DNA of 64,000 nucleotides from positions 1 to 64,000 of IMG/VR virus record IMGVR_UViG_3300044816_000011. One strand, given 5' to 3'. The first letter of the stretch is position 1. The number at the start of each line of letters is the position of its first letter. The notes under the pieces were generated by a model. That model worked only from the letters and a program-made list of their open reading frames with translations. It was not told the DNA's origin and did no database searches. A program made the position numbers and the translations under genes. This DNA is from a virus. Positions 1 to 64,000 of this stretch are shown here, piece by piece.

Positions 1-1257
1 CGCAATTTCGACGAAGACGACCAGTCGCTACCGATGGCGCGCACGCGCTATATAAAGTATACGTTCGTGCCGGGGTTTGGATTCTACGACATCGGCTTGC
101 TGCATATCCTCGGCAATACCACGAACGCCGTGACGGCAGCCTGGCGCGAGATGCTGGATTCCGGCATGTACGCGAACTTCCCAGGGTTTTTGGTGGCGAA
201 ATCCGGGACGCGGCAGAACACGAATATTTTCAGGGTGCCCCCAGGCGGTGGGGCCCAGATCGATACCAATGGTATGCCGATCAGTCAGGCAGTGATGCCG
301 TTGCCGTACAACACGACGGGCATGCCGGCGCTGATGCAGTTGGTCGATAACATGGTGCAGACGGGCCAGCGGGTGGGTGGCACATCCGAGATGCAGGTGG
401 GCGAGGGCCGGGGCGATGCGCCGGTTGGCACGACTCTTGCGCTGATCGATCAGGCGGTGAAGATCATCAATTCCGTCCATAAGCGGCTGCACGCCTCGCA
501 AGCGGAGGAATTCCAGTTACTGGTGAAGGTTTTCCGCGAGCATCCGGAGAGTTTTTGGCAGCGTAAGTGCAAGTCGAAAACGATGTGGGATGTGCAGAAA
601 TTCATGCAAGCCGCCGATAACTGCGAGCTCGTCCCGCAAGCGGATCCGAATACGGCAAGCATGGGCCAGCGTGTAATGAAAATCACGGGCTTGAAGCAAC
701 TGCAACAGGCGAGCCCGAACCTCTACGATCCGATCGCGATTGATACGGCCGCGCTTCAGGCGATGGGGTGGTCGAATCCGGAGCAATTCTTCGTGCCGCC
801 CGCCGCCAGGGCCGCGCCGCCGCCGCAGCTGCAGGAACTGCAAGCGAAGATGGCGAACGAGAAGGCGTCGACACAGGCGAAGATGGTTGAGGCCCATGCC
901 CGCGATACGGAATCGAAGGCGAAGGCCGCCGAGACGCAGGCGAAGATGCAGCAGGGCGCGTTCGCCCCGAAACAGGATGCAGGCAGCGCGGGACAGCAAC
1001 AGCAGGTCGATACGCCAGTCGATCAGGCACTCGCGCACGCGAAACTGATGGATGCGAATACGAAGGCTATGGAAGTCGGCCTCAAGGCGAAAATGGCGCA
1101 CACTGAGAATCAGAATCGCGATCAGGACCGCGAGGCCAAGCGTCAGGAATCGATGCTGAACCTCGCGAAAGAGGTGATTATGGAGCCGAAGGATGCAGCG
1201 GGCGCGGGCAAGAAAGCGTTGAAAATCGCGAAACAAGTGGATAAAGGGATTAAGTGA
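1..1257 (+). CDS. Portal protein, C-terminal part (partial at window start)
   Basis: The frame is open from the first base, so the N-terminus lies outside the window and the ATG at 34 is probably internal. The visible part is the lower stem, crown and tail of a large P22/SU10-type portal, the dodecameric ring through which DNA enters and leaves the capsid. The segment TTLALIDQAVKIINSVHKRL followed by EEFQLL is typical of this family. The C-terminus is a long Ala/Lys/Gln-rich helical stretch (AKMANEKASTQAKM and similar), as expected for a portal barrel or extended tail. It is followed by head genes in the usual order (scaffold, then capsid). The family call is from motif memory; the position supports it. 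Confidence 0.8.
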   Translation, partial: RNFDEDDQSLPMARTRYIKYTFVPGFGFYDIGLLHILGNTTNAVTAAWREMLDSGMYANFPGFLVAKSGTRQNTNIFRVPPGGGAQIDTNGMPISQAVMPLPYNTTGMPALMQLVDNMVQTGQRVGGTSEMQVGEGRGDAPVGTTLALIDQAVKIINSVHKRLHASQAEEFQLLVKVFREHPESFWQRKCKSKTMWDVQKFMQAADNCELVPQADPNTASMGQRVMKITGLKQLQQASPNLYDPIAIDTAALQAMGWSNPEQFFVPPAARAAPPPQLQELQAKMANEKASTQAKMVEAHARDTESKAKAAETQAKMQQGAFAPKQDAGSAGQQQQVDTPVDQALAHAKLMDANTKAMEVGLKAKMAHTENQNRDQDREAKRQESMLNLAKEVIMEPKDAAGAGKKALKIAKQVDKGIK

Positions 1258-1290
1258 GAGTAAATTTTACGAATCTCGCAGGGAAATAAT

Positions 1291-1995
1291 ATGAGCGAAC
1301 TGTCGGAACAAGCCAGGTCGAAAGCGAAAGCGAAGGCCGAAAGCATGGCGCGAGGCGATCCTAGAGCCAAGGTTGATGCGTCAAGTTGGACGCCATCTGA
1401 GCCCATGCATGCCGACTCTCAGACCGGTATGCGAGTGCTCTCACGACGAGCGTTCAAGAGCGGCGGCAAAGTTCACGGACTCGCCGCGAAAATGCACGCG
1501 GGCCGCAAGCCCCGCAAATCTGGCGGCTCCGCCCTGACAGCCAATTCTCTGATAAACCGCAACGTCAAAGAAGCGAACGAAGAGCGAGAGGGATTCAAGC
1601 ATATCGGCGGCATGAAGAAAGGCGGCAAGGTTCATGCTGACGAGGCCGAAGACAAGAAACTAATGCACAAAATGGACTGTGGCTGCGGCAAGTGTTCCGG
1701 CGGCCGAGTCGGGCGCAAGTCCGGCGGTCGTGCCAAGAAAGGCATGAACGTGAATATCATCATCACGCAGCCGAAGGACAAAGTCCCGATGATGCCTCCC
1801 GGCATGCCACCTCCGGGTCCAAGTGGCCCGGTCGGATTGCACCAGGGCGCCCCGCCTCCGCAGATGCCGCCTCCAGGCGCCGCGCCACCGATGGGGCCGC
1901 CGATGCAGCGCAAGTCGGGTGGTCGCGCGTATCCGATTGATTCGGGCGCGGGTGGCGGACTCGGACGACTCGAAAAGGCGAAAGCGTACGGCTGA
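1291..1995 (+). CDS. Basic Gly-Gly-motif protein, function unknown
   Basis: 234 residues. The N-terminus is Lys/Ala-rich, followed by repeated short basic motifs built on GG[RK] (SGGKVHG, KKGGKVHA, RKSGGRAKKG, RKSGGRAYP), a Cys cluster (CGCGKC, near 125-131) that could bind a metal, and a Pro/Met-rich linker (MMPPGMPPPGP). The stretch GGKVHG..AK.HAGRKPRK is nearly repeated in the protein at 6586-6888. It lies between portal and scaffold, so a virion or assembly role is likely but unproven. The start has a plausible ribosome site (gcaggg) upstream. Confidence 0.6.
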   Translation: MSELSEQARSKAKAKAESMARGDPRAKVDASSWTPSEPMHADSQTGMRVLSRRAFKSGGKVHGLAAKMHAGRKPRKSGGSALTANSLINRNVKEANEEREGFKHIGGMKKGGKVHADEAEDKKLMHKMDCGCGKCSGGRVGRKSGGRAKKGMNVNIIITQPKDKVPMMPPGMPPPGPSGPVGLHQGAPPPQMPPPGAAPPMGPPMQRKSGGRAYPIDSGAGGGLGRLEKAKAYG

Positions 1996-2003
1996 TTCGT
2001 CTC

Positions 2004-2207
2004 GTGCAGACCCTCAATACTCAGTTCGAATTCGAACTTAAAAAGCGCATCACGGAAGAAGTTGACCGGATCAAGGACAATCTCGCCGCTGGCCTCGCCG
2101 TCACCGATTACGCTCAGTACCAGAATCAAGTCGGACGCATCGCGGCACTTCAATTAGTCGTAGGCAATTACTGCGAAGAAGTCACTACAACAATCAACGA
2201 AAGGTAA
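2004..2207 (+). CDS. Small hypothetical head-region protein
   Basis: 67 residues with a GTG start, nine bases after the previous stop and one base before the next gene. Mostly helical and charged (ELKKRITEEVDRIKDNLAAG). Small proteins of this kind often sit between portal and scaffold genes in phages. No function is assigned. Confidence 0.6.
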   Translation: MQTLNTQFEFELKKRITEEVDRIKDNLAAGLAVTDYAQYQNQVGRIAALQLVVGNYCEEVTTTINER

Positions 2208-2208
2208 C

Positions 2209-2661
2209 ATGGCAACCAGCGCACTGAAGTCTCGCGAAATTACAAACACCGAATCCGAACGGCTCAAGCAGTCCATTCTGGATAAAGTCGGCAATCTAGA
2301 TGGTTACGAAATAGCCAATAACGAATTGCTTTGCGCCATCTATCTGCGCGAGGAAAAGACACCAGGCGGCATTGTGCTTCCGCACCAGAACCTGAAGGAA
2401 GATTTGTACCAGGCGAAGGCGCATTTGGTGCTGAAGATTGGCGCGGCTTGTCGGTTTATGCGCTTCGACGCACAGGCTGGCATAAATTACGGCCTCCCCA
2501 TCGCGCTACACGACTGGGTAGTGCTCCGTCCCTCCGACGCATGGGCCATCGACATCAACATGCGGCCGAGTATCTTGAGTCGCGAGGACTTTGTACCGTG
2601 CCGTATGGTGCATGACGACCAAATTCGCGCTCGAATCGCTCACCCTGGGATGATTTGGTGA
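2209..2661 (+). CDS. GroES-like phage co-chaperonin
   Basis: 150 residues. The central part follows the GroES/Cpn10 pattern: an N-terminal strand (ELLCAIYLREE), the KTPGGIVLP segment matching the start of the GroES mobile loop, then a barrel with a VVLRPSDAW strand and a final strand before the C-terminus. It is longer than bacterial GroES (about 97 residues), with N-terminal and C-terminal extensions, like T4 Gp31, which replaces host GroES for folding the capsid protein. Placement between portal and scaffold suits capsid folding. Assignment is from motif similarity; the fold is worth modelling. Confidence 0.65.
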   Translation: MATSALKSREITNTESERLKQSILDKVGNLDGYEIANNELLCAIYLREEKTPGGIVLPHQNLKEDLYQAKAHLVLKIGAACRFMRFDAQAGINYGLPIALHDWVVLRPSDAWAIDINMRPSILSREDFVPCRMVHDDQIRARIAHPGMIW

Positions 2662-2664
2662 TCT

Positions 2665-3597
2665 ATGGCCACCACAACCGACGAAATTAAGATCGATTTT
2701 GACGAAATCGACCGTCTCAAGGCCGAAGAAGCCAAGAAAGACGACAAAAACGACGATATCGAAATCATTAAGGCCGATGCAGAGCCTAAATCGGTAGAAA
2801 AAACGGTCCTCAAGCCCGAAGACGGCCTCGAAAATCTCAAAAAACAGCTCGAAGACGAGCGTACCGCCCGCGCAAATGCCGAACGGCATGCGCGTGAGGC
2901 ATCCGAAGCCGAAGTTAAGGCGCGAACCGAGGTTCATGGCAGTCAACTCGACCTGATTACGAACGCAATCGCGAGTTTGACCCAAGCGAGTGACACATTG
3001 GAGTCGAAATACGCCGAAGCGCTCGCTGCACAGGACCATGGCGCTGCCGCAAAGGTACAACGCGAGATGGCGACGAACGCCGCGCGCCTCATGACGCTCG
3101 AGGACGGCAAGCAGCGGCTCGAAAAGGCGCCTAAGCCGACGATTCGGCCGCCATCCGATGCGGTGGACGAGTTCGCCTCACGACTCTCGCCGAAATCAGC
3201 CGACTGGGTGCGAGCGCATCCCGAATATGTGCGCGATCAGAAAAAGAACCGCATGATGCTTGCGGCGCATGGGCTCGCCATGGATCGCGGACATCAGGCG
3301 GACTCTGATTCGTATTTTCAAGATATTGAAAGAACTCTGGATATTGCGCAACCAGATTCAATCACAGAAATCGAAATTGACCCCATGAAGGATGCCGCGA
3401 AGCCCGTGCGCCGAGCCGCACCCGCAGCTGCACCAGTGACGCGCTCCGGCAACGGCGCCGGCAGTCGGCCAAACGTCGTAACGCTATCGGCCATGGAAGT
3501 AGAAATGGCGCACATGAATTTCCCGGATTCCAAGAATCCCGAACAGGACTATGCCCGCGCCAAAATGGCATTGAAGAAAGAAGGACGCCTAAATTGA
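2665..3597 (+). CDS. Scaffolding-type protein
   Basis: 310 residues, very charged and rich in predicted coiled coil (EDERTARANAERHAREASEA). The N-terminus is acidic (KIDFDEIDRLKAEEAKKDDK), the C-terminal third is an Ala/Pro-rich linker, and the end is basic (ALKKEGRLN). Composition, length and position two genes before the capsid fit a phage scaffold, the internal protein that shapes the procapsid and then leaves. No protease domain is evident. The stop overlaps the TTG start of the next gene. Confidence 0.65.
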   Translation: MATTTDEIKIDFDEIDRLKAEEAKKDDKNDDIEIIKADAEPKSVEKTVLKPEDGLENLKKQLEDERTARANAERHAREASEAEVKARTEVHGSQLDLITNAIASLTQASDTLESKYAEALAAQDHGAAAKVQREMATNAARLMTLEDGKQRLEKAPKPTIRPPSDAVDEFASRLSPKSADWVRAHPEYVRDQKKNRMMLAAHGLAMDRGHQADSDSYFQDIERTLDIAQPDSITEIEIDPMKDAAKPVRRAAPAAAPVTRSGNGAGSRPNVVTLSAMEVEMAHMNFPDSKNPEQDYARAKMALKKEGRLN

Positions 3598-4214
3598 ATA
3601 CTGAAGATCCCATGATTGGCGAAGATTCTCCCTCAGACCTTCCGCGCCGCCGCGGCCGGCCACCGCTGCATCCGATGTCGGCCGCCGTAGCTGCGTTGCC
3701 GCCAGACGAGACCGATTCGATCCCGCCGCAGCCGAAGTATCGCGAAGAAGATCCGCGCACTCGAGCGGCCCGGCGCGCTGCGGAACTGCGTAACCACATC
3801 GGTATTGCCGATGATGGCGTCGATAAGTTTTTCGTCGACCCGCGACTGATCCCCGATGGCTGGTCGTATGAATGGAAAACCCATCTCGTACTGAATCAGC
3901 CGAATCCGTCCTACGAAGTCTCGCTGGCCCGCAAAGGATGGGAGGCGGTACCCGTCACCCGTCATCCGCAGATGATGCCTGAAGGATGGAAAGGTAATCA
4001 CATCGAGCGCGATGGGCAGATTCTCATGGAGCGCCCCATGGAAATCACTCAGGAAGCGAAGGACAACGAACTGCGCAAGGCTCGCTTGCAGGTCCGTCAG
4101 AAAGAAGCGCAATTGACCGGGGCGCCGAGTGGACAATTCGAACGAGACAACAAGGGATCACCGTTAGTAAACGTCAAAAAATCGTACGAAGCGATTCCCA
4201 TTCCGAAGGATTAG
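3594..4214 (+). CDS. Conserved-type phage head protein, unknown function
   Basis: 206 residues. A TTG start at 3594 overlaps the scaffold stop by four bases; an in-frame ATG at 3612 is an alternative. Near the N-terminus RRRGRPP resembles an AT-hook DNA-binding tripeptide. The middle is a compact region rich in W and P (DGWSYEWKTHLVL, ARKGWEAVPVTRHP, MMPEGWKG), a pattern seen in uncharacterised proteins upstream of phage capsid genes. The C-terminus is charged and helical. No enzymatic motif is visible. Confidence 0.55.
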   Translation: MNTEDPMIGEDSPSDLPRRRGRPPLHPMSAAVAALPPDETDSIPPQPKYREEDPRTRAARRAAELRNHIGIADDGVDKFFVDPRLIPDGWSYEWKTHLVLNQPNPSYEVSLARKGWEAVPVTRHPQMMPEGWKGNHIERDGQILMERPMEITQEAKDNELRKARLQVRQKEAQLTGAPSGQFERDNKGSPLVNVKKSYEAIPIPKD

Positions 4215-4225
4215 AGATCAGCGCC

Positions 4226-4351
4226 GTGACGTTTGTATTGTGCGCGAACTGTGAAAAGCGCCCGCATATGCTTGCGCACGTTCTTTGTCGAACGTGCTTT
4301 GTAGAATGTGGTGGCTATCACGTTGAAAGTTTGACAATCGTATCCGAGTAG
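4226..4351 (+). CDS. Small CxxC-CxxC (zinc-ribbon-like) peptide
   Basis: An ORF of 41 codons with a GTG start. It encodes LCANCEKRPH followed by LCRTCFVEC, two CxxC knuckles twelve residues apart, as in tiny zinc ribbons. It fills most of the gap before the capsid block. The ribosome site is weak, so translation is uncertain. A similar 54-residue two-knuckle peptide occurs at 30261-30425. Confidence 0.4.
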   Translation: MTFVLCANCEKRPHMLAHVLCRTCFVECGGYHVESLTIVSE

Positions 4352-4452
4352 TGGTTAACTCCGTTCACACCTTGGGCTCGGGTCCAAGTATGAGTTTTTA
4401 AGGTTCGACCGGCTCCGGTAGCGCGTGACGACCTCCGATCAGGAGTCTCGTC
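4331..4452 (+). promoter_or_regulatory. Leader of the capsid block: possible promoter and two hairpins
   Basis: A perfect TTGACA (4331-4336) lies 18 bases before a poor -10 match, TTAACT (4355-4360). A 7-bp stem with a TCGG loop follows (4371-4388), then a T5 run six bases further on. Just before the next start, ctcc (4433-4436) can pair with the ggag ribosome site (4442-4445), and acga (4428-4431) with tcgt (4448-4451). A hairpin would hide the ribosome site of the gene at 4453. All of this is by eye and unproven. Confidence 0.3.
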
Positions 4453-5061
4453 GTGGCAAATAGTTTCGCCCCCTACGGCTTCAGCCAACGCCGAGGCACC
4501 GGTTCTTCCCCGACCTACGAACAGGTCCCGGGAACCATCAATTACAACACGGCGAATATCTTCTACGGCGATCCCGTATTTCGCCTGTCCGCCGATGGCA
4601 CGCTTGCCGGTATTACCACGGGCCCGGGTCCTGGTACGACCGCCATTGCTGGCATTTTCGTCGGCTGCAAATATACCTCCGTCGCGCAGAAGCGCACCAC
4701 GTGGTCTAACTACTGGCCCGGTTCCGATGTCGCCAGCACGAACACAGTCGAGGGCTATATCGTCAACGATCCCGCCGCGCAGTTCGATGCGCAGGTCGGT
4801 ACATCGACTTCAACTGGCGTTGTCGCCGCGAACATCGGACTCAACTGTCAGTTCGCCTACGGTACGGGCAATACGGCGAACGGCATCTCGGGCGCCTACA
4901 TTGATATCAGCGTCGCACCGGCAACCACGAATACGTTTCCATTTCGCATCGTCGGACTCGTACTAGATCCGCCTGGCTCGCCAGGCACGCAAACGGGGGC
5001 CAATAACAAGGTTATCGTGGCATTCAACAACGTCGAAACCAAGCAACTTTTGGCGGTATAA
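4453..5061 (+). CDS. Probable capsid decoration or head fibre protein
   Basis: 202 residues with a GTG start and AGGAG eight bases upstream. It opens with MANSFAPYGFSQRRGTG, an opening common to phage proteins encoded directly before major capsid genes, and continues as a Gly/Thr/Ala-rich beta-type sequence with few charges. Proteins in this position are often abundant capsid-surface or stabilising subunits. It lies four bases upstream of the capsid gene. The role is inferred from position and composition. Confidence 0.55.
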   Translation: MANSFAPYGFSQRRGTGSSPTYEQVPGTINYNTANIFYGDPVFRLSADGTLAGITTGPGPGTTAIAGIFVGCKYTSVAQKRTTWSNYWPGSDVASTNTVEGYIVNDPAAQFDAQVGTSTSTGVVAANIGLNCQFAYGTGNTANGISGAYIDISVAPATTNTFPFRIVGLVLDPPGSPGTQTGANNKVIVAFNNVETKQLLAV

Positions 5062-5064
5062 GTC

Positions 5065-5979
5065 ATGGCCATTAACCTAAGTGCGATCAAAGACCTCCTC
5101 CTTCCCGGCCTGCGCGGAATCGAAGGAAAGTACGAGATGATCCCCGCCCAGGCCGACAAGGTCTTCACGAAGTTCGATTCGAAACTCGCCCTCGAGCGTA
5201 CCGCTGAAATGCGCTACCTAGGACTTGCGCAGTTGAAGTCCGAAGGCGGTCAAACGTCATTCGACAACAATGCCGGTGAACGGTATGTGTTCAACCAGGA
5301 GCATATCGAACTAGGCTTGGGCTACGCGATCACCCGCAAGGCGATTGATGACAACCTGTACAAGACGCAGTTTCACCCGTCGAACCTGGGGTTGATCGAA
5401 TCATTCACGCAATCGCGCGAGATTTACGGCGCGAACGTGCTGAACACGGCGACGACCTACAATGCGAATGTCGGCGGCGATGGTGTCGCGCTGTGCTCTG
5501 CGGTGCATCCGATTGACGGTGCGACGTATGCGAATACGCCGACGACTCAGGTTGACCTCAATGAAGCGACCTTGCTGAACGCGCAGATTTCGATCCGCAC
5601 GAACTTCAGGGACCAGGCGGGCCTCAAGGTATTCGCTCGCGGCCGCAAGTTGATTCTCCCGCCGCAGTTGGAGCCGGTCGGTATTCGTCTCACGAAAACC
5701 GAACTGCGACCTGGCACGGCAGACAACGACGTGAATGCGATACTCTCGACCGCTGGCGGAATCCCCGAAGGCTACATGGTCATGGACTTCCTGACCTCGA
5801 ACTTCGCGTGGTTCATGCTGACGAATATCGCGGGATTGGCGTTTATGAACCGCATCCCGTTTGAAACGGATATGCAGGTGGATTTTGTGACTGATAATTT
5901 GTTAACGAAAGGCTACCAGCGCTTCAGCTACAATTATTTTAACCCCCGCGCAATCTATGGATCCTTCCCGACGTCGTAA
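5065..5979 (+). CDS. Major capsid protein (HK97-type fold)
   Basis: 304 residues. The sequence shows a helical opening, ITRKAIDDNLY, then a stretch typical of HK97-like capsid subunits (LLNAQISIRTNFRDQAGLKV, FARGRKLILPPQLEP) and a C-terminal domain ending in SYNYFNPRAIYGSFPTS. Length and position after scaffold agree. There is no N-terminal delta domain or protease region, which fits use of the separate scaffold at 2665-3597. Expected to be the most abundant virion protein. Confidence 0.8.
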   Translation: MAINLSAIKDLLLPGLRGIEGKYEMIPAQADKVFTKFDSKLALERTAEMRYLGLAQLKSEGGQTSFDNNAGERYVFNQEHIELGLGYAITRKAIDDNLYKTQFHPSNLGLIESFTQSREIYGANVLNTATTYNANVGGDGVALCSAVHPIDGATYANTPTTQVDLNEATLLNAQISIRTNFRDQAGLKVFARGRKLILPPQLEPVGIRLTKTELRPGTADNDVNAILSTAGGIPEGYMVMDFLTSNFAWFMLTNIAGLAFMNRIPFETDMQVDFVTDNLLTKGYQRFSYNYFNPRAIYGSFPTS

Positions 5980-5995
5980 CAGGAGGTAAATAGCA

Positions 5996-6574
5996 ATGGC
6001 ATATCTTCCTGGCACAGGCGGCGTATATCCGGATATCTCCGGGGGCCAGCTCACGCAGTTGAATGGTGATCCGGTCTTCCCGGCGACGATGTTCACCGGT
6101 CCCCTGCTGGCCGGCAACGTCCAGGCAAGCGATGGGACGAATACGCTCGCGGGATTGGGCAGCCAGACGGGCACTGCGAACGCGGGATACTGTGTTATGG
6201 CGCAATCCTGCGTCATCAACCAGGCGACGAACAACGGTGTAGCCGGTCAGTTCGCATGTCCCATCGTGATTCCGGCGCAGAGTCAGATTTTGCGCATGAC
6301 GCTGATGGTGACGACTGCTTTCAGCGGCACCGCGACGACATTGGGTATCGGCTCGAGTGCGCTCGCGACGGCCTTCACGGCGGCGAATGCCGTTGTTACA
6401 TCGGGCGCCCTGGGATCGGTAGCGATCACGCCTGGAACGGTTGCGGCGGCTATCGGCCGCTGGGACAATGTGGGCAATCAAGACGTGCAGATTGTGGTTT
6501 TGTCCACGAATACCGGGGCGGGCGTCGGTACGCTTACAGTTGAATATATCCAAGGCATCAACCTGGCATCCTGA
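5996..6574 (+). CDS. Hypothetical virion protein, beta-rich
   Basis: 192 residues with a very strong ribosome site (aggaggt). It is low in charge and rich in Gly, Thr, Ala and Val, with alternating hydrophobic strands (RMTLMVTTAFSGTATTLGIG), the pattern of a beta-sandwich surface protein. It sits directly after the capsid gene. The strong start suggests high expression, as for a decoration protein. No family recognised. Confidence 0.55.
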   Translation: MAYLPGTGGVYPDISGGQLTQLNGDPVFPATMFTGPLLAGNVQASDGTNTLAGLGSQTGTANAGYCVMAQSCVINQATNNGVAGQFACPIVIPAQSQILRMTLMVTTAFSGTATTLGIGSSALATAFTAANAVVTSGALGSVAITPGTVAAAIGRWDNVGNQDVQIVVLSTNTGAGVGTLTVEYIQGINLAS

Positions 6575-6585
6575 GGAATTAGTTT

Positions 6586-6888
6586 ATGAAAGGCAAGCGA
6601 GCACACAGAGAAGCCGGTGGCGTCAACGAAGCTGCGGAAGATATCAAGGAAAAGCCTGAGAATCGCAACGCGCCAAACAAGGTCGCCAAAGAAGCCGAAG
6701 AACTGAAGAAAGGCGGTCGGGCGAAGCGCAAAGAAGGCGGTAAGGTGCATGGCGAGATGGCCAAACATCACGCAGGCCGCAAGCCGCGCAAAGCTGGCGG
6801 TCGCGCTGGATCGGATCAGAATCCGTTCACGAGCGCTCGCAAAGGTACGGCACCGAAGGGGCATACGACCGAGGCGGCGAGCGAGTAA
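6586..6888 (+). CDS. Small basic Gly-Gly-motif protein
   Basis: 100 residues, about a third Lys and Arg, with almost no hydrophobic core. It contains KKGGRAKRKEGGKVHGEMAK and then HAGRKPRKAGGRAG, closely matching a segment of the protein at 1291-1995. Such a chain is probably disordered and could bind DNA or act as a docking peptide. It is the last gene before the terminator at 6916. Confidence 0.6.
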   Translation: MKGKRAHREAGGVNEAAEDIKEKPENRNAPNKVAKEAEELKKGGRAKRKEGGKVHGEMAKHHAGRKPRKAGGRAGSDQNPFTSARKGTAPKGHTTEAASE

Positions 6889-6915
6889 CGAGTTTTCGTG
6901 TAAGGTTTTCGCGAT

Positions 6916-6944
6916 ACGGGGCCTCGCGGGTCCCGTTTTCGTTT
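6916..6944 (+). terminator. Rho-independent terminator
   Basis: An 8-bp stem (ACGGGGCC with GGTCCCGT, one G-T pair) around a 5-base loop, followed by TTTCGTTT. It lies in the 71-base gap after the capsid block and would separate head gene transcription from the fibre genes. Confidence 0.65.
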
Positions 6945-6959
6945 AAGGAACTCAAGAAT

Positions 6960-7598
6960 ATGCGTCCCATCACAGTCACTGTAGGACCCTTGGCCGCAGC
7001 CAGCGCGAATAACATCGCGCTCTCGCAGACTCCGACGAATATCGTTACATTGAATGGTTCGCTGGCCTCTGGCGGCATTGCGACGCTCGATTCGCCGCGA
7101 CGTGTATTAATTACAACGGCCGATACGACGCATACGTTCACGATTACCGGTACGACGCCAACCGGTTCCGTGATAAGTGAATCGTTCCTGGTGGTCGCCG
7201 GATCCAGTTATTCGACCCTGGATTATGCGACGGTGACGTCGATTACGCTCAACGGACTTGCGACTGCTGCCGTTACTGTTGGCACGAACGGGATTGCAAG
7301 CACGCCCTGGGTGCGCCTCGACGAATGGGCGAATACGCAGGTGTCGATTCAGTGCGATGTGACGGGAACGGTTAACTACACCGTTCAATCGACTTTGGAC
7401 GATCCGAATAGCCCGACGAATCCGATAGTCCCCTCGGCGGTCAACTGGATGCCGACGAATGATCCGGTAGGGGTTGGCGCGACGACTGCGATACAGACGA
7501 ATTTCATGTTCTCCCCCACATTCGCACAAGTGATCCTCAACAGTGGGTCCGGTAGCGTGAGGGCCATATTCATCCAAGCTAACGTGGCAAACCGATGA
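6960..7598 (+). CDS. Hypothetical beta-rich virion protein
   Basis: 212 residues. Thr/Ser/Val-rich with regular alternation (VGPLAAASANNIALSQTPTN, VLITTADTTHTFTITGT), little charge, and a C-terminal stretch FAQVILNSGSGSVRAIFIQA. This pattern is common in phage surface proteins with an all-beta fold. It follows the terminator and overlaps the next gene by four bases, so it starts the fibre block. Function unknown. Confidence 0.5.
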   Translation: MRPITVTVGPLAAASANNIALSQTPTNIVTLNGSLASGGIATLDSPRRVLITTADTTHTFTITGTTPTGSVISESFLVVAGSSYSTLDYATVTSITLNGLATAAVTVGTNGIASTPWVRLDEWANTQVSIQCDVTGTVNYTVQSTLDDPNSPTNPIVPSAVNWMPTNDPVGVGATTAIQTNFMFSPTFAQVILNSGSGSVRAIFIQANVANR

Positions 7599-9697
7599 GC
7601 GGCGGCTTAGCCTACGTTTCGGGAGGAGGCGCAGTGGGTGCAGGAGCAGCAATTGCAGCGGCGGGCGGTACGGCGACCTCTGGAACCGTCCTATTCTCGA
7701 ACAGTAACGGTGTGTCATTTGGCCTAGCAGGCAGTGTCCTGACCGCTTCGATACTGGCAGGTCCCGCAGCGGGGATTGGCGGTATCTCAGCCGGCACGCA
7801 GTTGCAAACAAGCGGCAGCCTTCTGTTCTCGAATTTGAACGGCGTCACGTTCGGGATGACGAACTCGTCGGTTCTCACGGCGAGCGTGGCCGCGCAGACA
7901 TCCTTAAGTTATTCGAATTTGAACGGCGTGTCTTTCGGTATTGTTGGATCGACTCTAACGGCTTCAGTGGCCGGCGGCGGCGCGGGATCGGTGAATTTTA
8001 GTGCGGGTACGACGAGCGGAAATCTCGGATCCGTTGTATTTGGCAACGCAAACGGCGTGTCGTTCGGCCTGAATGGCTCAACGCTAACCGGATCTATTGC
8101 CGCGCAATCGGTGCAGACGCAGAGTGTCCACAACGTAACGCTGGCTGGCAATACCAGCGGCGCGCTCGCGCTGATTTCGTCGGGTGTCATGACGATTGCT
8201 GGCGGCAATAACATCACGGTTTCTCAAGCGGGAAATGCGTTTACGATCTCTGGCGCTAATGCGGGCGGTGCGCAGACCGGTATCAGCGGGATGCAGGTCA
8301 GCAATACGACCTATACGGCTGGTACGGTTATTTTTCAGAATGCGAACGGTATCTCCTTCGGATCAAGCGGCGCCAATGGTATCAGCGCGTCGTACACAGT
8401 ACCCACCCAGTCGAATCAGTCGATTGGGTTCATCGGTGGCAGCAATACGACGCTGACCTCTAGCGGCACGCTGGACGCTCGATCGCTGTATATCAATGGG
8501 ATTGGAAATATAACTGTAGGATACTCGGCGGGTTCAGTCCTCCTATCGGCGGCGACCGCGGCTGGGCTTACCACTGGCGGCGCCTATGTCGCAGGCAATA
8601 CAACTGGTCAGTCCTCATCTAGCACGTATAACCTGACGAACTTCAACGTTTCGGCCGCTGGCATCATCTCCGTCGGCTGGTCGTCGAACTCACTGATTTT
8701 CTCCTCTCCAGCTACGACTGGAGTCTCTCAGTCGATGTATGCGACTGGTAATACGACACAGAGCACGTCTGGTAGCGCGGCTCTTGGGAGTCTGCTGTTT
8801 AATTTCCTGGGAGGCATCTCTGGCGGCGTAACTGCCGGATCGGTCGTCATATCCGGACCTACTGGCGGTGGCGGTGGAGTCGCGATTTCGGCAGGCACCA
8901 ATTCGACCTCGACTGGCACGGTTCAGTTCAGCAATGCCAATAACGTTAGCTTTGGCATGAACACGACCGGCGTCATCACGGCATCGGTACCATCCCTCTC
9001 GACGCTGTCAGGCACTGGTCTCGTTTCGATATCGACGAATGGTTCGACGATCAGCATTGGGGCGGCCATACCGCAGATGTCGTTCTTCCAGCCCCTGCCA
9101 ATGCTGAATACGACCGTCACGCAACAGGGTAACGGCAGCATCGCGGTATATCCGGCGCTACATCCTATGCCGTTTACGGCGAGTCGCGCCGATATGATGG
9201 CGTCGATATCAGTAGCCGCCTTGGCGCTATCGACCGAGGCACAGGCGCTAAGTTTCTATGTGGGCCTGTATTCTCTGAATGGATCGACGCTATCGCTAGC
9301 CTCAAGCGGTTCGCAGTCCTATCAGTGGACAAACTCCAGCAACGGTTCGGATGCGTCGATCTCTGGCATGCGTCGGTTCTCTGCGCCGATCAACGTGAAC
9401 TATACGGGCGGATTTGATCTTTTTGTCGCGATGATGAGTAACACGACATTTAGCAATACGAATGGCGCGTCGATCAGTAACGTTGGTGTGCCAATCGGGC
9501 CGAACATCCAATTGCGCGGTCTCGTCGGTCAGGTCGCAGCGAACAGCATGCAGTTCGTTCCTGGTCAGGGTATCTACTCGACGACGTCTGCCGGGTTGCC
9601 TGCCTCGATTGGTCTCTCGCAGATATCCGGCGCAGGATCTGCTGGCGTTGGTCCAGACAACTTTGTACCGATACAGTTTCTGAATGTGAGTGCGTAA
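7595..9697 (+). CDS. Gly/Ser-rich repeat fibre protein
   Basis: 700 residues. The first two thirds carry at least six diverged copies of an about 20-residue unit with core NGVSFG followed by GS.LTASV (for example FSNSNGVSFGLAGSVLTASI and FGNANGVSFGLNGSTLTGSI), spaced irregularly by Gly/Ser linkers. Repeats of this type occur in phage fibre and adhesin-like proteins. The last third (from about 490) is a different, more complex domain that may be the receptor-binding tip. ATGA overlap with the upstream gene and TAATG overlap with the next indicate coupled translation. Host binding is inferred, not shown. Confidence 0.6.
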   Translation: MSGGLAYVSGGGAVGAGAAIAAAGGTATSGTVLFSNSNGVSFGLAGSVLTASILAGPAAGIGGISAGTQLQTSGSLLFSNLNGVTFGMTNSSVLTASVAAQTSLSYSNLNGVSFGIVGSTLTASVAGGGAGSVNFSAGTTSGNLGSVVFGNANGVSFGLNGSTLTGSIAAQSVQTQSVHNVTLAGNTSGALALISSGVMTIAGGNNITVSQAGNAFTISGANAGGAQTGISGMQVSNTTYTAGTVIFQNANGISFGSSGANGISASYTVPTQSNQSIGFIGGSNTTLTSSGTLDARSLYINGIGNITVGYSAGSVLLSAATAAGLTTGGAYVAGNTTGQSSSSTYNLTNFNVSAAGIISVGWSSNSLIFSSPATTGVSQSMYATGNTTQSTSGSAALGSLLFNFLGGISGGVTAGSVVISGPTGGGGGVAISAGTNSTSTGTVQFSNANNVSFGMNTTGVITASVPSLSTLSGTGLVSISTNGSTISIGAAIPQMSFFQPLPMLNTTVTQQGNGSIAVYPALHPMPFTASRADMMASISVAALALSTEAQALSFYVGLYSLNGSTLSLASSGSQSYQWTNSSNGSDASISGMRRFSAPINVNYTGGFDLFVAMMSNTTFSNTNGASISNVGVPIGPNIQLRGLVGQVAANSMQFVPGQGIYSTTSAGLPASIGLSQISGAGSAGVGPDNFVPIQFLNVSA

Positions 9698-10974
9698 TGG
9701 CCCACATAGCGATGGTGGCCGGAAAGATAGTGAATATCGGCGGCGGGGTATTCTCGCCTGATGGTGGAGGCGGGAGCGGGGCGCCGTCGGCTCCCTCCGC
9801 GGTGATGCTCACCAACCAGGGTGGCACCAATCCGGTGAACGCTGGCGGGTCTTCGCCGGGGACCAATTCACAGACGATCGTATGGACTGCGGCAACTGCC
9901 GGAAGCCACTCTATTGATCATTACAAGATCTACCGCAATGGATCGGCGTACGATACAACCGCAAATTCTACGACGTTCACCTATACCGATACCGCGGCTA
10001 CGAATGCAAACGACGCATTACCCGGAAGCCTTGCGGATGGTGTGAGTTTCAGAGGTCCAAAGACCCCATACATGTACACGGTGTCGGCTGTGGATACGGT
10101 GAGTGCCGAAGGGCCCCAGAGCACGGATCTGACATTCATAGAATATGCGAGCGGTACGGATTACTTCGGCGAGGTAGATTTCAAAGAGGTTGGTACTGGC
10201 GGCTCTATTAATTACACCTCGACCGCAGTCAGTCATGCAGGCTCTACATCTGTCATGGCGATTACTGCGACGGGAACAGCTGGGTACACTCAGATACAGC
10301 CCTCGGCGTCTGGGCCGGCGGTACCGATTTACTCGTTTGAAACCGGCGCTTTCTGCGGACTTAACGACGGTTATCTGCAATTCGACCTGTATCCGACGAA
10401 AGCCAGTCAAGTATTCGTTGTTGGATTCGTCTCGCGTGTATACATCCCATCGGAAGGCAAGACGGACGATTTCTACAATTATGCAGGATGTATCATCGGG
10501 AGCGCATCAGACGGCAATGCTTACGGCCAAGCGGGCGGCGCGCAGATATTAGGCGGTGCCCCCTATGGCCCAGTGCCGATGGTGCAAAATGCATGGAATC
10601 ACTTCAAGATTCGTTTGCATGATATGGGAATGGGAATTACAACATTCCAAGGATATATATCAGGAACGACATTAACCGTTACAACCGCCCCCACAGGCGG
10701 GTTTCAGGTAGTGGCTACTGCATGGTTTAGTGCCGCCGGAGCAACAACGGACTACATCACGGGAGCTGGTCCGTCTGTGAATCTAGGTACGTCAGGCCGA
10801 GGCGGCACTGGCACCTATTCTGTGAACGTATCGCAAACGGTAGGCTCTTCAGGTTCTCCAGTTACATTCACCTTGCAGAGAACCGACATGTACAAATGGT
10901 CCCTTGGAGACCTGGTCTACGGCAGTACCACAAATCTCTGGTACATGGACAACATCAAGTGGACTGTCTTGTGA
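9697..10974 (+). CDS. Fibronectin-III-like fibre protein (paralog of 40410-41981)
   Basis: 425 residues. After a Gly-rich start there is a domain with Fn3-like features (IDHYKIYRNGSAYDTTAN, PKTPYMYTVSAVDTVSAEGP), then a C-terminal beta domain with MVQNAWNHFKIRL, NVSQTVGSSGSPVTFTLQRT and final NLWYMDNIKWTV. The protein at 40410-41981 matches over both domains, so this is an ancient duplication within the genome. Together they look like Fn3 plus a carbohydrate-binding-type tip. Role in adsorption is inferred. Confidence 0.6.
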   Translation: MAHIAMVAGKIVNIGGGVFSPDGGGGSGAPSAPSAVMLTNQGGTNPVNAGGSSPGTNSQTIVWTAATAGSHSIDHYKIYRNGSAYDTTANSTTFTYTDTAATNANDALPGSLADGVSFRGPKTPYMYTVSAVDTVSAEGPQSTDLTFIEYASGTDYFGEVDFKEVGTGGSINYTSTAVSHAGSTSVMAITATGTAGYTQIQPSASGPAVPIYSFETGAFCGLNDGYLQFDLYPTKASQVFVVGFVSRVYIPSEGKTDDFYNYAGCIIGSASDGNAYGQAGGAQILGGAPYGPVPMVQNAWNHFKIRLHDMGMGITTFQGYISGTTLTVTTAPTGGFQVVATAWFSAAGATTDYITGAGPSVNLGTSGRGGTGTYSVNVSQTVGSSGSPVTFTLQRTDMYKWSLGDLVYGSTTNLWYMDNIKWTVL

Positions 10975-10984
10975 TGGACTCGTA

Positions 10985-11764
10985 ATGGCTTACGCATTCG
11001 TCCAAAAAGGCATGGGGTACGCAGCAGGTACCAATATTGCCTCCTGCGTCACTGGCACTGGCACAGGCTCAGGTCAGGCGGCACTTTCTAATCAGACGGC
11101 CGGACATTGTCTTGTTGCAATGGTGGGCGCTACCAGTGCAAAGGCCACGGCTGGCACGATCACTCTGACCGATACCTTGGGCAATACATGGGTGCCTGAT
11201 ACGACGGGGGTTAACTTTCAAAGCGGCGGAGGCGGTGGGTTCGTCGTTCCGTTCTACTGCCTCAATTGCTTGGGTGGCGCAAACCAGGTCACTGCGACCG
11301 ATAGCGCGCCCACGGGCAATACGATCCTGGAAATCACCGTGGTTGAATTGTCGGGGATTGCGACGTTAAGCGCCTACGCGGGATCGAAGACGTCGTTTAC
11401 CGGAGTAGCGGTGACGACGGCCAATGCGATTAGCACGGGCAACTTTACGCCAACCGGACAACCGGGGGCGCTCGTCGGATTCTCTTTCGGCGTCTCCTAC
11501 ACGACGACCTATCCGATCACTGAGGGCACAAGCCCGAATGCATTTACAAATCGAGGATTCGATACTGGTCCCAGTGGATCTCCGCAGACATCATCTACTC
11601 CGCTAGGCGTGCTGACTGAGGACGCCAGGGTGACATCGACGTCTGCCACATCGGCAACCGCAACCTCGACGATTGCATCAAACCAGGGTTACTTCATGTA
11701 CGGCATCCTCTTGCTGGAGGGTGCCGGATCTTCGAATACAGCCACGGTGGCTTGGATACTATGA
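10985..11764 (+). CDS. Hypothetical beta-rich surface protein
   Basis: 259 residues from the ATG at 10985, ten bases after the previous stop; an upstream in-frame ATG at 10904 would overlap the previous gene by 71 bases and is less likely. Gly/Thr/Ser-rich with strand-like segments (GTITLTDTLGNTWVPDTTG, NTILEITVVELSGIATLSAY). The pattern resembles secreted or phage jelly-roll proteins of unknown role. Stop overlaps the next start (ATGA). Confidence 0.55.
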   Translation: MAYAFVQKGMGYAAGTNIASCVTGTGTGSGQAALSNQTAGHCLVAMVGATSAKATAGTITLTDTLGNTWVPDTTGVNFQSGGGGGFVVPFYCLNCLGGANQVTATDSAPTGNTILEITVVELSGIATLSAYAGSKTSFTGVAVTTANAISTGNFTPTGQPGALVGFSFGVSYTTTYPITEGTSPNAFTNRGFDTGPSGSPQTSSTPLGVLTEDARVTSTSATSATATSTIASNQGYFMYGILLLEGAGSSNTATVAWIL

Positions 11765-12492
11765 AACCAGAACTTATCGTGACCGACCTGGGCGGCCTGC
11801 ACAATCAGGATGTCGGCAATTCTCGAGCCCGCCTTATCAAGGGCGGCACGTGGAAGAAACAGCGCATCGTCGTCGTACTCCCATCCGCTGATCTCATCCC
11901 GGCAAAGGTGGCCCTATCGCACTGGAATCTCGCCTTTCCGCCAAATAATGGCGTCGTTCGCATACTGGCGCAAGGGATGGAGGTGGGCGATGCATATTCG
12001 TCTGCCATCGAGCAAATCATGGCGCATCCAGAGTTATCGACGTGGGAATACCTGCTGACGATTGAGCACGACAATGCACCTCCCGGAGATGGGATCCTAA
12101 AACTAGTCGCGCAGATGGAACAACATCCGGAATTGGCCTGCATCGGTGGCCTCTATTTCACGAAGGGCGAGGGCGGATGTGCTCAGATATGGGGCGACGC
12201 GCGAGATCCTATCTTAAATTTCAGGCCGCAGTTGCCCGATCCGAACGGCGGTTTAGTGGAGTGTTGTGGAACCGGCATGGGGTTTAATTTGTTTCGCCTA
12301 TCGATGTTCAAGGATGATCGACTGCGCAAACCGTGGTTCAAGACTGAGACGGCATCGGGTATCTCGACGCAGGATCTGTATGCATGGACTGATTTTCGTA
12401 AGAACGGATATCGCTGCGCCATAGATTGCTCTGTGAAAGTAGGTCATTATGACTACGCAGGACACTTTGGCCCTGCGGATATGATGTGGTAA
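11761..12492 (+). CDS. Glycosyltransferase-like protein (GT-A fold)
   Basis: 243 residues from the ATG that overlaps the upstream stop. Features of a nucleotide-sugar glycosyltransferase can be seen: RIVVVLPSADLIPAKVALSH, the acidic motif LLTIEHDNAPP in the place of a DxD metal site, a CIGGLYFTKGEGG segment and a C-terminal part with DLYAWTDFRKNGYRCAID. It lies among fibre genes and directly before a methyltransferase, so sugar modification of virion proteins is one possible role; modification of host surface sugars is another. Confidence 0.6.
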   Translation: MKPELIVTDLGGLHNQDVGNSRARLIKGGTWKKQRIVVVLPSADLIPAKVALSHWNLAFPPNNGVVRILAQGMEVGDAYSSAIEQIMAHPELSTWEYLLTIEHDNAPPGDGILKLVAQMEQHPELACIGGLYFTKGEGGCAQIWGDARDPILNFRPQLPDPNGGLVECCGTGMGFNLFRLSMFKDDRLRKPWFKTETASGISTQDLYAWTDFRKNGYRCAIDCSVKVGHYDYAGHFGPADMMW

Positions 12493-12498
12493 GGGACT

Positions 12499-13095
12499 AT
12501 GACTAAAAAAATCGTGAGTAAGGCTAAGTCGATGCAAGCAGCGCCGTCTATTCAGGAGGCCGTCCCATTGAAGATCGATCTCGGTTCCGGTCGCAATAAG
12601 CGTGAGGGATTTCTCGGTATTGATCGACGCCAATTCCCAGAAGTAGATCAAGTGGTCGATCTCATGGGAAAATGGCCGTGGGACGATAACTCGGTGGATG
12701 AAGCCAACATGTCGCACTCGCTGGAGCATTTTAGCGGGATGGAGCGCATTCATATATTCAACGAACTGTATCGCGTGCTGAAACCAGGATCTAAGTGCTC
12801 AATCGTAGTTCCGTCCTGGAGCAGTGGACGAGCCTACGGCGATCCGACGCACAAATGGCCGCCAGTCTCTGAGATGGCATTCAACTACTTATCGAAGGAA
12901 TGGCGCAGGACTCAGGCTCCCGATACCGATATCGAATGGAATCCAGAGGGATTCAGTTGCGATTTCGACATCGTCGGCGGCTATGGAATGCATCAGCAGG
13001 TGATGTCATGGAACCAAGAACGACAGATGTTCGCGATCACGTTCTACAAAGAGGCAGCCCAAGATATCCACATGTCGATAACCAAGCGAGCGTAA
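12499..13095 (+). CDS. Class I SAM-dependent methyltransferase
   Basis: 198 residues. Motif I is clear (KIDLGSGRNKREGFLGID, residues 24-41), followed by the acidic strand end (VVDLMGKWPWDDNSVDE) and SHSLEHF...ELYRVLKPGSKCSIVVP, as in small-molecule or sugar methyltransferases of the Methyltransf_11 type. DNA methylase motifs (PPY/PCQ) are absent. Placed six bases after a glycosyltransferase, it may methylate a sugar. The substrate cannot be told. Confidence 0.65.
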   Translation: MTKKIVSKAKSMQAAPSIQEAVPLKIDLGSGRNKREGFLGIDRRQFPEVDQVVDLMGKWPWDDNSVDEANMSHSLEHFSGMERIHIFNELYRVLKPGSKCSIVVPSWSSGRAYGDPTHKWPPVSEMAFNYLSKEWRRTQAPDTDIEWNPEGFSCDFDIVGGYGMHQQVMSWNQERQMFAITFYKEAAQDIHMSITKRA

Positions 13096-13106
13096 CGAGG
13101 ATCGTT

Positions 13107-13388
13107 GTGAACAACACACGGCCAGCGGCAGGTACTGAAGAAGTTTACCGTTATTGGGAAAAAGAAATGGAGCGACGACGACGTGAGGAAGACAGAGACG
13201 AGCAACAAGGCCATGGAGGAATTTACAACGGTTCGACAAAACTCATTACATCATTGCTTGCATTGATGAACATTCTAACGGCAGCAGCGATTGTGGGCGG
13301 CGTGGTCATGTACGGACGAGTGACGGCATTGGATCAAAAAGTTGATCTAATCATTACGGGTCATATCAGAATCGCCAATGGCCCCTGA
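13107..13388 (+). CDS. Small membrane protein with charged N-terminus
   Basis: 93 residues from a GTG with GAGGAT upstream. A very charged helix (YRYWEKEMERRRREEDRDEQ) is followed by one hydrophobic segment at about 46-68 (LLALMNILTAAAIVGGVVMY). It overlaps the next gene, also a one-pass membrane protein, by 11 bases. Such pairs occur around phage lysis and virion genes; no function is assigned. Confidence 0.5.
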   Translation: MNNTRPAAGTEEVYRYWEKEMERRRREEDRDEQQGHGGIYNGSTKLITSLLALMNILTAAAIVGGVVMYGRVTALDQKVDLIITGHIRIANGP

Positions 13389-13731
13389 TCATATTGCCAA
13401 TCAGTCTCCCGGTTCTTCCCACGCACAGGCTCACAATGGGTCAGCGGTGGTGCAGGTACGGTTAGGTCTTGAGAGTTCGACGATAGCGATCGTGACTTCG
13501 CTCGTATTGATTATTGGAGCATGCGGAGCGGTCATGGGACTGAATCTAGCGAGGCAGCATAGTTTAGAGGATGCATTTTTAAAGCTTGATCGTCAGTATC
13601 GCATGACTGAATTGAAACTTGATGATTGGACCGTGGTCGCACATCGATCAGGGATGGTTCTACCGGGTGACTACACTCGAGGGCCGCAGGGAAATTTGGA
13701 TTTTGAATCGTTTAAATCTAAGGGGAAATAG
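13378..13731 (+). CDS. Small one-pass membrane protein
   Basis: 117 residues with one strong hydrophobic segment (IAIVTSLVLIIGACGAVMGL, about 36-56) and a helical, charged C-terminal part (LEDAFLKLDRQYRMTELKL). Forms an overlapping pair with the upstream membrane protein. A two-component membrane or spanin-like role is conceivable but the partner lacks a lipobox, so I do not claim it. Confidence 0.5.
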   Translation: MAPDHIANQSPGSSHAQAHNGSAVVQVRLGLESSTIAIVTSLVLIIGACGAVMGLNLARQHSLEDAFLKLDRQYRMTELKLDDWTVVAHRSGMVLPGDYTRGPQGNLDFESFKSKGK

Positions 13732-13732
13732 C

Positions 13733-13924
13733 ATGGGTGCGGGCGGAATAATTCATCAGAACGCGATATTGAAGTCGGCGATCAATGATCCAAGTATCTT
13801 GAGCGTACTATCTCCGTATTGCCAAGCAAAGGCCATTGCAATCAATGCTAAGGGACTAGCGGATTGGACCGATGCTGATCGTTGTTTCGTAGCATCGATG
13901 ATCGTTGTGGCAGTACATGCCTAA
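13733..13924 (+). CDS. Small hypothetical protein
   Basis: 63 residues from the ATG two bases after the previous stop. Helical, with SVLSPYCQAKAIAINAKGLA in the middle. Its stop overlaps the next start (TAATG), so it is probably translated as part of the fibre operon. No family recognised. Confidence 0.45.
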   Translation: MGAGGIIHQNAILKSAINDPSILSVLSPYCQAKAIAINAKGLADWTDADRCFVASMIVVAVHA

Positions 13925-14295
13925 TGAGTTGCGATACTGGAACCTACAATCTTTGCATCAATCAAGGTGCAACGCTTAACCTGATCTTCTTATGGACAGC
14001 GGGACAGTGTTGCGGCGCGGTTGGTGGCGGTCCGGTTCCAGTCGATCTCACGGGCTATACAGCCTCAATGCAAATTCGGGCGTATCCGCTAGCGACGCCG
14101 ATTCTCTATGACGCCAGTTCAGACATCACACTAGGTGGCGTCGCAGGCACGATTACGCTATTGATTCCGGCCGCCGATACAGCGACGTTTACTTGGTGGG
14201 TTGGCGTCTATGATCTCAAACTCACCAGTTCGAGCGGCGTTGTCACACGACTCCTCGAAGGCAGCGTAGCGGTATCCCCCGAGGTGACGGTATGA
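13924..14295 (+). CDS. Fibre-associated baseplate-type protein
   Basis: 123 residues from the ATG that overlaps the upstream stop. It has the pattern of a common phage protein found just before tail fibre genes: a short opening [14 protein letters not shown], then [52 protein letters not shown] and an end [16 protein letters not shown]. It probably forms a beta domain that supports fibres. The stop overlaps the start of the collagen-like protein at 14292. Confidence 0.65.
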
Positions 14296-17200
14296 CGCAA
14301 GTAACCGTCAACCAGAACGGACCCATTGATGTAGTGACGGTCTATACGCCGGGGCCGCAGGGACCCACTGGCCCTATGGGGAATCAAGGGCCATCTGGAC
14401 CATCAGGGCCTACAGGACCAACAGGCGTGACTGGTCCATCTGGAACGGGACCGACTGGACCAAGCGTAACGGGGCCAACAGGCCCAACGGGCGCAACCGG
14501 TCCTGGTGGTACAGGTCCCACTGGCCCAACGGGCACAGGTGCAACCGGTCCGACAGGCACATCAGGCACATCCGGTTCCGATGGTCCTACGGGACCTGGT
14601 GGTCCGACTGGGCCGACTGGCATTCAAGGCGCAACAGGTCCAGGGAGTGGCCCTACAGGCCCCACAGGACCTACAGGTATCTCAGGTCCGACCGGCCCCG
14701 CGAGTGGCCCTACTGGACCTACTGGTCCCACTGGTGCTAACGGCACTACGGGAGCTGGTGGGCCTACTGGCGTCGCAGGCCCAACTGGACCAACCGGTAC
14801 GACGGGAACTACAGGCGCGGCAGGTCCGACTGGGCCTACGGGACCTACTGGGACCACGGGAACTACAGGCGCAATCGGCCCTACGGGGCCTACTGGTCCG
14901 ACCGGAACTACGGGAACGACTGGTGCAGGTGGTCCAACTGGGCCTACGGGTATCGGGCCCACTGGGCCAATCGGAGTTGGCGCAACCGGTCCGACAGGTA
15001 CGGCCGGGCCAACTGGACCCACAGGTACCGCAGGCACTGCTGGCGCCAATGGCCCGACCGGGCCCACTGGAACAGTCGGCGCAGGTGGTCCGACTGGGCC
15101 AGGCGGTACAGGACCTACAGGTCCAGGTGGCGCACTCGGACCCACAGGTCCGACTGGCGCGATTGGTCCCACGGGCAATATCTCGAATCTCGTATTCGCC
15201 AGTAGCTATGCCGGGATCACGCCGGGCGGTACGGTCGATAGTCGAACTGCGGTCAATGCAGCGATACAGGCGACGGCTGCGGCGGGCGATATTTTTGTGA
15301 TCGATTGCATTATTTTGGTGACCATCGGCTCCGATATCACGAAGCCGATATTCCTGCCGCCGAATGCATCGATTTTCTTCATGCCGAATTGCTACATCGT
15401 GACAGACCATATTTTGGTGCCGTTATTCGTGATTTGTAATTCCTCGAATATCACGTTCAAGGATTACAACGTCCAATACATTGGCACATTCGGAGTGACG
15501 GCGATAGATGCGGGGAACCCATCTGATCCAATCTATCCAGTGCTCGGCAATTTCAATGATATTACTGTCAAGGCTTACATGGGCGCCAACTGGGGCAATA
15601 CCTATACAGGCGGCGGCAGTTCTATATTCCCGTCCGCAACCAATGCGACAGCGCAAATTCTGATGAGTGGCGTTTCGAATCACATCAATTTCCTCGGCAA
15701 GACTCGCGCATGGGTGCCTGATCTCACGGGCGGCGTAGCGACTCCAGCCTGCAATTTCATTCCCTGCTTTATATCGGTCTATGCACAGTGGTTGCCGAAT
15801 ACGTTGATTACGACGTCTATACAAGGGAATCCGCCAAACTCAACAAATGCCGCAGTACCAGACCATGTATTGATAGAAGATTTGGAGCTCGATGGCTGCA
15901 TCATGGGGATCGTTGGAACTTGCACCCATATTCAGATCAACCACGGTCATAGCATCCGCTACTCAGATTTGCAGGATGCGAACGGCAACAATGTGGGCGG
16001 TAAGGTCTATACGATTACGGCACTGACTGGCGCTCCGGTTACACCGTTCACAAGCGCGACGCTAACTGCCAATTGGGCCTATGCGACACATGCGTATAAC
16101 GTGACTTTCAGCGATGGCTCGCAAAAGGCAGCGACATTCACGAATGGATCTCCGACGATTACCTGGCTAGGTGCAGTCGCTAGTGGACTAGCGGCCTCCA
16201 TCGGCGTTCAATATTCAACGGTATGGTTTGCTCCACCACATTTTATCTATATTCACTCGCTAGATTTCAACGGGAACTTCCCTTGTACGCATGACTTTGG
16301 TGTGGTCTATGATGAGGGAAAATATGTCGGCGGTATTAATCGACGGCCGACTAATTCAGGCTATTTGAATTCAATCAAGTTCGAACCTGCGAACGGATCG
16401 ACCATAGCGAATTACACGACATTGCGCCCCGATGGCGGCATGGACGTTCTGTCTTTCTCTAATTCTAACGGATCTATATCGAAGTTCTTCGCGATCTACA
16501 ATTCGGCGACTGCTCAGACGGGGCAACTGGTATTTACTGGAGCATTATCGTCGGCAACGAGTGGAACGCTCAATGCGCCATGGCCCTATGGCAGCGGGAC
16601 ACAGACCTATGCGATCACGTTCAGCAATGGCACGACGCAGACCGGTACGTTTATAAACAGTCAAACGACTGTGACATGGGCGACTCCAGTCACTGCAACG
16701 GCGATTGCTAGTGTCGTGAACACCTCGAATACCGCAAACTTCATGTGGCGGTTTCCATCGGTTCCAGCGGTTATCGGATACTCAATGGAGTACGAAGGAT
16801 TCGATACCGCTCCAGTACCGATAAATAACGGTTGCCAGGGCGACGGACAGATATTGAACTCCGGTATTAGCATGCGTGGACGGGTCACGCTCAACGATAT
16901 TCCGTTTGGTTCAACCTGGCAGCCAGGATTTGGATTCGGCGGCACTGACATCAGTATCGATCATACGATTATTCTCAATAGTTGCTCGACGACGCAAGGG
17001 TTCATCGGATTTTTCCCGAATGTCAGTACGACATTGCTCACGGAGTCCAATGTCAAAATAACAGTGATCGGCTGGCGATCCGCGAAGGTGACATTTACTG
17101 GCGCACTGGCGGCGGCTACAAGTGGTACGTTGACGGCTTGGAACTACGGAAATGGTACGTTCACGTTAGCATTTAGCGATGGTTCAGAACGTCAGGTTGC

Positions 17201-17741
17201 GATGACTGGCACGGCGGCGACATGGACTGGTGCGGTGACGGCCTCGGTGAATGCTAATGTATTATTGCTGAATGGTTCTAACGTAGACACCTATAAAAAC
17301 CGTATTTTCGTGGCCCAGAACGGGTTAGCCTATGGCAATATCTTTGAGTTCATCGACACGACGAACGCGATTCGTCAGTACATTGCTGGCGGCCTACTCC
17401 GGGAAGTCTGGACGCAGACATGGCAGGGCTCACCGACTGGGACCAGTTATAGCCTGCCGATATCGTATCCAGTCACCTATGCGGTAACGGTATTTACCTA
17501 CAATGTTACGACAGCCCTAACAGGACCTACGACACTGAGCGTCGGCTGGTCAGGATCGACTACAGCACTGCTGAATGCCGGTGCCGTCACGACTGGCACG
17601 AATCCTTGGACAAATCCCGGTATAGCAGCAATTGTTGTACCCGCATCTAGCGCCGTATTGTTGACGCCAAGTGCTAATATCACGGCTGGTGTAATGCGAG
17701 TAGCGATCACGGCGGAACGTTCCCAGATGACTCAGGGATAG
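14292..17741 (+). CDS. Collagen-like beta-helix tail fibre or spike
   Basis: 1149 residues. The N-terminal 20 residues resemble phage fibre anchors. Residues about 21-296 are collagen-like Gly-Pro-Thr triplets. From about 300 a pectate-lyase-like beta-helix part follows ([40 protein letters not shown]). Three copies of an about 65-residue beta module (V.FSDGS...F.NG...TW) interrupt it at roughly 576-640, 746-816 and 932-1000. Such spikes may bind or cleave surface polysaccharide; no catalytic residues can be named by eye. Confidence 0.7.
14352..15177 (+). repeat. Collagen-like triplet repeat (G-P-T rich)
   Basis: About 90 Gly-x-y codon triplets, mostly Gly-Pro-Thr, in an uninterrupted frame within the fibre gene. 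Codon choice varies (ggn, ccn, acn), so the triplets have diverged silently and are not a fresh expansion. Collagen-like triplets form trimeric rods in phage fibres. Confidence 0.85.
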
Positions 17742-17752
17742 GGAGATTATGG

Positions 17753-18808
17753 ATGAAGATTGCGGTATATGCGATTGCGAAAAATGAAAGCATGTTCGTG
17801 CAGCGCTTTTGCGATGCCGCGAAGGATGCGGATATCATTTTCGTGGCAGATACCGGATCGACCGATCACACCGTAAGTCTGCTTGATTCCTGCGACGTTG
17901 CCGTCAGGAACATATCGATCAAACCATGGCGTTTCGACGATGCACGCAATGCCGTCCTCGCGATGCTACCGGACGATATTGATGTCTGCGTCAGTCTTGA
18001 CTTAGACGAAGTATTACAACCTGGATGGCGCGAAGAAATCGAGCGTGTATGGACTCCCGGTATAACGCGGCTCAGATACGGATTCGATTGGGGCGCAGGC
18101 ATAGCGTTCAAATACGAGAAAATACATGCCAGGCATGGTTATAGATGGTTCGGGCCTTGCCATGAATATCCAGTGGCTGATCGCATAACTGAGGTGTGGG
18201 CCAATACCGATAAATTGCTCGTTATTCATAAGCCAGATTCTACTAAATCACGTGGTCAGTATCTAGATTTGTTGCGCGTGTCTATTGAGGAAAATCCTAC
18301 TGAGCCGCGCAATGCCTTCTACTACGCACGCGAACTCAGTTTTCACAGTCAATGGCAAGAAGCCATCGACCAGTGCAAGCGATATCTGGATTTGCCTCGC
18401 GCTACATGGCCAAATGAACGATGCTATGCGATGCGCGTCATGGGCCGCTGCTATCAGGAATTAGGCGACTACAATTCTGCAATGCACTGGCTACTTCGAG
18501 GGGCTAGCGAATCACCTGATACACGAGAGCCGTGGTATGAGTTAGCGCTGGTTTGCTATCGCACGCAGCGATGGGCGGCGTCGTTGGGCGCTGCGTTGAC
18601 ATGTTTATCGATCACTCACAAAGAATTGCTCTACACAGTCGATCCCCAAGTGTGGGGCGCAGCTCCGCATGATCTCGCATCGATTGCGGCATGGAACTTA
18701 GGAAAATACGATCTAGCGCTGGAGCATGCAAAGATTGCGGTCGATCTAGCGCCAGATGATTTACGCATGCGGCAGAATCTCGCATTCTGTCAGGAGAAAG
18801 TCGCATGA
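17753..18808 (+). CDS. Family 2 glycosyltransferase with TPR-type C-terminus
   Basis: 351 residues. The N-terminus is a GT2 domain: MKIAVYAIAKNESMFVQRF, ADTGSTDHT (residues 32-41) and the metal-binding motif DLDEVLQPGW near 83-92. The C-terminal half (from about 180) has tetratricopeptide-like helical pairs (CYAMRVMGRCYQELGDYNSA, AAWNLGKYDLALEHAKIAVD). This architecture is known in GT2 proteins of phages and bacteria. It lies between the two collagen-like fibre genes and may glycosylate them. Confidence 0.7.
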   Translation: MKIAVYAIAKNESMFVQRFCDAAKDADIIFVADTGSTDHTVSLLDSCDVAVRNISIKPWRFDDARNAVLAMLPDDIDVCVSLDLDEVLQPGWREEIERVWTPGITRLRYGFDWGAGIAFKYEKIHARHGYRWFGPCHEYPVADRITEVWANTDKLLVIHKPDSTKSRGQYLDLLRVSIEENPTEPRNAFYYARELSFHSQWQEAIDQCKRYLDLPRATWPNERCYAMRVMGRCYQELGDYNSAMHWLLRGASESPDTREPWYELALVCYRTQRWAASLGAALTCLSITHKELLYTVDPQVWGAAPHDLASIAAWNLGKYDLALEHAKIAVDLAPDDLRMRQNLAFCQEKVA

Positions 18809-19491
18809 GCGTTCCGACAACCTCAGGTACATATGACTTCGCTCCTTCGATGGGCGAGACGGTTTTATATGCCTACGGTTTATGCGGAATTAGAAACACG
18901 CAATTGACTCAGCAGCATTTCGAGACCGCTCGAATGTCTACGAATATGCTTCTTGGTCGGTGGAGTTCTGATGGCGTCAACCTATGGCAAGTGGATCTCC
19001 AGCAGATTCAATTGACTCAAGGATGCTCCACATACCAGGTGCCGTCGAATACGATTGTCATGCTGGATATGTATGTCACTCAGCAGAATGGCATTGATCG
19101 CGTCATCATGCCGATCAGCCGCACGGAATATTCGAACTTTCCGAATAAGCATCAGCAGGGTCAGCCGACGTCGGCATGGTTCGATCGATTGCTTGCACCG
19201 ATTGTTACTTTGTGGCCAGTTCCTAACGCGACGGTAAGTTGCTTTAAGTATTATCGGTTGAGACAAACTCAGGATGCGACGTTGGCGAACGGCCTCAATG
19301 TTGAAATCCCCTATTACTTTTTAGAAGCCTACGCACTCGGCTTGGCGTACCGGCTCGCGCTGTCCTGGGCGCAGGATAAAGTTCCGATGCTGAAGCCGTT
19401 GGCCGATGAAGCATGGGCGCTGGCGAGCAAACAGAACACAGAGACAGCAAATATGTATGTGTCTCCTCAAATCGGCGGATATTTTAGGTAA
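18805..19491 (+). CDS. P22 gp4-like tail accessory/adaptor-type protein
   Basis: 228 residues. It has the layout of phage adaptor proteins: an N-terminal helical part (ETARMSTNMLLGRWSSDGVN), a beta part (TYQVPSNTIVMLDMYVTQQN, TSAWFDRLLAPIVTLWPVPN) and a C-terminal helix bundle (YALGLAYRLALSWAQDKVPM). Proteins of this layout form the ring below the portal in P22-like phages. A second candidate with the same opening MSVP.TS is at 26439-27227; this one may be a tail accessory factor instead. The start overlaps the preceding stop. Confidence 0.55.
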   Translation: MSVPTTSGTYDFAPSMGETVLYAYGLCGIRNTQLTQQHFETARMSTNMLLGRWSSDGVNLWQVDLQQIQLTQGCSTYQVPSNTIVMLDMYVTQQNGIDRVIMPISRTEYSNFPNKHQQGQPTSAWFDRLLAPIVTLWPVPNATVSCFKYYRLRQTQDATLANGLNVEIPYYFLEAYALGLAYRLALSWAQDKVPMLKPLADEAWALASKQNTETANMYVSPQIGGYFR

Positions 19492-20208
19492 TGGCTTACG
19501 CATCACAATCAGGTCGAGCGCGTACCTCAGCGAAATCGCCGCAGGCTCATGCCATATGCGACCGTTGCGGGTTTCGCTATAACCATATTGATCTAAAATA
19601 CCAATACGAATGGCGTGGACCTGTACTCCAAAACATCCAATTGCTAGTCTGCAAATCCTGCCTAGATATACCGCAGGAGCAGTTACGCAGTATCGCGATA
19701 CCTGCTGATCCGGTGCCGATCATGAACGCACGCCCTCAGGATTTCACTGCTTCCGAATCAGACTACCGCGCCGTCTCCGCGCAGCTCGTCACGGATCCAG
19801 TGACCGGTATTCCGATCCCATCTACAACGCTACGTGTTACGCAAGACTGCGACAATCGCACGCTGATTCCCTACGGCGAGCCGGAAGGTCTGGATCAGAA
19901 TGCGATCATGCCGCTACAAATCGTGGACGGCGTGCCAACTCATTATGGCGTGCCGCTCCCGGTACTGTCAGTGAGCGCCATCGGTACGGTTGTAACCGTG
20001 ACATGTTCGGCAGTCCACAACTTGCATCCAGACAATCAGATATCGGTCGAAGGACTCACAGCGGGCAATGGATTTTTCAGTATCCAAGTACCTACGGCCA
20101 CGATGTTCACGTATCGAACCATCAAACCCGTATCGCCGCAACTGACGTCGACAACGCGCATCGTGACGGCGAAGGTCGGACTGCCGCTCGGTACCACTGA
20201 GTTATCCA

Positions 20209-20216
<8 letters not shown>
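19491..20216 (+). CDS. Zinc-ribbon-containing virion-type protein
   Basis: 241 residues. A zinc ribbon occupies residues 22-62: [20 protein letters not shown] and [13 protein letters not shown], two CxxC pairs. This type of protein is common next to phage tail accessory genes. The C-terminal half is a beta domain ([36 protein letters not shown]). It overlaps the second collagen-like gene by eight bases. Its role in the particle is unknown. Confidence 0.6.
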
Positions 20217-21368
<1,152 letters not shown>

Positions 21369-21372
<4 letters not shown>

Positions 21373-23405
21373 TGCGAATAGCGGAAATTGTGAGACGAAA
21401 TGCATCTTTAGTGAGACCAAACCGGTTCCACGTGAAACGAATCGTTGGTTTTCTGATACTGGCGTTACCGGGACTGGCCAGCGCACAGGTCTACAACTAC
21501 TTCTCGCCTGGCTGCGCACTCTCAGGTAATGCGACGTCGCAAACCGTGAACCTCGCGAGCGGCGTTTGCATCATCGGCAACTTACCCGTCGCTCGGCTGA
21601 ACAGCGGAACATCGGCATCAAGTACCACATTCTGGCGCGGCGATGGCACGTGGTCGACGGTCCCAGGAACACCCGGCGGCAGTACCGGACAAGTGCAGGT
21701 CAACAACGGCGGCGTGTTCACCGGCTATTCGGATTTCACCTGGATCACGGGTACGAATACGCTGAATGTCGGCACATCGACCACATCGACGAATGGAACC
21801 GTAACGGTTGGCGGATCAGGGACCGGCGCTGGACTCGTGAGCGGCGGCAAGCAACTGACGGTATCCGGCAATCCCTTGATCCTAACGACCAGCGGCGGCG
21901 GCGCGCTGAATATCGCGGGCTCTGCTGGCGGCGGCGCGGCGGCTGGCACGACGATATCGATGACGGCGGGGAACACCGGAAGTAGTTCGTCATCGCCTGG
22001 TGGGGCGGTAACTATTACGGGTGGAACTGGGAATGCGACGGCGGCATCGGGGACGGTGAGCCTGGTTGGTGGAAATGGATTTTCGACTACGGGAACAGCG
22101 GGGAATGTGTCGATTCAGGGAGGATTGGGGAATACGCAGGCGTTGTCGGGTGGGATATTTTTCTCTACGAACAATGCCAGTCGAGCATCGATTGGCAATG
22201 CGGGGAATGTGTCGATTGCGGCGCCTGCGAGTGGAACAGCACTGACTGTAAGTGGTCCTGCCGCTTCCGCTACCACTCCACAGTTCAGTATTGTTGCAAG
22301 TGCTGGAACTGCTGGCATTATGACTTTTACGGATGGCCAGGCTGGTACTAGAGTATACGCAGTAGGGAGTGGCTTGGGAGGGGCAGGGACATTTAATATC
22401 TACGATGCTACATCTAGTAGTTCTCGTGTTGCGATTTCTTCTACCGGCAACGTTACCGTCAACGCACCAGCGAGCGGTCATTCCCTTACTGTAAACGGAA
22501 TAAATGGCTACTACAATGGAGTATTTCAGTCCGGAGCGTCTACTCAGGCTGGGATAGCCATAGCAGCCGGCGGCGGAGTTATAGGTACTCAATCCTTTGA
22601 TTTCATACAAGACACTACTGGCAATGGAATAATAAATAACAGAAATAGTGGACAAATAACCTTTGCTGCCGGAGCATCTAACCGCGTTATTATAGGGGCC
22701 GCCGGCAACGTCACCATCAATGCGCCAGCGAGCGGTGTTCCACTTACCGTAAACGGCGTTTCAGGACAAGATCAAGCAGTATTCAAAGGTCCATCAGGAC
22801 AACAAGGCGCAATACAAATACAGGATGGTCAGACAGGAGCCAACGTTGCGGCAATACATTCAGGTTATTGCAACACCGCTGTGCCTGGTGTAATGGACCT
22901 ATACAATACAGGTGCATCAAGATTTTGTATAAATAGCGGGATGTATGCGCCTGCGGCTACCGGAGGAGACCAAGGCGTAGGCACCATCAACGTCGCTGGT
23001 CTATATGTCAATGGAACTCCAGTAGGAAGCCTGTCCGCCACAACAGTAACTTTCACCGTCAATGCCGGATGCACCACATCACCAACGGTATCCGTAACAT
23101 TTACTTCTGTCGGCAAAGTAATATTTGCACAGATACCGCATATCACCTGCACATCGAATGGATCGCCGATGACCTTGGCTGGATCATTCCCATCATTCGC
23201 TCAGCGTACATCACCATCGGCATTATCATTGCCTGGTGTATTCCAGAATAATAGTAGTGGAGTTCTTGGAATCGTCGTACTCAATGCCTTGGGCAGCGGT
23301 TCCGGAAGCTTCACTTTTGCAGGTGTTACACCAACTGGAGTTGTTGGGACATCAGACCCAACCAACGGTGGCGCATTGGCCTCTTACTCATACACCACGC
23401 TATGA
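21369..23405 (+). CDS. Secreted-type Gly/Ser-rich fibre protein with signal peptide
   Basis: 678 residues from the ATG that overlaps the preceding stop by four bases. A hydrophobic stretch and signal cleavage-like site occur early: [12 protein letters not shown] followed by Q. An in-frame GTG at 21432 would give a short, perfect signal peptide ([18 protein letters not shown]). The rest is beta-rich repeat sequence with units like [19 protein letters not shown] (three times, as [22 protein letters not shown] and [11 protein letters not shown]), typical of phage long fibre shafts. The signal peptide is unusual for a virion fibre. Confidence 0.6.
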
Positions 23406-23878
23406 CCCCCAATCTCTCCGCCTTCCTCTCCACAATTTCTCATTCAGAAGGCACGGACAAGGCCGCCGATCCATACGCCGTCACGTTCGGCTATAGATTC
23501 ACGATCACGGATTTCTCGGATCATCCGGCCGTTCTAGGTACGTGGCACGGCGAGCCGCTAGATTTTCTAGGGCCAGCCTACGCAGGCAAAGTAAGCACTG
23601 CGGCTGGACGATATCAAATCATTGCCCCTACCTGGCGCACCTGCAAAAAACTATTACACCTACCCGACTTCTCGCCCGCCTCGCAGGATTGGGCCGCAAT
23701 CGAACTCATTCGCGAGCACGGCGCGATAGATCTGATTAATTCTGGACGCATCTCGGCGGCGATTGATGCGTGTCACGGCGTCTGGGCAAGCTTTCCGGGA
23801 TCGACCAGCGGACAGCCGCAAGCCAAGCTAGCGACCTTGATTCAGTTTTACACGGGCCACGGGGGATCATTCGCATGA
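23402..23878 (+). CDS. Endolysin, lambda R-type lytic transglycosylase
   Basis: 158 residues, the length of lambda gpR. Matches seen by eye: SHSEGTD (catalytic Glu16) versus lambda WSEGTD, TDFSDHP versus TDYSDHP, AAGRYQII versus GAGRYQLL, DFSPASQD versus DFSPKSQD and ACHGVWASFPG versus RCSNIWASLPG. The enzyme should cleave peptidoglycan between MurNAc and GlcNAc to give anhydro products. It has no signal peptide, so it needs a holin. It opens the lysis block with an ATGA overlap onto the next gene. Confidence 0.85.
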   Translation: MTPNLSAFLSTISHSEGTDKAADPYAVTFGYRFTITDFSDHPAVLGTWHGEPLDFLGPAYAGKVSTAAGRYQIIAPTWRTCKKLLHLPDFSPASQDWAAIELIREHGAIDLINSGRISAAIDACHGVWASFPGSTSGQPQAKLATLIQFYTGHGGSFA

Positions 23879-24057
23879 TTCACACACTCATCGGACTGTT
23901 TATTATTCTCTGCGTATTCGCATTGTTGTACTGGGGCATGACTCAATTGCCATTGCCGCCAGTGATTCGCACCGTGATCATCGTCGTCATGGGATTGATC
24001 GCGCTGCTGGCTATCTGGAATATGTTCGTGGGTAGCATGGGACTCTCGTTACGGTGA
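23875..24057 (+). CDS. Small two-helix membrane protein, holin candidate
   Basis: 60 residues from the ATG overlapping the endolysin stop. Two hydrophobic segments (LIGLFIILCVFALLYWGM, IRTVIIVVMGLIALLAIWNM) joined by a short proline loop. Position directly after the endolysin and size fit a class II holin or a holin partner. A second candidate is at 24506-24835, so which one forms the lesion is open. Confidence 0.55.
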   Translation: MIHTLIGLFIILCVFALLYWGMTQLPLPPVIRTVIIVVMGLIALLAIWNMFVGSMGLSLR

Positions 24058-24446
24058 CCGATATCTTAAAAGAAGATCATCAATCTGCGCATATGAACAT
24101 GCGGCAGTATGTCGATATGCGCTTTGAAATGCAGGAGAAAGCGGTATCAGCAGCGCTTGTTGCCGCAGAACGGGCAGTCAACAAGGCCGAAGCATCAACT
24201 GAAAAGCGACTGGAATCGATGAATGAGTTTCGCGGAGCATTGAGTGATTCGGCGCGATTGCTGATGCCTCGCCCGGAAGCCGAGCAATCATTTCGCGTGC
24301 TTTCAGAAAAGATTGAACATCTGGAAAAACGGGTTAATGCTCGCGATGACCGAGGACGCGGCGGCGCCGATGTCTGGGCGCTGATCCTGGCGGCAGCAGC
24401 CATCATTGCGTCTGTGGGCGGACTGCTAATACGGGTTTCGCACTAG
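24054..24446 (+). CDS. Coiled-coil protein with C-terminal membrane anchor
   Basis: 130 residues, GTG start overlapping the previous stop. A long charged helix (EMQEKAVSAALVAAERAVNK, FRVLSEKIEHLEKRVNARDD) ends in one hydrophobic segment (VWALILAAAAIIASVGGLLI). Proteins of this kind often sit in phage lysis cassettes. Possible lysis regulator or antiholin; not proven. Confidence 0.55.
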   Translation: MTDILKEDHQSAHMNMRQYVDMRFEMQEKAVSAALVAAERAVNKAEASTEKRLESMNEFRGALSDSARLLMPRPEAEQSFRVLSEKIEHLEKRVNARDDRGRGGADVWALILAAAAIIASVGGLLIRVSH

Positions 24447-24505
24447 CATAAAAAGCAACTTGCGTTGTATCATGCTGATATCGTAGGTCAAACGTAAGGA
24501 TAGAA

Positions 24506-24835
24506 ATGGCCGCAGCAATACCCTGGTACCGATCTCCTCAAACCATAGGTCTCATTACGACCTTCATCGCCGCCGCCGTAGCGCTATTTCCGAAGGCTGG
24601 CGTTCTGCTCGGACTCACGTCTCCAGGCGCTATCCAGACTGCCGTCGAGAACATTGCTGGCATCATCGCTTTGCTGGCGCCAGTCGTCGGGACCATCTTC
24701 CGTGTGAAGTCCAAGGAACAGCCCATCACCCTGACGCAGGCGGCGGCCGATACCCATCCGGCGACCGTCGCCGCTGAAGCTACGCCAGCGGTCGCAACGC
24801 CGATCTACCAGCCCGCCAAGGAGGCACCGAAATGA
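24506..24835 (+). CDS. Holin-like membrane protein
   Basis: 109 residues with two hydrophobic segments (TIGLITTFIAAAVALFP and NIAGIIALLAPVVGTIF) around a short loop, then a polar Ala/Thr/Pro-rich tail. Such a layout is common in class II-type phage holins. It starts 59 bases after the preceding gene and overlaps the lipoprotein gene (ATGA). Confidence 0.55.
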   Translation: MAAAIPWYRSPQTIGLITTFIAAAVALFPKAGVLLGLTSPGAIQTAVENIAGIIALLAPVVGTIFRVKSKEQPITLTQAAADTHPATVAAEATPAVATPIYQPAKEAPK

Positions 24836-25194
24836 TTTCCCGCCAACATTCAGCCCTGCCAATCATGTTTCTATGGCTCATGGCCGTAGCAGCCTGCTCG
24901 CAACTCGGTATCGCACCTGCGCAGACGTTCAACCAAAAGCTCGCTTACGCTATCGGAGTTCACACATCCGTGCTCCAGGCCACAACTGCCGCCGTGACCT
25001 CGGGCGCCCTATCCAGCTCGGATGGCCAAGCGGTCCTCACGCAGGCTGATAACGCCAAGTCGATCCTGGATGCCGCCAACGTCGCGAACTTGGCGGGGGA
25101 CCTTACTGGGGCAACCAACAAGCTCGCGCTGGCTACCCAGGCGTTGACAATGCTCCAATCGTACCTCAACACTCATACGGCAGGAGCACACTGA
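24832..25194 (+). CDS. Predicted lipoprotein of the lysis block
   Basis: 120 residues. A hydrophobic signal sequence ends in the lipobox VAAC (Cys21), so the mature part would be lipid-anchored. The rest is helical, Ala/Thr/Leu-rich (SVLQATTAAVTSGALSS, NKLALATQALTMLQSYL). A lipoprotein next to endolysin and holin genes suggests an outer-membrane spanin component, but it lacks a proline-rich o-spanin signature and no clear i-spanin partner is seen. Confidence 0.5.
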   Translation: MISRQHSALPIMFLWLMAVAACSQLGIAPAQTFNQKLAYAIGVHTSVLQATTAAVTSGALSSSDGQAVLTQADNAKSILDAANVANLAGDLTGATNKLALATQALTMLQSYLNTHTAGAH

Positions 25195-25394
25195 TGCCTG
25201 TAGCCAGCCTCGCTATTGACCTCCTCGTGGCCTTACTCCAGAACGCCAGCGCGATCAGCGCCCTGATCCAGAACGCCGGGACGCAGAACCGGGACATCAC
25301 GGCGGCCGAGATCCAGTCGCTACTGGACAATGACGCGTTGGCTCGAGCTAAGCTCGTTATCGCGATTGCGGCAGCCAAGGCCGCCGGTCACTAG
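25194..25394 (+). CDS. Small hydrophobic hypothetical protein
   Basis: 66 residues; helical with LAIDLLVALLQNASAISALI near the start and a second Ala-rich helix at the end. No clear signal peptide. It lies immediately after the lipoprotein and immediately before the next gene. Function unknown; could be part of the lysis set. Confidence 0.45.
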   Translation: MPVASLAIDLLVALLQNASAISALIQNAGTQNRDITAAEIQSLLDNDALARAKLVIAIAAAKAAGH

Positions 25395-25862
25395 ATGTTT
25401 CTTGGTCCATTGATTCTGGCCGTAGACCCTCAGCCAGGTATGTGGATCATCTGGCAGGATTGCATATGGGAGGACGCGGTATTTGGCCGGGCGGTACTCC
25501 CGGTAGGATTTCGCACCGACCTCGCATCAACCCCGCAGTTCATGAGATCGTCTGCCGAATTCGATCCTACCGGCATATCCAGGCTGCCATCAGCATTTCA
25601 TGATGGTGCCTATGCCCGGCTATGGGGATGGACGAAGGATAAGGCTGACCTATTCCTGCGCGCCGCCCTGACGGTTGCCGGAGCCTCACCGGAACTCGCC
25701 GAGATGTACTACCAGGGCGTCAGACTATTCGGTGCCGATTCCTGGGCAGCCGATGATGGTGCGCTCAAAACTAGAGACTTTGACACGCCACAGCACTATC
25801 AAGATTGGTTGACGACAGTCAAGCCGATTACTGATAGCAATCTTGTAAAACTCGGCGTTTAA
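25395..25862 (+). CDS. DUF1353-family phage protein
   Basis: 155 residues. The signature region LPVGFRTDLASTPQFMR followed by LPSAFHDGAYARLWGWTKDK fits the DUF1353 family of phage proteins (VP.GF.TDLAS.P and a conserved HD). The family occurs near lysis and tail genes; its biochemical function is not known to me. The conserved Asp and His-Asp pair could be catalytic. Confidence 0.65.
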   Translation: MFLGPLILAVDPQPGMWIIWQDCIWEDAVFGRAVLPVGFRTDLASTPQFMRSSAEFDPTGISRLPSAFHDGAYARLWGWTKDKADLFLRAALTVAGASPELAEMYYQGVRLFGADSWAADDGALKTRDFDTPQHYQDWLTTVKPITDSNLVKLGV

Positions 25863-25905
25863 TATGACGCTGGCTTGCCATCTATCCCACTAAGGAAACA
25901 TTACC

Positions 25906-26229
25906 ATGTCTACCACGCTCATCCCTGTAGTAGTCGCCATTACCAAGGGCGCATCCATCCCGACTCCGACCGCCGCAGCCTTCGCCTCGACTAGTGTCGT
26001 GGTGACCGATTCAACCGGTGTCGCTCAGCCTGCCGTGCTACTGACCGGCGTCGAAACCCCGACTCCATGGGCCTTCTCGACCTCCGTAGCCGTAGGCACT
26101 GGAACCGTGGTCGCGACCGATCTGGACATTAATGGCGCGACTCTGGGCACTCCCGTTACGGTGAGTTTCACCGAAGCCGGTACGCCGCCGAGTTTCCTGC
26201 CGACGATCAGCGTTACCGTCACGCCGTAA
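25906..26229 (+). CDS. Small beta-rich hypothetical protein
   Basis: 107 residues, Thr/Val/Pro-rich, almost without charge, with alternating strand pattern (STSVVVTDSTGVAQPAVLLT, GTPVTVSFTEAGTPPSF). Looks like a small Ig-like or surface domain. Ribosome site aaggaa upstream. Confidence 0.45.
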   Translation: MSTTLIPVVVAITKGASIPTPTAAAFASTSVVVTDSTGVAQPAVLLTGVETPTPWAFSTSVAVGTGTVVATDLDINGATLGTPVTVSFTEAGTPPSFLPTISVTVTP

Positions 26230-26233
26230 GCCG

Positions 26234-26395
26234 ATGACCAGGCAAACCTGGGAAGAGGAGCACGATTCACGCCTTTTGAGGCAAATCGTGCGACTGCTTG
26301 AGCAGGAGATCGTCCTGCTTGAGCAGGTCATAAAGCGGTTGCCGCCTCCGCCAAAGTATCATCCAACAACTGGCATCGCTGTTATCGTAACTTGA
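26234..26395 (+). CDS. 53-residue coiled-coil peptide
   Basis: Starts with ATG five bases after the previous stop. The sequence has an amphipathic helix with a direct repeat (LLEQEIVLLEQV) and then a proline run (RLPPPPKYHP). In DNA the repeat appears as two copies of ctgcttgagcagg, each able to form a small hairpin. Possibly a small regulator or assembly peptide. Confidence 0.4.
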   Translation: MTRQTWEEEHDSRLLRQIVRLLEQEIVLLEQVIKRLPPPPKYHPTTGIAVIVT

Positions 26396-26405
26396 TGATA
26401 CGATA
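26383..26405 (+). other. Inverted repeat at the gene boundary
   Basis: TATCGTA and TACGATA form a 7-bp stem with a 9-base loop, spanning the end of the 53-residue gene and the start of the gap before the adaptor gene. It is followed by ggggg, not a T run, so it is not a classical terminator. Confidence 0.35.
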
Positions 26406-26438
26406 GGGGGTAATTGCTCAGTTTAGGGATGACAGCCT

Positions 26439-27227
26439 TTGAGCGTGCCTGCTACTTCCCCGTTATCGTACAACTCATATGTTACCCATATGGGAGTGAT
26501 GGCGGTTGTGCAGACAATAAACGTCGCAGGTGTCAATCAAGGAGTCGATGCGGCATTCTCGGAACTCATTCCGAATATGCTGAACTACGCCGAGCTTCGT
26601 ATCCAGCGCGACCTCGATTTCCTCCAATCCCAATCCTCGAATACCTACGCGCTGACTCCAGGCAGCAATACGCTGTCGATCCCGATTGACGATTTCCTAA
26701 CGACGCAGACCTTCGAAGTCCTTCAGACATCGGGCGCGACGGTTGTCAACGGTACGCCGCTCCTATCGGTATCGAAGGAGTTCATCCAGAACGTCTATGC
26801 AGGCATGGCGAGTGCCGGTACTCCGCAATATTTCGCGATGGTTGGAGACACGTTCGGGAGTGGCGGAAACACGGCCATGAACATCATGCTAGGCCCGACG
26901 CCAAACTATCCGTATCCGGTACGCGTGACTGGCACGATTCGGATGCCGTCGCTGTACAAGTATGCGGTCGCTGGTGTGGCGGATACGGCGTATACGTATA
27001 TCTCGGAATTCCTCCCTGACATGCTGGTTATGGCTAGCATGATTTATATCAGTGCATTTCAGCGTAACTTCGGTCCTACCAGCGATACACCAGAATCTGG
27101 TATGACCTATGAGAAGCAGTACCAAGCTCTCAGGCTAGGTGCAATCACTGAGGAGAATCGTAAAAAATTCCAGGCAAGCGGTTGGAGTTCATATTCCACT
27201 CCGACCGCAGCGACTCCGACGAGATAG
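26439..27227 (+). CDS. Head-tail adaptor protein (SU10 adaptor type)
   Basis: 262 residues, with TTG start giving MSVPATSP (an in-frame GTG at 26445 is the alternative). The pattern matches phage adaptor proteins: YNSYVTHMGVMAVVQTINV, then LIPNMLNYAELRIQRDLDFL, PQYFAMVGDTF, YPYPVRVTGTIRMPSL, EFLPDMLVMASMIYISAFQRN and EKQYQALRLGAITEENRKKF. Such proteins form a ring under the portal and hold the nozzle. The nozzle gene follows three bases later. Confidence 0.75.
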   Translation: MSVPATSPLSYNSYVTHMGVMAVVQTINVAGVNQGVDAAFSELIPNMLNYAELRIQRDLDFLQSQSSNTYALTPGSNTLSIPIDDFLTTQTFEVLQTSGATVVNGTPLLSVSKEFIQNVYAGMASAGTPQYFAMVGDTFGSGGNTAMNIMLGPTPNYPYPVRVTGTIRMPSLYKYAVAGVADTAYTYISEFLPDMLVMASMIYISAFQRNFGPTSDTPESGMTYEKQYQALRLGAITEENRKKFQASGWSSYSTPTAATPTR

Positions 27228-27230
27228 CGC

Positions 27231-29354
27231 GTGCCGCATGCCTCCCTAAAACTCGTCCCCGGTGTCGATACCACAGAAACCCCAGCGCTCAACGAAAACT
27301 CAGGCGTCTCGAAGTCAAACTTGGTCCGCTTCTTCTTCGATCGCAATGGCCTGGGACTTCTGCAAAAACTCGGCGGCTGGCAGAAATTTTTCCCTAATCC
27401 AATGGTCGCCATCGTCCGGGCTCTATGGGCATGGGAGGATCTCAATCTAAATTCGCATCTCGCGCTCGGCACGCAGACCATACCCGCGACGACGACATCG
27501 CAACTAGCGGTCATCACGAACGGCGTACTACAGGATATATCGCCGACCTCCGCAACCGACGATATCGCGGCCGTAATATCGACACAGGCCGGTAACTACT
27601 CGGTACTCGTCACCGATAACACAATCACGGGAATCACGAATTACGACTCTGTATACATTGCGACTCAGATAAGCATTGGTGGTCTGATTTTGTTCGGCCT
27701 CTATCAAGCGGCGCCTGACGCGATCCTGGCAGTAAATGGTTACACCATTTATTCCAGGGATAAGCTCGGCAATTATCTGCCTGCGACGACGACGGATTCT
27801 CTGCCCATACTCGCCTCATTCACGACTGTCGGTCCGCTGGGACCAATCGGCGGCTCGACGACGGTCACCGTGACACTACCGAACTACAACTACGCAGTCG
27901 GCGAGACGTTTCCGGTACTTGTACCGACCAATGTCGGCGGGATCACTTTCTACGGCAATTACGTAGTGCAGTCGATCATCGATGTCAACAATTTTACGAT
28001 CATCGCGAATACGCCAGCGACCTCATCGGCGACAGGCACGATGAATGGCGGCTTAGCGAGGTTCATTTACAGTTTTGGTAAGGGAGCTATTCCCTCAGGC
28101 ACTGGCTATGGCATCGGACCCTATGGCTCAGGTGGCTACGGTACGGGAACCGGGATTATCCCCTATGCGAATATTGCGCCCGCTATCAACGCCATCGACT
28201 GGACGCTCGATAATTGGGGCGAGATTCTCATTGCCTGTGCGATTCAGCCTATTGGGACTGTGACCCCGTTTCAACCGGTATATCAATGGGATCCTGGTCA
28301 GCCGACAGCAACAATCATCGATGCTGCGCCACCGGTCAACGATGGCATCTTCGTCGCCATGCCACAGCGGCAAATCGTCGCATGGGGATCGACGCAGACC
28401 GGTATCCAAGACCCACTGCTAATTCGCTGGTGTGATGTCGGGAACTACAATTCGTGGGTCGGAACCGTCACGAACCAGGCGGGATCGTATCGGATACCGA
28501 AGGGATCAAAAATTGTCGGTTGCGCCCAGGGGCCTCAACAGGCCGTGATATGGACCGATATTGACGTATGGACCATGCAATATATTGGGCCGCCATACGT
28601 TTACTCGTTCAATGAAATCGGTACGGGATGCGGTCTCATCGGGCGCAAAGCAGCAGCATCGGTGAATGGGACCTATTACTGGATGGGACCATCTCAGTTC
28701 TACATGCTTGGAAGTTCAGGTGTACAACCCGTTGCATGCCCGGTGTGGGATATCGTATTTCAGAACATCGACACCGCGAACTTACAAAAAGTCCGCGTTG
28801 CCGTTAATTCGCGCTTCGGCGAGATCCAATGGTTCTATCCATCGCTGGCAGGCAGCGGAGAAGTCGATTCGTATGTGAAGTTCAATGTGTATCTGAATGT
28901 CTGGGACTACGGCTCACTATCTCGTTCAGCCTGGGTCGATCAGTCGGTATTAGGGCCACCGATTGGTGCAGACCCTGTGTCTCTGTATCTGTATCAGCAT
29001 GAGACGTCTAATGATGCGGATGGAGCGCCGATGTTGAGTTCGTTTCAGACAGGGTACTATGCGGTGTCTGAAGGGGATACTAAGACGTTTATCGATTGGA
29101 TCTGGCCTGATATGCGATGGGGATTTTATAACCAGTCCCAATTGGCGCAAGTTCAAATATCCTTTTTGTGTGCTGATTATCCAGGCGATACACCTACAGT
29201 GTTCGGACCGTACACGGTTACGCAAGCAACAGAATATTTCTATACCAGACTTCGCGCACGATTGGTTGCGGTGAAAATAGCAAGCAGCGATCTCGGTAGC
29301 TGGTGGAGAATTGGCGCAATGCGTTACCGTTACTCAATAGACGGTAAAATATGA
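27231..29354 (+). CDS. Tail nozzle protein (P22 gp10-like)
   Basis: 707 residues, GTG start. The opening (LVPGVDTTETPALNENSGVS, then SNLVRFFFDRNGLGLLQKLG) and later repeated blades (LLIRWCDVGNYNSWVGTVTN, IPKGSKIVGCAQGPQQAVIW, YYWMGPSQFYMLGSSGVQPV) are typical of the beta-propeller-like nozzle that caps the adaptor in short-tailed phages. The end (STDLGSWWRIGAMRYRYS type) also fits. The last 25 bases overlap the convergent HNH gene. Confidence 0.7.
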   Translation: MPHASLKLVPGVDTTETPALNENSGVSKSNLVRFFFDRNGLGLLQKLGGWQKFFPNPMVAIVRALWAWEDLNLNSHLALGTQTIPATTTSQLAVITNGVLQDISPTSATDDIAAVISTQAGNYSVLVTDNTITGITNYDSVYIATQISIGGLILFGLYQAAPDAILAVNGYTIYSRDKLGNYLPATTTDSLPILASFTTVGPLGPIGGSTTVTVTLPNYNYAVGETFPVLVPTNVGGITFYGNYVVQSIIDVNNFTIIANTPATSSATGTMNGGLARFIYSFGKGAIPSGTGYGIGPYGSGGYGTGTGIIPYANIAPAINAIDWTLDNWGEILIACAIQPIGTVTPFQPVYQWDPGQPTATIIDAAPPVNDGIFVAMPQRQIVAWGSTQTGIQDPLLIRWCDVGNYNSWVGTVTNQAGSYRIPKGSKIVGCAQGPQQAVIWTDIDVWTMQYIGPPYVYSFNEIGTGCGLIGRKAAASVNGTYYWMGPSQFYMLGSSGVQPVACPVWDIVFQNIDTANLQKVRVAVNSRFGEIQWFYPSLAGSGEVDSYVKFNVYLNVWDYGSLSRSAWVDQSVLGPPIGADPVSLYLYQHETSNDADGAPMLSSFQTGYYAVSEGDTKTFIDWIWPDMRWGFYNQSQLAQVQISFLCADYPGDTPTVFGPYTVTQATEYFYTRLRARLVAVKIASSDLGSWWRIGAMRYRYSIDGKI

Positions 29355-29869
29355 TTTCGGTAATGCGAAAATACTCCGTGCAATTTCTCGGAAGCCGCTT
29401 TGTACACCTTATGAGCGGCTTCTGCCGTGTCAAACATTCCGAGATAAATCTTCTTTCCGTCAACACGAATTTGAGAAGTCCATCTTCCTCCTGTCTTATG
29501 CCAATAAACTCCGCGAAAACCAGACTTATTAGTAATTGGGGTTTTCGTATTCTTCATATTCTGGCCTTGCGTAGATTCACGCAAATTAATCCATCTATTG
29601 TCGCCAGGATTTCTATTTATATGGTCAATTTGATTTTTTGGCCATTCGCCAGTTTGGAATGCCCAAATCAAGATGTGGGTTCGAATATGCTTATACCTAA
29701 AAACTACAACCTTGCGACCGCCTTCCTTCGGAGATGCACAACCAGCTTCATCGCCAGGTTTAACTTTCCTAGAATCTGTAACTTTCCATCGAAGAATACC
29801 GGTTGTCGGATTGTAGGAAAAGGATTTCCTAACTTCGGAAGGATCTATATCAATAGGTTTTATTGGCAT
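29330..29869 (-). CDS. HNH homing endonuclease with AP2 DNA-binding domain
   Basis: 179 residues on the strand opposite to its neighbours. The N-terminal HNH part has HILIWAFQTGEWPKNQIDHI followed by NRWINLRESTQGQNMKN; the C-terminal part is an AP2-type domain (GFRGVYWHKTGGRWTSQIRV, YLGMFDTAEAAHKVYKAASE). This combination is typical of phage homing endonucleases. It is inserted at the end of the nozzle gene. AT content is higher than that of the flanking genes, as for recent transfer. Confidence 0.85.
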   Translation of the reverse strand: MPIKPIDIDPSEVRKSFSYNPTTGILRWKVTDSRKVKPGDEAGCASPKEGGRKVVVFRYKHIRTHILIWAFQTGEWPKNQIDHINRNPGDNRWINLRESTQGQNMKNTKTPITNKSGFRGVYWHKTGGRWTSQIRVDGKKIYLGMFDTAEAAHKVYKAASEKLHGVFSHYRNHILPSIE

Positions 29870-29919
29870 ACGCGCATTCTAATGTTTCCTTCTGCCAACT
29901 GCAATACTGGGAACATGTA

Positions 29920-30264
29920 ATGTCAGCCAGTACCAGCGACGTCCTCTCGGCTATAAAAAACATCGTCACCGCGCTAGCCACGGCGACACAAACATATCTC
30001 AACGTCAACGGAACGCTGAACGCCGCGAATATTGGCACACCGACCGTCATCAAAACAGAAGCCGGACGCCTCGCACGAATCAGCGTAATCGCCGCAGGCA
30101 CCGCGCCCGGTATTATCTACGACGGTGCGACACTCACAGCAACCACGAAGCCGCTCGGCGTGATACCGAATACAGTAGGGGTATTTACGGTGAATCTGGC
30201 GACGTCGTTCGGACTGCTCGTCGTACCTGGATCTGGTCAGGTTGTGACAGTAGGATATTCATGA
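29920..30264 (+). CDS. Small virion-type protein
   Basis: 114 residues from the ATG at 29920; an earlier in-frame ATG at 29863 would run into the HNH start and is less likely. Begins with a helix (VLSAIKNIVTALATATQTYL), then a beta part (NGTLNAANIGTPTVIKTEAG, GRLARISVIAAGTAPGIIYD). The opening repeats a phage pattern in proteins encoded near the nozzle. Function unknown. Confidence 0.55.
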   Translation: MSASTSDVLSAIKNIVTALATATQTYLNVNGTLNAANIGTPTVIKTEAGRLARISVIAAGTAPGIIYDGATLTATTKPLGVIPNTVGVFTVNLATSFGLLVVPGSGQVVTVGYS

Positions 30265-30425
30265 GCGAAGAAAGTAACAATCTATTGAAGGCGATGAAGT
30301 TACTTATGAAATGTAACAAATGCTCCAATCTTCTAAGATCAATTGGATATGCAGAGGATGAGTATGGTCCACATGAGCAATTCGTTTGTGATTTTTGTAA
30401 TCCGCCAAAAATGTCGGTGATGTAA
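30261..30425 (+). CDS. Small CxxC-CxxC (zinc-ribbon-like) peptide
   Basis: 54 residues, ATG overlapping the upstream stop (ATGA) and its own stop overlapping the next ATG. Two knuckles KCNKCSN and VCDFCNPP are separated by 28 residues, an arrangement of a zinc ribbon. Coupled starts at both ends support real translation. Confidence 0.6.
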   Translation: MSEESNNLLKAMKLLMKCNKCSNLLRSIGYAEDEYGPHEQFVCDFCNPPKMSVM

Positions 30426-31375
30426 TGCCACTCGCACCCGGCAAGATCAACATCGGATCTAACATACGCGAGATGCAAAGCGCAGGCCATCCGCATGATC
30501 AGGCGGTAGCGGCGGCACTGAATGTCGCGCGTAGGCATCGAGATAGCGGCGGACAGGTCACTAAGCACCATACGGGGCCGATTCATTCGAGTGTGGCGGG
30601 GAGGACGGATCACCTACCTCTTACTGTGCCCAGCGGGTCGTACGTAATTCCAGCAGATATCGTTTCTGGAATGGGCGAAGGGAACACGATAGCCGGGTTC
30701 AAGCACCTCAGGCGTATGTTCGGCGGACAGCCCTATAGTGGTGATAAATCGCCATATGGCCAGTCTAGCGGACCCTACGGAATGGCGACTGGTGGCAAAG
30801 TAAAGCATCGCGCAGCCGGTATCTTATTTGTCACGCCAGAAGACAAGATCCTGCTAATGCGACGCGCTGGTAAAGATCATGTCGGCGAATGGGCATTACC
30901 AGCTGGTGGAATAGAAAAAGGCGAAACACCAGAACAAGCTGCTCGACGCGAGACTGAAGAAGAAGCCGGATACAAGTACGATGGAAAACTTGAACATTTA
31001 ATGAAGACTGGCGGTAGTGGAGTTGACTTCACGACATTTACCGCTCACTCGAAAGAGTTCGATCCGAAACTCAATAATGAACACGATGGATACGTCTGGA
31101 TCACTCCGGACGAAGCAAAAAATGAACTACCGTTACATCCCGGCGTGCGTACCGCCCTAAGCCGATTTAGAGCATCTAAAGCCCACGGCGGATCGTCTAG
31201 CGGTGTTACCATCGTCGCAGCGGGCGGCGAGCACGTGCTATCACCCGACCAAGTCCGCATGGCTGGTGACGGCGATCTCGACACGGGGCATAAGGTGCTT
31301 GATGAGTTTGTGAAACGCATGCGTAAGGAACTCGTGAAGACGTTGCAGAAATTGCCAGGACCGAAGAAGGATTGA
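30425..31375 (+). CDS. Virion-type protein with inserted Nudix hydrolase domain
   Basis: 316 residues. N-terminus (MPLAPGKINIGSNIREMQSA) and C-terminus (GVTIVAAGGEHVLSPDQVR, then LDEFVKRMRKELVKTLQKLP) resemble a phage virion protein. Between residues about 128 and 245 lies a Nudix domain with a complete box at 161-183 (GX5EX7REXXEEXG: GGIEKGETPEQAARRETEEE then AGY). Nudix enzymes hydrolyse nucleoside diphosphates linked to other groups. The substrate is unknown. ATGGKVKH before the domain is a Gly-Gly motif seen in other proteins here. Confidence 0.7.
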   Translation: MPLAPGKINIGSNIREMQSAGHPHDQAVAAALNVARRHRDSGGQVTKHHTGPIHSSVAGRTDHLPLTVPSGSYVIPADIVSGMGEGNTIAGFKHLRRMFGGQPYSGDKSPYGQSSGPYGMATGGKVKHRAAGILFVTPEDKILLMRRAGKDHVGEWALPAGGIEKGETPEQAARRETEEEAGYKYDGKLEHLMKTGGSGVDFTTFTAHSKEFDPKLNNEHDGYVWITPDEAKNELPLHPGVRTALSRFRASKAHGGSSSGVTIVAAGGEHVLSPDQVRMAGDGDLDTGHKVLDEFVKRMRKELVKTLQKLPGPKKD

Positions 31376-31376
31376 T

Positions 31377-31691
31377 ATGACTGGATGGATTGCACCATTT
31401 CTCAAGAGTCACGGCATCACCTCCGAAATTGGCCCTTGCTCGGCACGCGATCAGCATGGCAACGAATATGAATTGCTGGTCGTTCCCTTTGCTGGCAGTG
31501 AGTCGGCGGGCCATAAGTTGTATAAGGCTGAACTCGAGGCATTCATGCAAGGCCACGTACACATTATTTGGCGTTGGGAGCCACAAGTCGAAAGTGCTTC
31601 GATATATCTAAATAAATTGCATACCAGGGCCGCTCGTTGGGAGGCCCGTAGAATCTACTCGCGCCTCAGTAGATACCCGGAGCGACCGTGA
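31377..31691 (+). CDS. Hypothetical protein
   Basis: 104 residues; mixed alpha/beta with HGNEYELLVVPFAGSESAGH and HIIWRWEPQVESASIYLN. One base after the Nudix gene stop, and overlapping the following acetyltransferase gene by four bases. No family recognised. Confidence 0.5.
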   Translation: MTGWIAPFLKSHGITSEIGPCSARDQHGNEYELLVVPFAGSESAGHKLYKAELEAFMQGHVHIIWRWEPQVESASIYLNKLHTRAARWEARRIYSRLSRYPERP

Positions 31692-32179
31692 CCGACGATT
31701 CCCTAGAAATCCGCCTCGCCACAACCGCCGATATGGCCGAGGTAATGAAACTCGCGATCACGGCTTGCGAGGAGAATGGATTTCTAAATGCGAGTGCGGA
31801 ATTGCTCGCACGCGAGATATGGCCAGCTTTGATCCAAGATCACGGACTATGTCCCGTAATTGGCCAAAAAGGTGGCGCAATTGAGGGCCTTGCACTCCTC
31901 AGAATAGGTGCGATGTGGTATAGCCATACAACTGTAGTCGAAGAAAAGGCCATTTTCGTGTATCCAGAATTCAGATCAGCCAAGGGCGGTCGAGCACGAC
32001 GATTGTGTGAATACAGCAAACACGTCGCCGACAGTTTAGGCATACCATTATTGATCGGCATCTTGAGCAATACCCGCACTGAGGCGAAGGTCCGCATGTA
32101 CAAAAAGATATTTGGTGAACCAGCCGGGGCGTTTTTCCTATACGGAGCACGCGCGGTTCCAGGACATGAGGTAATTTAG
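31688..32179 (+). CDS. GNAT-type acetyltransferase
   Basis: 163 residues, GTG start. Opens LEIRLATTADMAEVMKLAIT, typical of GNAT N-termini; the central strand EEKAIFVYPEFRSAKGGRAR carries the acetyl-CoA pyrophosphate loop pattern (R..G.G.A), followed by LCEYSKHVADSLGIPLLIGI. GNAT proteins near ejection genes occur in other phages. The acceptor is unknown. Confidence 0.65.
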   Translation: MTDDSLEIRLATTADMAEVMKLAITACEENGFLNASAELLAREIWPALIQDHGLCPVIGQKGGAIEGLALLRIGAMWYSHTTVVEEKAIFVYPEFRSAKGGRARRLCEYSKHVADSLGIPLLIGILSNTRTEAKVRMYKKIFGEPAGAFFLYGARAVPGHEVI

Positions 32180-32181
32180 CC

Positions 32182-35100
32182 GTGGGCGGAAAGACAGCAA
32201 CTAGCACTCAAGCGGTTTCTATCCCGCCTGAAGTCCTAGCTAATTACCAATCTGTCAACGCGCAAGCTCAGCAAACCGCTGCTACGCCGTTTCAGCAGTA
32301 CAGTGGAGAATTCGTCGCACCCGTCAACGCGCAGCAATCCGCTGGCATCGCCGGCACCAACGCCGCTGCTACCCAAGCGCAGCCAGGATATACCGCCGCG
32401 CAGAACACTCTTAGCAATGCGCAGGCCGGTACGACAGGGGTCAACAATGCCGCCGAAGGCTTGGCAGCGGCGAGTGCCGGACAGGTAAACGCATCGCCGA
32501 TCACGGGCCAGCAGATCAATCAGTATTTGTCGCCGTACCTATCAGACGTGATGGGTAGCACGTCCGCGCTATTGAACCAGAATAATCAGCAACAGCAAGC
32601 CGGGCAGATGGGAACTGCTATTCAGTCCGGTGCATTCGGTGGCGATAGATCCGGTATTGCAGCGGCTAATCTATCGCAACAGCAGAACCTATCGAACGCG
32701 AACATTTACAGTGGCATCGCGAATACTGGTTATAACAACGCGCTCGCGACTGCTCAGCAGCAGCAGGGCGTTAACTTGAGCGCTGGACAAGCGAACCGCG
32801 CCGCGCTGGGAAGTGCCGCCACTAATCTCGCAGGCATCGGCCAAACTGCCTACGGCGAGGGTGCAAATACTGCATCTGAGCAAGGCGCGTTGGCGAGTGG
32901 TGCGCAGACCGCAGGATTACAAGGTGCAAACGCGCAGATTGCAGCGGGCACTGTCCAGCAACAGACGCAACAGGCGCAGGATACGGCTCAGTACAATCAA
33001 TTCTTGCAGCAGCAGAGTTATCCATTCCAGGTAGACCAGTTCCTGGCCGGGATAGCCGAGGGCACGGGTGCTCTCTCCGGTTCCACCACAACCACCCAAC
33101 AACCTGGCGGATTCTTCTCCGACGAGCGATTGAAGTCCGACAAAAAACCTATCGGTAAGACGTTCGATGGTCAGACGATTTACAGTTACAAAATGCACGG
33201 CGATCCGCGCACGCAGATTGGCTTGATGGCGCAGGACGTCGAGCGCAAGCACCCGGAAGCAGTGGGACTCGCGGCGGGTTACAAAACGGTCGATTACGAT
33301 AAGGCGACGAAAGAAGCAGCGAACGACGGCAAGTTCGCATCGGGTGGCGTTGCCGGACGGCGCATTGCGTATGCGAGTGGTGGCGGCGATCCGTCCGATA
33401 TGAGCGATATTTTGGCGGCTCAGCAGCGGATGTATCAACAACAGCATCAAAATAGGAACATACCGAACCAAGGTGGTGGTAGCCATCAATTGACAGTTGC
33501 AAGTGGATCACCCAATGCAGGGCCGTCAGGTTCCAGCAAGGTGTCGCAGTCGATTGGACTGGGGCAGAAGGGCTATCAGGCGTACAAGCACTTTAACCCG
33601 TCGACGCCGAGCACCACTGGGCTTGGCTCGGCGGGCAGCGATCCACAGTATCTGAATGCGGCGCAAGGTTCTCTGGATTCCGCGGGTACAGGGACATCCG
33701 CCGACGTCGGCGCGGCCAATGCAACGGGTCTTGCGACGCCTGCGGCTGAATCTGGGGCGGAGATCGCCGCGCCGGCTGCTGCGGATACGGCTGGAGCTGC
33801 TGGTCTGGGCGCCGCTGGGGCAGCCGAAGGCGCTGGCGCTGCCGGGGCTGGTGCAGCTGGCGCTGGTGCAGGTGCTGGAGCGGGGGCCGGGGCTGCTGCT
33901 GGAGCGGGGGCCGGGGCTGCTGCTGGAAGCGCCGCTGTTGCTGCTGCGCCTGTTCTTATCACGGATGCCGCCGCCGCTGCGGCTGCCGAAGCGGCTGCTG
34001 TTGCGGCTGTCGCCGCTGCCGCTGCCGCCAAACGGGGCGGTCGAATAAACAAGAAATTCGCGCAAGGCGGCACGCCATACGAGAGCGGTTCGGAAGGAAC
34101 TCCTTATGCGACCTCGGATGGGCAGATATCCATACCGGATACCGAGAATACCGAGAAACTACAAACCGCCGGCCCACTCAAGAAGCAGCCGACTGGATTG
34201 CAGACGATAATGACATTGGGCACTGAGGAAGGTGCTAGCAATGCGGCTGGTAGTGTTTTCAGCAATACGGCATACGCTCAAGGCGGCTTGGCGGGACGTC
34301 GCGGCTATGACGATGGCGGCGAGGTCGATACGTTGCCTGAATCGGTAGTTGAAGGCGTAGCCCCTGACGACCGCATCAAATACAAGGACGGCGTCGGATT
34401 GGGATCGCTCGCACCGACGATGGCGGATGCGCCTGATAGGCCAACATTGCCGGATACTGAAGGCGTAGCGCCTGCGAAGTCTGAGACGAAATCAATCGAC
34501 AAAAACGGCCCGTCGTGGTGGGATCGCAATAAGGGCAACGTGATACCCGCGATCCAGGGCTTGGCTGCAATGGGCACGGCGCCCACACGGTCGTGGGGAA
34601 CGGCGCTAGCGGCTGGGCTTGGGGCTGGGGCAAATTCGTATGTGCCGACGCAGGAAGGACTAGCGACTGCGAATCTGACGCAGCAGAAGGCGCAAGCTGC
34701 CAATATCGCCAATCAGAGTTCGCAGATATCGCTGGATCAATATAAGCAGGCGGTTAATTCGCCGCCGTCGATGCCGAAGCCAGTTCGACCGTCGAGCATG
34801 GCTCAAGGCTCGCCGGATGATCCTCAGGAGATGGCATTCAGTCGATACGCTCCTGTCCCGACAGCGCCGCCCCCGGAAGTTACGCAGAAACAGGTCGCTT
34901 TGACCTACGGCGGGAAATCTGATGCCGCTAAAGCTATCGGCGATCAATACACGAGTTCGGTGGCAGGCGAGAATCAGAATCGCCAGTTGAAGGCCAATGC
35001 GGACTATCAGAACTATGCCTCAGCGGCTAATGCAGACCCAAGCAAAGCATATGCAAAACTGGCAAAAATCGATCCCGCAAAGGCATCGCAACTGGCTCAG

Positions 35101-36339
35101 AATACCGATCCAGCGCAGTTAGATGCGGCAGCGCGAGATTATGCGCAGAAAATGGCGCTGGCTTCGCACCAGTATTCTGGGCGTCCAACCGACATGAAGA
35201 ATGGCGTGATGATTGATACGCATACGAATCAGCAGGTCGCAGGCTCGCAGCAGATAATGACGGGCATTTCGCAAGAGAGTTTGCAGTCCCTATGGAATTC
35301 AGGACTGGAACCGGTGACGCTTGGCAATGGGCTGCCAGGATTGAAATACCAAGAGGTTGGATATCACACCAACGAGCAATATTTCAATGCGGCCCGAGCA
35401 GCGGCGCTAAAGCCAAACTCTCAGGTTGCGCAGACTCCGCAGGCTGGCGCGAGTCCGCCATCTCCCACAGCGGGGGCAATGCAGCCTGCGCGCGCGGCGA
35501 CGACTGCACCAAGCCAGACGATGCCAATTCAGCAGGGTAGTGCCCAATCACCAGCGTCGGCGAATTCTCCTTATATTCCGCTCCCGGGCGTGCGTACTGC
35601 AACCGGGCAACCGGCCATGATCCCCAAGAATGCGCCGCCAGAATTGCAAAAGGCCCTTGCCGATCCTGACTATCGATTAGCACCACTGCCGCCCGTAGTA
35701 GATCAGACAAGTCAGAAACAAGCCGCAGAACAACAGGGAATAAACGCCAAGAACGCTAACGACCTGAAGCATGCTGGCAGCGAAGTGGCCTCGGCTTCTC
35801 AGCGTGCCCTACAAAACTTCAAGGCTGCTAAGGCGATATTAGATGCTCCATCTACTGGCCCGATCACCGGTCAGCGCGGCGCACTCATGCAAACGTTGTC
35901 GCAATACGGATTCACTAGCGACACGGCGGATAATCGCGCTGAAGTTGTGAAGTATTTGACCAATGGTGCCTTGGGCGGACTGAAGTCTACCTACGGCGCG
36001 GCTCCTGCGATGTTCGATGTAAAGGTGAACTTGGAACAGGCGTTCCCCGACGTTAAAACGCAGGGCATCGGAGCGGTCAAGGATCTCGTTAACGCCAACA
36101 TTAACGCGTCCAGTTATGACATGTTTACCGCCCAGAAAATACCGCACTACATCAATGCAGGATTGGACCCTGCCAGTTTCAATACCTGGAATGGGACGCA
36201 CTTTGATCGCGCTGCGGGAGTCAACGCCGTGCGTCCTGGGCAGCAGGCGAGCGGCGCACGCACGGTTGTACGCACTGGCACTATGAATGGACGAAAGGTA
36301 GTCCAGTACTCAGATGGGACGACCGGTTATGCCGATTGA
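32182..36339 (+). CDS. Large ejection/internal virion protein with S74-like segment
   Basis: 1385 residues, GTG start. The N-terminal 300 residues are Gln/Ala/Asn-rich and helical. At about 310-375 lies a segment like the Peptidase_S74 chaperone domain (GFFSDERLKSDKKPIGKTFD, YKMHGDPRTQIGLMAQDVE). A very Ala/Gly-rich stretch (about 530-616) leads to KRGGRINKKFAQGG, and the C-terminal half is helical and Gln/Ala-rich. Size and place near the nozzle and the next giant gene fit a DNA-ejection protein. The S74 segment is unusual because it is normally C-terminal. Confidence 0.6.
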   Translation: MGGKTATSTQAVSIPPEVLANYQSVNAQAQQTAATPFQQYSGEFVAPVNAQQSAGIAGTNAAATQAQPGYTAAQNTLSNAQAGTTGVNNAAEGLAAASAGQVNASPITGQQINQYLSPYLSDVMGSTSALLNQNNQQQQAGQMGTAIQSGAFGGDRSGIAAANLSQQQNLSNANIYSGIANTGYNNALATAQQQQGVNLSAGQANRAALGSAATNLAGIGQTAYGEGANTASEQGALASGAQTAGLQGANAQIAAGTVQQQTQQAQDTAQYNQFLQQQSYPFQVDQFLAGIAEGTGALSGSTTTTQQPGGFFSDERLKSDKKPIGKTFDGQTIYSYKMHGDPRTQIGLMAQDVERKHPEAVGLAAGYKTVDYDKATKEAANDGKFASGGVAGRRIAYASGGGDPSDMSDILAAQQRMYQQQHQNRNIPNQGGGSHQLTVASGSPNAGPSGSSKVSQSIGLGQKGYQAYKHFNPSTPSTTGLGSAGSDPQYLNAAQGSLDSAGTGTSADVGAANATGLATPAAESGAEIAAPAAADTAGAAGLGAAGAAEGAGAAGAGAAGAGAGAGAGAGAAAGAGAGAAAGSAAVAAAPVLITDAAAAAAAEAAAVAAVAAAAAAKRGGRINKKFAQGGTPYESGSEGTPYATSDGQISIPDTENTEKLQTAGPLKKQPTGLQTIMTLGTEEGASNAAGSVFSNTAYAQGGLAGRRGYDDGGEVDTLPESVVEGVAPDDRIKYKDGVGLGSLAPTMADAPDRPTLPDTEGVAPAKSETKSIDKNGPSWWDRNKGNVIPAIQGLAAMGTAPTRSWGTALAAGLGAGANSYVPTQEGLATANLTQQKAQAANIANQSSQISLDQYKQAVNSPPSMPKPVRPSSMAQGSPDDPQEMAFSRYAPVPTAPPPEVTQKQVALTYGGKSDAAKAIGDQYTSSVAGENQNRQLKANADYQNYASAANADPSKAYAKLAKIDPAKASQLAQNTDPAQLDAAARDYAQKMALASHQYSGRPTDMKNGVMIDTHTNQQVAGSQQIMTGISQESLQSLWNSGLEPVTLGNGLPGLKYQEVGYHTNEQYFNAARAAALKPNSQVAQTPQAGASPPSPTAGAMQPARAATTAPSQTMPIQQGSAQSPASANSPYIPLPGVRTATGQPAMIPKNAPPELQKALADPDYRLAPLPPVVDQTSQKQAAEQQGINAKNANDLKHAGSEVASASQRALQNFKAAKAILDAPSTGPITGQRGALMQTLSQYGFTSDTADNRAEVVKYLTNGALGGLKSTYGAAPAMFDVKVNLEQAFPDVKTQGIGAVKDLVNANINASSYDMFTAQKIPHYINAGLDPASFNTWNGTHFDRAAGVNAVRPGQQASGARTVVRTGTMNGRKVVQYSDGTTGYAD

Positions 36340-38491
36340 TCCATCAAAGGTTCAGTGGGACGACGCGCCGGCTTCCGGTGGGATAGATGCATCTAAAGTA
36401 CAGTGGGATGCACCTGAGGCGTCTACTACACCGGGTGGTGCAGTTCAAGCGCTCGGCAGCGGCCTGACATCTGGCATCGCCGATGTGGCTGGTTTACCGG
36501 TAGACACTGCACGCAAGGTTGTCGAGTTGGGAAAGGCGGGGGCTGGCGTCGCCTACCATGAAACTACAGGGAAACAGATCCCGCACGCCTTGGAGCCTGG
36601 TGCGGATCAACCGGATGTTGGTAGTACCGACTGGATCAAGGGCCATTTACGCACATGGCTTGGATCAGATGCATTAGATACAAAGCAAAATACCCCTACC
36701 AATCGCGTAATCCATTCTGCTGGAGAGGGCATTCCGAGTGCCGTACTTACGCCGGAGGTCGCTGGTGCTGCGGCACTATCTGGCGCAGCTGGAGGCGCAG
36801 GAAGCCAAATTGTGAAAGAACAGGGCGGCAGTCCGCTGGCTCAGTCGCTTGCTGGGCTTGCGGCCGGTAGCGCGCCTGCCTTGGGCGCCGGGGCTGCTGC
36901 GGCATCTCGCGGTATCGTGCGCGGTGGAGCAGAGGGCCAAACTGCCATGCAGCAGCGGATTGACGATGCCGCCAAGGCCGGGACATCACTCACGGCAGGG
37001 CAGGCCGGCGGATCACCAACCGTTCAGTATGCGGAAGGAACCATGTCAAAGTTGTGGGGTGGCGCGCCCATCAAGAAACTCGGCGAACAGCAAACTCATG
37101 ATATGGGCGGCAGAATAGGCCAGATTATTGGCAATCTATCAAAGGGTGAGTCGGTTTCCCCGATGGTTGCGGGCGAGTCGATCACGAAGGGTATCGGCGA
37201 TGCACGCACGCCAGGAACGGCTCTAGGGGACATGCACTCAGCCGAAGGGGCAGCATATGGCAAATTGGATGACTTGATTCATCCGGATACGTCGATGAGT
37301 GCATCTAAGACTATGGCGACACTCAATGACGTTGGAACGCAAAGCGGAGTCGTTCCAGTCCCATCGCAGATCCGTGGAATCCGCAAGAATCTCATCAAGA
37401 AAGTCGATCAGAATTCAGAGCCGACTGGATTCGAGGGAGTCGGTAACCCGCCAGAGCCAACGCCAACGCTATCGTATGGGGATCTCCGAGGACTTAAAAC
37501 CGAACTAGGCAATTCCATTGATTGGGGCTTTGCGCCGTCCGACAAGGTCGCCAACGGGAAACTCATCAAACTGTGGGGATCGGTTAAGGATGATATCGAT
37601 TCTGGCGCTATGAATCATAGTCCTGAGGCGGCAGAAGCGCAGACACAAGCGAATGCGCTATATCAGAGAAACCAGGCGACGAGGGATGATCTTAAGCCGT
37701 TCATCGACAAAGCGGGCGGCCCGGAAGCGCTATATCAGGCCGCGACAAATGGCACGAAACTTGGCGCTACCAAGATCAATACTGTCATGGGCGCGATCAA
37801 TCCAGATCAGCAGAATATCGTGCGAGCGACCGTGCTGGATAGATTGGGAAAGCCAGCGGGTGCGCAGGACGCAGCCTATAGCCCGTCTACGTTCTTGACT
37901 CAGTGGAATCGACTGGCGCCAGAATCTAAGGATGCGCTATTTGGTCATAGCGGCACTACTGGATCGTTACGTGATAATCTGGATTCACTGGCCAAGACGT
38001 CGAGCAATATCAATGCTGGGACCAAACTACGCAATCCGTCAGGTACTGGCGAGGCCATCGGACATGTTGCCGGAATAGAGGCAGCTTTTGAGGGAATAAA
38101 AAATGCACTTTCTGGAAATCTTCATACACTTGCTGGCACTGTGGCTGGCGTTGGGCTCAATAACGCACTTTCGCGAGCGCTAACTAATCCGAAAACGGTA
38201 GCATGGCTCGCGAAAACCACAAAAGCACCAATTTCAGCGCTGCCTAATGCTATTCATCAACTTTCGCAGATGGACGATCCTGACGCGCAAGCGTTGGCTG
38301 CGGCGATACAACCTCCGGTCTCTCGAGCCAGCGGTGGGCGTATCGGTAAATCAATAGATGAGTTAGTCGGGCGGCTTGTGAGTAAGTGGAAGGATGCTAA
38401 GAAGGCTACCGATAAAACGACCGAACCACTATTGAAAGTGCCTGATAATGCGATCATGAAAGCTCTGAATATCGCGCAGGAGCATATCTGA
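36329..38491 (+). CDS. Second ejection-type internal virion protein
   Basis: 720 residues from the ATG at 36329; an in-frame ATG at 36314 is also possible. The N-terminus carries a near-repeat (IDPSKVQWDDAP, IDASKVQWDAP). A Gly/Ala-rich amphipathic region (TPEVAGAAALSGAAGGAGS) suggests membrane insertion, then long helices (NALYQRNQATRDDLKPFIDK). SRASGGRIGKSI near the end is another Gly-Gly motif. The composition matches P22 gp16/gp20-type ejection proteins, which enter the host membrane. Confidence 0.6.
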   Translation: MPIDPSKVQWDDAPASGGIDASKVQWDAPEASTTPGGAVQALGSGLTSGIADVAGLPVDTARKVVELGKAGAGVAYHETTGKQIPHALEPGADQPDVGSTDWIKGHLRTWLGSDALDTKQNTPTNRVIHSAGEGIPSAVLTPEVAGAAALSGAAGGAGSQIVKEQGGSPLAQSLAGLAAGSAPALGAGAAAASRGIVRGGAEGQTAMQQRIDDAAKAGTSLTAGQAGGSPTVQYAEGTMSKLWGGAPIKKLGEQQTHDMGGRIGQIIGNLSKGESVSPMVAGESITKGIGDARTPGTALGDMHSAEGAAYGKLDDLIHPDTSMSASKTMATLNDVGTQSGVVPVPSQIRGIRKNLIKKVDQNSEPTGFEGVGNPPEPTPTLSYGDLRGLKTELGNSIDWGFAPSDKVANGKLIKLWGSVKDDIDSGAMNHSPEAAEAQTQANALYQRNQATRDDLKPFIDKAGGPEALYQAATNGTKLGATKINTVMGAINPDQQNIVRATVLDRLGKPAGAQDAAYSPSTFLTQWNRLAPESKDALFGHSGTTGSLRDNLDSLAKTSSNINAGTKLRNPSGTGEAIGHVAGIEAAFEGIKNALSGNLHTLAGTVAGVGLNNALSRALTNPKTVAWLAKTTKAPISALPNAIHQLSQMDDPDAQALAAAIQPPVSRASGGRIGKSIDELVGRLVSKWKDAKKATDKTTEPLLKVPDNAIMKALNIAQEHI

Positions 38492-38712
38492 TGTTATGGC
38501 AAAAAGTGTTTTTTTGGTTTGTTATCGTCCCCATTTTGGCTCTTATTGTCATCAATGTGGCGATTCGATTTCTGGTTGTACTGATTATTCCAATTGCTCT
38601 GATATGTGAGCCAATTGAGCGTTACTTTCAATCCCACAATTTTCTAGTAATGGCTGGCCGTTGGACCGGACGGACGTTGTATAGATATCGCAATCGACAC
38701 TGGATTACCTGA
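38491..38712 (+). CDS. Small two-segment membrane protein
   Basis: 73 residues. Two hydrophobic stretches (VFFWFVIVPILALIVINVAI, FLVVLIIPIALICEP) and a basic C-terminal tail (GRTLYRYRNRHWIT). Starts on the last base of the ejection gene. Could support injection, superinfection exclusion or lysis; not determinable here. Confidence 0.5.
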   Translation: MLWQKVFFWFVIVPILALIVINVAIRFLVVLIIPIALICEPIERYFQSHNFLVMAGRWTGRTLYRYRNRHWIT

Positions 38713-38713
38713 T

Positions 38714-39535
38714 ATGGCGGGAATAAGACACAAGATGGGTATCTGCGCAGTTGAAGGCTGCGGGACACACAAAATAGTGGCACGTGGACTATGCGATAAA
38801 CACTATCAATTGTTTAAGCGTAAAGGAACACTAAAGGATTTCGCTAGAAAAATAGCATTGGTTGGTATTGAGTCTTTTTCTCCTGATAACACTAAGTCAT
38901 GTGGTAAATGCAAGCGAGAACTACACCGGGATCATTTCGGACTCAATCCATCAAAAACATATCCCCTTCGACGCAAGTCTGTTTGCAAGGAATGCTCAAA
39001 GGCGCAATCGGTATCCCTTAGAGTCAAACGTAAAACCAATGGGATCTGCGTGTACTGTGAAAGCCCAGTAACATATGGTTCCAATAAATGCCATTTTCAC
39101 ATACGTGAAAGAGCCCGTTGGCGATCCACACCGAAGGCTCGTATTACCGAACTGTTGACAAGTACAAGGCTGAGAGCAGAAGACAAGGGACTTGTTTTTA
39201 ATTTGGATGCTGAATGGATCAGATCAAGGCTTGAAGGAGTATGTGAACTTACAGGATTGCCTTTCGATTTGGAGCCGGGTAACAGAATAGGTCGTTTCAA
39301 TCCATATGCACCATCAATTGATCGCAGGATAGCAGGAGGTAACTACACTCCTGAAAATTGCCGAATGATAGTAATGGCTCTCAATGTCGGTATGAACTAT
39401 TGGGGGGAACAAATATATAAGCACGTCGCTAAGGCTTATCTTAAAAAGAGCCGTGAGAACAGTTCTAAGCACAATCCTCAAACACACAATTTGTTTTTAG
39501 AAAATCCGCAGTCTGTTCGAATGAGGAAGCATTGA
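38714..39535 (+). CDS. HNH-type homing endonuclease with N-terminal Cys motifs
   Basis: 273 residues. Four Cys pairs precede the nuclease region: CAVEGCGTH, CGKCKREL, CKECSKAQ and CVYCESP. The C-terminal part has CELTGLPFDLEPG, then PSIDRRIAGGNYTPENCRMI, a pattern frequent in phage HNH-type endonucleases. The gene sits between an ejection-side membrane protein and a fibre gene, with lower GC than its neighbours, consistent with mobility. Active-site assignment is by similarity only. Confidence 0.7.
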   Translation: MAGIRHKMGICAVEGCGTHKIVARGLCDKHYQLFKRKGTLKDFARKIALVGIESFSPDNTKSCGKCKRELHRDHFGLNPSKTYPLRRKSVCKECSKAQSVSLRVKRKTNGICVYCESPVTYGSNKCHFHIRERARWRSTPKARITELLTSTRLRAEDKGLVFNLDAEWIRSRLEGVCELTGLPFDLEPGNRIGRFNPYAPSIDRRIAGGNYTPENCRMIVMALNVGMNYWGEQIYKHVAKAYLKKSRENSSKHNPQTHNLFLENPQSVRMRKH

Positions 39536-39536
39536 C

Positions 39537-40406
39537 ATGGCTAGTACATTTACCCCCAATAAGTCTTTGGAGATGATGGCACCTGGTAGCCACAATAATA
39601 CGTGGGGGACTCCGCTCGATGCAGTCATAGACAACATCGATAACGCCCTAGGCGGCTCGACGACAATCACTGTCACCGGAGTCGCCGCTGGCGTCTACAC
39701 ACTATCCCTAATTCAGTATCAGCCGCCCAATATCATTTTCAGCGGCGCGTTATCCGCCAGCCTGGTCTACGCGCTCCCCGTAGGCGTCGGCTGGATCGGG
39801 ACCATATTTAACAATACGAGCGGCGCGTTTTCTCTGATATTCGCATCGAACGGCGGCGGCTCGCTGACGCTAGCTCAGGGGCAGCGATCGATGATCGTCT
39901 GCGACGGCGCGAACGTGCAGTTAGCCGATACTCAGGCGAATGCTTCGGGGTCGGCAGCTGCGGCCGCTGCTCAGGCTGCGGCGCAGGCGTTCGCGACTGC
40001 GGCGGACGCGGCAGTACTCACGATGGCCGAGAATTTCGCGACTGCGGCGGATTCGGTCGTTACGACGAATACCGAGGCTTATGCCGCAGGGCAAGCGGCC
40101 GCTGCTCAGGCTGCGGCGCAGGCGTTCGCGACTGCGGCGGACGCGGCAGTACTCACGATGGCCGAGAATTTCGCGACGACGTCTATTTCCAATACGATCA
40201 AGTCGGGAACGTTCACCTGTATCAACGGCGTACAAACCATCGTGTTTTCAACGCCATTTGTTACACTGTGCTCATCAGTCTCAGTTCAGTGGGAATATGT
40301 CGGGCCCAATGTCGGCTGGGTCGTTCCAGGAAGCCGGACCATCAATGGGTTTCAGTATCAAAACAGCAATAGCGGCACGTGCTCGTATGTCGCGATAGGA
40401 CGTTAA
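39537..40406 (+). CDS. Tail fibre-type protein with internal repeat
   Basis: 289 residues. The N-terminus MASTFTPNKSLEMMAPGSHN, NTWGTPLDAVIDNIDNAL is shared by many short-tail-phage fibre proteins that attach to the tail. A helical Ala-rich middle contains an exact 83-bp direct repeat (AQAFATAADAAVLTMAENFA twice). The C-terminus is a beta domain with CINGVQTIVFSTPFVTLC. A receptor-binding fibre role is inferred. Confidence 0.65.
   Translation: MASTFTPNKSLEMMAPGSHNNTWGTPLDAVIDNIDNALGGSTTITVTGVAAGVYTLSLIQYQPPNIIFSGALSASLVYALPVGVGWIGTIFNNTSGAFSLIFASNGGGSLTLAQGQRSMIVCDGANVQLADTQANASGSAAAAAAQAAAQAFATAADAAVLTMAENFATAADSVVTTNTEAYAAGQAAAAQAAAQAFATAADAAVLTMAENFATTSISNTIKSGTFTCINGVQTIVFSTPFVTLCSSVSVQWEYVGPNVGWVVPGSRTINGFQYQNSNSGTCSYVAIGR
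39960..40177 (+). repeat. Exact 83-bp direct repeat in the fibre gene
   Basis: Copy one is at 39960-40042 and copy two at 40095-40177, identical at the base level, offset 135 bases (45 codons, so in frame). Perfect identity at synonymous positions suggests a recent duplication or gene conversion. Confidence 0.85.
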
Positions 40407-40409
40407 TTT

Positions 40410-41981
40410 ATGACCACAGTTACCGGCTCAGTCACCTTTACCGCGCCAGCCAGCCCGATGGGCCCAACCGGGCCTACCGGATCAGTCGGCGTCGCAGGCC
40501 CCGCAGGATCCTCGCCAACGGCCGCCGCAGTCGCGGCAATCCTTGCCGGCACGCCGTCCTTCGTCGCCGCTGTAGCGGCTGCTCTGGGAACAGCGATAGC
40601 CCCTGTGGCCTCGCCTAGCGGAACGGTTGTTAAAGCCGGATCGACTGCGGCGATTGTCGATGGCTCCGGCAATAAGTGGACGATCACCGCGTCTGGCATG
40701 GTAGCGGTCAATACCGTCGCCGATACGAGCACGAGTGGCGTAGTCCAGATCGCGTATGTGACGGGTACCGTGTGGCAGCAAAACAACGCTGATCTCTGGT
40801 GGGGTAAGACCTCACCCACAGCGGCCTGGTCGCCATCGGCTGGAACTGCGACGAGTCCGATTTCGCCTCCGGTTGTGACGCCGCCCGTCGTGATTCCTCC
40901 GGTAGTTACTCCGCCTGCGACAACCGGCGCGACGCTGATTAATCAGGGTGGGCCGAACAATGCGAGTCAGAACGGGGCAAGCTTAAGCAATTCGCAGACA
41001 ATCGTCTGGGCGGCAATGTCCGGCGCAGATAGCTATCAGATTTATCGCAACGGGACGGCCTATGCGACCACGAAGGCACTGACCTATACGGATAGCGCGG
41101 CGACGAATTCCAATGATGTGATGCCGAATGACTTCTCAGGCACGCATTTCAACGCGCCGCGCACAGTCTATACGTACACTGTTGCTCCGATTACCGCAGG
41201 CGTCATTGGCGCGCAGGTCGCCTGCAATTATTGGGAGTATGCGAACGGCGTCGATTCGTGGGGGAAGTCAGCGTTCAATCCGAGCACGAGCGTGATGAAT
41301 TATGCCGATACGACACTTGGCAAGACCGTGATATCGGTTGCCTCGAGCGTTGCAGATGGCTATGTGCAGCCTTCAGCAGGCGCTCCCGGCACGCCGCTGT
41401 GGTCGTTCGAGGCGGGCGCGTTTGGGTATATGGTGATCGATATCTATCCCACGAAAGCGAACCAGCAGTTCAAGGTGAATTTGATCTCCCGCGTGACCCC
41501 TGGGGACTTCTACAACAATGCAGCCGTGTTGCTGGGTACGCCAACGCCACAAGGATCGTTCCTCGCGGATGCTACATGGGGGCCCAGTCCGATGGTGGCG
41601 AATAAATGGAACCACTATAAGATCCCATTCAGCGCGCTCGCCATGGGCTTCGTGACGTTCAAGGGATACATCGCGGGCAAGTTGTTGACAGTCACCTCGG
41701 TCAGTGGATCAACGCCGATCAATCCCACGTTCTGGGTCAGTGCGCCGGGCATGACGACCGACTACATCGTGGGGCCTGGGCCGAGTGACGGCGGATCATC
41801 AGCGACCGGTAAGGGCGGCATCGGAACCTACGACATGAATGTGTCTCAGACCGTGGGCAGCGCCGCGGCGCCAGTCACATTTACTGCGCAACGGACGAAT
41901 ATTTATAAGTGGTCGATCCAGGATAACAACCAGCAGGGTGCCAACCTGTGGTATATGGACAATATTGGGTTTACGGTTTAG
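40410..41981 (+). CDS. Fn3-like fibre protein, paralog of 9697-10974
   Basis: 523 residues. A short collagen-like start ([16 protein letters not shown]) leads to a linker and a small beta domain, a PPVVTPPVVIPPVVTPP hinge, then the same Fn3-plus-tip region as the protein at 9697-10974 (DSYQIYRNGTAYATTKALTY, NLWYMDNIGFTV). The extra N-terminal domains make it the longer copy. It is the last plus-strand gene before the strand switch, ending inside the convergent gene at 41799. Confidence 0.65.
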   Translation: MTTVTGSVTFTAPASPMGPTGPTGSVGVAGPAGSSPTAAAVAAILAGTPSFVAAVAAALGTAIAPVASPSGTVVKAGSTAAIVDGSGNKWTITASGMVAVNTVADTSTSGVVQIAYVTGTVWQQNNADLWWGKTSPTAAWSPSAGTATSPISPPVVTPPVVIPPVVTPPATTGATLINQGGPNNASQNGASLSNSQTIVWAAMSGADSYQIYRNGTAYATTKALTYTDSAATNSNDVMPNDFSGTHFNAPRTVYTYTVAPITAGVIGAQVACNYWEYANGVDSWGKSAFNPSTSVMNYADTTLGKTVISVASSVADGYVQPSAGAPGTPLWSFEAGAFGYMVIDIYPTKANQQFKVNLISRVTPGDFYNNAAVLLGTPTPQGSFLADATWGPSPMVANKWNHYKIPFSALAMGFVTFKGYIAGKLLTVTSVSGSTPINPTFWVSAPGMTTDYIVGPGPSDGGSSATGKGGIGTYDMNVSQTVGSAAAPVTFTAQRTNIYKWSIQDNNQQGANLWYMDNIGFTV

Positions 41982-42155
41982 GGTCGGTTGCGGCATCAGA
42001 TTGTGATGACACGGGGCCATGTCCTCGGCGGTTGGCCGCTGCGCCTGCCGCAACAACGCCAACTCCTTCTCAACCACTATGATCCTTTTGCGCATTTGCT
42101 TAATCACGTCGATTAGAAAGCATTCGTGGCAGGTGCAGTGATCCTGGTGCGTCAT
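41799..42155 (-). CDS. Small Cys-containing hypothetical protein
   Basis: 118 residues from an ATG with GAGGTGAAGTC upstream, overlapping the stop of the gene before it by four bases. The N-terminus has CTCHECF, followed by a helical charged part (LIDVIKQMRKRIIVVEKELA). Its last 183 bases lie inside the convergent fibre gene, which is unusual; the true end may differ if a frameshift or error is present. Confidence 0.45.
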   Translation of the reverse strand: MTHQDHCTCHECFLIDVIKQMRKRIIVVEKELALLRQAQRPTAEDMAPCHHNLMPQPTLNRKPNIVHIPQVGTLLVVILDRPLINIRPLRSKCDWRRGAAHGLRHIHVVGSDAALTGR

Positions 42156-42346
42156 GACTTCACCTCTCCGCTGGTAGTACGTCGCCGGGCGCAACGTGCG
42201 CCAGCCACATGAGCTTCGATCAGATACGGGTACCAGGACGGATAGCTACGATTGCCGCGCTTGAACTCAGGAAATTCCCGCTCGAAGTAGGCTCGCGCCG
42301 AAGTGTAGTCCAGGCCCATGATGGTTTTATCGAGAGCCTTTGGCAT
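42152..42346 (-). CDS. Small hypothetical protein
   Basis: 64 residues, ribosome site gagag upstream. Contains YTSARAYFEREFPEFKRGNR and WYPYLIEAHVAGARCARRR. Both ends overlap or touch neighbouring genes in the same operon, which supports translation. No function. Confidence 0.5.
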   Translation of the reverse strand: MPKALDKTIMGLDYTSARAYFEREFPEFKRGNRSYPSWYPYLIEAHVAGARCARRRTTSGEVKS

Positions 42347-42488
42347 CTACCTCTCCATCGGCAGGTGGCGCTTCCCATATTCGATATTCCTCACGAGGCG
42401 GCGCAGCGGGAATCGTCCAGCCGCTCGCCTTCCGAATGTGGTAGTACCCTGAGTTTTGATACTCTTCGCCTGGATCACCGCCCGCCAT
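42327..42488 (-). CDS. Small hypothetical protein
   Basis: 53 residues from an ATG with GGAGAG upstream; rich in Pro, Glu and Tyr (GEEYQNSGYYHIRKASGW). Overlaps its neighbours on both sides. Function unknown. Confidence 0.45.
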   Translation of the reverse strand: MAGGDPGEEYQNSGYYHIRKASGWTIPAAPPREEYRIWEAPPADGEVDAKGSR

Positions 42489-42732
42489 GCTTCTCTCCTG
42501 TGTCGGCAACAGCGCTGATTTGCATTTCAATGTCGAACCCATCGCAGTGCTGCTCAAGTTGAACGCTTCCGTCAGCGCACGGAACTACGGTCCACAGCCC
42601 CGGCAGTTTCCAAAACAACTCTTTTGCCTTTGCCACCGCGCGCGGATCGGGGACGACGGCCCCGTAGCTGTCCCAATTGGGTTTTAGGTTCGCCAAAACG
42701 TCGAATCTATCCATGCTCATCTCGTGTTTCAT
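42475..42732 (-). CDS. Hypothetical protein with NWDSYGA motif
   Basis: 85 residues. Start uncertain: ATGs at 42732, 42720 and 42714 are in frame. The motif [20 protein letters not shown] is known from small phage and bacterial proteins of unknown role. The rest is alpha/beta ([20 protein letters not shown]). Confidence 0.5.
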
Positions 42733-43177
42733 TCGCGAAGCCTATGACCCGATCTACAATTTGATCGAGCACCCGGTTCGCCATCGTTTCGACCCAAATC
42801 CCCCAGCCGTGCTCGCTCTCCGGGTCGTCTTTCGGGCGATCCATGTGATCCTCGAAATACGTGCATAGGGCAATCGCGAGGTTAGGTTCATCTGACGTTT
42901 CCAGTGGACAGCCAGCCTCGTGCTTGCCAACGCCCTCACAACAGATGAAGGCTTTCGGATTCCCGCCCGCGCCGGTAGGCACGGAGTCGGGCGTAAACAC
43001 CAACGCGGCGGCACGTTCCCACATGCGCCGGTCAGCGCCAGCCGTGTCCGGTTCCCATCGGCTGACCATCTCCCGTAGCGCGCCCTCCAGTTCGCGGATG
43101 CGTGCGCGGTAGATTTGCAACTGGGTCGGGTAGTTCGCCCCGTTCAATTCCGCATCGAGGGGGTCTTGAGTATTCAT
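42707..43177 (-). CDS. Hypothetical protein with Cys/His cluster
   Basis: 156 residues. N-terminal helix ([20 protein letters not shown]), then a Cys/His cluster [16 protein letters not shown] that could bind a metal, and a helical end. Accessory gene of the minus-strand operon; function unknown. Confidence 0.5.
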
Positions 43178-43210
43178 GCGGCTGGCAGATTCTGATATTG
43201 AGTCGCCATG

Positions 43211-43459
43211 TCAGGGAATCCGGTGCTCGCCGTTGCGAATGCTCTCGCACAGGCGCTCGATGGCCTCGGTGACGTCCATCGCCTCGCGGAACAGCCAGTC
43301 GATATTGGTCTCCTGCATCTCCCGCGGCAGTTCGGGATTTACGCTGAACGCGCCCCACCGCTGAAGCTTGCCGGCTGCGGCCAGGAACTCGCCGCATTCC
43401 TCGATCGCGTGCGACAGGCGCTTGGCGAATCCATCCTGCAAATATGTCGGATCGCTCAT
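43211..43459 (-). CDS. MazG-like / NTP-pyrophosphohydrolase-like small protein
   Basis: 82 residues from an ATG with GAGG seven bases upstream. The helical pattern LSHAIEECGEFLAAAGKLQR and FREAMDVTEAIERL resembles the metal-binding EExxE helices of MazG-type enzymes (EECGE, then E...D). It is short for an active enzyme and might need dimerisation. Catalysis not claimed. Confidence 0.55.
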   Translation of the reverse strand: MSDPTYLQDGFAKRLSHAIEECGEFLAAAGKLQRWGAFSVNPELPREMQETNIDWLFREAMDVTEAIERLCESIRNGEHRIP

Positions 43460-43584
43460 GGCTTAACCTCGCCATCGCATTTCATTCCGCATAGGACGCA
43501 TCGGAATTTGTTGATACCGCGCTTGTCTCGCCCTAACCATTCCAATGTACAACCTGGCGTAAGGCTTATGTGATTGCACTTCAT
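43456..43584 (-). CDS. Small zinc-ribbon-like peptide
   Basis: 42 residues from the internal ATG; CNHISLTPGCTLEWLGR, then CVLCGMKCDG. The start overlaps the upstream stop by four bases, and the ATG of the next gene overlaps its stop. A possible small zinc-binding protein. Confidence 0.45.
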   Translation of the reverse strand: MKCNHISLTPGCTLEWLGRDKRGINKFRCVLCGMKCDGEVKP

Positions 43585-43880
43585 GAACTTTCCGACGTTT
43601 CCAAAGTTGCGACCGCCGCTTCCGCTATGTCGTACATCGCTTGAGCGCAATGCTCTAACTGGTGGTGACAAGCGTAAACCGTGCCTTCGAAGACAATTTT
43701 TCGCAGCGCCGCATCCAACTCCACCACCCGTTGCCGCAAGCTCGCCGGCCGCTGCTGCGAAAGTTCGGTGATGCGCGCGCGGGCCTGGAGCAGTTCGCCA
43801 GCAATCTGCCCCGGCTCGCTGTTCAGATAGTCCGGGCAGTCATGGCCTGACAGCCATCGCAAGCGAGCATCGGTAATCAT
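43581..43880 (-). CDS. Hypothetical helical protein
   Basis: 99 residues, mostly helix (LLQARARITELSQQRPASLR, RQRVVELDAALRKIVFEG), with a Cys/His-containing piece (YACHHQLEHCAQAM). Overlaps both neighbours by a few bases. Function unknown. Confidence 0.45.
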   Translation of the reverse strand: MITDARLRWLSGHDCPDYLNSEPGQIAGELLQARARITELSQQRPASLRQRVVELDAALRKIVFEGTVYACHHQLEHCAQAMYDIAEAAVATLETSESS

Positions 43881-44275
43881 AGCTTCGTCTCTCTTTGCGC
43901 AAATGTCAGCGCAGCGTCGACCAGGTCGACCACCGCAGCATACGCAGGCGTCCAGATTTCGCGATCCATGCCATCGCCCATATCCCCGTCGCCGATCCAG
44001 CGGCGGGCTTCACGCAGCGCCGATTCCAGCACCTTGCTCCGCTCAGCCATTTTCGGGCACACATCAAAATCAAAGTTGGCGATGGTGCGGTCGCGGGCGG
44101 CCAGTTGGGCGGCGAGGTCGCGATAGTCGTCGAAGCGCACGAACCACGCATCCATATCAGGGTCTGTGGCTTCAAGCATCGTACCGTAGGCGGTATAGCG
44201 CTCAACCATTGTCATCACCTGGTCTTTGCGCAGGTGTCGAAACCTTGGGATGCGGGAACGCCCAGTTGTGAGCAC
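43877..44275 (-). CDS. Hypothetical protein
   Basis: 132 residues from a GTG with AGGGAG seven bases upstream; in-frame ATGs at 44215 and 44209 are alternatives. Mid part TDPDMDAWFVRFDDYRDLAA and a helix EVRKVLESALREARRWIGD type. A typical small phage accessory protein without a recognised family. Confidence 0.45.
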   Translation of the reverse strand: MLTTGRSRIPRFRHLRKDQVMTMVERYTAYGTMLEATDPDMDAWFVRFDDYRDLAAQLAARDRTIANFDFDVCPKMAERSKVLESALREARRWIGDGDMGDGMDREIWTPAYAAVVDLVDAALTFAQRETKL

Positions 44276-44313
44276 CGTCAAACTCCCTGCAATGAGGGCA
44301 TTGGGACTGTGAG

Positions 44314-44478
44314 CTAGAACGCGATGTCATCGTCCGGCTCCTCATCGCGCAGGCGTCTGTCCTCGATCATCCGATCGCGGGCGTCGTCCGGATCTTCCTC
44401 AAGCCGTGGCTCCTCCGGTTCGTAGTCACGCGGATCGGTGGTCTTCCACTCGTCATAGCCGGGCAGTGACTCGCTCAT
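44314..44478 (-). CDS. Very acidic small protein
   Basis: 54 residues from the ATG that overlaps the upstream stop by four bases; about 40 percent Asp and Glu, with DYEPEEPRLEEDPDDARDR. Likely disordered. Acidic phage proteins sometimes mimic DNA and block host enzymes, but no evidence here beyond composition. Confidence 0.45.
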   Translation of the reverse strand: MSESLPGYDEWKTTDPRDYEPEEPRLEEDPDDARDRMIEDRRLRDEEPDDDIAF

Positions 44479-44672
44479 GCGAAAACCGGAGGACCGAGCG
44501 GGAACACTTCGTCGATGACGTGATGGACGCAATCGGAAATTTCCGCGTAGTCGCGCTCATCTGGAAATTCGCTTTCCAGGTGCAGTTCTACTTGCTCGTA
44601 GCACGCGCCTTCGCCCAGGTGCGCCCATTGACTGGCGAGTGAACGGGCGGATGCAAGAATGAATTTGTCCAT
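44475..44672 (-). CDS. Small hypothetical protein
   Basis: 65 residues from an ATG with AAGGAG upstream (inside the tiny gene before it). Helical with MDKFILASARSLASQWAHLG and ELHLESEFPDERDYAEISD. Function unknown; translationally tied to its neighbours. Confidence 0.5.
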   Translation of the reverse strand: MDKFILASARSLASQWAHLGEGACYEQVELHLESEFPDERDYAEISDCVHHVIDEVFPLGPPVFA

Positions 44673-44673
44673 G

Positions 44674-44751
44674 TCAAATCTCCTTAGTGACACCTGGCTT
44701 TGCAGCGGGAATCACGGCCCAGTCGTTGCCGATGTACCATGTGGTGATCAT
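44674..44751 (-). CDS. 25-residue coupled mini-ORF
   Basis: Starts on the last base of the acyltransferase stop codon (TAATG) and ends just before the next gene, whose AAGGAG ribosome site lies inside it. Sequence MITTWYIGNDWAVIPAAKPG and five more residues. It may work mainly as a translational link. Confidence 0.35.
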   Translation of the reverse strand: MITTWYIGNDWAVIPAAKPGVTKEI

Positions 44752-45845
44752 TATTTAACTCCGATAACCTGTAAGTGTGCGTTCGATTTCCAGCGAAATC
44801 GCCGCATGGGTCCCTCGACCCAATAATACGACATCACAGCTCCTGCAAACGACAGCCCCCATGCCATCGCGTCATGCATAAATGGATTCTCAATCAATAC
44901 ATCCGACACGATCAGTGCGAGACAATGATATAGGTACAGGGAATAGCTGATCGCACCAATGAATACGAGTGGGCGGTATTCGATGGCGGATTTTACAGCG
45001 CTCGCCGGTGCGCGCCAGAACAGTGATACAAACAGAGCCGTGAGCGAAAGCCCTTGAACCGTGTAGATAAATGTTTCCTTGTATTCCTCGCTGCGCGGGA
45101 AAAATGATAGCGCCATGATAACTGCGGCTACGGCTGCGCCTCGATAACCTTGCAATGCACTCAGGAACCGTTCTGCTAGGCTGCCATCCAATCTTTCAGC
45201 GCGCCTGAATATAAGCGACAGCGCGCAGCCGTAAACAATAGAATCGAGGCGCGTATCAGTGCCCATATAGATGCGCTGGGGCGGCAGGTCACATGCATGC
45301 ACGAGCCACAACCGCCATACCAATTCCAGGCATACGAAGGCACATAGTCCGATCAGTAACCGATCTAAATATTTTCGGCACGCTAGGAGCAGCAGGGGGA
45401 ACAGCAAGTAAAAGTGCTCCTCAACGGCCAATGACCATGTAATCATCAGTGGCGATCTCACCTCGACCGCCGCATGGTAGGCCGTGAATGGGGTGTAGAT
45501 CGTGTGATAGTTGGCGTAGTAAAAGAGCGCCGACGATATGTCAGATAACGGCATTGGATAGTCCAGCAGATGCATTATCAGGGCCGACAGTGCGACATAG
45601 ACGACGAGCGCAGGCATGAGGCGAAACCAGCGACGGCGATAGAACGCGCTTAGACTCAGCGTGCCAGTGCGGTCGATTTCGGCAAGCAGTAAACGCGTGA
45701 TGATGAACCCAGAAATAAAGAAAAATATCGTCACGCCAAGTCCCCCTGGGATGTGGTGCTTATCGAAAATGTGACTGGTTGCGACGATCAGCACAGACAT
45801 TCCCCGGAGGCCGTCGAGAGCAGGGATGCGTCCTGAGCTACTCAC
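44751..45845 (-). CDS. Membrane O-acyltransferase (acyltransferase 3 family)
   Basis: 364 residues, GTG start. The N-terminus has RIPALDGLRGMSVLIVATSH, then ITIFFFISGFIITRLL, the signature of acyltransferase 3 enzymes, followed by RRRWFRLMPALVVYVALSAL and around nine further hydrophobic segments, ending SYYWVEGPMRRF. Such enzymes acetylate cell-surface sugars such as O-antigen. On a phage this suggests surface modification of the infected cell, for example to block other phages. Flanked by tiny membrane-protein genes. Confidence 0.8.
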   Translation of the reverse strand: MSSSGRIPALDGLRGMSVLIVATSHIFDKHHIPGGLGVTIFFFISGFIITRLLLAEIDRTGTLSLSAFYRRRWFRLMPALVVYVALSALIMHLLDYPMPLSDISSALFYYANYHTIYTPFTAYHAAVEVRSPLMITWSLAVEEHFYLLFPLLLLACRKYLDRLLIGLCAFVCLELVWRLWLVHACDLPPQRIYMGTDTRLDSIVYGCALSLIFRRAERLDGSLAERFLSALQGYRGAAVAAVIMALSFFPRSEEYKETFIYTVQGLSLTALFVSLFWRAPASAVKSAIEYRPLVFIGAISYSLYLYHCLALIVSDVLIENPFMHDAMAWGLSFAGAVMSYYWVEGPMRRFRWKSNAHLQVIGVK

Positions 45846-45924
45846 TCATCACCCATATATAGGAAAATACGACAGCGATTCCGCAGAGCGTCAAAATAAT
45901 CGCCTCGTTTAGATTACGGGACAT
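45838..45924 (-). CDS. 28-residue one-pass membrane peptide
   Basis: ORF overlapping the acyltransferase start by eight bases and the upstream gene end. Sequence MSRNLNEAIILTLCGIAVVF then SYIWVMSE, one hydrophobic segment. Overlaps on both sides support it as part of a translationally coupled string of small genes. Confidence 0.4.
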   Translation of the reverse strand: MSRNLNEAIILTLCGIAVVFSYIWVMSE

Positions 45925-46084
45925 GATGGCGCTGACTATTCACATAGTCCCAGTAAGACGTATGAAGCCGAACGCGCTCATGTTTCTTCCAGTAGCCGAA
46001 GGCGATCGCGACTAGTACGGCGATCACGATACCGGTGATGAATAAGTACAGGATCGCGAAGGTGGTTAGCAGAATATGCATCAT
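45914..46084 (-). CDS. Small one-pass membrane protein
   Basis: 56 residues. Hydrophobic N-terminal segment (FAILYLFITGIVIAVLVAIA) and a basic tail (YWKKHERVRLHTSYWDYVNS). The start overlaps the stop of the upstream membrane gene by four bases. Possible partner of the acyltransferase, comparable with three-gene gtr modules only in its neighbourhood, not in sequence. Confidence 0.5.
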   Translation of the reverse strand: MMHILLTTFAILYLFITGIVIAVLVAIAFGYWKKHERVRLHTSYWDYVNSQRHHVP

Positions 46085-46272
46085 GGCAGCACCCGGTAGT
46101 GACGTCTAGAACGGTGATACTGACTCGTGAAGTACGAGCCGATCGCGACGCCGACGAGCCAGATAATCGTCATCGCCGCGCCCACAAAACACATCAGCAC
46201 GAAGGCGGCCTTGAGCGTCCAGAAGACACTGGTGCAACAAACCCAAGTGTGAGTAGCGAGGAAATCAGACAT
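46081..46272 (-). CDS. Small membrane protein
   Basis: 63 residues with an extended hydrophobic region (LKAAFVLMCFVGAAMTIIWL, VGVAIGSYF) and a basic end (YHRSRRHYRVLP). A strong ribosome site (CTGGAGG) lies ahead. First well-supported gene of the short membrane-protein cluster. Confidence 0.5.
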   Translation of the reverse strand: MSDFLATHTWVCCTSVFWTLKAAFVLMCFVGAAMTIIWLVGVAIGSYFTSQYHRSRRHYRVLP

Positions 46273-46354
46273 ACAAGACCTCCAGGATAATTATTGCGAT
46301 GCAAAATATGATTCCTAGGACGGCAATCATCGATTCGCGGGTGTTTTCGTCCAT
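46265..46354 (-). CDS. 29-residue membrane peptide ORF
   Basis: ATG to stop encodes MDENTRESMIAVLGIIFCIA plus nine residues with one hydrophobic stretch. If the promoter at 46361-46390 is correct, its start lies at the transcript end, so it would be read only as a leaderless message. Its end contains the ribosome site for the next gene. Confidence 0.3.
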   Translation of the reverse strand: MDENTRESMIAVLGIIFCIAIIILEVLYV

Positions 46355-46360
46355 TGGTGT

Positions 46361-46390
46361 AATGTATCGCAAGCGGCTATTGGTTGTCAA
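46361..46390 (-). promoter_or_regulatory. Sigma70-type promoter with a repeated 16-bp element in the spacer
   Basis: On the minus strand: TTGACA (46385-46390), 18-base spacer, TACATT (46361-46366). The spacer contains ATAGCCGCTTGCGATA (46365-46380), a near copy of which lies upstream of the other minus-strand unit (51364-51379). Position in the spacer is classic for a repressor site. Confidence 0.5.
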
Positions 46391-46674
46391 GTATTATCAG
46401 GCGTCACTAAATGCTGATTCTTCAGCAGGAACTGACATACAGCGTTGGACCATAAGTCAGCAGCCTCTTGATCCGGTAGATCTTCGCCAGGATTAGCGGT
46501 AGCGAGCAGAACAACAGCGTCTCTAAGTTCGATGAGGGTATTGTCCCGCTCCGCCACAGCATGGGCCAGATCGTAATTGGCCGATTTAAGTTCTGATTTC
46601 AATCTATCAATCTCGGCAATAGCGTCTTCATAACGAGCCCGCCAATGTTCGATCATTTCCGTAAAACTAGCCAC
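46387..46674 (-). CDS. Small coiled-coil hypothetical protein
   Basis: 95 residues, GTG start. Long helix (DAIAEIDRLKSELKSANYDL, AHAVAERDNTLIELRDAVVL) and a shorter C-terminal part. The last codons overlap the promoter element of the next unit. Function unknown. Confidence 0.5.
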   Translation of the reverse strand: MASFTEMIEHWRARYEDAIAEIDRLKSELKSANYDLAHAVAERDNTLIELRDAVVLLATANPGEDLPDQEAADLWSNAVCQFLLKNQHLVTPDNT

Positions 46675-46828
46675 GTTCCGCCTCCCGCCTCCGCTCCCGC
46701 GCCTCGACCATCTTGCGATAGTGCTCCGCGTTGCCGCGCTTCTTTTTCTTGCCTTTGCCGTTCTTGCCGCCCTGCGCGCCGATCTTGGCCATGTAGTCGG
46801 AGACTGATTTGGGGACGTCGCGGGTCAC
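46667..46828 (-). CDS. Small very basic phage protein (GGKNGKGKK type)
   Basis: 53 residues, GTG start overlapping the upstream stop. Sequence begins VTRDVPKSVSDYMAKIGAQG, continues GKNGKGKKKKRGNAEHYRK and ends in a charged helix. Small basic proteins of this style are common in phages and bacteria and may bind nucleic acid. Confidence 0.55.
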   Translation of the reverse strand: MTRDVPKSVSDYMAKIGAQGGKNGKGKKKKRGNAEHYRKMVEARERRREAERG

Positions 46829-47322
46829 AGCTTAATCTCGATGCGTTCACCCGACTCCAAGTACGCTCCAGGCACATCCGTCCCAGCCTGCAACGCGGCC
46901 TTAACCGCCTTCTTATCAACTCGCCTCGGCGGCGGATCAGGCTGGATCCAGAACGCCTCCGGGATCGATGGCTCGTCGCTGACTTGCACGGCCACCGGGT
47001 TATTGCGGCGGGCGATGACGATTTCGGGCGTGTTGATTTTTTTCCAGTCCATCGCCATAAATTGTAGGAGCAAATAGGCCCGCATCGACTCGGCGCGCTT
47101 GCCAATCCTGAGCGCACGGAGATCCATAGCAGCAGCGGCTTCGGCGATGGCTTTGGCTTCGGCGTCAAGGCCCATGATGAACTTGGCGACTGCTACGGCC
47201 TTGACTTCGAAATCTCCTTCAAGGCTCTCTAGGGTATCCGCAATGAACTCGGGCGCTAGGTCGTCGCTGTCGGCTAGGGATTCTAGAGCGCGGTATTGCG
47301 ATGCAATTTCAAACAGACGCAC
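46825..47322 (-). CDS. Gp157-like phage protein (Siphovirus Gp157 family)
   Basis: 165 residues. The family pattern is seen throughout: LFEIASQYRALESLADSDDL, then LESLEGDFEVKAVAVAKFIM, RAYLLLQFMAMDWKKINTP, NNPVAVQVSDEPSIPEAFW, and a final DKKAVKAALQAGTDVPGAYL. Proteins of this family usually stand beside single-strand annealing recombinases, as here, and a protective role against host defence has been suggested for members in lactic phages. Start overlaps the recT-like stop. Confidence 0.75.
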   Translation of the reverse strand: MRLFEIASQYRALESLADSDDLAPEFIADTLESLEGDFEVKAVAVAKFIMGLDAEAKAIAEAAAAMDLRALRIGKRAESMRAYLLLQFMAMDWKKINTPEIVIARRNNPVAVQVSDEPSIPEAFWIQPDPPPRRVDKKAVKAALQAGTDVPGAYLESGERIEIKL

Positions 47323-48110
47323 TAGACTATCTCCCCAGCCTCAATCACCGAGCACATATCGTCGTACACCGACTTCAGTCGCTTCTTCGCGTTCTCGTCG
47401 CCGGCAGTCTTAGCGATTGTGTAGGCTTTGCCGAACGCTTGGATTAGTTCTGGCATGGTCTTCACGTCCATGCTGTTAACCAGCGCATCGACTTCTTCGA
47501 CCGGCAACTCAGACTTGACCTGCGCGGCTGATTCGGCAACGGCTTGCGTGATCGAGACGGGATCGGGTACCGTTTCGGATTCGATCTGGCGCAGTTCCGC
47601 CGGGGTGTACATCTGCGATGTCGCGCCCGGAGCCGCGCTACGAACGCCTTCCGAGATGCATCGGCTACGCAGCATGGCCCGTGTGTACTTCGAGTACATG
47701 CCGCCTTCCTTGCTCGCGAGGCCAGCCTTTTTGGCTCGCTCAATCGTCCAGTCGATCAATATCGGTTTCGGCGATAATGGATGCGAGAACAGGGCAGACG
47801 CACATTCATCCGTCAGTGCCTGCCACTCAATACGGCCCCCGCTAGCCTGAAAATCTCGCAACATGGCCTCGGCGTTCTTGGAGGCTTTACCATTGATGAC
47901 GTTGAAATCCCGAGCGATCAATGCGGGATTTTTATTTTCGGCTTGGGCAATTAGCATTAATGCCAATGCCTGATCCGGATCTTTGATTCCGAATAGCCCT
48001 GAATTTGCGAATGTTTTCGCGATTCGCTGCAGTTGTTCGAAGCTAAACGATTGTGGCGCAGGATACTGCTGAATATCTTGCGGGATTCTAGTGACTAGTT
48101 CTTTAGACAT
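47322..48110 (-). CDS. RecT-like single-strand annealing protein
   Basis: 262 residues from the ATG at 48110 with TGAGG upstream; a longer frame to 48233 overlaps the next gene and is not preferred. Family pattern: FEQLQRIAKTFANSGLFGIK, QALALMLIAQAENKNPALIA, RDFNVINGKASKNAEAMLRD, YSKYTRAMLRSRCISEGVRS, TSQMYTPAELRQIESE. It would pair homologous strands during replication or recombination. Neighbouring Gp157-like gene supports it. Confidence 0.7.
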   Translation of the reverse strand: MSKELVTRIPQDIQQYPAPQSFSFEQLQRIAKTFANSGLFGIKDPDQALALMLIAQAENKNPALIARDFNVINGKASKNAEAMLRDFQASGGRIEWQALTDECASALFSHPLSPKPILIDWTIERAKKAGLASKEGGMYSKYTRAMLRSRCISEGVRSAAPGATSQMYTPAELRQIESETVPDPVSITQAVAESAAQVKSELPVEEVDALVNSMDVKTMPELIQAFGKAYTIAKTAGDENAKKRLKSVYDDMCSVIEAGEIV

Positions 48111-48117
48111 ATAAACC

Positions 48118-50151
48118 TCAGGATTCAAATTGTGGGAAATAGTCTGATGGCTTAGCGAAGACGAGCGCGCCTCCAGGCAAACGCCACGTACTCGCCGCAG
48201 CCGCCTGACAATCCGTGCTCGCTTGGCCGTCATAGGCGTCAGGCTGTACGCGAAGCTGATACCGCTTCACACTCCCATCCGGCTCAGCCGTCGAGTTCAG
48301 CAAATCAATCATCACAATCGTCTCGTCGCCCTGGATTTCCTTGCGCAGCAGTCGCGCTGTCCGCAGGCCGACAATCGGGTGATCGGCTGGGAGCTCGTGG
48401 ACGATGGTCGCGCCGCTGTCTCGCAGATACCTGGCTGCGCCATAGCGGTCGATCATCACGCGGCGGACCTCGGCGTTGGTTTCCGCTTCGATCTGATGCA
48501 CCGTGAGCGTTTCAGGCGCTTCGACGATTTGCTGCGTAACACGCACGCCGTGAATCGAATACACGCCCCAGCCGTCATTCCAAGAAACAGCGGGGCCGGT
48601 AGTATTGTGCAATCGATGCGACCCCCATCCGCGCGGTCGATTCGCATCGACCAATTCCCGATGGATGGAGCGAGGCCGCTCACAGACCATGATGAAATCT
48701 TTGTGCGGATACCACCAGCAAGCAGACTGGATGGTTTTTTCGTAAGCGATTCCGCGCCGCCAGAGATCGCCATTTAAATCAAGATTGGCGACTTCGCGAA
48801 AGAACGATGTGTACGCGCCGCCCCAATACCATCCGCCACACCAGAACTGGCCGCCGATATAGTTGGACCACATGTTTTTTATACAATCTAAGACCGCAGC
48901 ATGGATCTTAGAAGAAGGAACAGCGCCGTCAACAGCGCCGCGAACAGCGCCGTCAACAGCGCCGTGAACAGCGCCGTCAACAGCGCCGTGAACAGCGCCT
49001 TGAACAGCGCCGCGAACAGCGCCGCCAACAGCGCCGTCAACAGCGCCGTCAACAGCGCCGTGAACAGCGCCGTCAACAGCGCCGTGAACAGCGCCGCCAA
49101 CAGCGCCGTCAACAGCGCCGTGAACAGCGCCGCGAACAGCGCCGTCAACAGCGCCTTGAACAGCGCCTTGAACAGCGCCGTCAACAGCGCCGCCAACAGC
49201 GCCGCGAACAGCGCCGCCAACAGCGCCGCCAACAGCGCCGTCAACAGCGCCTTGAACAGCGCCGTCAACAGCGCCGTCAACAGCGCCGCGAACAGCGCCG
49301 TCAACAGCGCCGCCAACAGCGCCGCGAACAGCGCCGTCAACAGCGCCGTCAACAGCGCCTTGAACAACGTCGCCAACAGCGCCTTGAACAGCGCCTTGAA
49401 CAGCGCCTTGAACAGCGCCGTCAACAGCGCCGACAACAGCGCCGCGAACAGCGCCGCCAACAGCGCCGCCAACAGCGCCGCCAACAGCGCCGCGAACAGC
49501 GCCGCCAACAGCGCCGCCAACAGCGCCGCGAACAGCGCCTTGAACAACGTCGCCAACAGCGCCTTGAACAGCGCCTTGAACAGCGCCGTCAACAGCGCCG
49601 CCAACAGCGCCGCGAACAGCGCCGCCAACAGCGCCGCCAACAGCGCCGCGAACAGCGCCTTGAACAACGTCGCCAACAGCGCCGTGAACAACGTCGCCAA
49701 CAGCGCCGTGAACAGCGTCGCGAACAGCGCCGTGAACAGCGCCGTGAACAGCGCCGCCAACAGCGCCGCTAACAGCGTCGCGAACAGCGTCGCGAACAGC
49801 GCCTTGAACAGCGCCGCGAACAGCGCCGCGAACAGCGCCGTCAACAGCGCCGTGAACAGCGCCGTCAACAGCGTCGCGAACAGCGTCAGTGCCGCTCAGT
49901 TTCTTAGCCATCTGAATTAGGAAAGCAGCGGTCGGAGCGGCAATAGCCATTACCATCGGAGATGTGACCCAGACGACATTCCCATGCCATGGGATGCCCG
50001 CGTACCGATAACATTCCTCGGCCGCTGATTCGAATTGCGTCCGGTCAGCGGGGCCAGTGCGAAGACCGATCTCTATCCATTTGTCCGCCCATTCATCGAA
50101 TCTAGCGGTCTGCGCGGCTGTTAGCTTATCAACTCGTAATACTTTCTTCAT
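48118..50151 (-). CDS. GAVx tandem-repeat protein with DUF6745-like C-terminus
   Basis: 677 residues. Residues 1-88 form a helical head (FDEWADKWIEIGLRTGPADR, GNVVWVTSPMVMAIAAPTAA). From about 89 to 411 the chain is a tetrapeptide tandem, Gly-Ala-Val plus one polar residue (D, R, H, Q or G). The rest (about 412-677) looks like the DUF6745 family: CIKNMWSNYIGGQFWCGGWY, HKDFIMVCERPRSIHREL, RLHNTTGPAVSWNDGWGVYS, NAEVRRVMIDRYGAARYLR, NSTAEPDGSVKRYQLRV. Function unknown. It lies between recT-like and a His-rich protein gene. Confidence 0.75.
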   Translation of the reverse strand: MKKVLRVDKLTAAQTARFDEWADKWIEIGLRTGPADRTQFESAAEECYRYAGIPWHGNVVWVTSPMVMAIAAPTAAFLIQMAKKLSGTDAVRDAVDGAVHGAVDGAVRGAVRGAVQGAVRDAVRDAVSGAVGGAVHGAVHGAVRDAVHGAVGDVVHGAVGDVVQGAVRGAVGGAVGGAVRGAVGGAVDGAVQGAVQGAVGDVVQGAVRGAVGGAVGGAVRGAVGGAVGGAVGGAVRGAVVGAVDGAVQGAVQGAVQGAVGDVVQGAVDGAVDGAVRGAVGGAVDGAVRGAVDGAVDGAVQGAVDGAVGGAVGGAVRGAVGGAVDGAVQGAVQGAVDGAVRGAVHGAVDGAVGGAVHGAVDGAVHGAVDGAVDGAVGGAVRGAVQGAVHGAVDGAVHGAVDGAVRGAVDGAVPSSKIHAAVLDCIKNMWSNYIGGQFWCGGWYWGGAYTSFFREVANLDLNGDLWRRGIAYEKTIQSACWWYPHKDFIMVCERPRSIHRELVDANRPRGWGSHRLHNTTGPAVSWNDGWGVYSIHGVRVTQQIVEAPETLTVHQIEAETNAEVRRVMIDRYGAARYLRDSGATIVHELPADHPIVGLRTARLLRKEIQGDETIVMIDLLNSTAEPDGSVKRYQLRVQPDAYDGQASTDCQAAAASTWRLPGGALVFAKPSDYFPQFES
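48919..49887 (-). repeat. About 80-copy 12-bp tandem array
   Basis: Unit on the plus strand aacagcgccNNN, in exact 12-base phase over the whole length with no insertion or deletion. In the gene frame three codons are nearly fixed (GGC GCT GTT) and the fourth is GAC, CGC, CAC, GGC or CAA. Larger blocks recur, such as QGAVGDVVQGAVRGAV twice, showing higher-order duplications. Confidence 0.95.
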
Positions 50152-50156
50152 GGCAT

Positions 50157-50480
50157 TTAATCCTGTACGTTGCGCAAAGCGGCAGGCGTATATTCGACCT
50201 GAGATGGCAGCAGGTATTTGCCAGGTAGTACACGAGCCGTGCTGTGCTCCTCGTGCAATAGATCCGATGGCGCTGAGACTTCTAGGTATCGTTCGCCAGA
50301 ACCGGTGCGATAAAGCTTCACGCCGTCTTGACGGTCTACGAACTCGAAACGATGGTGGTGGCCGGTCATCTCACCGAATGCGAGGATGACTTTGTTGCCA
50401 GTCGGCGGCTGTAGCACGGCGTCTGTCGGGATGGACTTGATTCGAATCAACGCTACGTCGCCTTGACGGATGACTTTCAT
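50157..50480 (-). CDS. Conserved-type His-rich protein (RQGD/GHHH/HEEH)
   Basis: 107 residues. Motifs in order: RQGDVALIRIKSIP, GEMTGHHHRFEF, LLHEEHSTARVLPGKY, SQVEYTPAALRNVQD. I recall a widespread, uncharacterised family of phage and bacterial proteins with this set; the clustered His and Glu suggest a metal site in a small beta fold. It lies five bases from the GAVx gene, so the two could act together. Confidence 0.65.
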   Translation of the reverse strand: MKVIRQGDVALIRIKSIPTDAVLQPPTGNKVILAFGEMTGHHHRFEFVDRQDGVKLYRTGSGERYLEVSAPSDLLHEEHSTARVLPGKYLLPSQVEYTPAALRNVQD

Positions 50481-50677
50481 GATTGAGATCCTTTGATTGG
50501 TGGAGGAGTTGGATAAGTGGCCGATAGCGCTTCACTGGCTCGAATCTCAGCAACTATAGCCGGGAAAGATTCATAGATTCTAGCTTTCAGAGATGAGTCG
50601 TCTGGGCCGATACCTTCGCAATCGCATACATCGGACATCGCCAATATAATTCGCGCCTCTTGCTCATTGATTTCCAC
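50477..50677 (-). CDS. Small hypothetical protein
   Basis: 66 residues; helical (EQEARIILAMSDVCDCEGIG, SLKARIYESFPAIVAEIRAS), ending in a Pro-rich tail. Overlaps the next gene by four bases. Function unknown. Confidence 0.5.
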   Translation of the reverse strand: MEINEQEARIILAMSDVCDCEGIGPDDSSLKARIYESFPAIVAEIRASEALSATYPTPPPIKGSQS

Positions 50678-50681
50678 GATC

Positions 50682-50882
50682 TTACTCCGCTTGCCGGCGC
50701 AAAAACGCAGGCATCTGTAATTGTGAATCGATCATGGCATAGGACGCATGAGCGCGGCGGAAGTCTGCCGCTGCTACGTACATGCGATCCGTTAATGTCG
50801 GACAGTTTAGCGCGATTGTCTCCATCGCGCCGAGCGCGCAGATGTAGGAGTCGAAGTCGAGGCAGAGGACGACGGGGGTCAC
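50682..50882 (-). CDS. Small hypothetical protein
   Basis: 66 residues from a GTG that overlaps the upstream stop (GTGA). Opens VTPVVLCLDFDSYICALGAM and ends in AFLRRQAE. A longer in-frame extension exists upstream but would overlap the neighbour almost entirely. Function unknown. Confidence 0.45.
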   Translation of the reverse strand: MTPVVLCLDFDSYICALGAMETIALNCPTLTDRMYVAAADFRRAHASYAMIDSQLQMPAFLRRQAE

Positions 50883-51091
50883 TTCGTATACCTCAGATAT
50901 TGGATATAGCGACGGTTCGCAGCGCGGGCACACGTGACATGGTGACGTTTCAGCAATTCTTGGTCGGCCAAGCGAGCGGAACTCATCGCATGTTGGCGAT
51001 CTGCCAAGTACATGCCAGCCATTAAGGCGCTGTGCATCGGAGTCGAGAGGCGATGGCGGCGCTTGACGTAGAACTCGATGGTGGCACTCAT
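50879..51091 (-). CDS. Small basic helical protein
   Basis: 70 residues from the ATG that overlaps the upstream stop (ATGA). Sequence rich in Arg, His and Ala (VKRRHRLSTPMHSALMAGMY, RLADQELLKRHHVTCARAAN). No family recognised. Confidence 0.45.
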   Translation of the reverse strand: MSATIEFYVKRRHRLSTPMHSALMAGMYLADRQHAMSSARLADQELLKRHHVTCARAANRRYIQYLRYTK

Positions 51092-51204
51092 CGCGCATCC
51101 TCCAGACAATGCTTGCTGCGCTTCGTCGGGACTTTCTGCCAGCGCTGCAGGCGTTGGGCCTTGGCCTTGCGGGCGGCGCGGATTTGGCGTTTGGTGGTAG
51201 ACAT
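51088..51204 (-). CDS. 38-residue very basic peptide
   Basis: ATG to stop; about 40 percent Lys and Arg (MSTTKRQIRAARKAKAQRLQ, then RWQKVPTKRSKHC). Its stop overlaps the next start. Possibly a nucleic-acid-binding peptide. Confidence 0.45.
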   Translation of the reverse strand: MSTTKRQIRAARKAKAQRLQRWQKVPTKRSKHCLEDAR

Positions 51205-51224
51205 AATCGAGACCTCAGTGGTAG

Positions 51225-51350
51225 TTAATCAGACAAGATATCATCGCGTGAATCATCGGCTGCTTGCACGGCGCAGTCGTAGTCATCGCTGTCACGTTCG
51301 AACTGTTCGTCACTTTCGAATGTTCGCTCTTCCAATCCATCGGGTGACAT
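51225..51350 (-). CDS. 41-residue acidic protein, first gene of the minus-strand unit
   Basis: ATG with cggaga six bases upstream. Very acidic (LEERTFESDEQFERDSDDYD, then AADDSRDDILSD), probably disordered. It directly follows the divergent control region and would be among the first products made. Acidic early phage proteins sometimes inhibit DNA-binding host enzymes; here only composition is known. Confidence 0.5.
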   Translation of the reverse strand: MSPDGLEERTFESDEQFERDSDDYDCAVQAADDSRDDILSD

Positions 51351-51452
51351 CGATTTCTCCGTTTACCGCAAGCCGCTATGGCCCTTGCGCTGAATGTTGG
51401 CATATGTTTTACTTCAACGCAAGCGGATATTTGGAAATCACACTGAGGTCAC
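51351..51452. promoter_or_regulatory. Divergent control region with two 16-bp elements
   Basis: The only gap between the minus-strand unit and the plus-strand helicase gene. On the minus strand ATAGCGGCTTGCGGTA (51364-51379) and ATATCCGCTTGCGTTG (51415-51430) match the element in the spacer of the promoter at 46361 by 14 and 13 of 16 bases. No convincing sigma70 promoter was seen here by eye. Confidence 0.5.
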
Positions 51453-52829
51453 ATGGAATATACGAAATTCCTCGAATCGAAGGTAGCGAGAGCCGTCAAG
51501 CGCGGACTATCGACCACGCCCAAATTGTCGGCGCATCTGTTCCCACTGCAAAAGCATTGCGTCGAGTTTGCATTGCAAGGTGGATCAACGGGGCAGTTCC
51601 TAGATACCGGATTAGGTAAAACCTTGATAGAGCTAGAGTTCGCCGAACTAGCGCGAGCGGAATCAAACGGTTACGCGCTTATCATGGCGCCTCTTGCGGT
51701 CGCCAAGCAGATCGAACGCGAGGGATTGAAGTTCGGCTACCCCACAAGAGTCATCCGCCAACAATCGGAAGCTAAGGAAGGGATCAATATTTGCAACTAC
51801 GACCGATTGCATCTGATTGATCCGGAAGCGTTCGGAGTGGTCACGCTGGACGAGGCGAGTATCTTAAAATCGTTTTCAGGCAAGACGTCTACATCATTAA
51901 TCAATGCGTTTGCCAATCATCGATGGCGCATGCCAGCTACTGCCACGCCCGCGCCGAATGATCACATGGAGATGGGGCAATACGCTGATTTTTGTGGGGT
52001 TATGCATTCCAACGAGATGCTGTCGAGATTCTTTATTAACGATACATCGGAAGCCTCGCAGAAATGGCGTCTCAAGAAATACGGCGTAGACGCCTTCTGG
52101 GACTGGGTCGCCTCGTGGTGCCGCGTCGCACAATTGCCGTCCGATCTAGGATTTGAGGACATCGGGTTCATTCTGCCGCCGCTGGATATCGTGCGCCATC
52201 GTGCAGCCGAAGCGGCGCCTACAATTACCGGTGGATTGTTCGGTGACGAAGTGGTGTCGGCCACCAACATGCATACAATCAAACGAGCTACCGCGAATAA
52301 GAGAGCTGGGATCGCAGCCGCGCTCGCCATGTCGAATAGCGAATCATGGGTCATATGGTGCGATACGGATTACGAAGCAGATGCAATCATGGCATCGCTT
52401 GGCAAATCACGCGAAGTCGTGGAAGTGCGCGGCTCAATGGACGCAGATAAGAAAGAACGTCATCTCGAAATGTTTGCTGATGGTACAGCTCGAGTGGTCA
52501 TCACAAAGCCGAGCGTCGCCGGATTCGGGCTTAACTGGCAGCATTGCGCCAGAACAGTGTTTATTGGTCGATCGTTCAGTTACGAATCGTGGTATCAAGC
52601 TGTGCGTCGATTTTGGCGATTCGGTCAAAAGCGAGAAGTGCAAGTGCATCTCGTCGTTGCAGAAGGCGAGGATTCAATATCGCGTGTCATAGATCGCAAG
52701 GCCGACGGGCATGCGGATATGAAAGCCGCGATGCGGGCCGCGATGAAACGCAATGAAGGTCAATCAAGCGCTACGAATGTGGCATATGAAGCCAATCACA
52801 AAGGAACACTCCCGTCATGGATTGTATGA
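51453..52829 (+). CDS. SNF2-family DEAD/DEAH helicase-like ATPase
   Basis: 458 residues. Walker A DTGLGKTL (51-58), motif II VTLDEASILKSF (D133, E134, a DEAS variant), motif III MPATATPAPND, and C-terminal SNF2/RecA2 motifs (KPSVAGFGLNWQHCARTVFI, SYESWYQAVRRFWRFGQKRE). This phage-type helicase family is often found next to a DNA methylase. It probably remodels DNA or travels along it. The N-terminal extension has no separate domain. Confidence 0.75.
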   Translation: MEYTKFLESKVARAVKRGLSTTPKLSAHLFPLQKHCVEFALQGGSTGQFLDTGLGKTLIELEFAELARAESNGYALIMAPLAVAKQIEREGLKFGYPTRVIRQQSEAKEGINICNYDRLHLIDPEAFGVVTLDEASILKSFSGKTSTSLINAFANHRWRMPATATPAPNDHMEMGQYADFCGVMHSNEMLSRFFINDTSEASQKWRLKKYGVDAFWDWVASWCRVAQLPSDLGFEDIGFILPPLDIVRHRAAEAAPTITGGLFGDEVVSATNMHTIKRATANKRAGIAAALAMSNSESWVIWCDTDYEADAIMASLGKSREVVEVRGSMDADKKERHLEMFADGTARVVITKPSVAGFGLNWQHCARTVFIGRSFSYESWYQAVRRFWRFGQKREVQVHLVVAEGEDSISRVIDRKADGHADMKAAMRAAMKRNEGQSSATNVAYEANHKGTLPSWIV

Positions 52830-53689
52830 ATGAAAAGCACGCTGAGTCGTGGGTTGCGTACAACGGAGATTGCGTATCGGTCGCCAAGCAAATGCCTGAT
52901 GAATGTATTGATTTGTCAGTCTATTCGCCGCCGTTCGGCCAATTATTCGTTTATTCCGACTCTGCGGCAGACATGGGAAATAGTACGGACGAAGAATTCG
53001 CATCGCACTACACCTTCTTAGTACGCCAGAAATATAGGCTTACGAAGCCAGGACGCATAACCGCCGTCCATTGCTCCGACCTTCCGATGACAAAATGGAA
53101 AGACGGCGCAGTAGGCATCAAGGACTTCTCAGGTGATATCATCCGCATTCATCAAGAGGCCGGATGGATATTCCACAGCAGGCGCACGATATGGAAGTGT
53201 CCAGTCGTTGAAATGACGCGCACAAAACACGTCGGATTGCTATACAAACAATTGCGCAAAGATAGTTCCAAGTCTCGCGGCGGGATGCCGGATTATCTGC
53301 TGACGTTTATCAAGCCAGGCGATAATGCATCGCCAATCAACCATGACACATTAGATTTCCCAGTCGAACAGTGGCAGGAATGGGCATCCCCAGTGTGGAT
53401 GAGCATCAATCAAACCAACGTGCTCAACGCGAGAATGTCCCGCGATCCATCAATGGAAAAACATCTTTGCCCGCTTCAATTGGATGTTATTGAACGATCG
53501 CTCATTTTGTGGAGTAATCCCGGAGATGTCGTGCTATCGCCGTTCATGGGAATTGGCAGCGAGGGATACATGGCGGTGAAACTGAAGCGCCGGTTTATTG
53601 GTATAGAACTCAAGGAATCGTACTGGAATACATCATGCATCAATCTCGAAGGCGCGGCGGCACAGCGGGACCTCTTCGATGTCGCCTAA
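52817..53689 (+). CDS. DNA methyltransferase, beta class (N4-cytosine or N6-adenine)
   Basis: 290 residues. Motif IV SPPF (37-40) precedes motif I (SPFMGIGSEGYMAVKLKRRF then IGIELKESYW near 240-270), which is the beta order. SPPF is more typical of N4-cytosine enzymes but adenine is possible. The gene overlaps the helicase end by 13 bases. Could protect phage DNA from restriction. No partner nuclease of a matching type is obvious. Confidence 0.7.
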   Translation: MDCMNEKHAESWVAYNGDCVSVAKQMPDECIDLSVYSPPFGQLFVYSDSAADMGNSTDEEFASHYTFLVRQKYRLTKPGRITAVHCSDLPMTKWKDGAVGIKDFSGDIIRIHQEAGWIFHSRRTIWKCPVVEMTRTKHVGLLYKQLRKDSSKSRGGMPDYLLTFIKPGDNASPINHDTLDFPVEQWQEWASPVWMSINQTNVLNARMSRDPSMEKHLCPLQLDVIERSLILWSNPGDVVLSPFMGIGSEGYMAVKLKRRFIGIELKESYWNTSCINLEGAAAQRDLFDVA

Positions 53690-53861
53690 CCACCGCCTCC
53701 GCCCCCTCCGTCGCCAAGGCCAACGCAAACTCTCCATGACATCTGCGACCGAGATACGACGACTGTACTTCGGCAGGTACCGCAAACAACGCGAACTCGC
53801 GCTAGACTTCGATGTGTCGCAGTCGGTGATCAGTAAGGTTGTGAGTGGGCGGATATGGTAA
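53679..53861 (+). CDS. Small helix-turn-helix protein
   Basis: 60 residues, start overlapping the upstream stop; an ATG at 53736 is an alternative. The C-terminal half is an HTH of the kind seen in homing endonucleases and small regulators (RELALDFDVSQSVISKVVSG RIW). Possibly a regulator or a relic of the mobile element next to it. Confidence 0.45.
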   Translation: MSPNHRLRPLRRQGQRKLSMTSATEIRRLYFGRYRKQRELALDFDVSQSVISKVVSGRIW

Positions 53862-53877
53862 TAATGATCGCAGCCAC

Positions 53878-54807
53878 ATGAAATTCAAATACGTAAATAT
53901 TGATGCGATTCGATCCTTCTTTCCGAAGTGGGCATCTAACTATATGTCATTCGCTCGTGGACTAGATGATTGCCTCGAGAAATACGAACGCCTGTCAAGA
54001 TGTAATCCAAACATCACATTACCTTTCATGATTGAGGTCAGAACCGCGGTGCGCGAGGTCGAATACACTATTTTAGAATCCGCAGATTCAAATGATCCGG
54101 ATCAAGAGATTGGAACTCTTTTAGTTTGCGGGCCACGATGGGAAATAAGTGTGCCTCTAAATTGTATCCTCAGAGGCTATAGATCATCTAATGATACGTA
54201 TTGCGTATACTCGCATGGCATAGCCACTGAAACGCCACTTGTATACATCGGGATATCCTCTCGACCGTGGTTTGTAAGATACGCCGAGCATGAGTCGGCA
54301 TCTCGTTCGGGTTCTGCATTCTTGTTCCATGATGCATTGCGGAAACACTCAGAAAAACACATCACCCATCGAGTGCTCGCAGAGGGACTTAATAGGGATG
54401 ATGCAATGGCATATGAAGAATATTTAGTAGCACAGCATTCCTTATATCCTGTCGGTCTAAATATGATCCCAGGCGGCTATGCTGGTATAAAATATCTTTC
54501 TACTCTCTCAATAGGTCTGAGAGATACGGAATACGTCGCTGAAAGCATCGCTAACGCCATGTGTCGCGATTCCATATCAGGCAAGCCAAATCCTCTTTGT
54601 AGTGCCAGATGGCAGTCAGATCCGGATTATGCGGCGCGAGTAATATGCGGGCATCACGGAAGACTCACGGTAGATCAAGTCAAAATGATCCGTTCACTGC
54701 GAATGACGTGCCGATCAGCAGAGGACATCTCCGCAATCGTTAATGCTAATAATTTAGCTCAGGTTAAGCGCGTTTTGGCTGACCGAACCTACTCGCGTAT
54801 ACAATGA
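53878..54807 (+). CDS. GIY-YIG-type endonuclease
   Basis: 309 residues. Catalytic-domain features near 115-150: YCVYSHGI, then VYIGISSRPWFVRYAEHES, followed by AMAYEEYLVAQHSLYPVGLN with the expected Glu. The C-terminus has HGRLTVDQVKMIRSLRMTCR and could be HTH-type DNA binding. Inserted between a methyltransferase with its helicase and a second helicase; likely a mobile homing endonuclease. GC is below that of neighbours. Confidence 0.65.
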   Translation: MKFKYVNIDAIRSFFPKWASNYMSFARGLDDCLEKYERLSRCNPNITLPFMIEVRTAVREVEYTILESADSNDPDQEIGTLLVCGPRWEISVPLNCILRGYRSSNDTYCVYSHGIATETPLVYIGISSRPWFVRYAEHESASRSGSAFLFHDALRKHSEKHITHRVLAEGLNRDDAMAYEEYLVAQHSLYPVGLNMIPGGYAGIKYLSTLSIGLRDTEYVAESIANAMCRDSISGKPNPLCSARWQSDPDYAARVICGHHGRLTVDQVKMIRSLRMTCRSAEDISAIVNANNLAQVKRVLADRTYSRIQ

Positions 54808-56204
54808 TTCTCCGCGACTATCAATCCGCTGTCGTCAGCGAAGCTAGGGCTAAACTAGGACTAGCCATTCGCGCCGTCATCATTCAAATGGTTACCGGGG
54901 CTGGCAAAACGCCTACCTGTTGCGAGATCATCCGATTGGCCGTGGCGAAAGGAAAATCCGTATTGTTTCTCGCTCATCGTACCGAACTGCTAACCCAGGC
55001 GTCCGATAAGCTAACAGCATTCGGCATTTCTCACGGTCTCATAAAGGCCGGTCGCATTGGCGATATGCGTCACAAAGTACAGGTCGCCAGCGTGCAAACG
55101 CTTGTGCGCCGACTGGACAAACTCTCATTTGTGCCTGACTTAGTGTGCATCGATGAATGCCATTTGGCGGAAGCGAAAAGCTATAAGGATATTCTTAATA
55201 AATATCCAAAAGCCTACACTATCGGTCTCAGCGCTACGCCAGGAAGATTAGACGGGCGCGGCCTAGGAAAACCCAAAGGGAATTTTGATTGCATAATTCC
55301 CGGGCCATCTATGACAGATCTTATAGAGCGTGGATTCTTGGTCCCGCTAAGATATTTCAGTGCTGCAAATCCAATCGACACCAGCGGTATTCATAGCTCA
55401 GCTGGCGACTACAATATCGGCGAGCTATCTGCTCTCGTGGATAAGCCTTCAATTACCGGAGATGTATTAGATCATTGGAAGCGAATTGCGAGTGATCGAA
55501 AGACATTGATTTTCTGCATATCCATTGAGCACGCCGATCACGTGGCTGAGCAATTTAGAAATTCTGGCATAAGCGCCCTATCAGTTAACGGCCAGTGGGA
55601 TAGCAATTTGCGCGCTATGGCGCTGGCGGATTTCGAGCGCGGCACGGTTCAAGTGCTTGTGAATTGCCAACTATACGTGGAAGGAATAGATATCCCATCC
55701 ATTGGATGTATTGCTGATTTAGCGCCGACGCAAAGCCTCACTCGGTATCTTCAGCGTGCCGGTCGTGGAATGCGTCCACATCCAGCTAAAGAGAATTGCA
55801 TCTACTTAGATCATGCAAACAACGTATCTAGATTTGGATTTCCTACGGAGCCGAGAGAGTGGTCATTGGAAGGCGCGGAGAGCCGCAAAAAATCCGCTGA
55901 GCGTGCGACATCGATTCGAGTGTGCCCAAAATGCTTTGCCGCATCGCCAGCCAGGGCGCTCGTCTGCGTCGAATGCGGCATCCCCTTCGAAGTCAAACCG
56001 CGCCAAGAACTCACCGAGAAAGACGGCGAGCTCGTCGAACTCACAGCAGAACAGATTGCCAAGAAGCGTGAGCGGCGCGATCAAGGACGGTCGCGAACGC
56101 TGGCGGAATTGGAGGCGTTTGCGAGGATTAAAGGCTATGCCGCCGGTTGGGCAAAGCATGTGTGGGAAAGTAGAGAAACAAAGAAACAGAAGGAGAGTGT
56201 GTGA
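54804..56204 (+). CDS. SF2 helicase (restriction-enzyme III/UvrB type) with zinc ribbon
   Basis: 466 residues. Walker A VTGAGKTP (30-37), motif II CIDECHLA (DECH, 117-120), motif III LSATPGRLDG, and motif VI YLQRAGRGMRPHP. Near 372-390 are two CxxC pairs (CPKC, CVECG) forming a zinc ribbon, then a charged C-terminal tail. This is the usual architecture of phage SF2 replication helicases. Overlaps the GIY-YIG gene by four bases. Confidence 0.8.
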   Translation: MILRDYQSAVVSEARAKLGLAIRAVIIQMVTGAGKTPTCCEIIRLAVAKGKSVLFLAHRTELLTQASDKLTAFGISHGLIKAGRIGDMRHKVQVASVQTLVRRLDKLSFVPDLVCIDECHLAEAKSYKDILNKYPKAYTIGLSATPGRLDGRGLGKPKGNFDCIIPGPSMTDLIERGFLVPLRYFSAANPIDTSGIHSSAGDYNIGELSALVDKPSITGDVLDHWKRIASDRKTLIFCISIEHADHVAEQFRNSGISALSVNGQWDSNLRAMALADFERGTVQVLVNCQLYVEGIDIPSIGCIADLAPTQSLTRYLQRAGRGMRPHPAKENCIYLDHANNVSRFGFPTEPREWSLEGAESRKKSAERATSIRVCPKCFAASPARALVCVECGIPFEVKPRQELTEKDGELVELTAEQIAKKRERRDQGRSRTLAELEAFARIKGYAAGWAKHVWESRETKKQKESV

Positions 56205-56470
56205 TGAATGATAGCGATAAGGACGGCCTCGACGCCGCGATGTTCCTAGCCGAACTGGTGCGCGATGTGCTGTATAACCAGGAGCGGTATAAGTTGTATG
56301 CGAGGGTGTACAGCAACGCGCTAGCCAAAGCGGCGTATCCAAACTCGGCTCACGCGGATAGCGCGCACATCTATGCCAAGCTGGCCGTGCGTGATATGGA
56401 CCTGTGTTTCGAACCCATGAACGACGCGCCAACCGAAGAAGCGCCGATCGATCACCATGAGGCACACTGA
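56204..56470 (+). CDS. Small hypothetical protein
   Basis: 88 residues from the ATG with AAGGAG upstream, overlapping the helicase stop by one base. Helical (LDAAMFLAELVRDVLYNQER, SAHIYAKLAVRDMDLCFEPM). Function unknown; probably an accessory of the replication operon. Confidence 0.5.
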   Translation: MNDSDKDGLDAAMFLAELVRDVLYNQERYKLYARVYSNALAKAAYPNSAHADSAHIYAKLAVRDMDLCFEPMNDAPTEEAPIDHHEAH

Positions 56471-56471
56471 G

Positions 56472-56894
56472 ATGAGCGATCAAGACGAAATCGAAAAAGC
56501 CTTCATGGATACCATGCTATACGGTACCGGCTATACAAAAGTCACAGCAGAAGGAATCAAGCACGTGCCAAATGATAGGGTGAAAATCAAGTTCGGCGGA
56601 ATGGCCAAAGAATGCCCAAAGTGCTGGTACGAAATCGATTCGTGCGTCTGCGGCCAGGATGTATCTTACGACGCGCAGGCTGTCCTTGACGGCAAACTTC
56701 GTCTTCTCAACGACCTCGACGCCGATCTCGAACGTCGTATCGACATCGCCTATGAGCGCATGCTACGCGCCGAGGACGACGCCGTATCACGCGAATACTT
56801 CCACGAGCTCGCCGGCCTCGTACGGCAACGCTCTGGCGCGCAAATTGCGAAGATGGAGTTGGAACGAAGGATTTCGAGGCCGAGCAATGAATGA
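56472..56894 (+). CDS. Small protein with Cys cluster
   Basis: 140 residues from the ATG at 56472 (56457 is an alternative). In the middle ECPKCWYEIDSCVCGQD has three or four Cys able to bind zinc, then a long charged helix (LLNDLDADLERRIDIAYERM). No known family. Confidence 0.5.
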   Translation: MSDQDEIEKAFMDTMLYGTGYTKVTAEGIKHVPNDRVKIKFGGMAKECPKCWYEIDSCVCGQDVSYDAQAVLDGKLRLLNDLDADLERRIDIAYERMLRAEDDAVSREYFHELAGLVRQRSGAQIAKMELERRISRPSNE

Positions 56895-57066
56895 CATCGA
56901 ACTGATTGATTCGCAGCATCACGTGATTCTCAACATGCCGTGCGCGTGTACATTGCGATGGATTAAAGACGGATCAGAACGTGAGGTTGTCAACCAATGC
57001 AGCCGATGCCGCGCCATTGCTGAGTATCAGCGCTGGATCAAGATACCGGAGAATGCCGATGTCTGA
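56887..57066 (+). CDS. Small zinc-binding-type protein
   Basis: 59 residues overlapping the previous gene by eight bases and the next by eight. CACTLRWIKDGS, then VNQCSRCRAIAEYQRW, a CxC/CxxC arrangement. A possible accessory for the following nuclease. Confidence 0.5.
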   Translation: MNDIELIDSQHHVILNMPCACTLRWIKDGSEREVVNQCSRCRAIAEYQRWIKIPENADV

Positions 57067-57442
57067 AACCGACCTCTACAACGAAATCCTGACCACCTAT
57101 AGCCGTGGCCACACTCGATTAATGCGCGTGAACGCTGGGATGGCGTGGCAAGGCAAAGTCATTGAGCAGTCGCATACGCGTCTGGTACTCGCATACCCTA
57201 AACCAATTAGGTTGGCGGTTACGGGCGTGTCGGATCTCATTGGATGGACGACGGTCGCGATTGCGGGCGACGGAGGACTAGCGCCATGCGCAATCTTTAC
57301 CGCCATCGAGTGCAAGATCGGCAATCGGCGTGCGGCCGAGGAGCAGGCTGCGTATCTGGATCTCGTGCGCCGCGCTGGGGGCCGAGCTGGGGTAGCGCGC
57401 AGTAGCGAGGATGCGGGGGAGATATTACGTGGTGAACGATAA
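57059..57442 (+). CDS. VRR-NUC domain nuclease
   Basis: 127 residues. The PD-(D/E)XK-type core VTGVSDLIGW, then FTAIECKIGNRRAAEEQAAY, and the closing DLVRRAGGRAGVARSSEDAG fit the VRR-NUC family, which includes structure-selective nucleases. Asp, Glu and Lys of SDL and ECK are the likely active residues. Gap of 64 bases follows before the C5-methyltransferase. Confidence 0.75.
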   Translation: MSETDLYNEILTTYSRGHTRLMRVNAGMAWQGKVIEQSHTRLVLAYPKPIRLAVTGVSDLIGWTTVAIAGDGGLAPCAIFTAIECKIGNRRAAEEQAAYLDLVRRAGGRAGVARSSEDAGEILRGER

Positions 57443-57506
57443 CCCCAGAATGGCTCGCTGTAGCACTATGAGTTGACGCTGACTGGTCGTATTGAGGGGA
57501 CTGAAA

Positions 57507-58130
57507 TTGTTCAATAAGCCACTAATGATAGATTTATTCGCAGGACTTGGAGGCTGGGCCTCTGGCGGTCTAGCCGAAGGCTATCAAGTCATCGGTTTCG
57601 ACAACGTGCGGCACATCTACGGCGAACATCGCTATCCCGCGCAGCTCGTCATTCAGGACGTGCTGACGCTGCATGGCAGTCAGTTCAAGGATGCGGCGCT
57701 GATCGTGGCCTCCCCTCCCTGCCAAGGCTATAGCTATCGAGCCATGCCGTGGAAGCGCGCCAAGGCACTGCCACCACCTGACAATTCACTTTTCGAGGCG
57801 TGCTTTCGCATCCAGGCGGAAGCGAGCGCGGCTGCCCGACGGCACATCCCAATGGTAGTTGAGAACGTGTGTGGCGCGCAGAAGTGGGTCGGGCGCTCGC
57901 GTTGGAACTATGGTCCATACGCGCTATGGGGTGACGTTCCTGCATTGATGCCAAAAGCCATTGGGGTCAGAAAGGGACAAGGCAGCGGTAGTAGTTGGTT
58001 CTACAAGAACGGAGGCAATGGGCGTTCTGCTTCGTCAAACTCGCATGAGCGAAAGCAGTGGTCGGCGACCGTAGCCAAAATCCCCCTTGAACTCTCTACG
58101 TGGATTGCCAAATGTTTCAAGCCTATCTGA
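57507..58130 (+). CDS. C5-cytosine DNA methyltransferase, short form
   Basis: 207 residues from a TTG with GAGGGGA upstream (57492 is an alternative). Motif I DLFAGLGGWASG (9-20), motif IV ASPPCQGYS with catalytic Cys near 72, motif VI VVENV. Typical enzymes have 300-400 residues with a target-recognition domain; this one has only a small C-terminal part. The end (TVAKIPLELSTWIAKCFKP) is repeated at the end of the following GIY-YIG protein. Confidence 0.75.
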   Translation: MFNKPLMIDLFAGLGGWASGGLAEGYQVIGFDNVRHIYGEHRYPAQLVIQDVLTLHGSQFKDAALIVASPPCQGYSYRAMPWKRAKALPPPDNSLFEACFRIQAEASAAARRHIPMVVENVCGAQKWVGRSRWNYGPYALWGDVPALMPKAIGVRKGQGSGSSWFYKNGGNGRSASSNSHERKQWSATVAKIPLELSTWIAKCFKPI

Positions 58131-58768
58131 TTACCTGCACTGCCAATGCAAAGACATATGTCGGAATCACTTCACGCAGTATCAGGCGGCGGTGGAATGA
58201 GCATTTATACGATGCTCGTCAGCGCAATACGAAGATGGCCATAAGCAGGGCAATTGCGAAATACGGTGTAGATAAGTTCGCAGTGCATGCACTCTGCTCT
58301 GCTCGCTCTTGGAGTGATATTTGCGCCGTTGAATCGATATTGATTTTGCAATATAGAACCAGAGCGCCAAATGGCTACAACGTGAGCGATGGCGGGAACG
58401 GACCGTTTGGAGTCAAGAAAACACCGGAATCAGTAGAACGGTCAGCCGCCAAACATCGCGGTAAGCCTTGTCATCCGAATACAATAGCCGCAGCACAAGC
58501 TAGGCGAGGCATCGCTAAGCCAGTGGGGCACGGCGCAAAGGTATCAGCCGCTCTAACTGGAATTCAGCGCTCAGAGAATACGAAAGCAAAACTGCGTGCA
58601 TATTGGGCTGCGCGTCGCGCTGCCGGCGATTTCAAGACGACAGAATCGTATGCACATCATCGCAAGTCCGCCATGATCGCCAAAATCCCGCTACCCCTCG
58701 CGCGCCACATCGCTCGCGTCTATTATCCCCGCGATCCAGCCGATATCACTTTACAATCCACGGTATAA
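58112..58768 (+). CDS. GIY-YIG homing endonuclease carrying a methyltransferase-like tail
   Basis: 218 residues from the ATG at 58112. The N-terminus is a clear GIY-YIG domain: AYLITCTANAKTYVGITSRS, RRRWNEHLYDARQ, then AVESILILQYRTRAPNGYNV. Segments like those of NUMOD DNA-binding modules follow (GVKKTPESVERSAAKHRGKP). The final segment, SAMIAKIPLPLARHIARVYY, matches the end of the upstream methyltransferase, as if the gene had captured its 3-prime end. Overlaps the methyltransferase by 19 bases. Confidence 0.8.
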   Translation: MFQAYLITCTANAKTYVGITSRSIRRRWNEHLYDARQRNTKMAISRAIAKYGVDKFAVHALCSARSWSDICAVESILILQYRTRAPNGYNVSDGGNGPFGVKKTPESVERSAAKHRGKPCHPNTIAAAQARRGIAKPVGHGAKVSAALTGIQRSENTKAKLRAYWAARRAAGDFKTTESYAHHRKSAMIAKIPLPLARHIARVYYPRDPADITLQSTV

Positions 58769-58815
58769 ATTTTACAGTATGCGTCCATTCACTCACTACA
58801 ACTATATCTATACTT

Positions 58816-59019
58816 ATGGACTATACCACTCGACGACTGCCGCTCAAGCGAGCGCGCCGGATCGCGATTAACGTCACGGTCGATCCAGAAACGCATGTCA
58901 TCCTACACAGAATCGGCGAGGGCAACCGCTCAGCCGGGCTCGAGGAAGTGGTCCGGTTCTACCTATCGAAGTGCCGCCAACCTGAGCGCAACCGACTCCT
59001 AGAACCCATAGCCGAGTAA
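58816..59019 (+). CDS. Small ribbon-helix-helix-like DNA-binding protein
   Basis: 67 residues. RRIAINVTVDPETHVILHRI, then RSAGLEEVVRFYLSKC: a basic strand followed by two helices, fitting an RHH fold. Likely a regulator of the replication genes. Only nine bases before the primase gene. Confidence 0.5.
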   Translation: MDYTTRRLPLKRARRIAINVTVDPETHVILHRIGEGNRSAGLEEVVRFYLSKCRQPERNRLLEPIAE

Positions 59020-59028
59020 CCGCTCGCC

Positions 59029-61221
59029 ATGGCGGTCGATTTCGAAACGGTCGGGGCCGCTGCCTTGGCCATGGCAACCAGCCTGCTCCCGCAATGGATA
59101 GGCGGTAAGCGCGTAGGCCACGAATGGCTCGGCGAGCGAAAATCCAACGGCGGACCGGGCGACAGTTGGAAGGTCAATCTCAACAACGGCGTATGGGCTA
59201 ACTTCGGCGGCGAGGCCAAAGGCGGAGACCTCATTAGCCTCTATGCTACCCTCAACCACATCAACAACGGCACTGCGCTCGCTCAGGTCGCGGCCCTCGT
59301 CGGCGTGACCGATCGCGATGTCCCGGTGCTGCCGCGCACCCGGCCAGCGCCCGAACCGGACACTGATCCTGCGCTCCCGATTCCCCCGGACGCCGGCGAT
59401 CTCCCCAAGCACGGTCGGCACGGCCTTCCTACCGCCGTATATCGCTATGGCACGGCGTTCGCCGTCGCCCGGTACGATCTACCGGACGGGAAGACGTTCT
59501 GCCCCTGGACCTGGCGCAAAAACGGCTGGCGGGCCCAAGCCGGTCCGGATCCTAAGGTCCTGTACAACGCCGCCGAACTGGCCAAGCACCCGGAATCAGC
59601 CGTTCTGGTCGTTGAGGGCGAGAAATGCGCGGACGCCGCCAAGGGTGCCATGCGCCGCAATGTGGTCGTTACCTGGGCCGGCGGAGCCCAAGCGATCCGC
59701 AAAGCCGACTGGAGGGCTCTGGCCGGCCGCGACGTCGTGATCTGGCCCGATGCCGACGATCCAGGCAGAAAAGCCGCTGCGTGGCTCGCTGAGCGCCTGT
59801 CAGGCACCGCCAAGCGCGTGCGCGTGATTAACCCCAACGGCGCCGCCGATGGCTGGGATGTCGCCGAAGCCATCGCCGAGGGTTGGGATTCGACGCGCAT
59901 TGCGAAGTGGGTTGGTGAACATATCCAGGCGGTCGAGGCCGCGCCAGAATCCAAGCCAGCGCCCGCGTTTCCTGTCCGCACAAAGCACCCGCAAGTTGAG
60001 GTATTACCTCCCGCCGACCCAGACTCAGATTACCAAGGCGGAGCGGCGCCGCAATCTGCATTGGCTATGTGGCAGGAACTTGGGCTCGCCAAAGACACCA
60101 AGCAAATCCCACACGCAACTCTTTCAAATGCCAGCACTATTTTACAACTGCATCCACACTATCGCGGCAAAATCTGGCTCGACTCATTCCGCGGTAAAAT
60201 ATATCACTCGCTCAATGGCACACCGAGTCTATGGACCGATGCCGACTCCAGGCGCGCCACCGCTTGGATCCAACAGCAAGCCCAATTACCTAAAATAAAT
60301 CTATACCTGGTTCAAGATGCCGTCATGCATGCCGCCGAGTGTCAGCAGCGCAACTCGCTGACCGATTGGCTGGACTCACTGGAATGGGATCAAGTCCCGC
60401 GTTTGGACACGTGGCTAGCCGATTGCCTAGGCGCCGACCGTAACCTTTACAATGATGCAGTGGCCCGCAACTGGCCGATATCTATGGTCGCTCGAGCGTA
60501 TCAGCCTGGTTGTCAGGTGGATACCATGCCGGTCCTCGAGGGCCGCATGGGGCGCGGCAAATCCAGCTTCCTCAAGGTCCTCGCCGATCCTTGGTTTGCC
60601 TCCATTCCAATCGCGTTCGGCGAAAAGGATTTCTTCCAAGCCATCCAAGGCCGATGGCTCATTGAAGTGCCCGACATGAGCGGATTCTCAAAACGAGAGC
60701 ACTCGCAAATCCTCGCCACCATCGTCAACCGTGAGGATGTGTATCGTAAAAGCCACGGTAGAATTACCGAGGAACATCCAAGGGTTACGGTCTTTGCTGC
60801 CACCTCAGAAAACAGCGAATACCTGCAAGAGGCCCGAGGTAGGCGCCGCTACTGGCCCCTGATATGCGGGTACATCAATTTGGAAACCCTCTACCAACAA
60901 CGCGAACAAATCTTCGCCGAGGCCGTCGCCGAATACCGCAACGGTGCCTCGTGGCACGAAATGCCAGAAGGCACCGACGAACAACAGTTAGCGCGCGCCT
61001 CGCGTGATATCTGGACGGACACCGTATTGGCTTACGCCAATAGCTACGGCGATAACAAACTGACATCAGGATCCATCCTCACCAACGCCATCCAAATGGA
61101 GATGTCACGCCAAGATGACGGAGCCAAGCGCCGCATCTACCGCATCATGATGGAAAACGGATGGAAGCAACTGCACCACAAAGATCGCTATTGGAAGAAG
61201 GTCGAAACCGATGACATTTAA
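59029..61221 (+). CDS. Primase-helicase with Toprim and VirE-type ATPase domains
   Basis: 730 residues. N-terminus VGHEWLGERKSNGGPGDS, VWANFGGEAKGGDLISLYA resembles a primase N-terminal domain lacking Cys. A Toprim domain lies at about 190-260 (AVLVVEGEKCADAAKGA, DVVIWPDADDPGRK). The C-terminal half is a virulence-E-type P-loop ATPase (VLEGRMGRGKSSFLKVLAD, WLIEVPDMSGFSKREHSQI, ENSEYLQEARGRRRYWPL). Expected to prime and unwind DNA at the phage origin, which is proposed just downstream. Confidence 0.75.
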   Translation: MAVDFETVGAAALAMATSLLPQWIGGKRVGHEWLGERKSNGGPGDSWKVNLNNGVWANFGGEAKGGDLISLYATLNHINNGTALAQVAALVGVTDRDVPVLPRTRPAPEPDTDPALPIPPDAGDLPKHGRHGLPTAVYRYGTAFAVARYDLPDGKTFCPWTWRKNGWRAQAGPDPKVLYNAAELAKHPESAVLVVEGEKCADAAKGAMRRNVVVTWAGGAQAIRKADWRALAGRDVVIWPDADDPGRKAAAWLAERLSGTAKRVRVINPNGAADGWDVAEAIAEGWDSTRIAKWVGEHIQAVEAAPESKPAPAFPVRTKHPQVEVLPPADPDSDYQGGAAPQSALAMWQELGLAKDTKQIPHATLSNASTILQLHPHYRGKIWLDSFRGKIYHSLNGTPSLWTDADSRRATAWIQQQAQLPKINLYLVQDAVMHAAECQQRNSLTDWLDSLEWDQVPRLDTWLADCLGADRNLYNDAVARNWPISMVARAYQPGCQVDTMPVLEGRMGRGKSSFLKVLADPWFASIPIAFGEKDFFQAIQGRWLIEVPDMSGFSKREHSQILATIVNREDVYRKSHGRITEEHPRVTVFAATSENSEYLQEARGRRRYWPLICGYINLETLYQQREQIFAEAVAEYRNGASWHEMPEGTDEQQLARASRDIWTDTVLAYANSYGDNKLTSGSILTNAIQMEMSRQDDGAKRRIYRIMMENGWKQLHHKDRYWKKVETDDI

Positions 61222-61426
61222 CTCGTGGCTCAGAAAACAACGCCATCGCGATGATCCGGTCGGCGACCTCGCGCGAGACTATATCGACGACTGCCGATTG
61301 AATCGTATCCGATCGCGATCCGTCACGTCGATCAGGTTGATAGCCTCAGGCATCGGCGATGTGATCGACGACGCTATCGCCGAATACCACCTAGCGGACA
61401 AAATACCCCGATTGCTAGACACATAG
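61211..61426 (+). CDS. YozE-like small protein
   Basis: 71 residues overlapping the primase end. Opens FNSWLRKQRHRDDPVGDLAR, which follows the pattern of YozE-type proteins (SAM-like helical fold, MxFxxWLxxQxxRDDPxGDLAxD). The last codons lie inside the first copy of the TAGACAC motif. Function unknown. Confidence 0.55.
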   Translation: MTFNSWLRKQRHRDDPVGDLARDYIDDCRLNRIRSRSVTSIRLIASGIGDVIDDAIAEYHLADKIPRLLDT

Positions 61427-61620
61427 ACGCTGTAGACACCTACTTCACTGAGGGCTATATAAATATATATAACGTATGTGTAATAGCTAATTAGTCCTCA
61501 GGTACATTGCTAGTGTATTAAGTGTCTAAGTGTCTATATATATAATAATAATAATAATATCAATAACTTAGTATATTCATTGATAGACGGTCGATAGACA
61601 CTCAATAGACACTTGACCCA
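61416..61620. other. Candidate replication origin: TAGACAC iterons around AT-rich tract
   Basis: TAGACAC occurs at 61416, 61433, 61595 and 61606, its complement GTGTCTA at 61522 and 61530, with near copies at 61424 and 61584. Between them is an AT-rich stretch with TATATATAT and (TAA)n at about 61537-61560. Iterons plus an AT-rich unwinding element directly downstream of a primase-helicase is the usual layout of an origin. Function not tested. Confidence 0.55.
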
Positions 61621-61690
61621 AAAGTGCCATTTTAAGCACCAATCCGGACCGATTGTGCCAAATTTGGATGTAATAGCCTCCGCCGCACCA

Positions 61691-61723
61691 GGGCGAGCGC
61701 GAGAAACTTAGCGGCGCTCGCCC
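61691..61723. other. Strong GC-rich hairpin
   Basis: GGGCGAGCGC and GCGCTCGCCC form a perfect 10-bp stem with a 13-base loop. No T run follows, so it is not a simple terminator. It could be part of the origin or a structured RNA. Confidence 0.6.
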
Positions 61724-62140
61724 GCCGATCCGTGCGCCTGATGCGTTAGCGCCACATATCCATGTCGAAACCTAGCGAGCAGAGTCGCTCCATATGCGCT
61801 TATCCATCTGCGACATTTGTACTAACGTGCTGTTACAAATAACGTCATATCAGTGTATTAGGCTTGTGGTTGGTCAATATTGGTTTGTCATACTGGTTAT
61901 TATGCGAAGTACGCGAGCAAGTGTAATGTTGCATGCATGCCGATCCGCACAGGCATGTTGGGCCGCCGCCACATGCCAGGTTTTCGAGGGGGTGGGGGAC
62001 CCCTTTTTGCTGCAACGCGGAGTCCCAAGTACCGGTACCGCGCGCCGTATCCGTATTCGGCCCATTTGGCAGGTTTCGGGTCCCATTCCGGGATTGTTCT
62101 GGAATTTGGGTCCCTCCCTAAGGTGGTATACTACATAACA
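61724..62140. other. Non-coding stretch, no gene recognised
   Basis: About 400 bases with two overlapping open frames (61794-62146) that have no ribosome site and no recognised motif. Noticeable: TGCATGCATGC near 61930, G and C runs near 61990, and TATACT near 62127, a good -10 hexamer without a good -35. Nothing else is claimed. Confidence 0.4.
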
Positions 62141-62163
62141 CTATGATAACAAGTGTGGATGCG

Positions 62164-62400
62164 TAGGGATCCCTATGGTCTAACTATGCTTCACACTTAG
62201 TCACTATTTGTGATGTTTAGTCGATTGATAGGGATCCCTATGGTTAAACCATTAGTGAACGAGCGTGATGTTTAGTCAATGGTTGTGAGACGTACCGTCA
62301 TGCTATGCTTAACGACTATTGACAAAATGAAAACAAGTGTTAACGTCAGTGAACTATTGGGAGTTATGTTGTTTAACTAAGAGTTATGTTGTTTAACTAG
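62164..62400. repeat. Palindromes and tandem iterons upstream of the RHH genes
   Basis: TAGGGATCCCTATGGT occurs at 62164-62179 and 62229-62244 (TAGGGATCCCTA is a perfect 12-bp palindrome; the second copy extends to 14 bp). The second runs into ATGGTTAAACCAT (62240-62252), an inverted repeat. gtgatgtttagtc occurs twice nearby. The 20-base unit gagttatgttgtttaactaa at 62361-62380 is repeated at 62381-62400 with one change. Likely operator or origin sites. Confidence 0.7.
62319..62346 (+). promoter_or_regulatory. Possible promoter for the RHH genes
   Basis: TTGACA (62319-62324), 16-base spacer, weak -10 TAACGT (62341-62346). The 20-bp tandem iterons lie immediately downstream, where a repressor could act. 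Confidence 0.3.
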
Positions 62401-62431
62401 TTGTGTTTTTTTGATATCTGAGGTTATATTT

Positions 62432-62626
62432 ATGCCTACCAATCGACTAATGATTTCATTTAGAGTCGAACGTAAACTATTTGACCAGATTGAGAAGTTT
62501 GCGAACGAACAAGGCCGGACGAAGGCAAACTTTGTTGCGCATCAACTGCGGATGGTATTGGGTGCGAAGGGTGTGACCTGGGCGGATCACGAGAAAGACG
62601 ACGACGATTGTGGTGTGATTCAGTAA
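62432..62626 (+). CDS. Ribbon-helix-helix-type (CopG/Arc-like) protein
   Basis: 64 residues from the ATG with GAGG eight bases upstream. NRLMISFRVERKLFDQIEKF and EQGRTKANFVAHQLRMVLGA: a strand plus two helices, the RHH pattern, with an acidic tail. Likely binds the palindromes or iterons upstream and represses its own gene, as RHH proteins usually do. Stop overlaps the next start. Confidence 0.6.
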   Translation: MPTNRLMISFRVERKLFDQIEKFANEQGRTKANFVAHQLRMVLGAKGVTWADHEKDDDDCGVIQ

Positions 62627-62841
62627 TGGCCAGCCGCATTAAGTATCCGGATCGGATTACGATACCGATGTCGACTGCGTTGCGTGCGGAGTTAGAGGCG
62701 GAGGCGTGGGAGTGCGAGATGGGATTGGCGGACTACGTGCGCGGGTTGCTGGTGCGAAGGGGTAAGTGGGCGCGCACGGTGGGCACGGCGGGTGGGTATG
62801 ACATAGCGGCGCCGGAGTTAGCGAAGCGGGTGCAGAGATGA
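62626..62841 (+). CDS. Second RHH-like small protein
   Basis: 71 residues from the ATG overlapping the upstream stop by one base. IKYPDRITIPMSTALRAELE and LADYVRGLLVRRGKWART resemble an RHH fold with basic ends. Possibly acts with the upstream protein. Confidence 0.5.
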   Translation: MASRIKYPDRITIPMSTALRAELEAEAWECEMGLADYVRGLLVRRGKWARTVGTAGGYDIAAPELAKRVQR

Positions 62842-62924
62842 CGTGGGCGCGGAGTGAGTAGTGTCGCAGTGGTCAGGCGTGTATGACATCCCGTAGTGAA
62901 TGGTCTGAATCAGGAGGATTCAAG

Positions 62925-63026
62925 GTGTCTTGGATAGTGAACGGTGTGGAATTTCCATTGCGCGAGATTCCAGCTGGGGAGTTTGTGGGGCGGGTCGATA
63001 AAGTACTGGCCGCCATTGAAGTATGA
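62925..63026 (+). CDS. 33-residue ORF with strong ribosome site
   Basis: GTG start preceded by AGGAGG at seven bases. Sequence VSWIVNGVEFPLREIPAGEF plus 13 residues. Its ribosome site is the best in this stretch, which is the reason for listing it. Confidence 0.4.
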   Translation: MSWIVNGVEFPLREIPAGEFVGRVDKVLAAIEV

Positions 63027-63064
63027 TGTGGATCCGCGCACGCCGCAGATGACGGATGTGACCC

Positions 63065-63652
63065 ATGGCTAACCGCCGAGGCAGGCCGCCTGCAGGAATG
63101 CCCGCAGCTCCTGCTGAGCGCGGTGCAGCGCGCGAGGAGCTCTCGCTGTGGATGAAGGCGCAGTTCGAGAAGATAGAGACCGAGCACCAGCAGCGGGTGG
63201 AGATATTGCGCACGGCGGGCGAGCATCCGTCGCCGGTGTTTGGCAAGATGGTGAAGCGGTTTGCGGCGCTGGGGATTGTGCGAGCGCACATCGCGAAGTT
63301 ATTGGACGTGTCGTTGTCGACGTTGACGACGCACTATGCGGATGAGTTGGAGTTAGGCGTGGCCGAAGCGAATGCGGCGGTGGCGACGAACATGCTGCGG
63401 ATCGCGACGGACCCTAGTAATCCGGCAGCGGGCAAGGTCGGGATGGCATGGCTGGACCGACGCGGTGGCGAGCAGTGGGCGCCGGCGACGAAGAAGATTG
63501 AAGTTGAGGATGTGACGCAGCGGGCGCCGATAATTGACTCGAGTAAGTTGACATTCGCTGAGCGTCAGCAGATGCGTGCGATGCTGACGCGGATCGCGGA
63601 TGGTGGTACGGGCGAGTCGGTGGAGGATGATGAGGGTGGGGTGATTGAGTGA
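63065..63652 (+). CDS. Small terminase-like DNA-binding protein
   Basis: 195 residues. Opens MANRRGRPPAGMPAAPAERG with an AT-hook-like RGRPP, a helical coil, then an HTH region (RFAALGIVRAHIAKLLDVSL, STLTTHYADELELG) and AVATNMLRIATDPSNPAAGK, a layout of small terminase subunits that choose DNA for packaging. The large subunit is not in this window and probably lies just beyond its end. Confidence 0.6.
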   Translation: MANRRGRPPAGMPAAPAERGAAREELSLWMKAQFEKIETEHQQRVEILRTAGEHPSPVFGKMVKRFAALGIVRAHIAKLLDVSLSTLTTHYADELELGVAEANAAVATNMLRIATDPSNPAAGKVGMAWLDRRGGEQWAPATKKIEVEDVTQRAPIIDSSKLTFAERQQMRAMLTRIADGGTGESVEDDEGGVIE

Positions 63653-63831
63653 GCGGCCGCCCCCACGCCCTGAGTTACCCGCAGTTGCGCCTGATCGACG
63701 CTTGGTTCGCGCAGCCGGGCCGGGTAAAGCGACCATCGAAAAAAGTGATGGCGGGTAAGTTAGGAATCAGCCAGATGACATTGCACGATGCGGCGCGCAG
63801 ACTGAATGGGTATGCAGGAGTAGGGAAATGA
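63649..63831 (+). CDS. Small HTH-type protein
   Basis: 60 residues, GTG start overlapping the upstream stop. VMAGKLGISQMTLHDAARRL is helix-turn-helix-like. May help the terminase or regulate it. Confidence 0.45.
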   Translation: MSGRPHALSYPQLRLIDAWFAQPGRVKRPSKKVMAGKLGISQMTLHDAARRLNGYAGVGK

Positions 63832-64000
63832 TCGTACCGACGATAGGCAGAGTGGTGTGGATCGTAAACCGCTACGGCGCGTATCGCCGCAACAACGTGA
63901 AAGCGCAGCCCGAGGTCGGGCTGATTGCGTTCGTTCACGATGACCGGTTGATAAACGTCGCCGGATTCGATATGTATGGCTTGCCGTTCGCGTTGACGGA
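63828..64000 (+). CDS. Hypothetical protein (partial at window end)
   Basis: Starts with ATG overlapping the previous stop and is still open at the last base. IVPTIGRVVWIVNRYGAYRR, then EVGLIAFVHDDRLINVAGFD resembles a small beta-rich protein often seen upstream of phage terminase genes. Only the first 57 residues are visible. Confidence 0.5.
   Translation, partial: MIVPTIGRVVWIVNRYGAYRRNNVKAQPEVGLIAFVHDDRLINVAGFDMYGLPFALT

Follow-up and report, generated by a model that had tools for sequence, protein, structure and literature searches.

The closest described system to the locus analysed here is the mycobacteriophage protein Tweety gp54, for whose counter-defence role Dedrick 2017 is said to be the primary report. 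As described in 2007, gp54 contains 48 tetrapeptide repeats, against 26 and 15 in its relatives Che8 gp57 and PMC gp51; the 12-bp unit has invariant third positions, and selection for variation was proposed (PMC2884959). Tweety mutants that escape defence carry more or fewer tetrapeptide repeats, so that gp54 is retuned, and the retuned protein acts against the defences of the Phrann or MichelleMyBell prophages (reviewed in PMC9262239 and PMC8549241). For Phrann, the defence is predicted to rely on a (p)ppGpp synthetase (PMC9262239). An in-frame repeat also occurs in VR2 of bbp36 from Bordetella phage BMP-1, in 9-20 copies, and the gene is dispensable for growth (PMC2884959). The original prediction saw in the present locus a candidate for an undescribed system. 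This stands insofar as no paper naming DUF6745 was found in a literature search; the array style, however, was described in 2007 (PMC2884959) and the counter-defence later (PMC9262239, PMC8549241).

The window is a stretch of 64,000 nucleotides, positions 1 to 64,000 of IMG/VR record IMGVR_UViG_3300044816_000011. The array gene and its neighbours are laid out as follows.

48118-50151, minus strand: DUF6745 protein of 677 aa with a tetrapeptide array in its centre (ORF and profile match)
49888-50151, minus strand: helical N-terminal domain, residues 1-88 (AF2 pLDDT 94-98 over most of it; recognisable in array-less chromosomal relatives too)
48919-49887, minus strand: 12-bp array of 81 units, residues 89-411, GGC GCT GTT [GAC/GGC/CGC/CAA/CAC] (TRF and unit parse)
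48121-48918, minus strand: C-terminal region, residues 412-677 (unit parse and AF2 model)
48232-48741, minus strand: match to Pfam DUF6745 (PF20530), residues 471-640 (134 bits, cut-off 27)
50157-50480, minus strand: partner gene, encoding a predicted all-beta protein of 107 aa (adjacency, pLDDT 88, phrog_27831)
46825-47322 and 47322-48110, minus strand: genes of Gp157/Gam-like and RecT-like type, immediately downstream of the array gene

The window protein belongs to the DUF6745 (PF20530) family. The match has an E value of 5.6e-39, exceeds the gathering cut-off of 27 bits with 134, and covers profile positions 33-183 of 206, confirming the resemblance that the original prediction had noted at the C-terminus. 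The glycine-zipper family PF13436 scored E 1.4e-21 over the whole protein, yet no single stretch rose above threshold, and this score is probably compositional. Unit parsing found 81 in-frame units, the final one partial (GAVP), at the coordinates and in the 12-bp phase given by the original prediction. TRF reported a 12-bp unit in 80.7 copies at 48918-49885 (score 1215, 0% indels). GGC GCT GTT is fixed except for G to A at base 2 (9/81 units) and C to T at base 5 (4/81). The fourth codon is GAC in 19 units, GGC in 19, CGC in 17, CAA in 13, CAC in 10 and others in 3. Larger recurring blocks, as had been noted, are present: the longest repeated block is 7 units, compared with 3.9 in shuffled arrays.

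A scan with the C-terminal domain recovered relatives at 80 viral loci and 80 bacterial-genome loci, and annotated phages supplied two further copies, in MW202476 and in prophiGD102-1, a prophage of Mycobacterium abscessus. With few exceptions, a viral copy has its conserved N-terminal region separated from DUF6745 by an array of 12-bp units. The unit itself depends on the lineage (AVx[GD], SVx[DA], QVx[AD], QLx[DG], QLxS, AVxS, ATxA, TVx[DA], GVx[AD]); its general form is s-[V/L]-X-B, where X and B are the variable positions. A pattern scan for GAV-type units found 22 stretches, and all 22 were DUF6745 genes. The expectation that array length varies between relatives is borne out by complete arrays of 17 to 95 units, all in frame, but not between strains. 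The only near-identical pair in which both arrays are complete (L055 and L059, IMG/VR records from different metagenomes, 99.99% over 8,513 bp) has identical 33-unit arrays.

Forty of the 80 related viral loci terminate inside the DUF6745 gene, almost always in the array. Assemblers therefore break there, the count of 81 units in a metagenome record is insecure, and copy numbers from metagenomes need long reads. The broken loci would be explained if the array were an assembly artefact. This reading has next to no probability because L055 and L059 carry identical arrays in two separate records and isolate genomes carry the same array architecture, and the array is real, as the original prediction assumed, even if its unit count may still be off. 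As a separate observation, each of the locus pairs L185/L194, L192/L201, L187/L200 and L190/L202 represents one viral contig whose two ends both lie in an array, which gives the appearance of a genome assembled whole apart from the array, at which the assembly broke.

The partner gene lies just upstream of the DUF6745 gene on the same strand, 5 bp from its start. The sequence at 50157-50480 matches the family model with E 1.7e-28 and is the one match in the whole record. The partner, which the original prediction overlooked, is the sole conserved neighbour. It is directly up- or downstream of DUF6745 at 39/39 testable viral loci and at nearly all of 74 genomic loci, and it is kept whether or not the DUF6745 neighbour has an array. 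Because the two genes are adjacent at all testable viral loci and no other neighbour is conserved among the loci compared, they belong together as a two-gene module. Residues G7, D8, H43, H76, H79 and D107 of the partner protein are invariant. It matched no Pfam family (best sub-threshold E 0.005, in 4/61 members) and had no PDB match. The other neighbour, singled out earlier as a possible driver of array changes, is indeed RecT-like (phrog_561, E 1.6e-18); a relative of it is found at only one other locus of the set. The loci sit among replication and recombination genes.

Several features were observed elsewhere in the window. At 57492-58768 (plus strand) a DNA_methylase match is limited to profile positions 3-78 of 324, and the ORF at 58100-58768 is by eye GIY-YIG endonuclease-like, with a C-terminus resembling that of the methylase ORF; this is perhaps a homing insertion. 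Tandem repeats at 14387-14950 and 20340-20996 have units that by eye look like collagen-like Gly-Pro-Thr coding. The gene at 44751-45845 (minus strand) encodes an acyltransferase (PF01757, O-antigen acetylase-like phrog_6705) and may be cargo that modifies the surface.

Chromosomes or plasmids hold nearly all copies that lack an array, and such copies are nested in several parts of the tree. By parsimony the tree holds 12 array changes, at least 5 of them forced by well-supported branches, and two array types occur within one clade. Where genomic copies do bear an array, several of the tested neighbours are phage-like (RecT-like, integrase, excisionase-type), and one such copy (L119) is the same locus as the viral record L061. 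Since array-less forms are nearly all chromosomal or plasmid-borne and array-bearing genomic copies have several phage-like neighbours where tested, the array is tied to phage copies. Loss in chromosomal copies is the simpler reading and is the direction that we infer. The chromosomal proteins resemble that of the window in the C-terminal domain, a related N-terminal region and an adjacent partner. They differ in having no array, or LRR-like repeats in Deinococcus, and many of the array-less copies adjoin STM4011-STM4015.

The STM4011-STM4015 genes (radical SAM, hydrolase, STM4014, STM4015) are regularly found beside the DUF6745-partner pair in actinobacteria and Deinococcus (L172, L174, L178 and most of L137-L169). 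They were found at 0/80 viral loci and nowhere in the window, and a literature search found no paper naming two of STM4011, 4012, 4013 and 4015. This neighbourhood raises the possibility that the pair has an enzymatic or metabolic role. The beta-protein, whose invariant Asp and His are perhaps metal-binding, and DUF6745 would then act together in phages as they do beside the bacterial radical-SAM and ATP-grasp-type genes STM4011-4015, and the phage array would be a mere spacer. Conservation of the partner with and without an array is also in keeping with such a module. However, no fold or sequence match points to an activity: Foldseek against PDB gave no significant match for the model of the DUF6745 protein or of the partner (best E 0.4-0.7), and a sequence search of PDB gave none. 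Selection for diversity within the array, presented below, would also be left unexplained, and we regard an enzyme with a spacer as unlikely. PADLOC returned no match, which counts against a link to defence. Residues about 578-677 are weakly similar to the single-strand-binding folds of Pur-alpha and PC4 (Z 3.7), a model-based likeness that is only a lead.

Sequence variation was quantified in 56 related arrays containing 1,905 units. In most arrays variation is limited to three bases, X1, X2 and B2. Nonsynonymous diversity (piN) reaches 0.398 for X and 0.223 for B, and piS is 0.02-0.04 in every slot. Variant bases, counted when present in at least two units, comprise 245 non-synonymous and 15 synonymous changes where 27% synonymous were expected (P about 1e-18; the P values take variants as independent and are indicative). 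Restricting the analysis to one array per distinct backbone (n=30) gave 114 and 3, respectively (P 4e-12). In 30 arrays, including that of the window, each slot uses a single codon per amino acid. Amino acids at X usually have one codon per array, and in arrays with NGG codons arginine is CGG or AGG, never both. Each array contains four to fifteen unit types in near-random order with some block duplications, and only some arrays exceed shuffles in repeated-block length.

The invariant silent sites, the 245:15 ratio of variants and the use of one codon per residue point to a homogenised backbone with selected variety at X and B. DUF6745 arrays are homogenised by copying within each genome, and new variants are rare. 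The statistics further show that amino-acid variety at X and B, drawn from a small alphabet, is maintained by selection. We hold this evolutionary description with high confidence. The original prediction had attributed the constancy of three codons to selection. That interpretation fails because their silent sites are equally invariant (piS 0.02-0.04 in all slots); constant codons alone reflect homogenisation, and the selection signal lies in the variable codons. Array turnover can outpace the flanks, as L014 and L015 have 8 differences in 4,141 bp, 5 of them clustered in the initial 36 bp, which belong to the array. The near-identical pair L052/L054 has identical arrays over their shared extent, as does L055/L059, so turnover is not always visible.

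Silent sites as constant as coding ones, with replication genes nearby, could also suggest a DNA-level element (iterons, a recombination hot spot or a binding-site decoy) translated by chance. From lineage to lineage the unit changes and the peptide pattern does not, L056 and L058 have different last bases of B in aligned units, and variation is overwhelmingly non-synonymous, all of which leaves very little probability for such an element; a DNA-level motif was rejected because units differ between lineages. The array does not qualify as a target of a diversity-generating retroelement, since no reverse transcriptase (RVT_1) was found in the 68,153-bp record, which is possibly incomplete, and each residue has one codon. 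Random or targeted base mutagenesis of X was rejected, as it does not fit arrays that use CGG or AGG for arginine and not both, nor the lack of a reverse transcriptase in the record. Pure block duplication was rejected because repeated blocks are longer than in shuffles in some arrays only.

The arrangement of charges in DUF6745 arrays was then compared with expectation. Opposite charges are enriched at i+4 (239 versus 190 expected, z 4.9) and at i+3 (224 versus 198 expected, z 3.1), and like charges are depleted at i+4 (214 versus 256 expected, z -3.8). No comparable signal was observed at i+5, 7, 8, 11 or 12. The signal persists with 30 distinct backbones (z 3.5 and -3.4) and when repeated blocks are counted once. 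Salt bridges within a helix would be expected to leave just this charge order at i+3 and i+4, and in the AF2 model most of the window array forms long helices, albeit at low confidence (pLDDT about 29-76). In the window array alone the charge excess is not significant; it is the family-wide statistics that support selection for alpha-helicity. Overall, we consider it reasonably likely that the DUF6745 array is helical. Stable single alpha-helices (SAH) are long helices rich in E, R and K with i+3/i+4 salt bridges. Across the DUF6745 family a charge order at these spacings is present, without significance in the window, whose array is rich in A, G and V. AA-type arrays of other phage families, among the matches listed, have no i+4 charge order (z about 0), and the helix pattern is therefore not claimed as general.

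These results bear on whether the array has a function at all. Neutral low-complexity expansion, in which replication slippage in a tolerant linker produces a functionless array, would accord with slippage-prone repeats, strong homogenisation and the two array types in one clade. It does not account for the non-synonymous excess at X and B, the charge order at i+3 and i+4, or the presence of arrays in nearly all phage copies when most chromosomal copies lack them, and we consider it quite unlikely. The array might instead read a sequence in the manner of TALE repeats, each X-B dipeptide contacting one polymer unit and the unit order serving as a programme. TALE repeats are folded units of about 34 residues with a known DNA code. 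DUF6745 arrays share with them a constant backbone and a variable residue pair, here two adjacent residues in four to fifteen unit types and near-random order. Four residues do not, however, make a folded repeat of the TALE kind, no conserved unit order was seen between relatives, and helix stability accounts for the charge order. Sequence reading is thus highly improbable.

Another possibility is a multivalent scaffold, a mixed-charge helical or low-complexity rod through which the protein would assemble something, or concentrate it, inside the infected cell, in replication, packaging or the protection of the genome. Diverse residues at X and B would prevent aggregation, and length would matter little. 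Arginine is present at X in 55/56 arrays, lysine is almost absent (3 versus 549), aromatics are found at X in 36/56 and the net charge of the arrays is neutral to negative. These properties suit a scaffold, as do the replication and recombination genes around the loci. A scaffold alone, however, would not lead one to expect the escape mutants of Tweety gp54, and we judge this explanation rather unlikely. By falling likelihood the alternatives rank as scaffold, enzyme module with spacer, neutral expansion, sequence-reading array and DNA element.

The explanation that we prefer, with a probability of roughly 40%, is that the DUF6745 gene is half of a phage two-gene module and encodes a Tweety-like tunable array protein. 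The helix-forming array would hold the N-terminal helical domain and the DUF6745 domain apart. As units are gained, lost and shuffled, the distance between these end domains and the surface between them would alter, and the protein may thereby be retuned against shifting bacterial or prophage defence factors. The partner protein would function as part of one complex with it. Copies on chromosomes, being out of the arms race, would generally have lost the array or never had it. Both the spacing effect and counter-defence are proposed by analogy, and a counter-defence role is tentative, at somewhat below even odds.

Arrays of this style are not confined to DUF6745. A scan for GCC GCA-type unit patterns, with clusters defined by quick blastp of flanks and uncurated, found at least four further phage protein clusters with other flanks (L212, L225, L229, L251; loci L205-L284), some of which match Imm5_like PF21805 and DUF7666 PF24703. 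Like the DUF6745 arrays they have 12-bp units and near-invariant silent sites; X is mostly {G,R,W}, B is mostly {A,D}, and a single arginine codon per array was used in 56/57 of these other-family arrays among the matches listed. They differ in their flanks, in a two-alanine backbone and in having no i+4 charge order. Diversified 12-bp tetrapeptide arrays may be a general phage device shared by Tweety gp54, the DUF6745 proteins and at least four other families with dissimilar flanks. Such a device would tune length and surface between end domains in frame, through recombination, and serve as a counter-defence ruler that adapts quickly; the DUF6745-partner pair would be one widespread carrier of it. 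We consider this generalisation speculative and on the unlikely side. If true, phages of many hosts own a contingency gene that changes in four-residue steps with the frame intact, and whose end domains look unrelated. Tweety gp54 would turn from one odd counter-defence gene into an example of a widespread strategy, and DUF6745 and its partner would gain a first testable role. The arrays would also be natural material for studying how diversity is kept by selection amid constant homogenisation.

Among described systems, bbp36 VR2 is likewise a variable-number in-frame repeat, cited as an analogue of the Tweety array and with a 24-bp rather than a 12-bp unit (PMC2884959). Tweety gp54 (phrog_3416) is closer. 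It shares a central 12-bp, four-codon array between unique N- and C-terminal parts, and its family shares first- and second-base variation in two codons, length differences and a location outside the structural genes. When remeasured, Tweety gp54 showed the same silent-site invariance as DUF6745 arrays. The unit differs, AA[G/W/Q][S/Y] compared with GAV-x in the window, and gp54 has no partner gene nearby, unlike DUF6745 loci. Comparison of gp54 with DUF6745 profiles gave E 0.02 through array composition and E above 0.1 with the flanks alone, and the window protein had no phrog_3416 match. Membership of the window protein in the gp54 family was rejected because the flanks are not detectably homologous. 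Counter-defence by Tweety gp54 is published (PMC9262239, PMC8549241); for the DUF6745 protein it is suggested by analogy. The window protein is a DUF6745 protein and not a Tweety gp54; given the shared architecture, it would most likely work like one.
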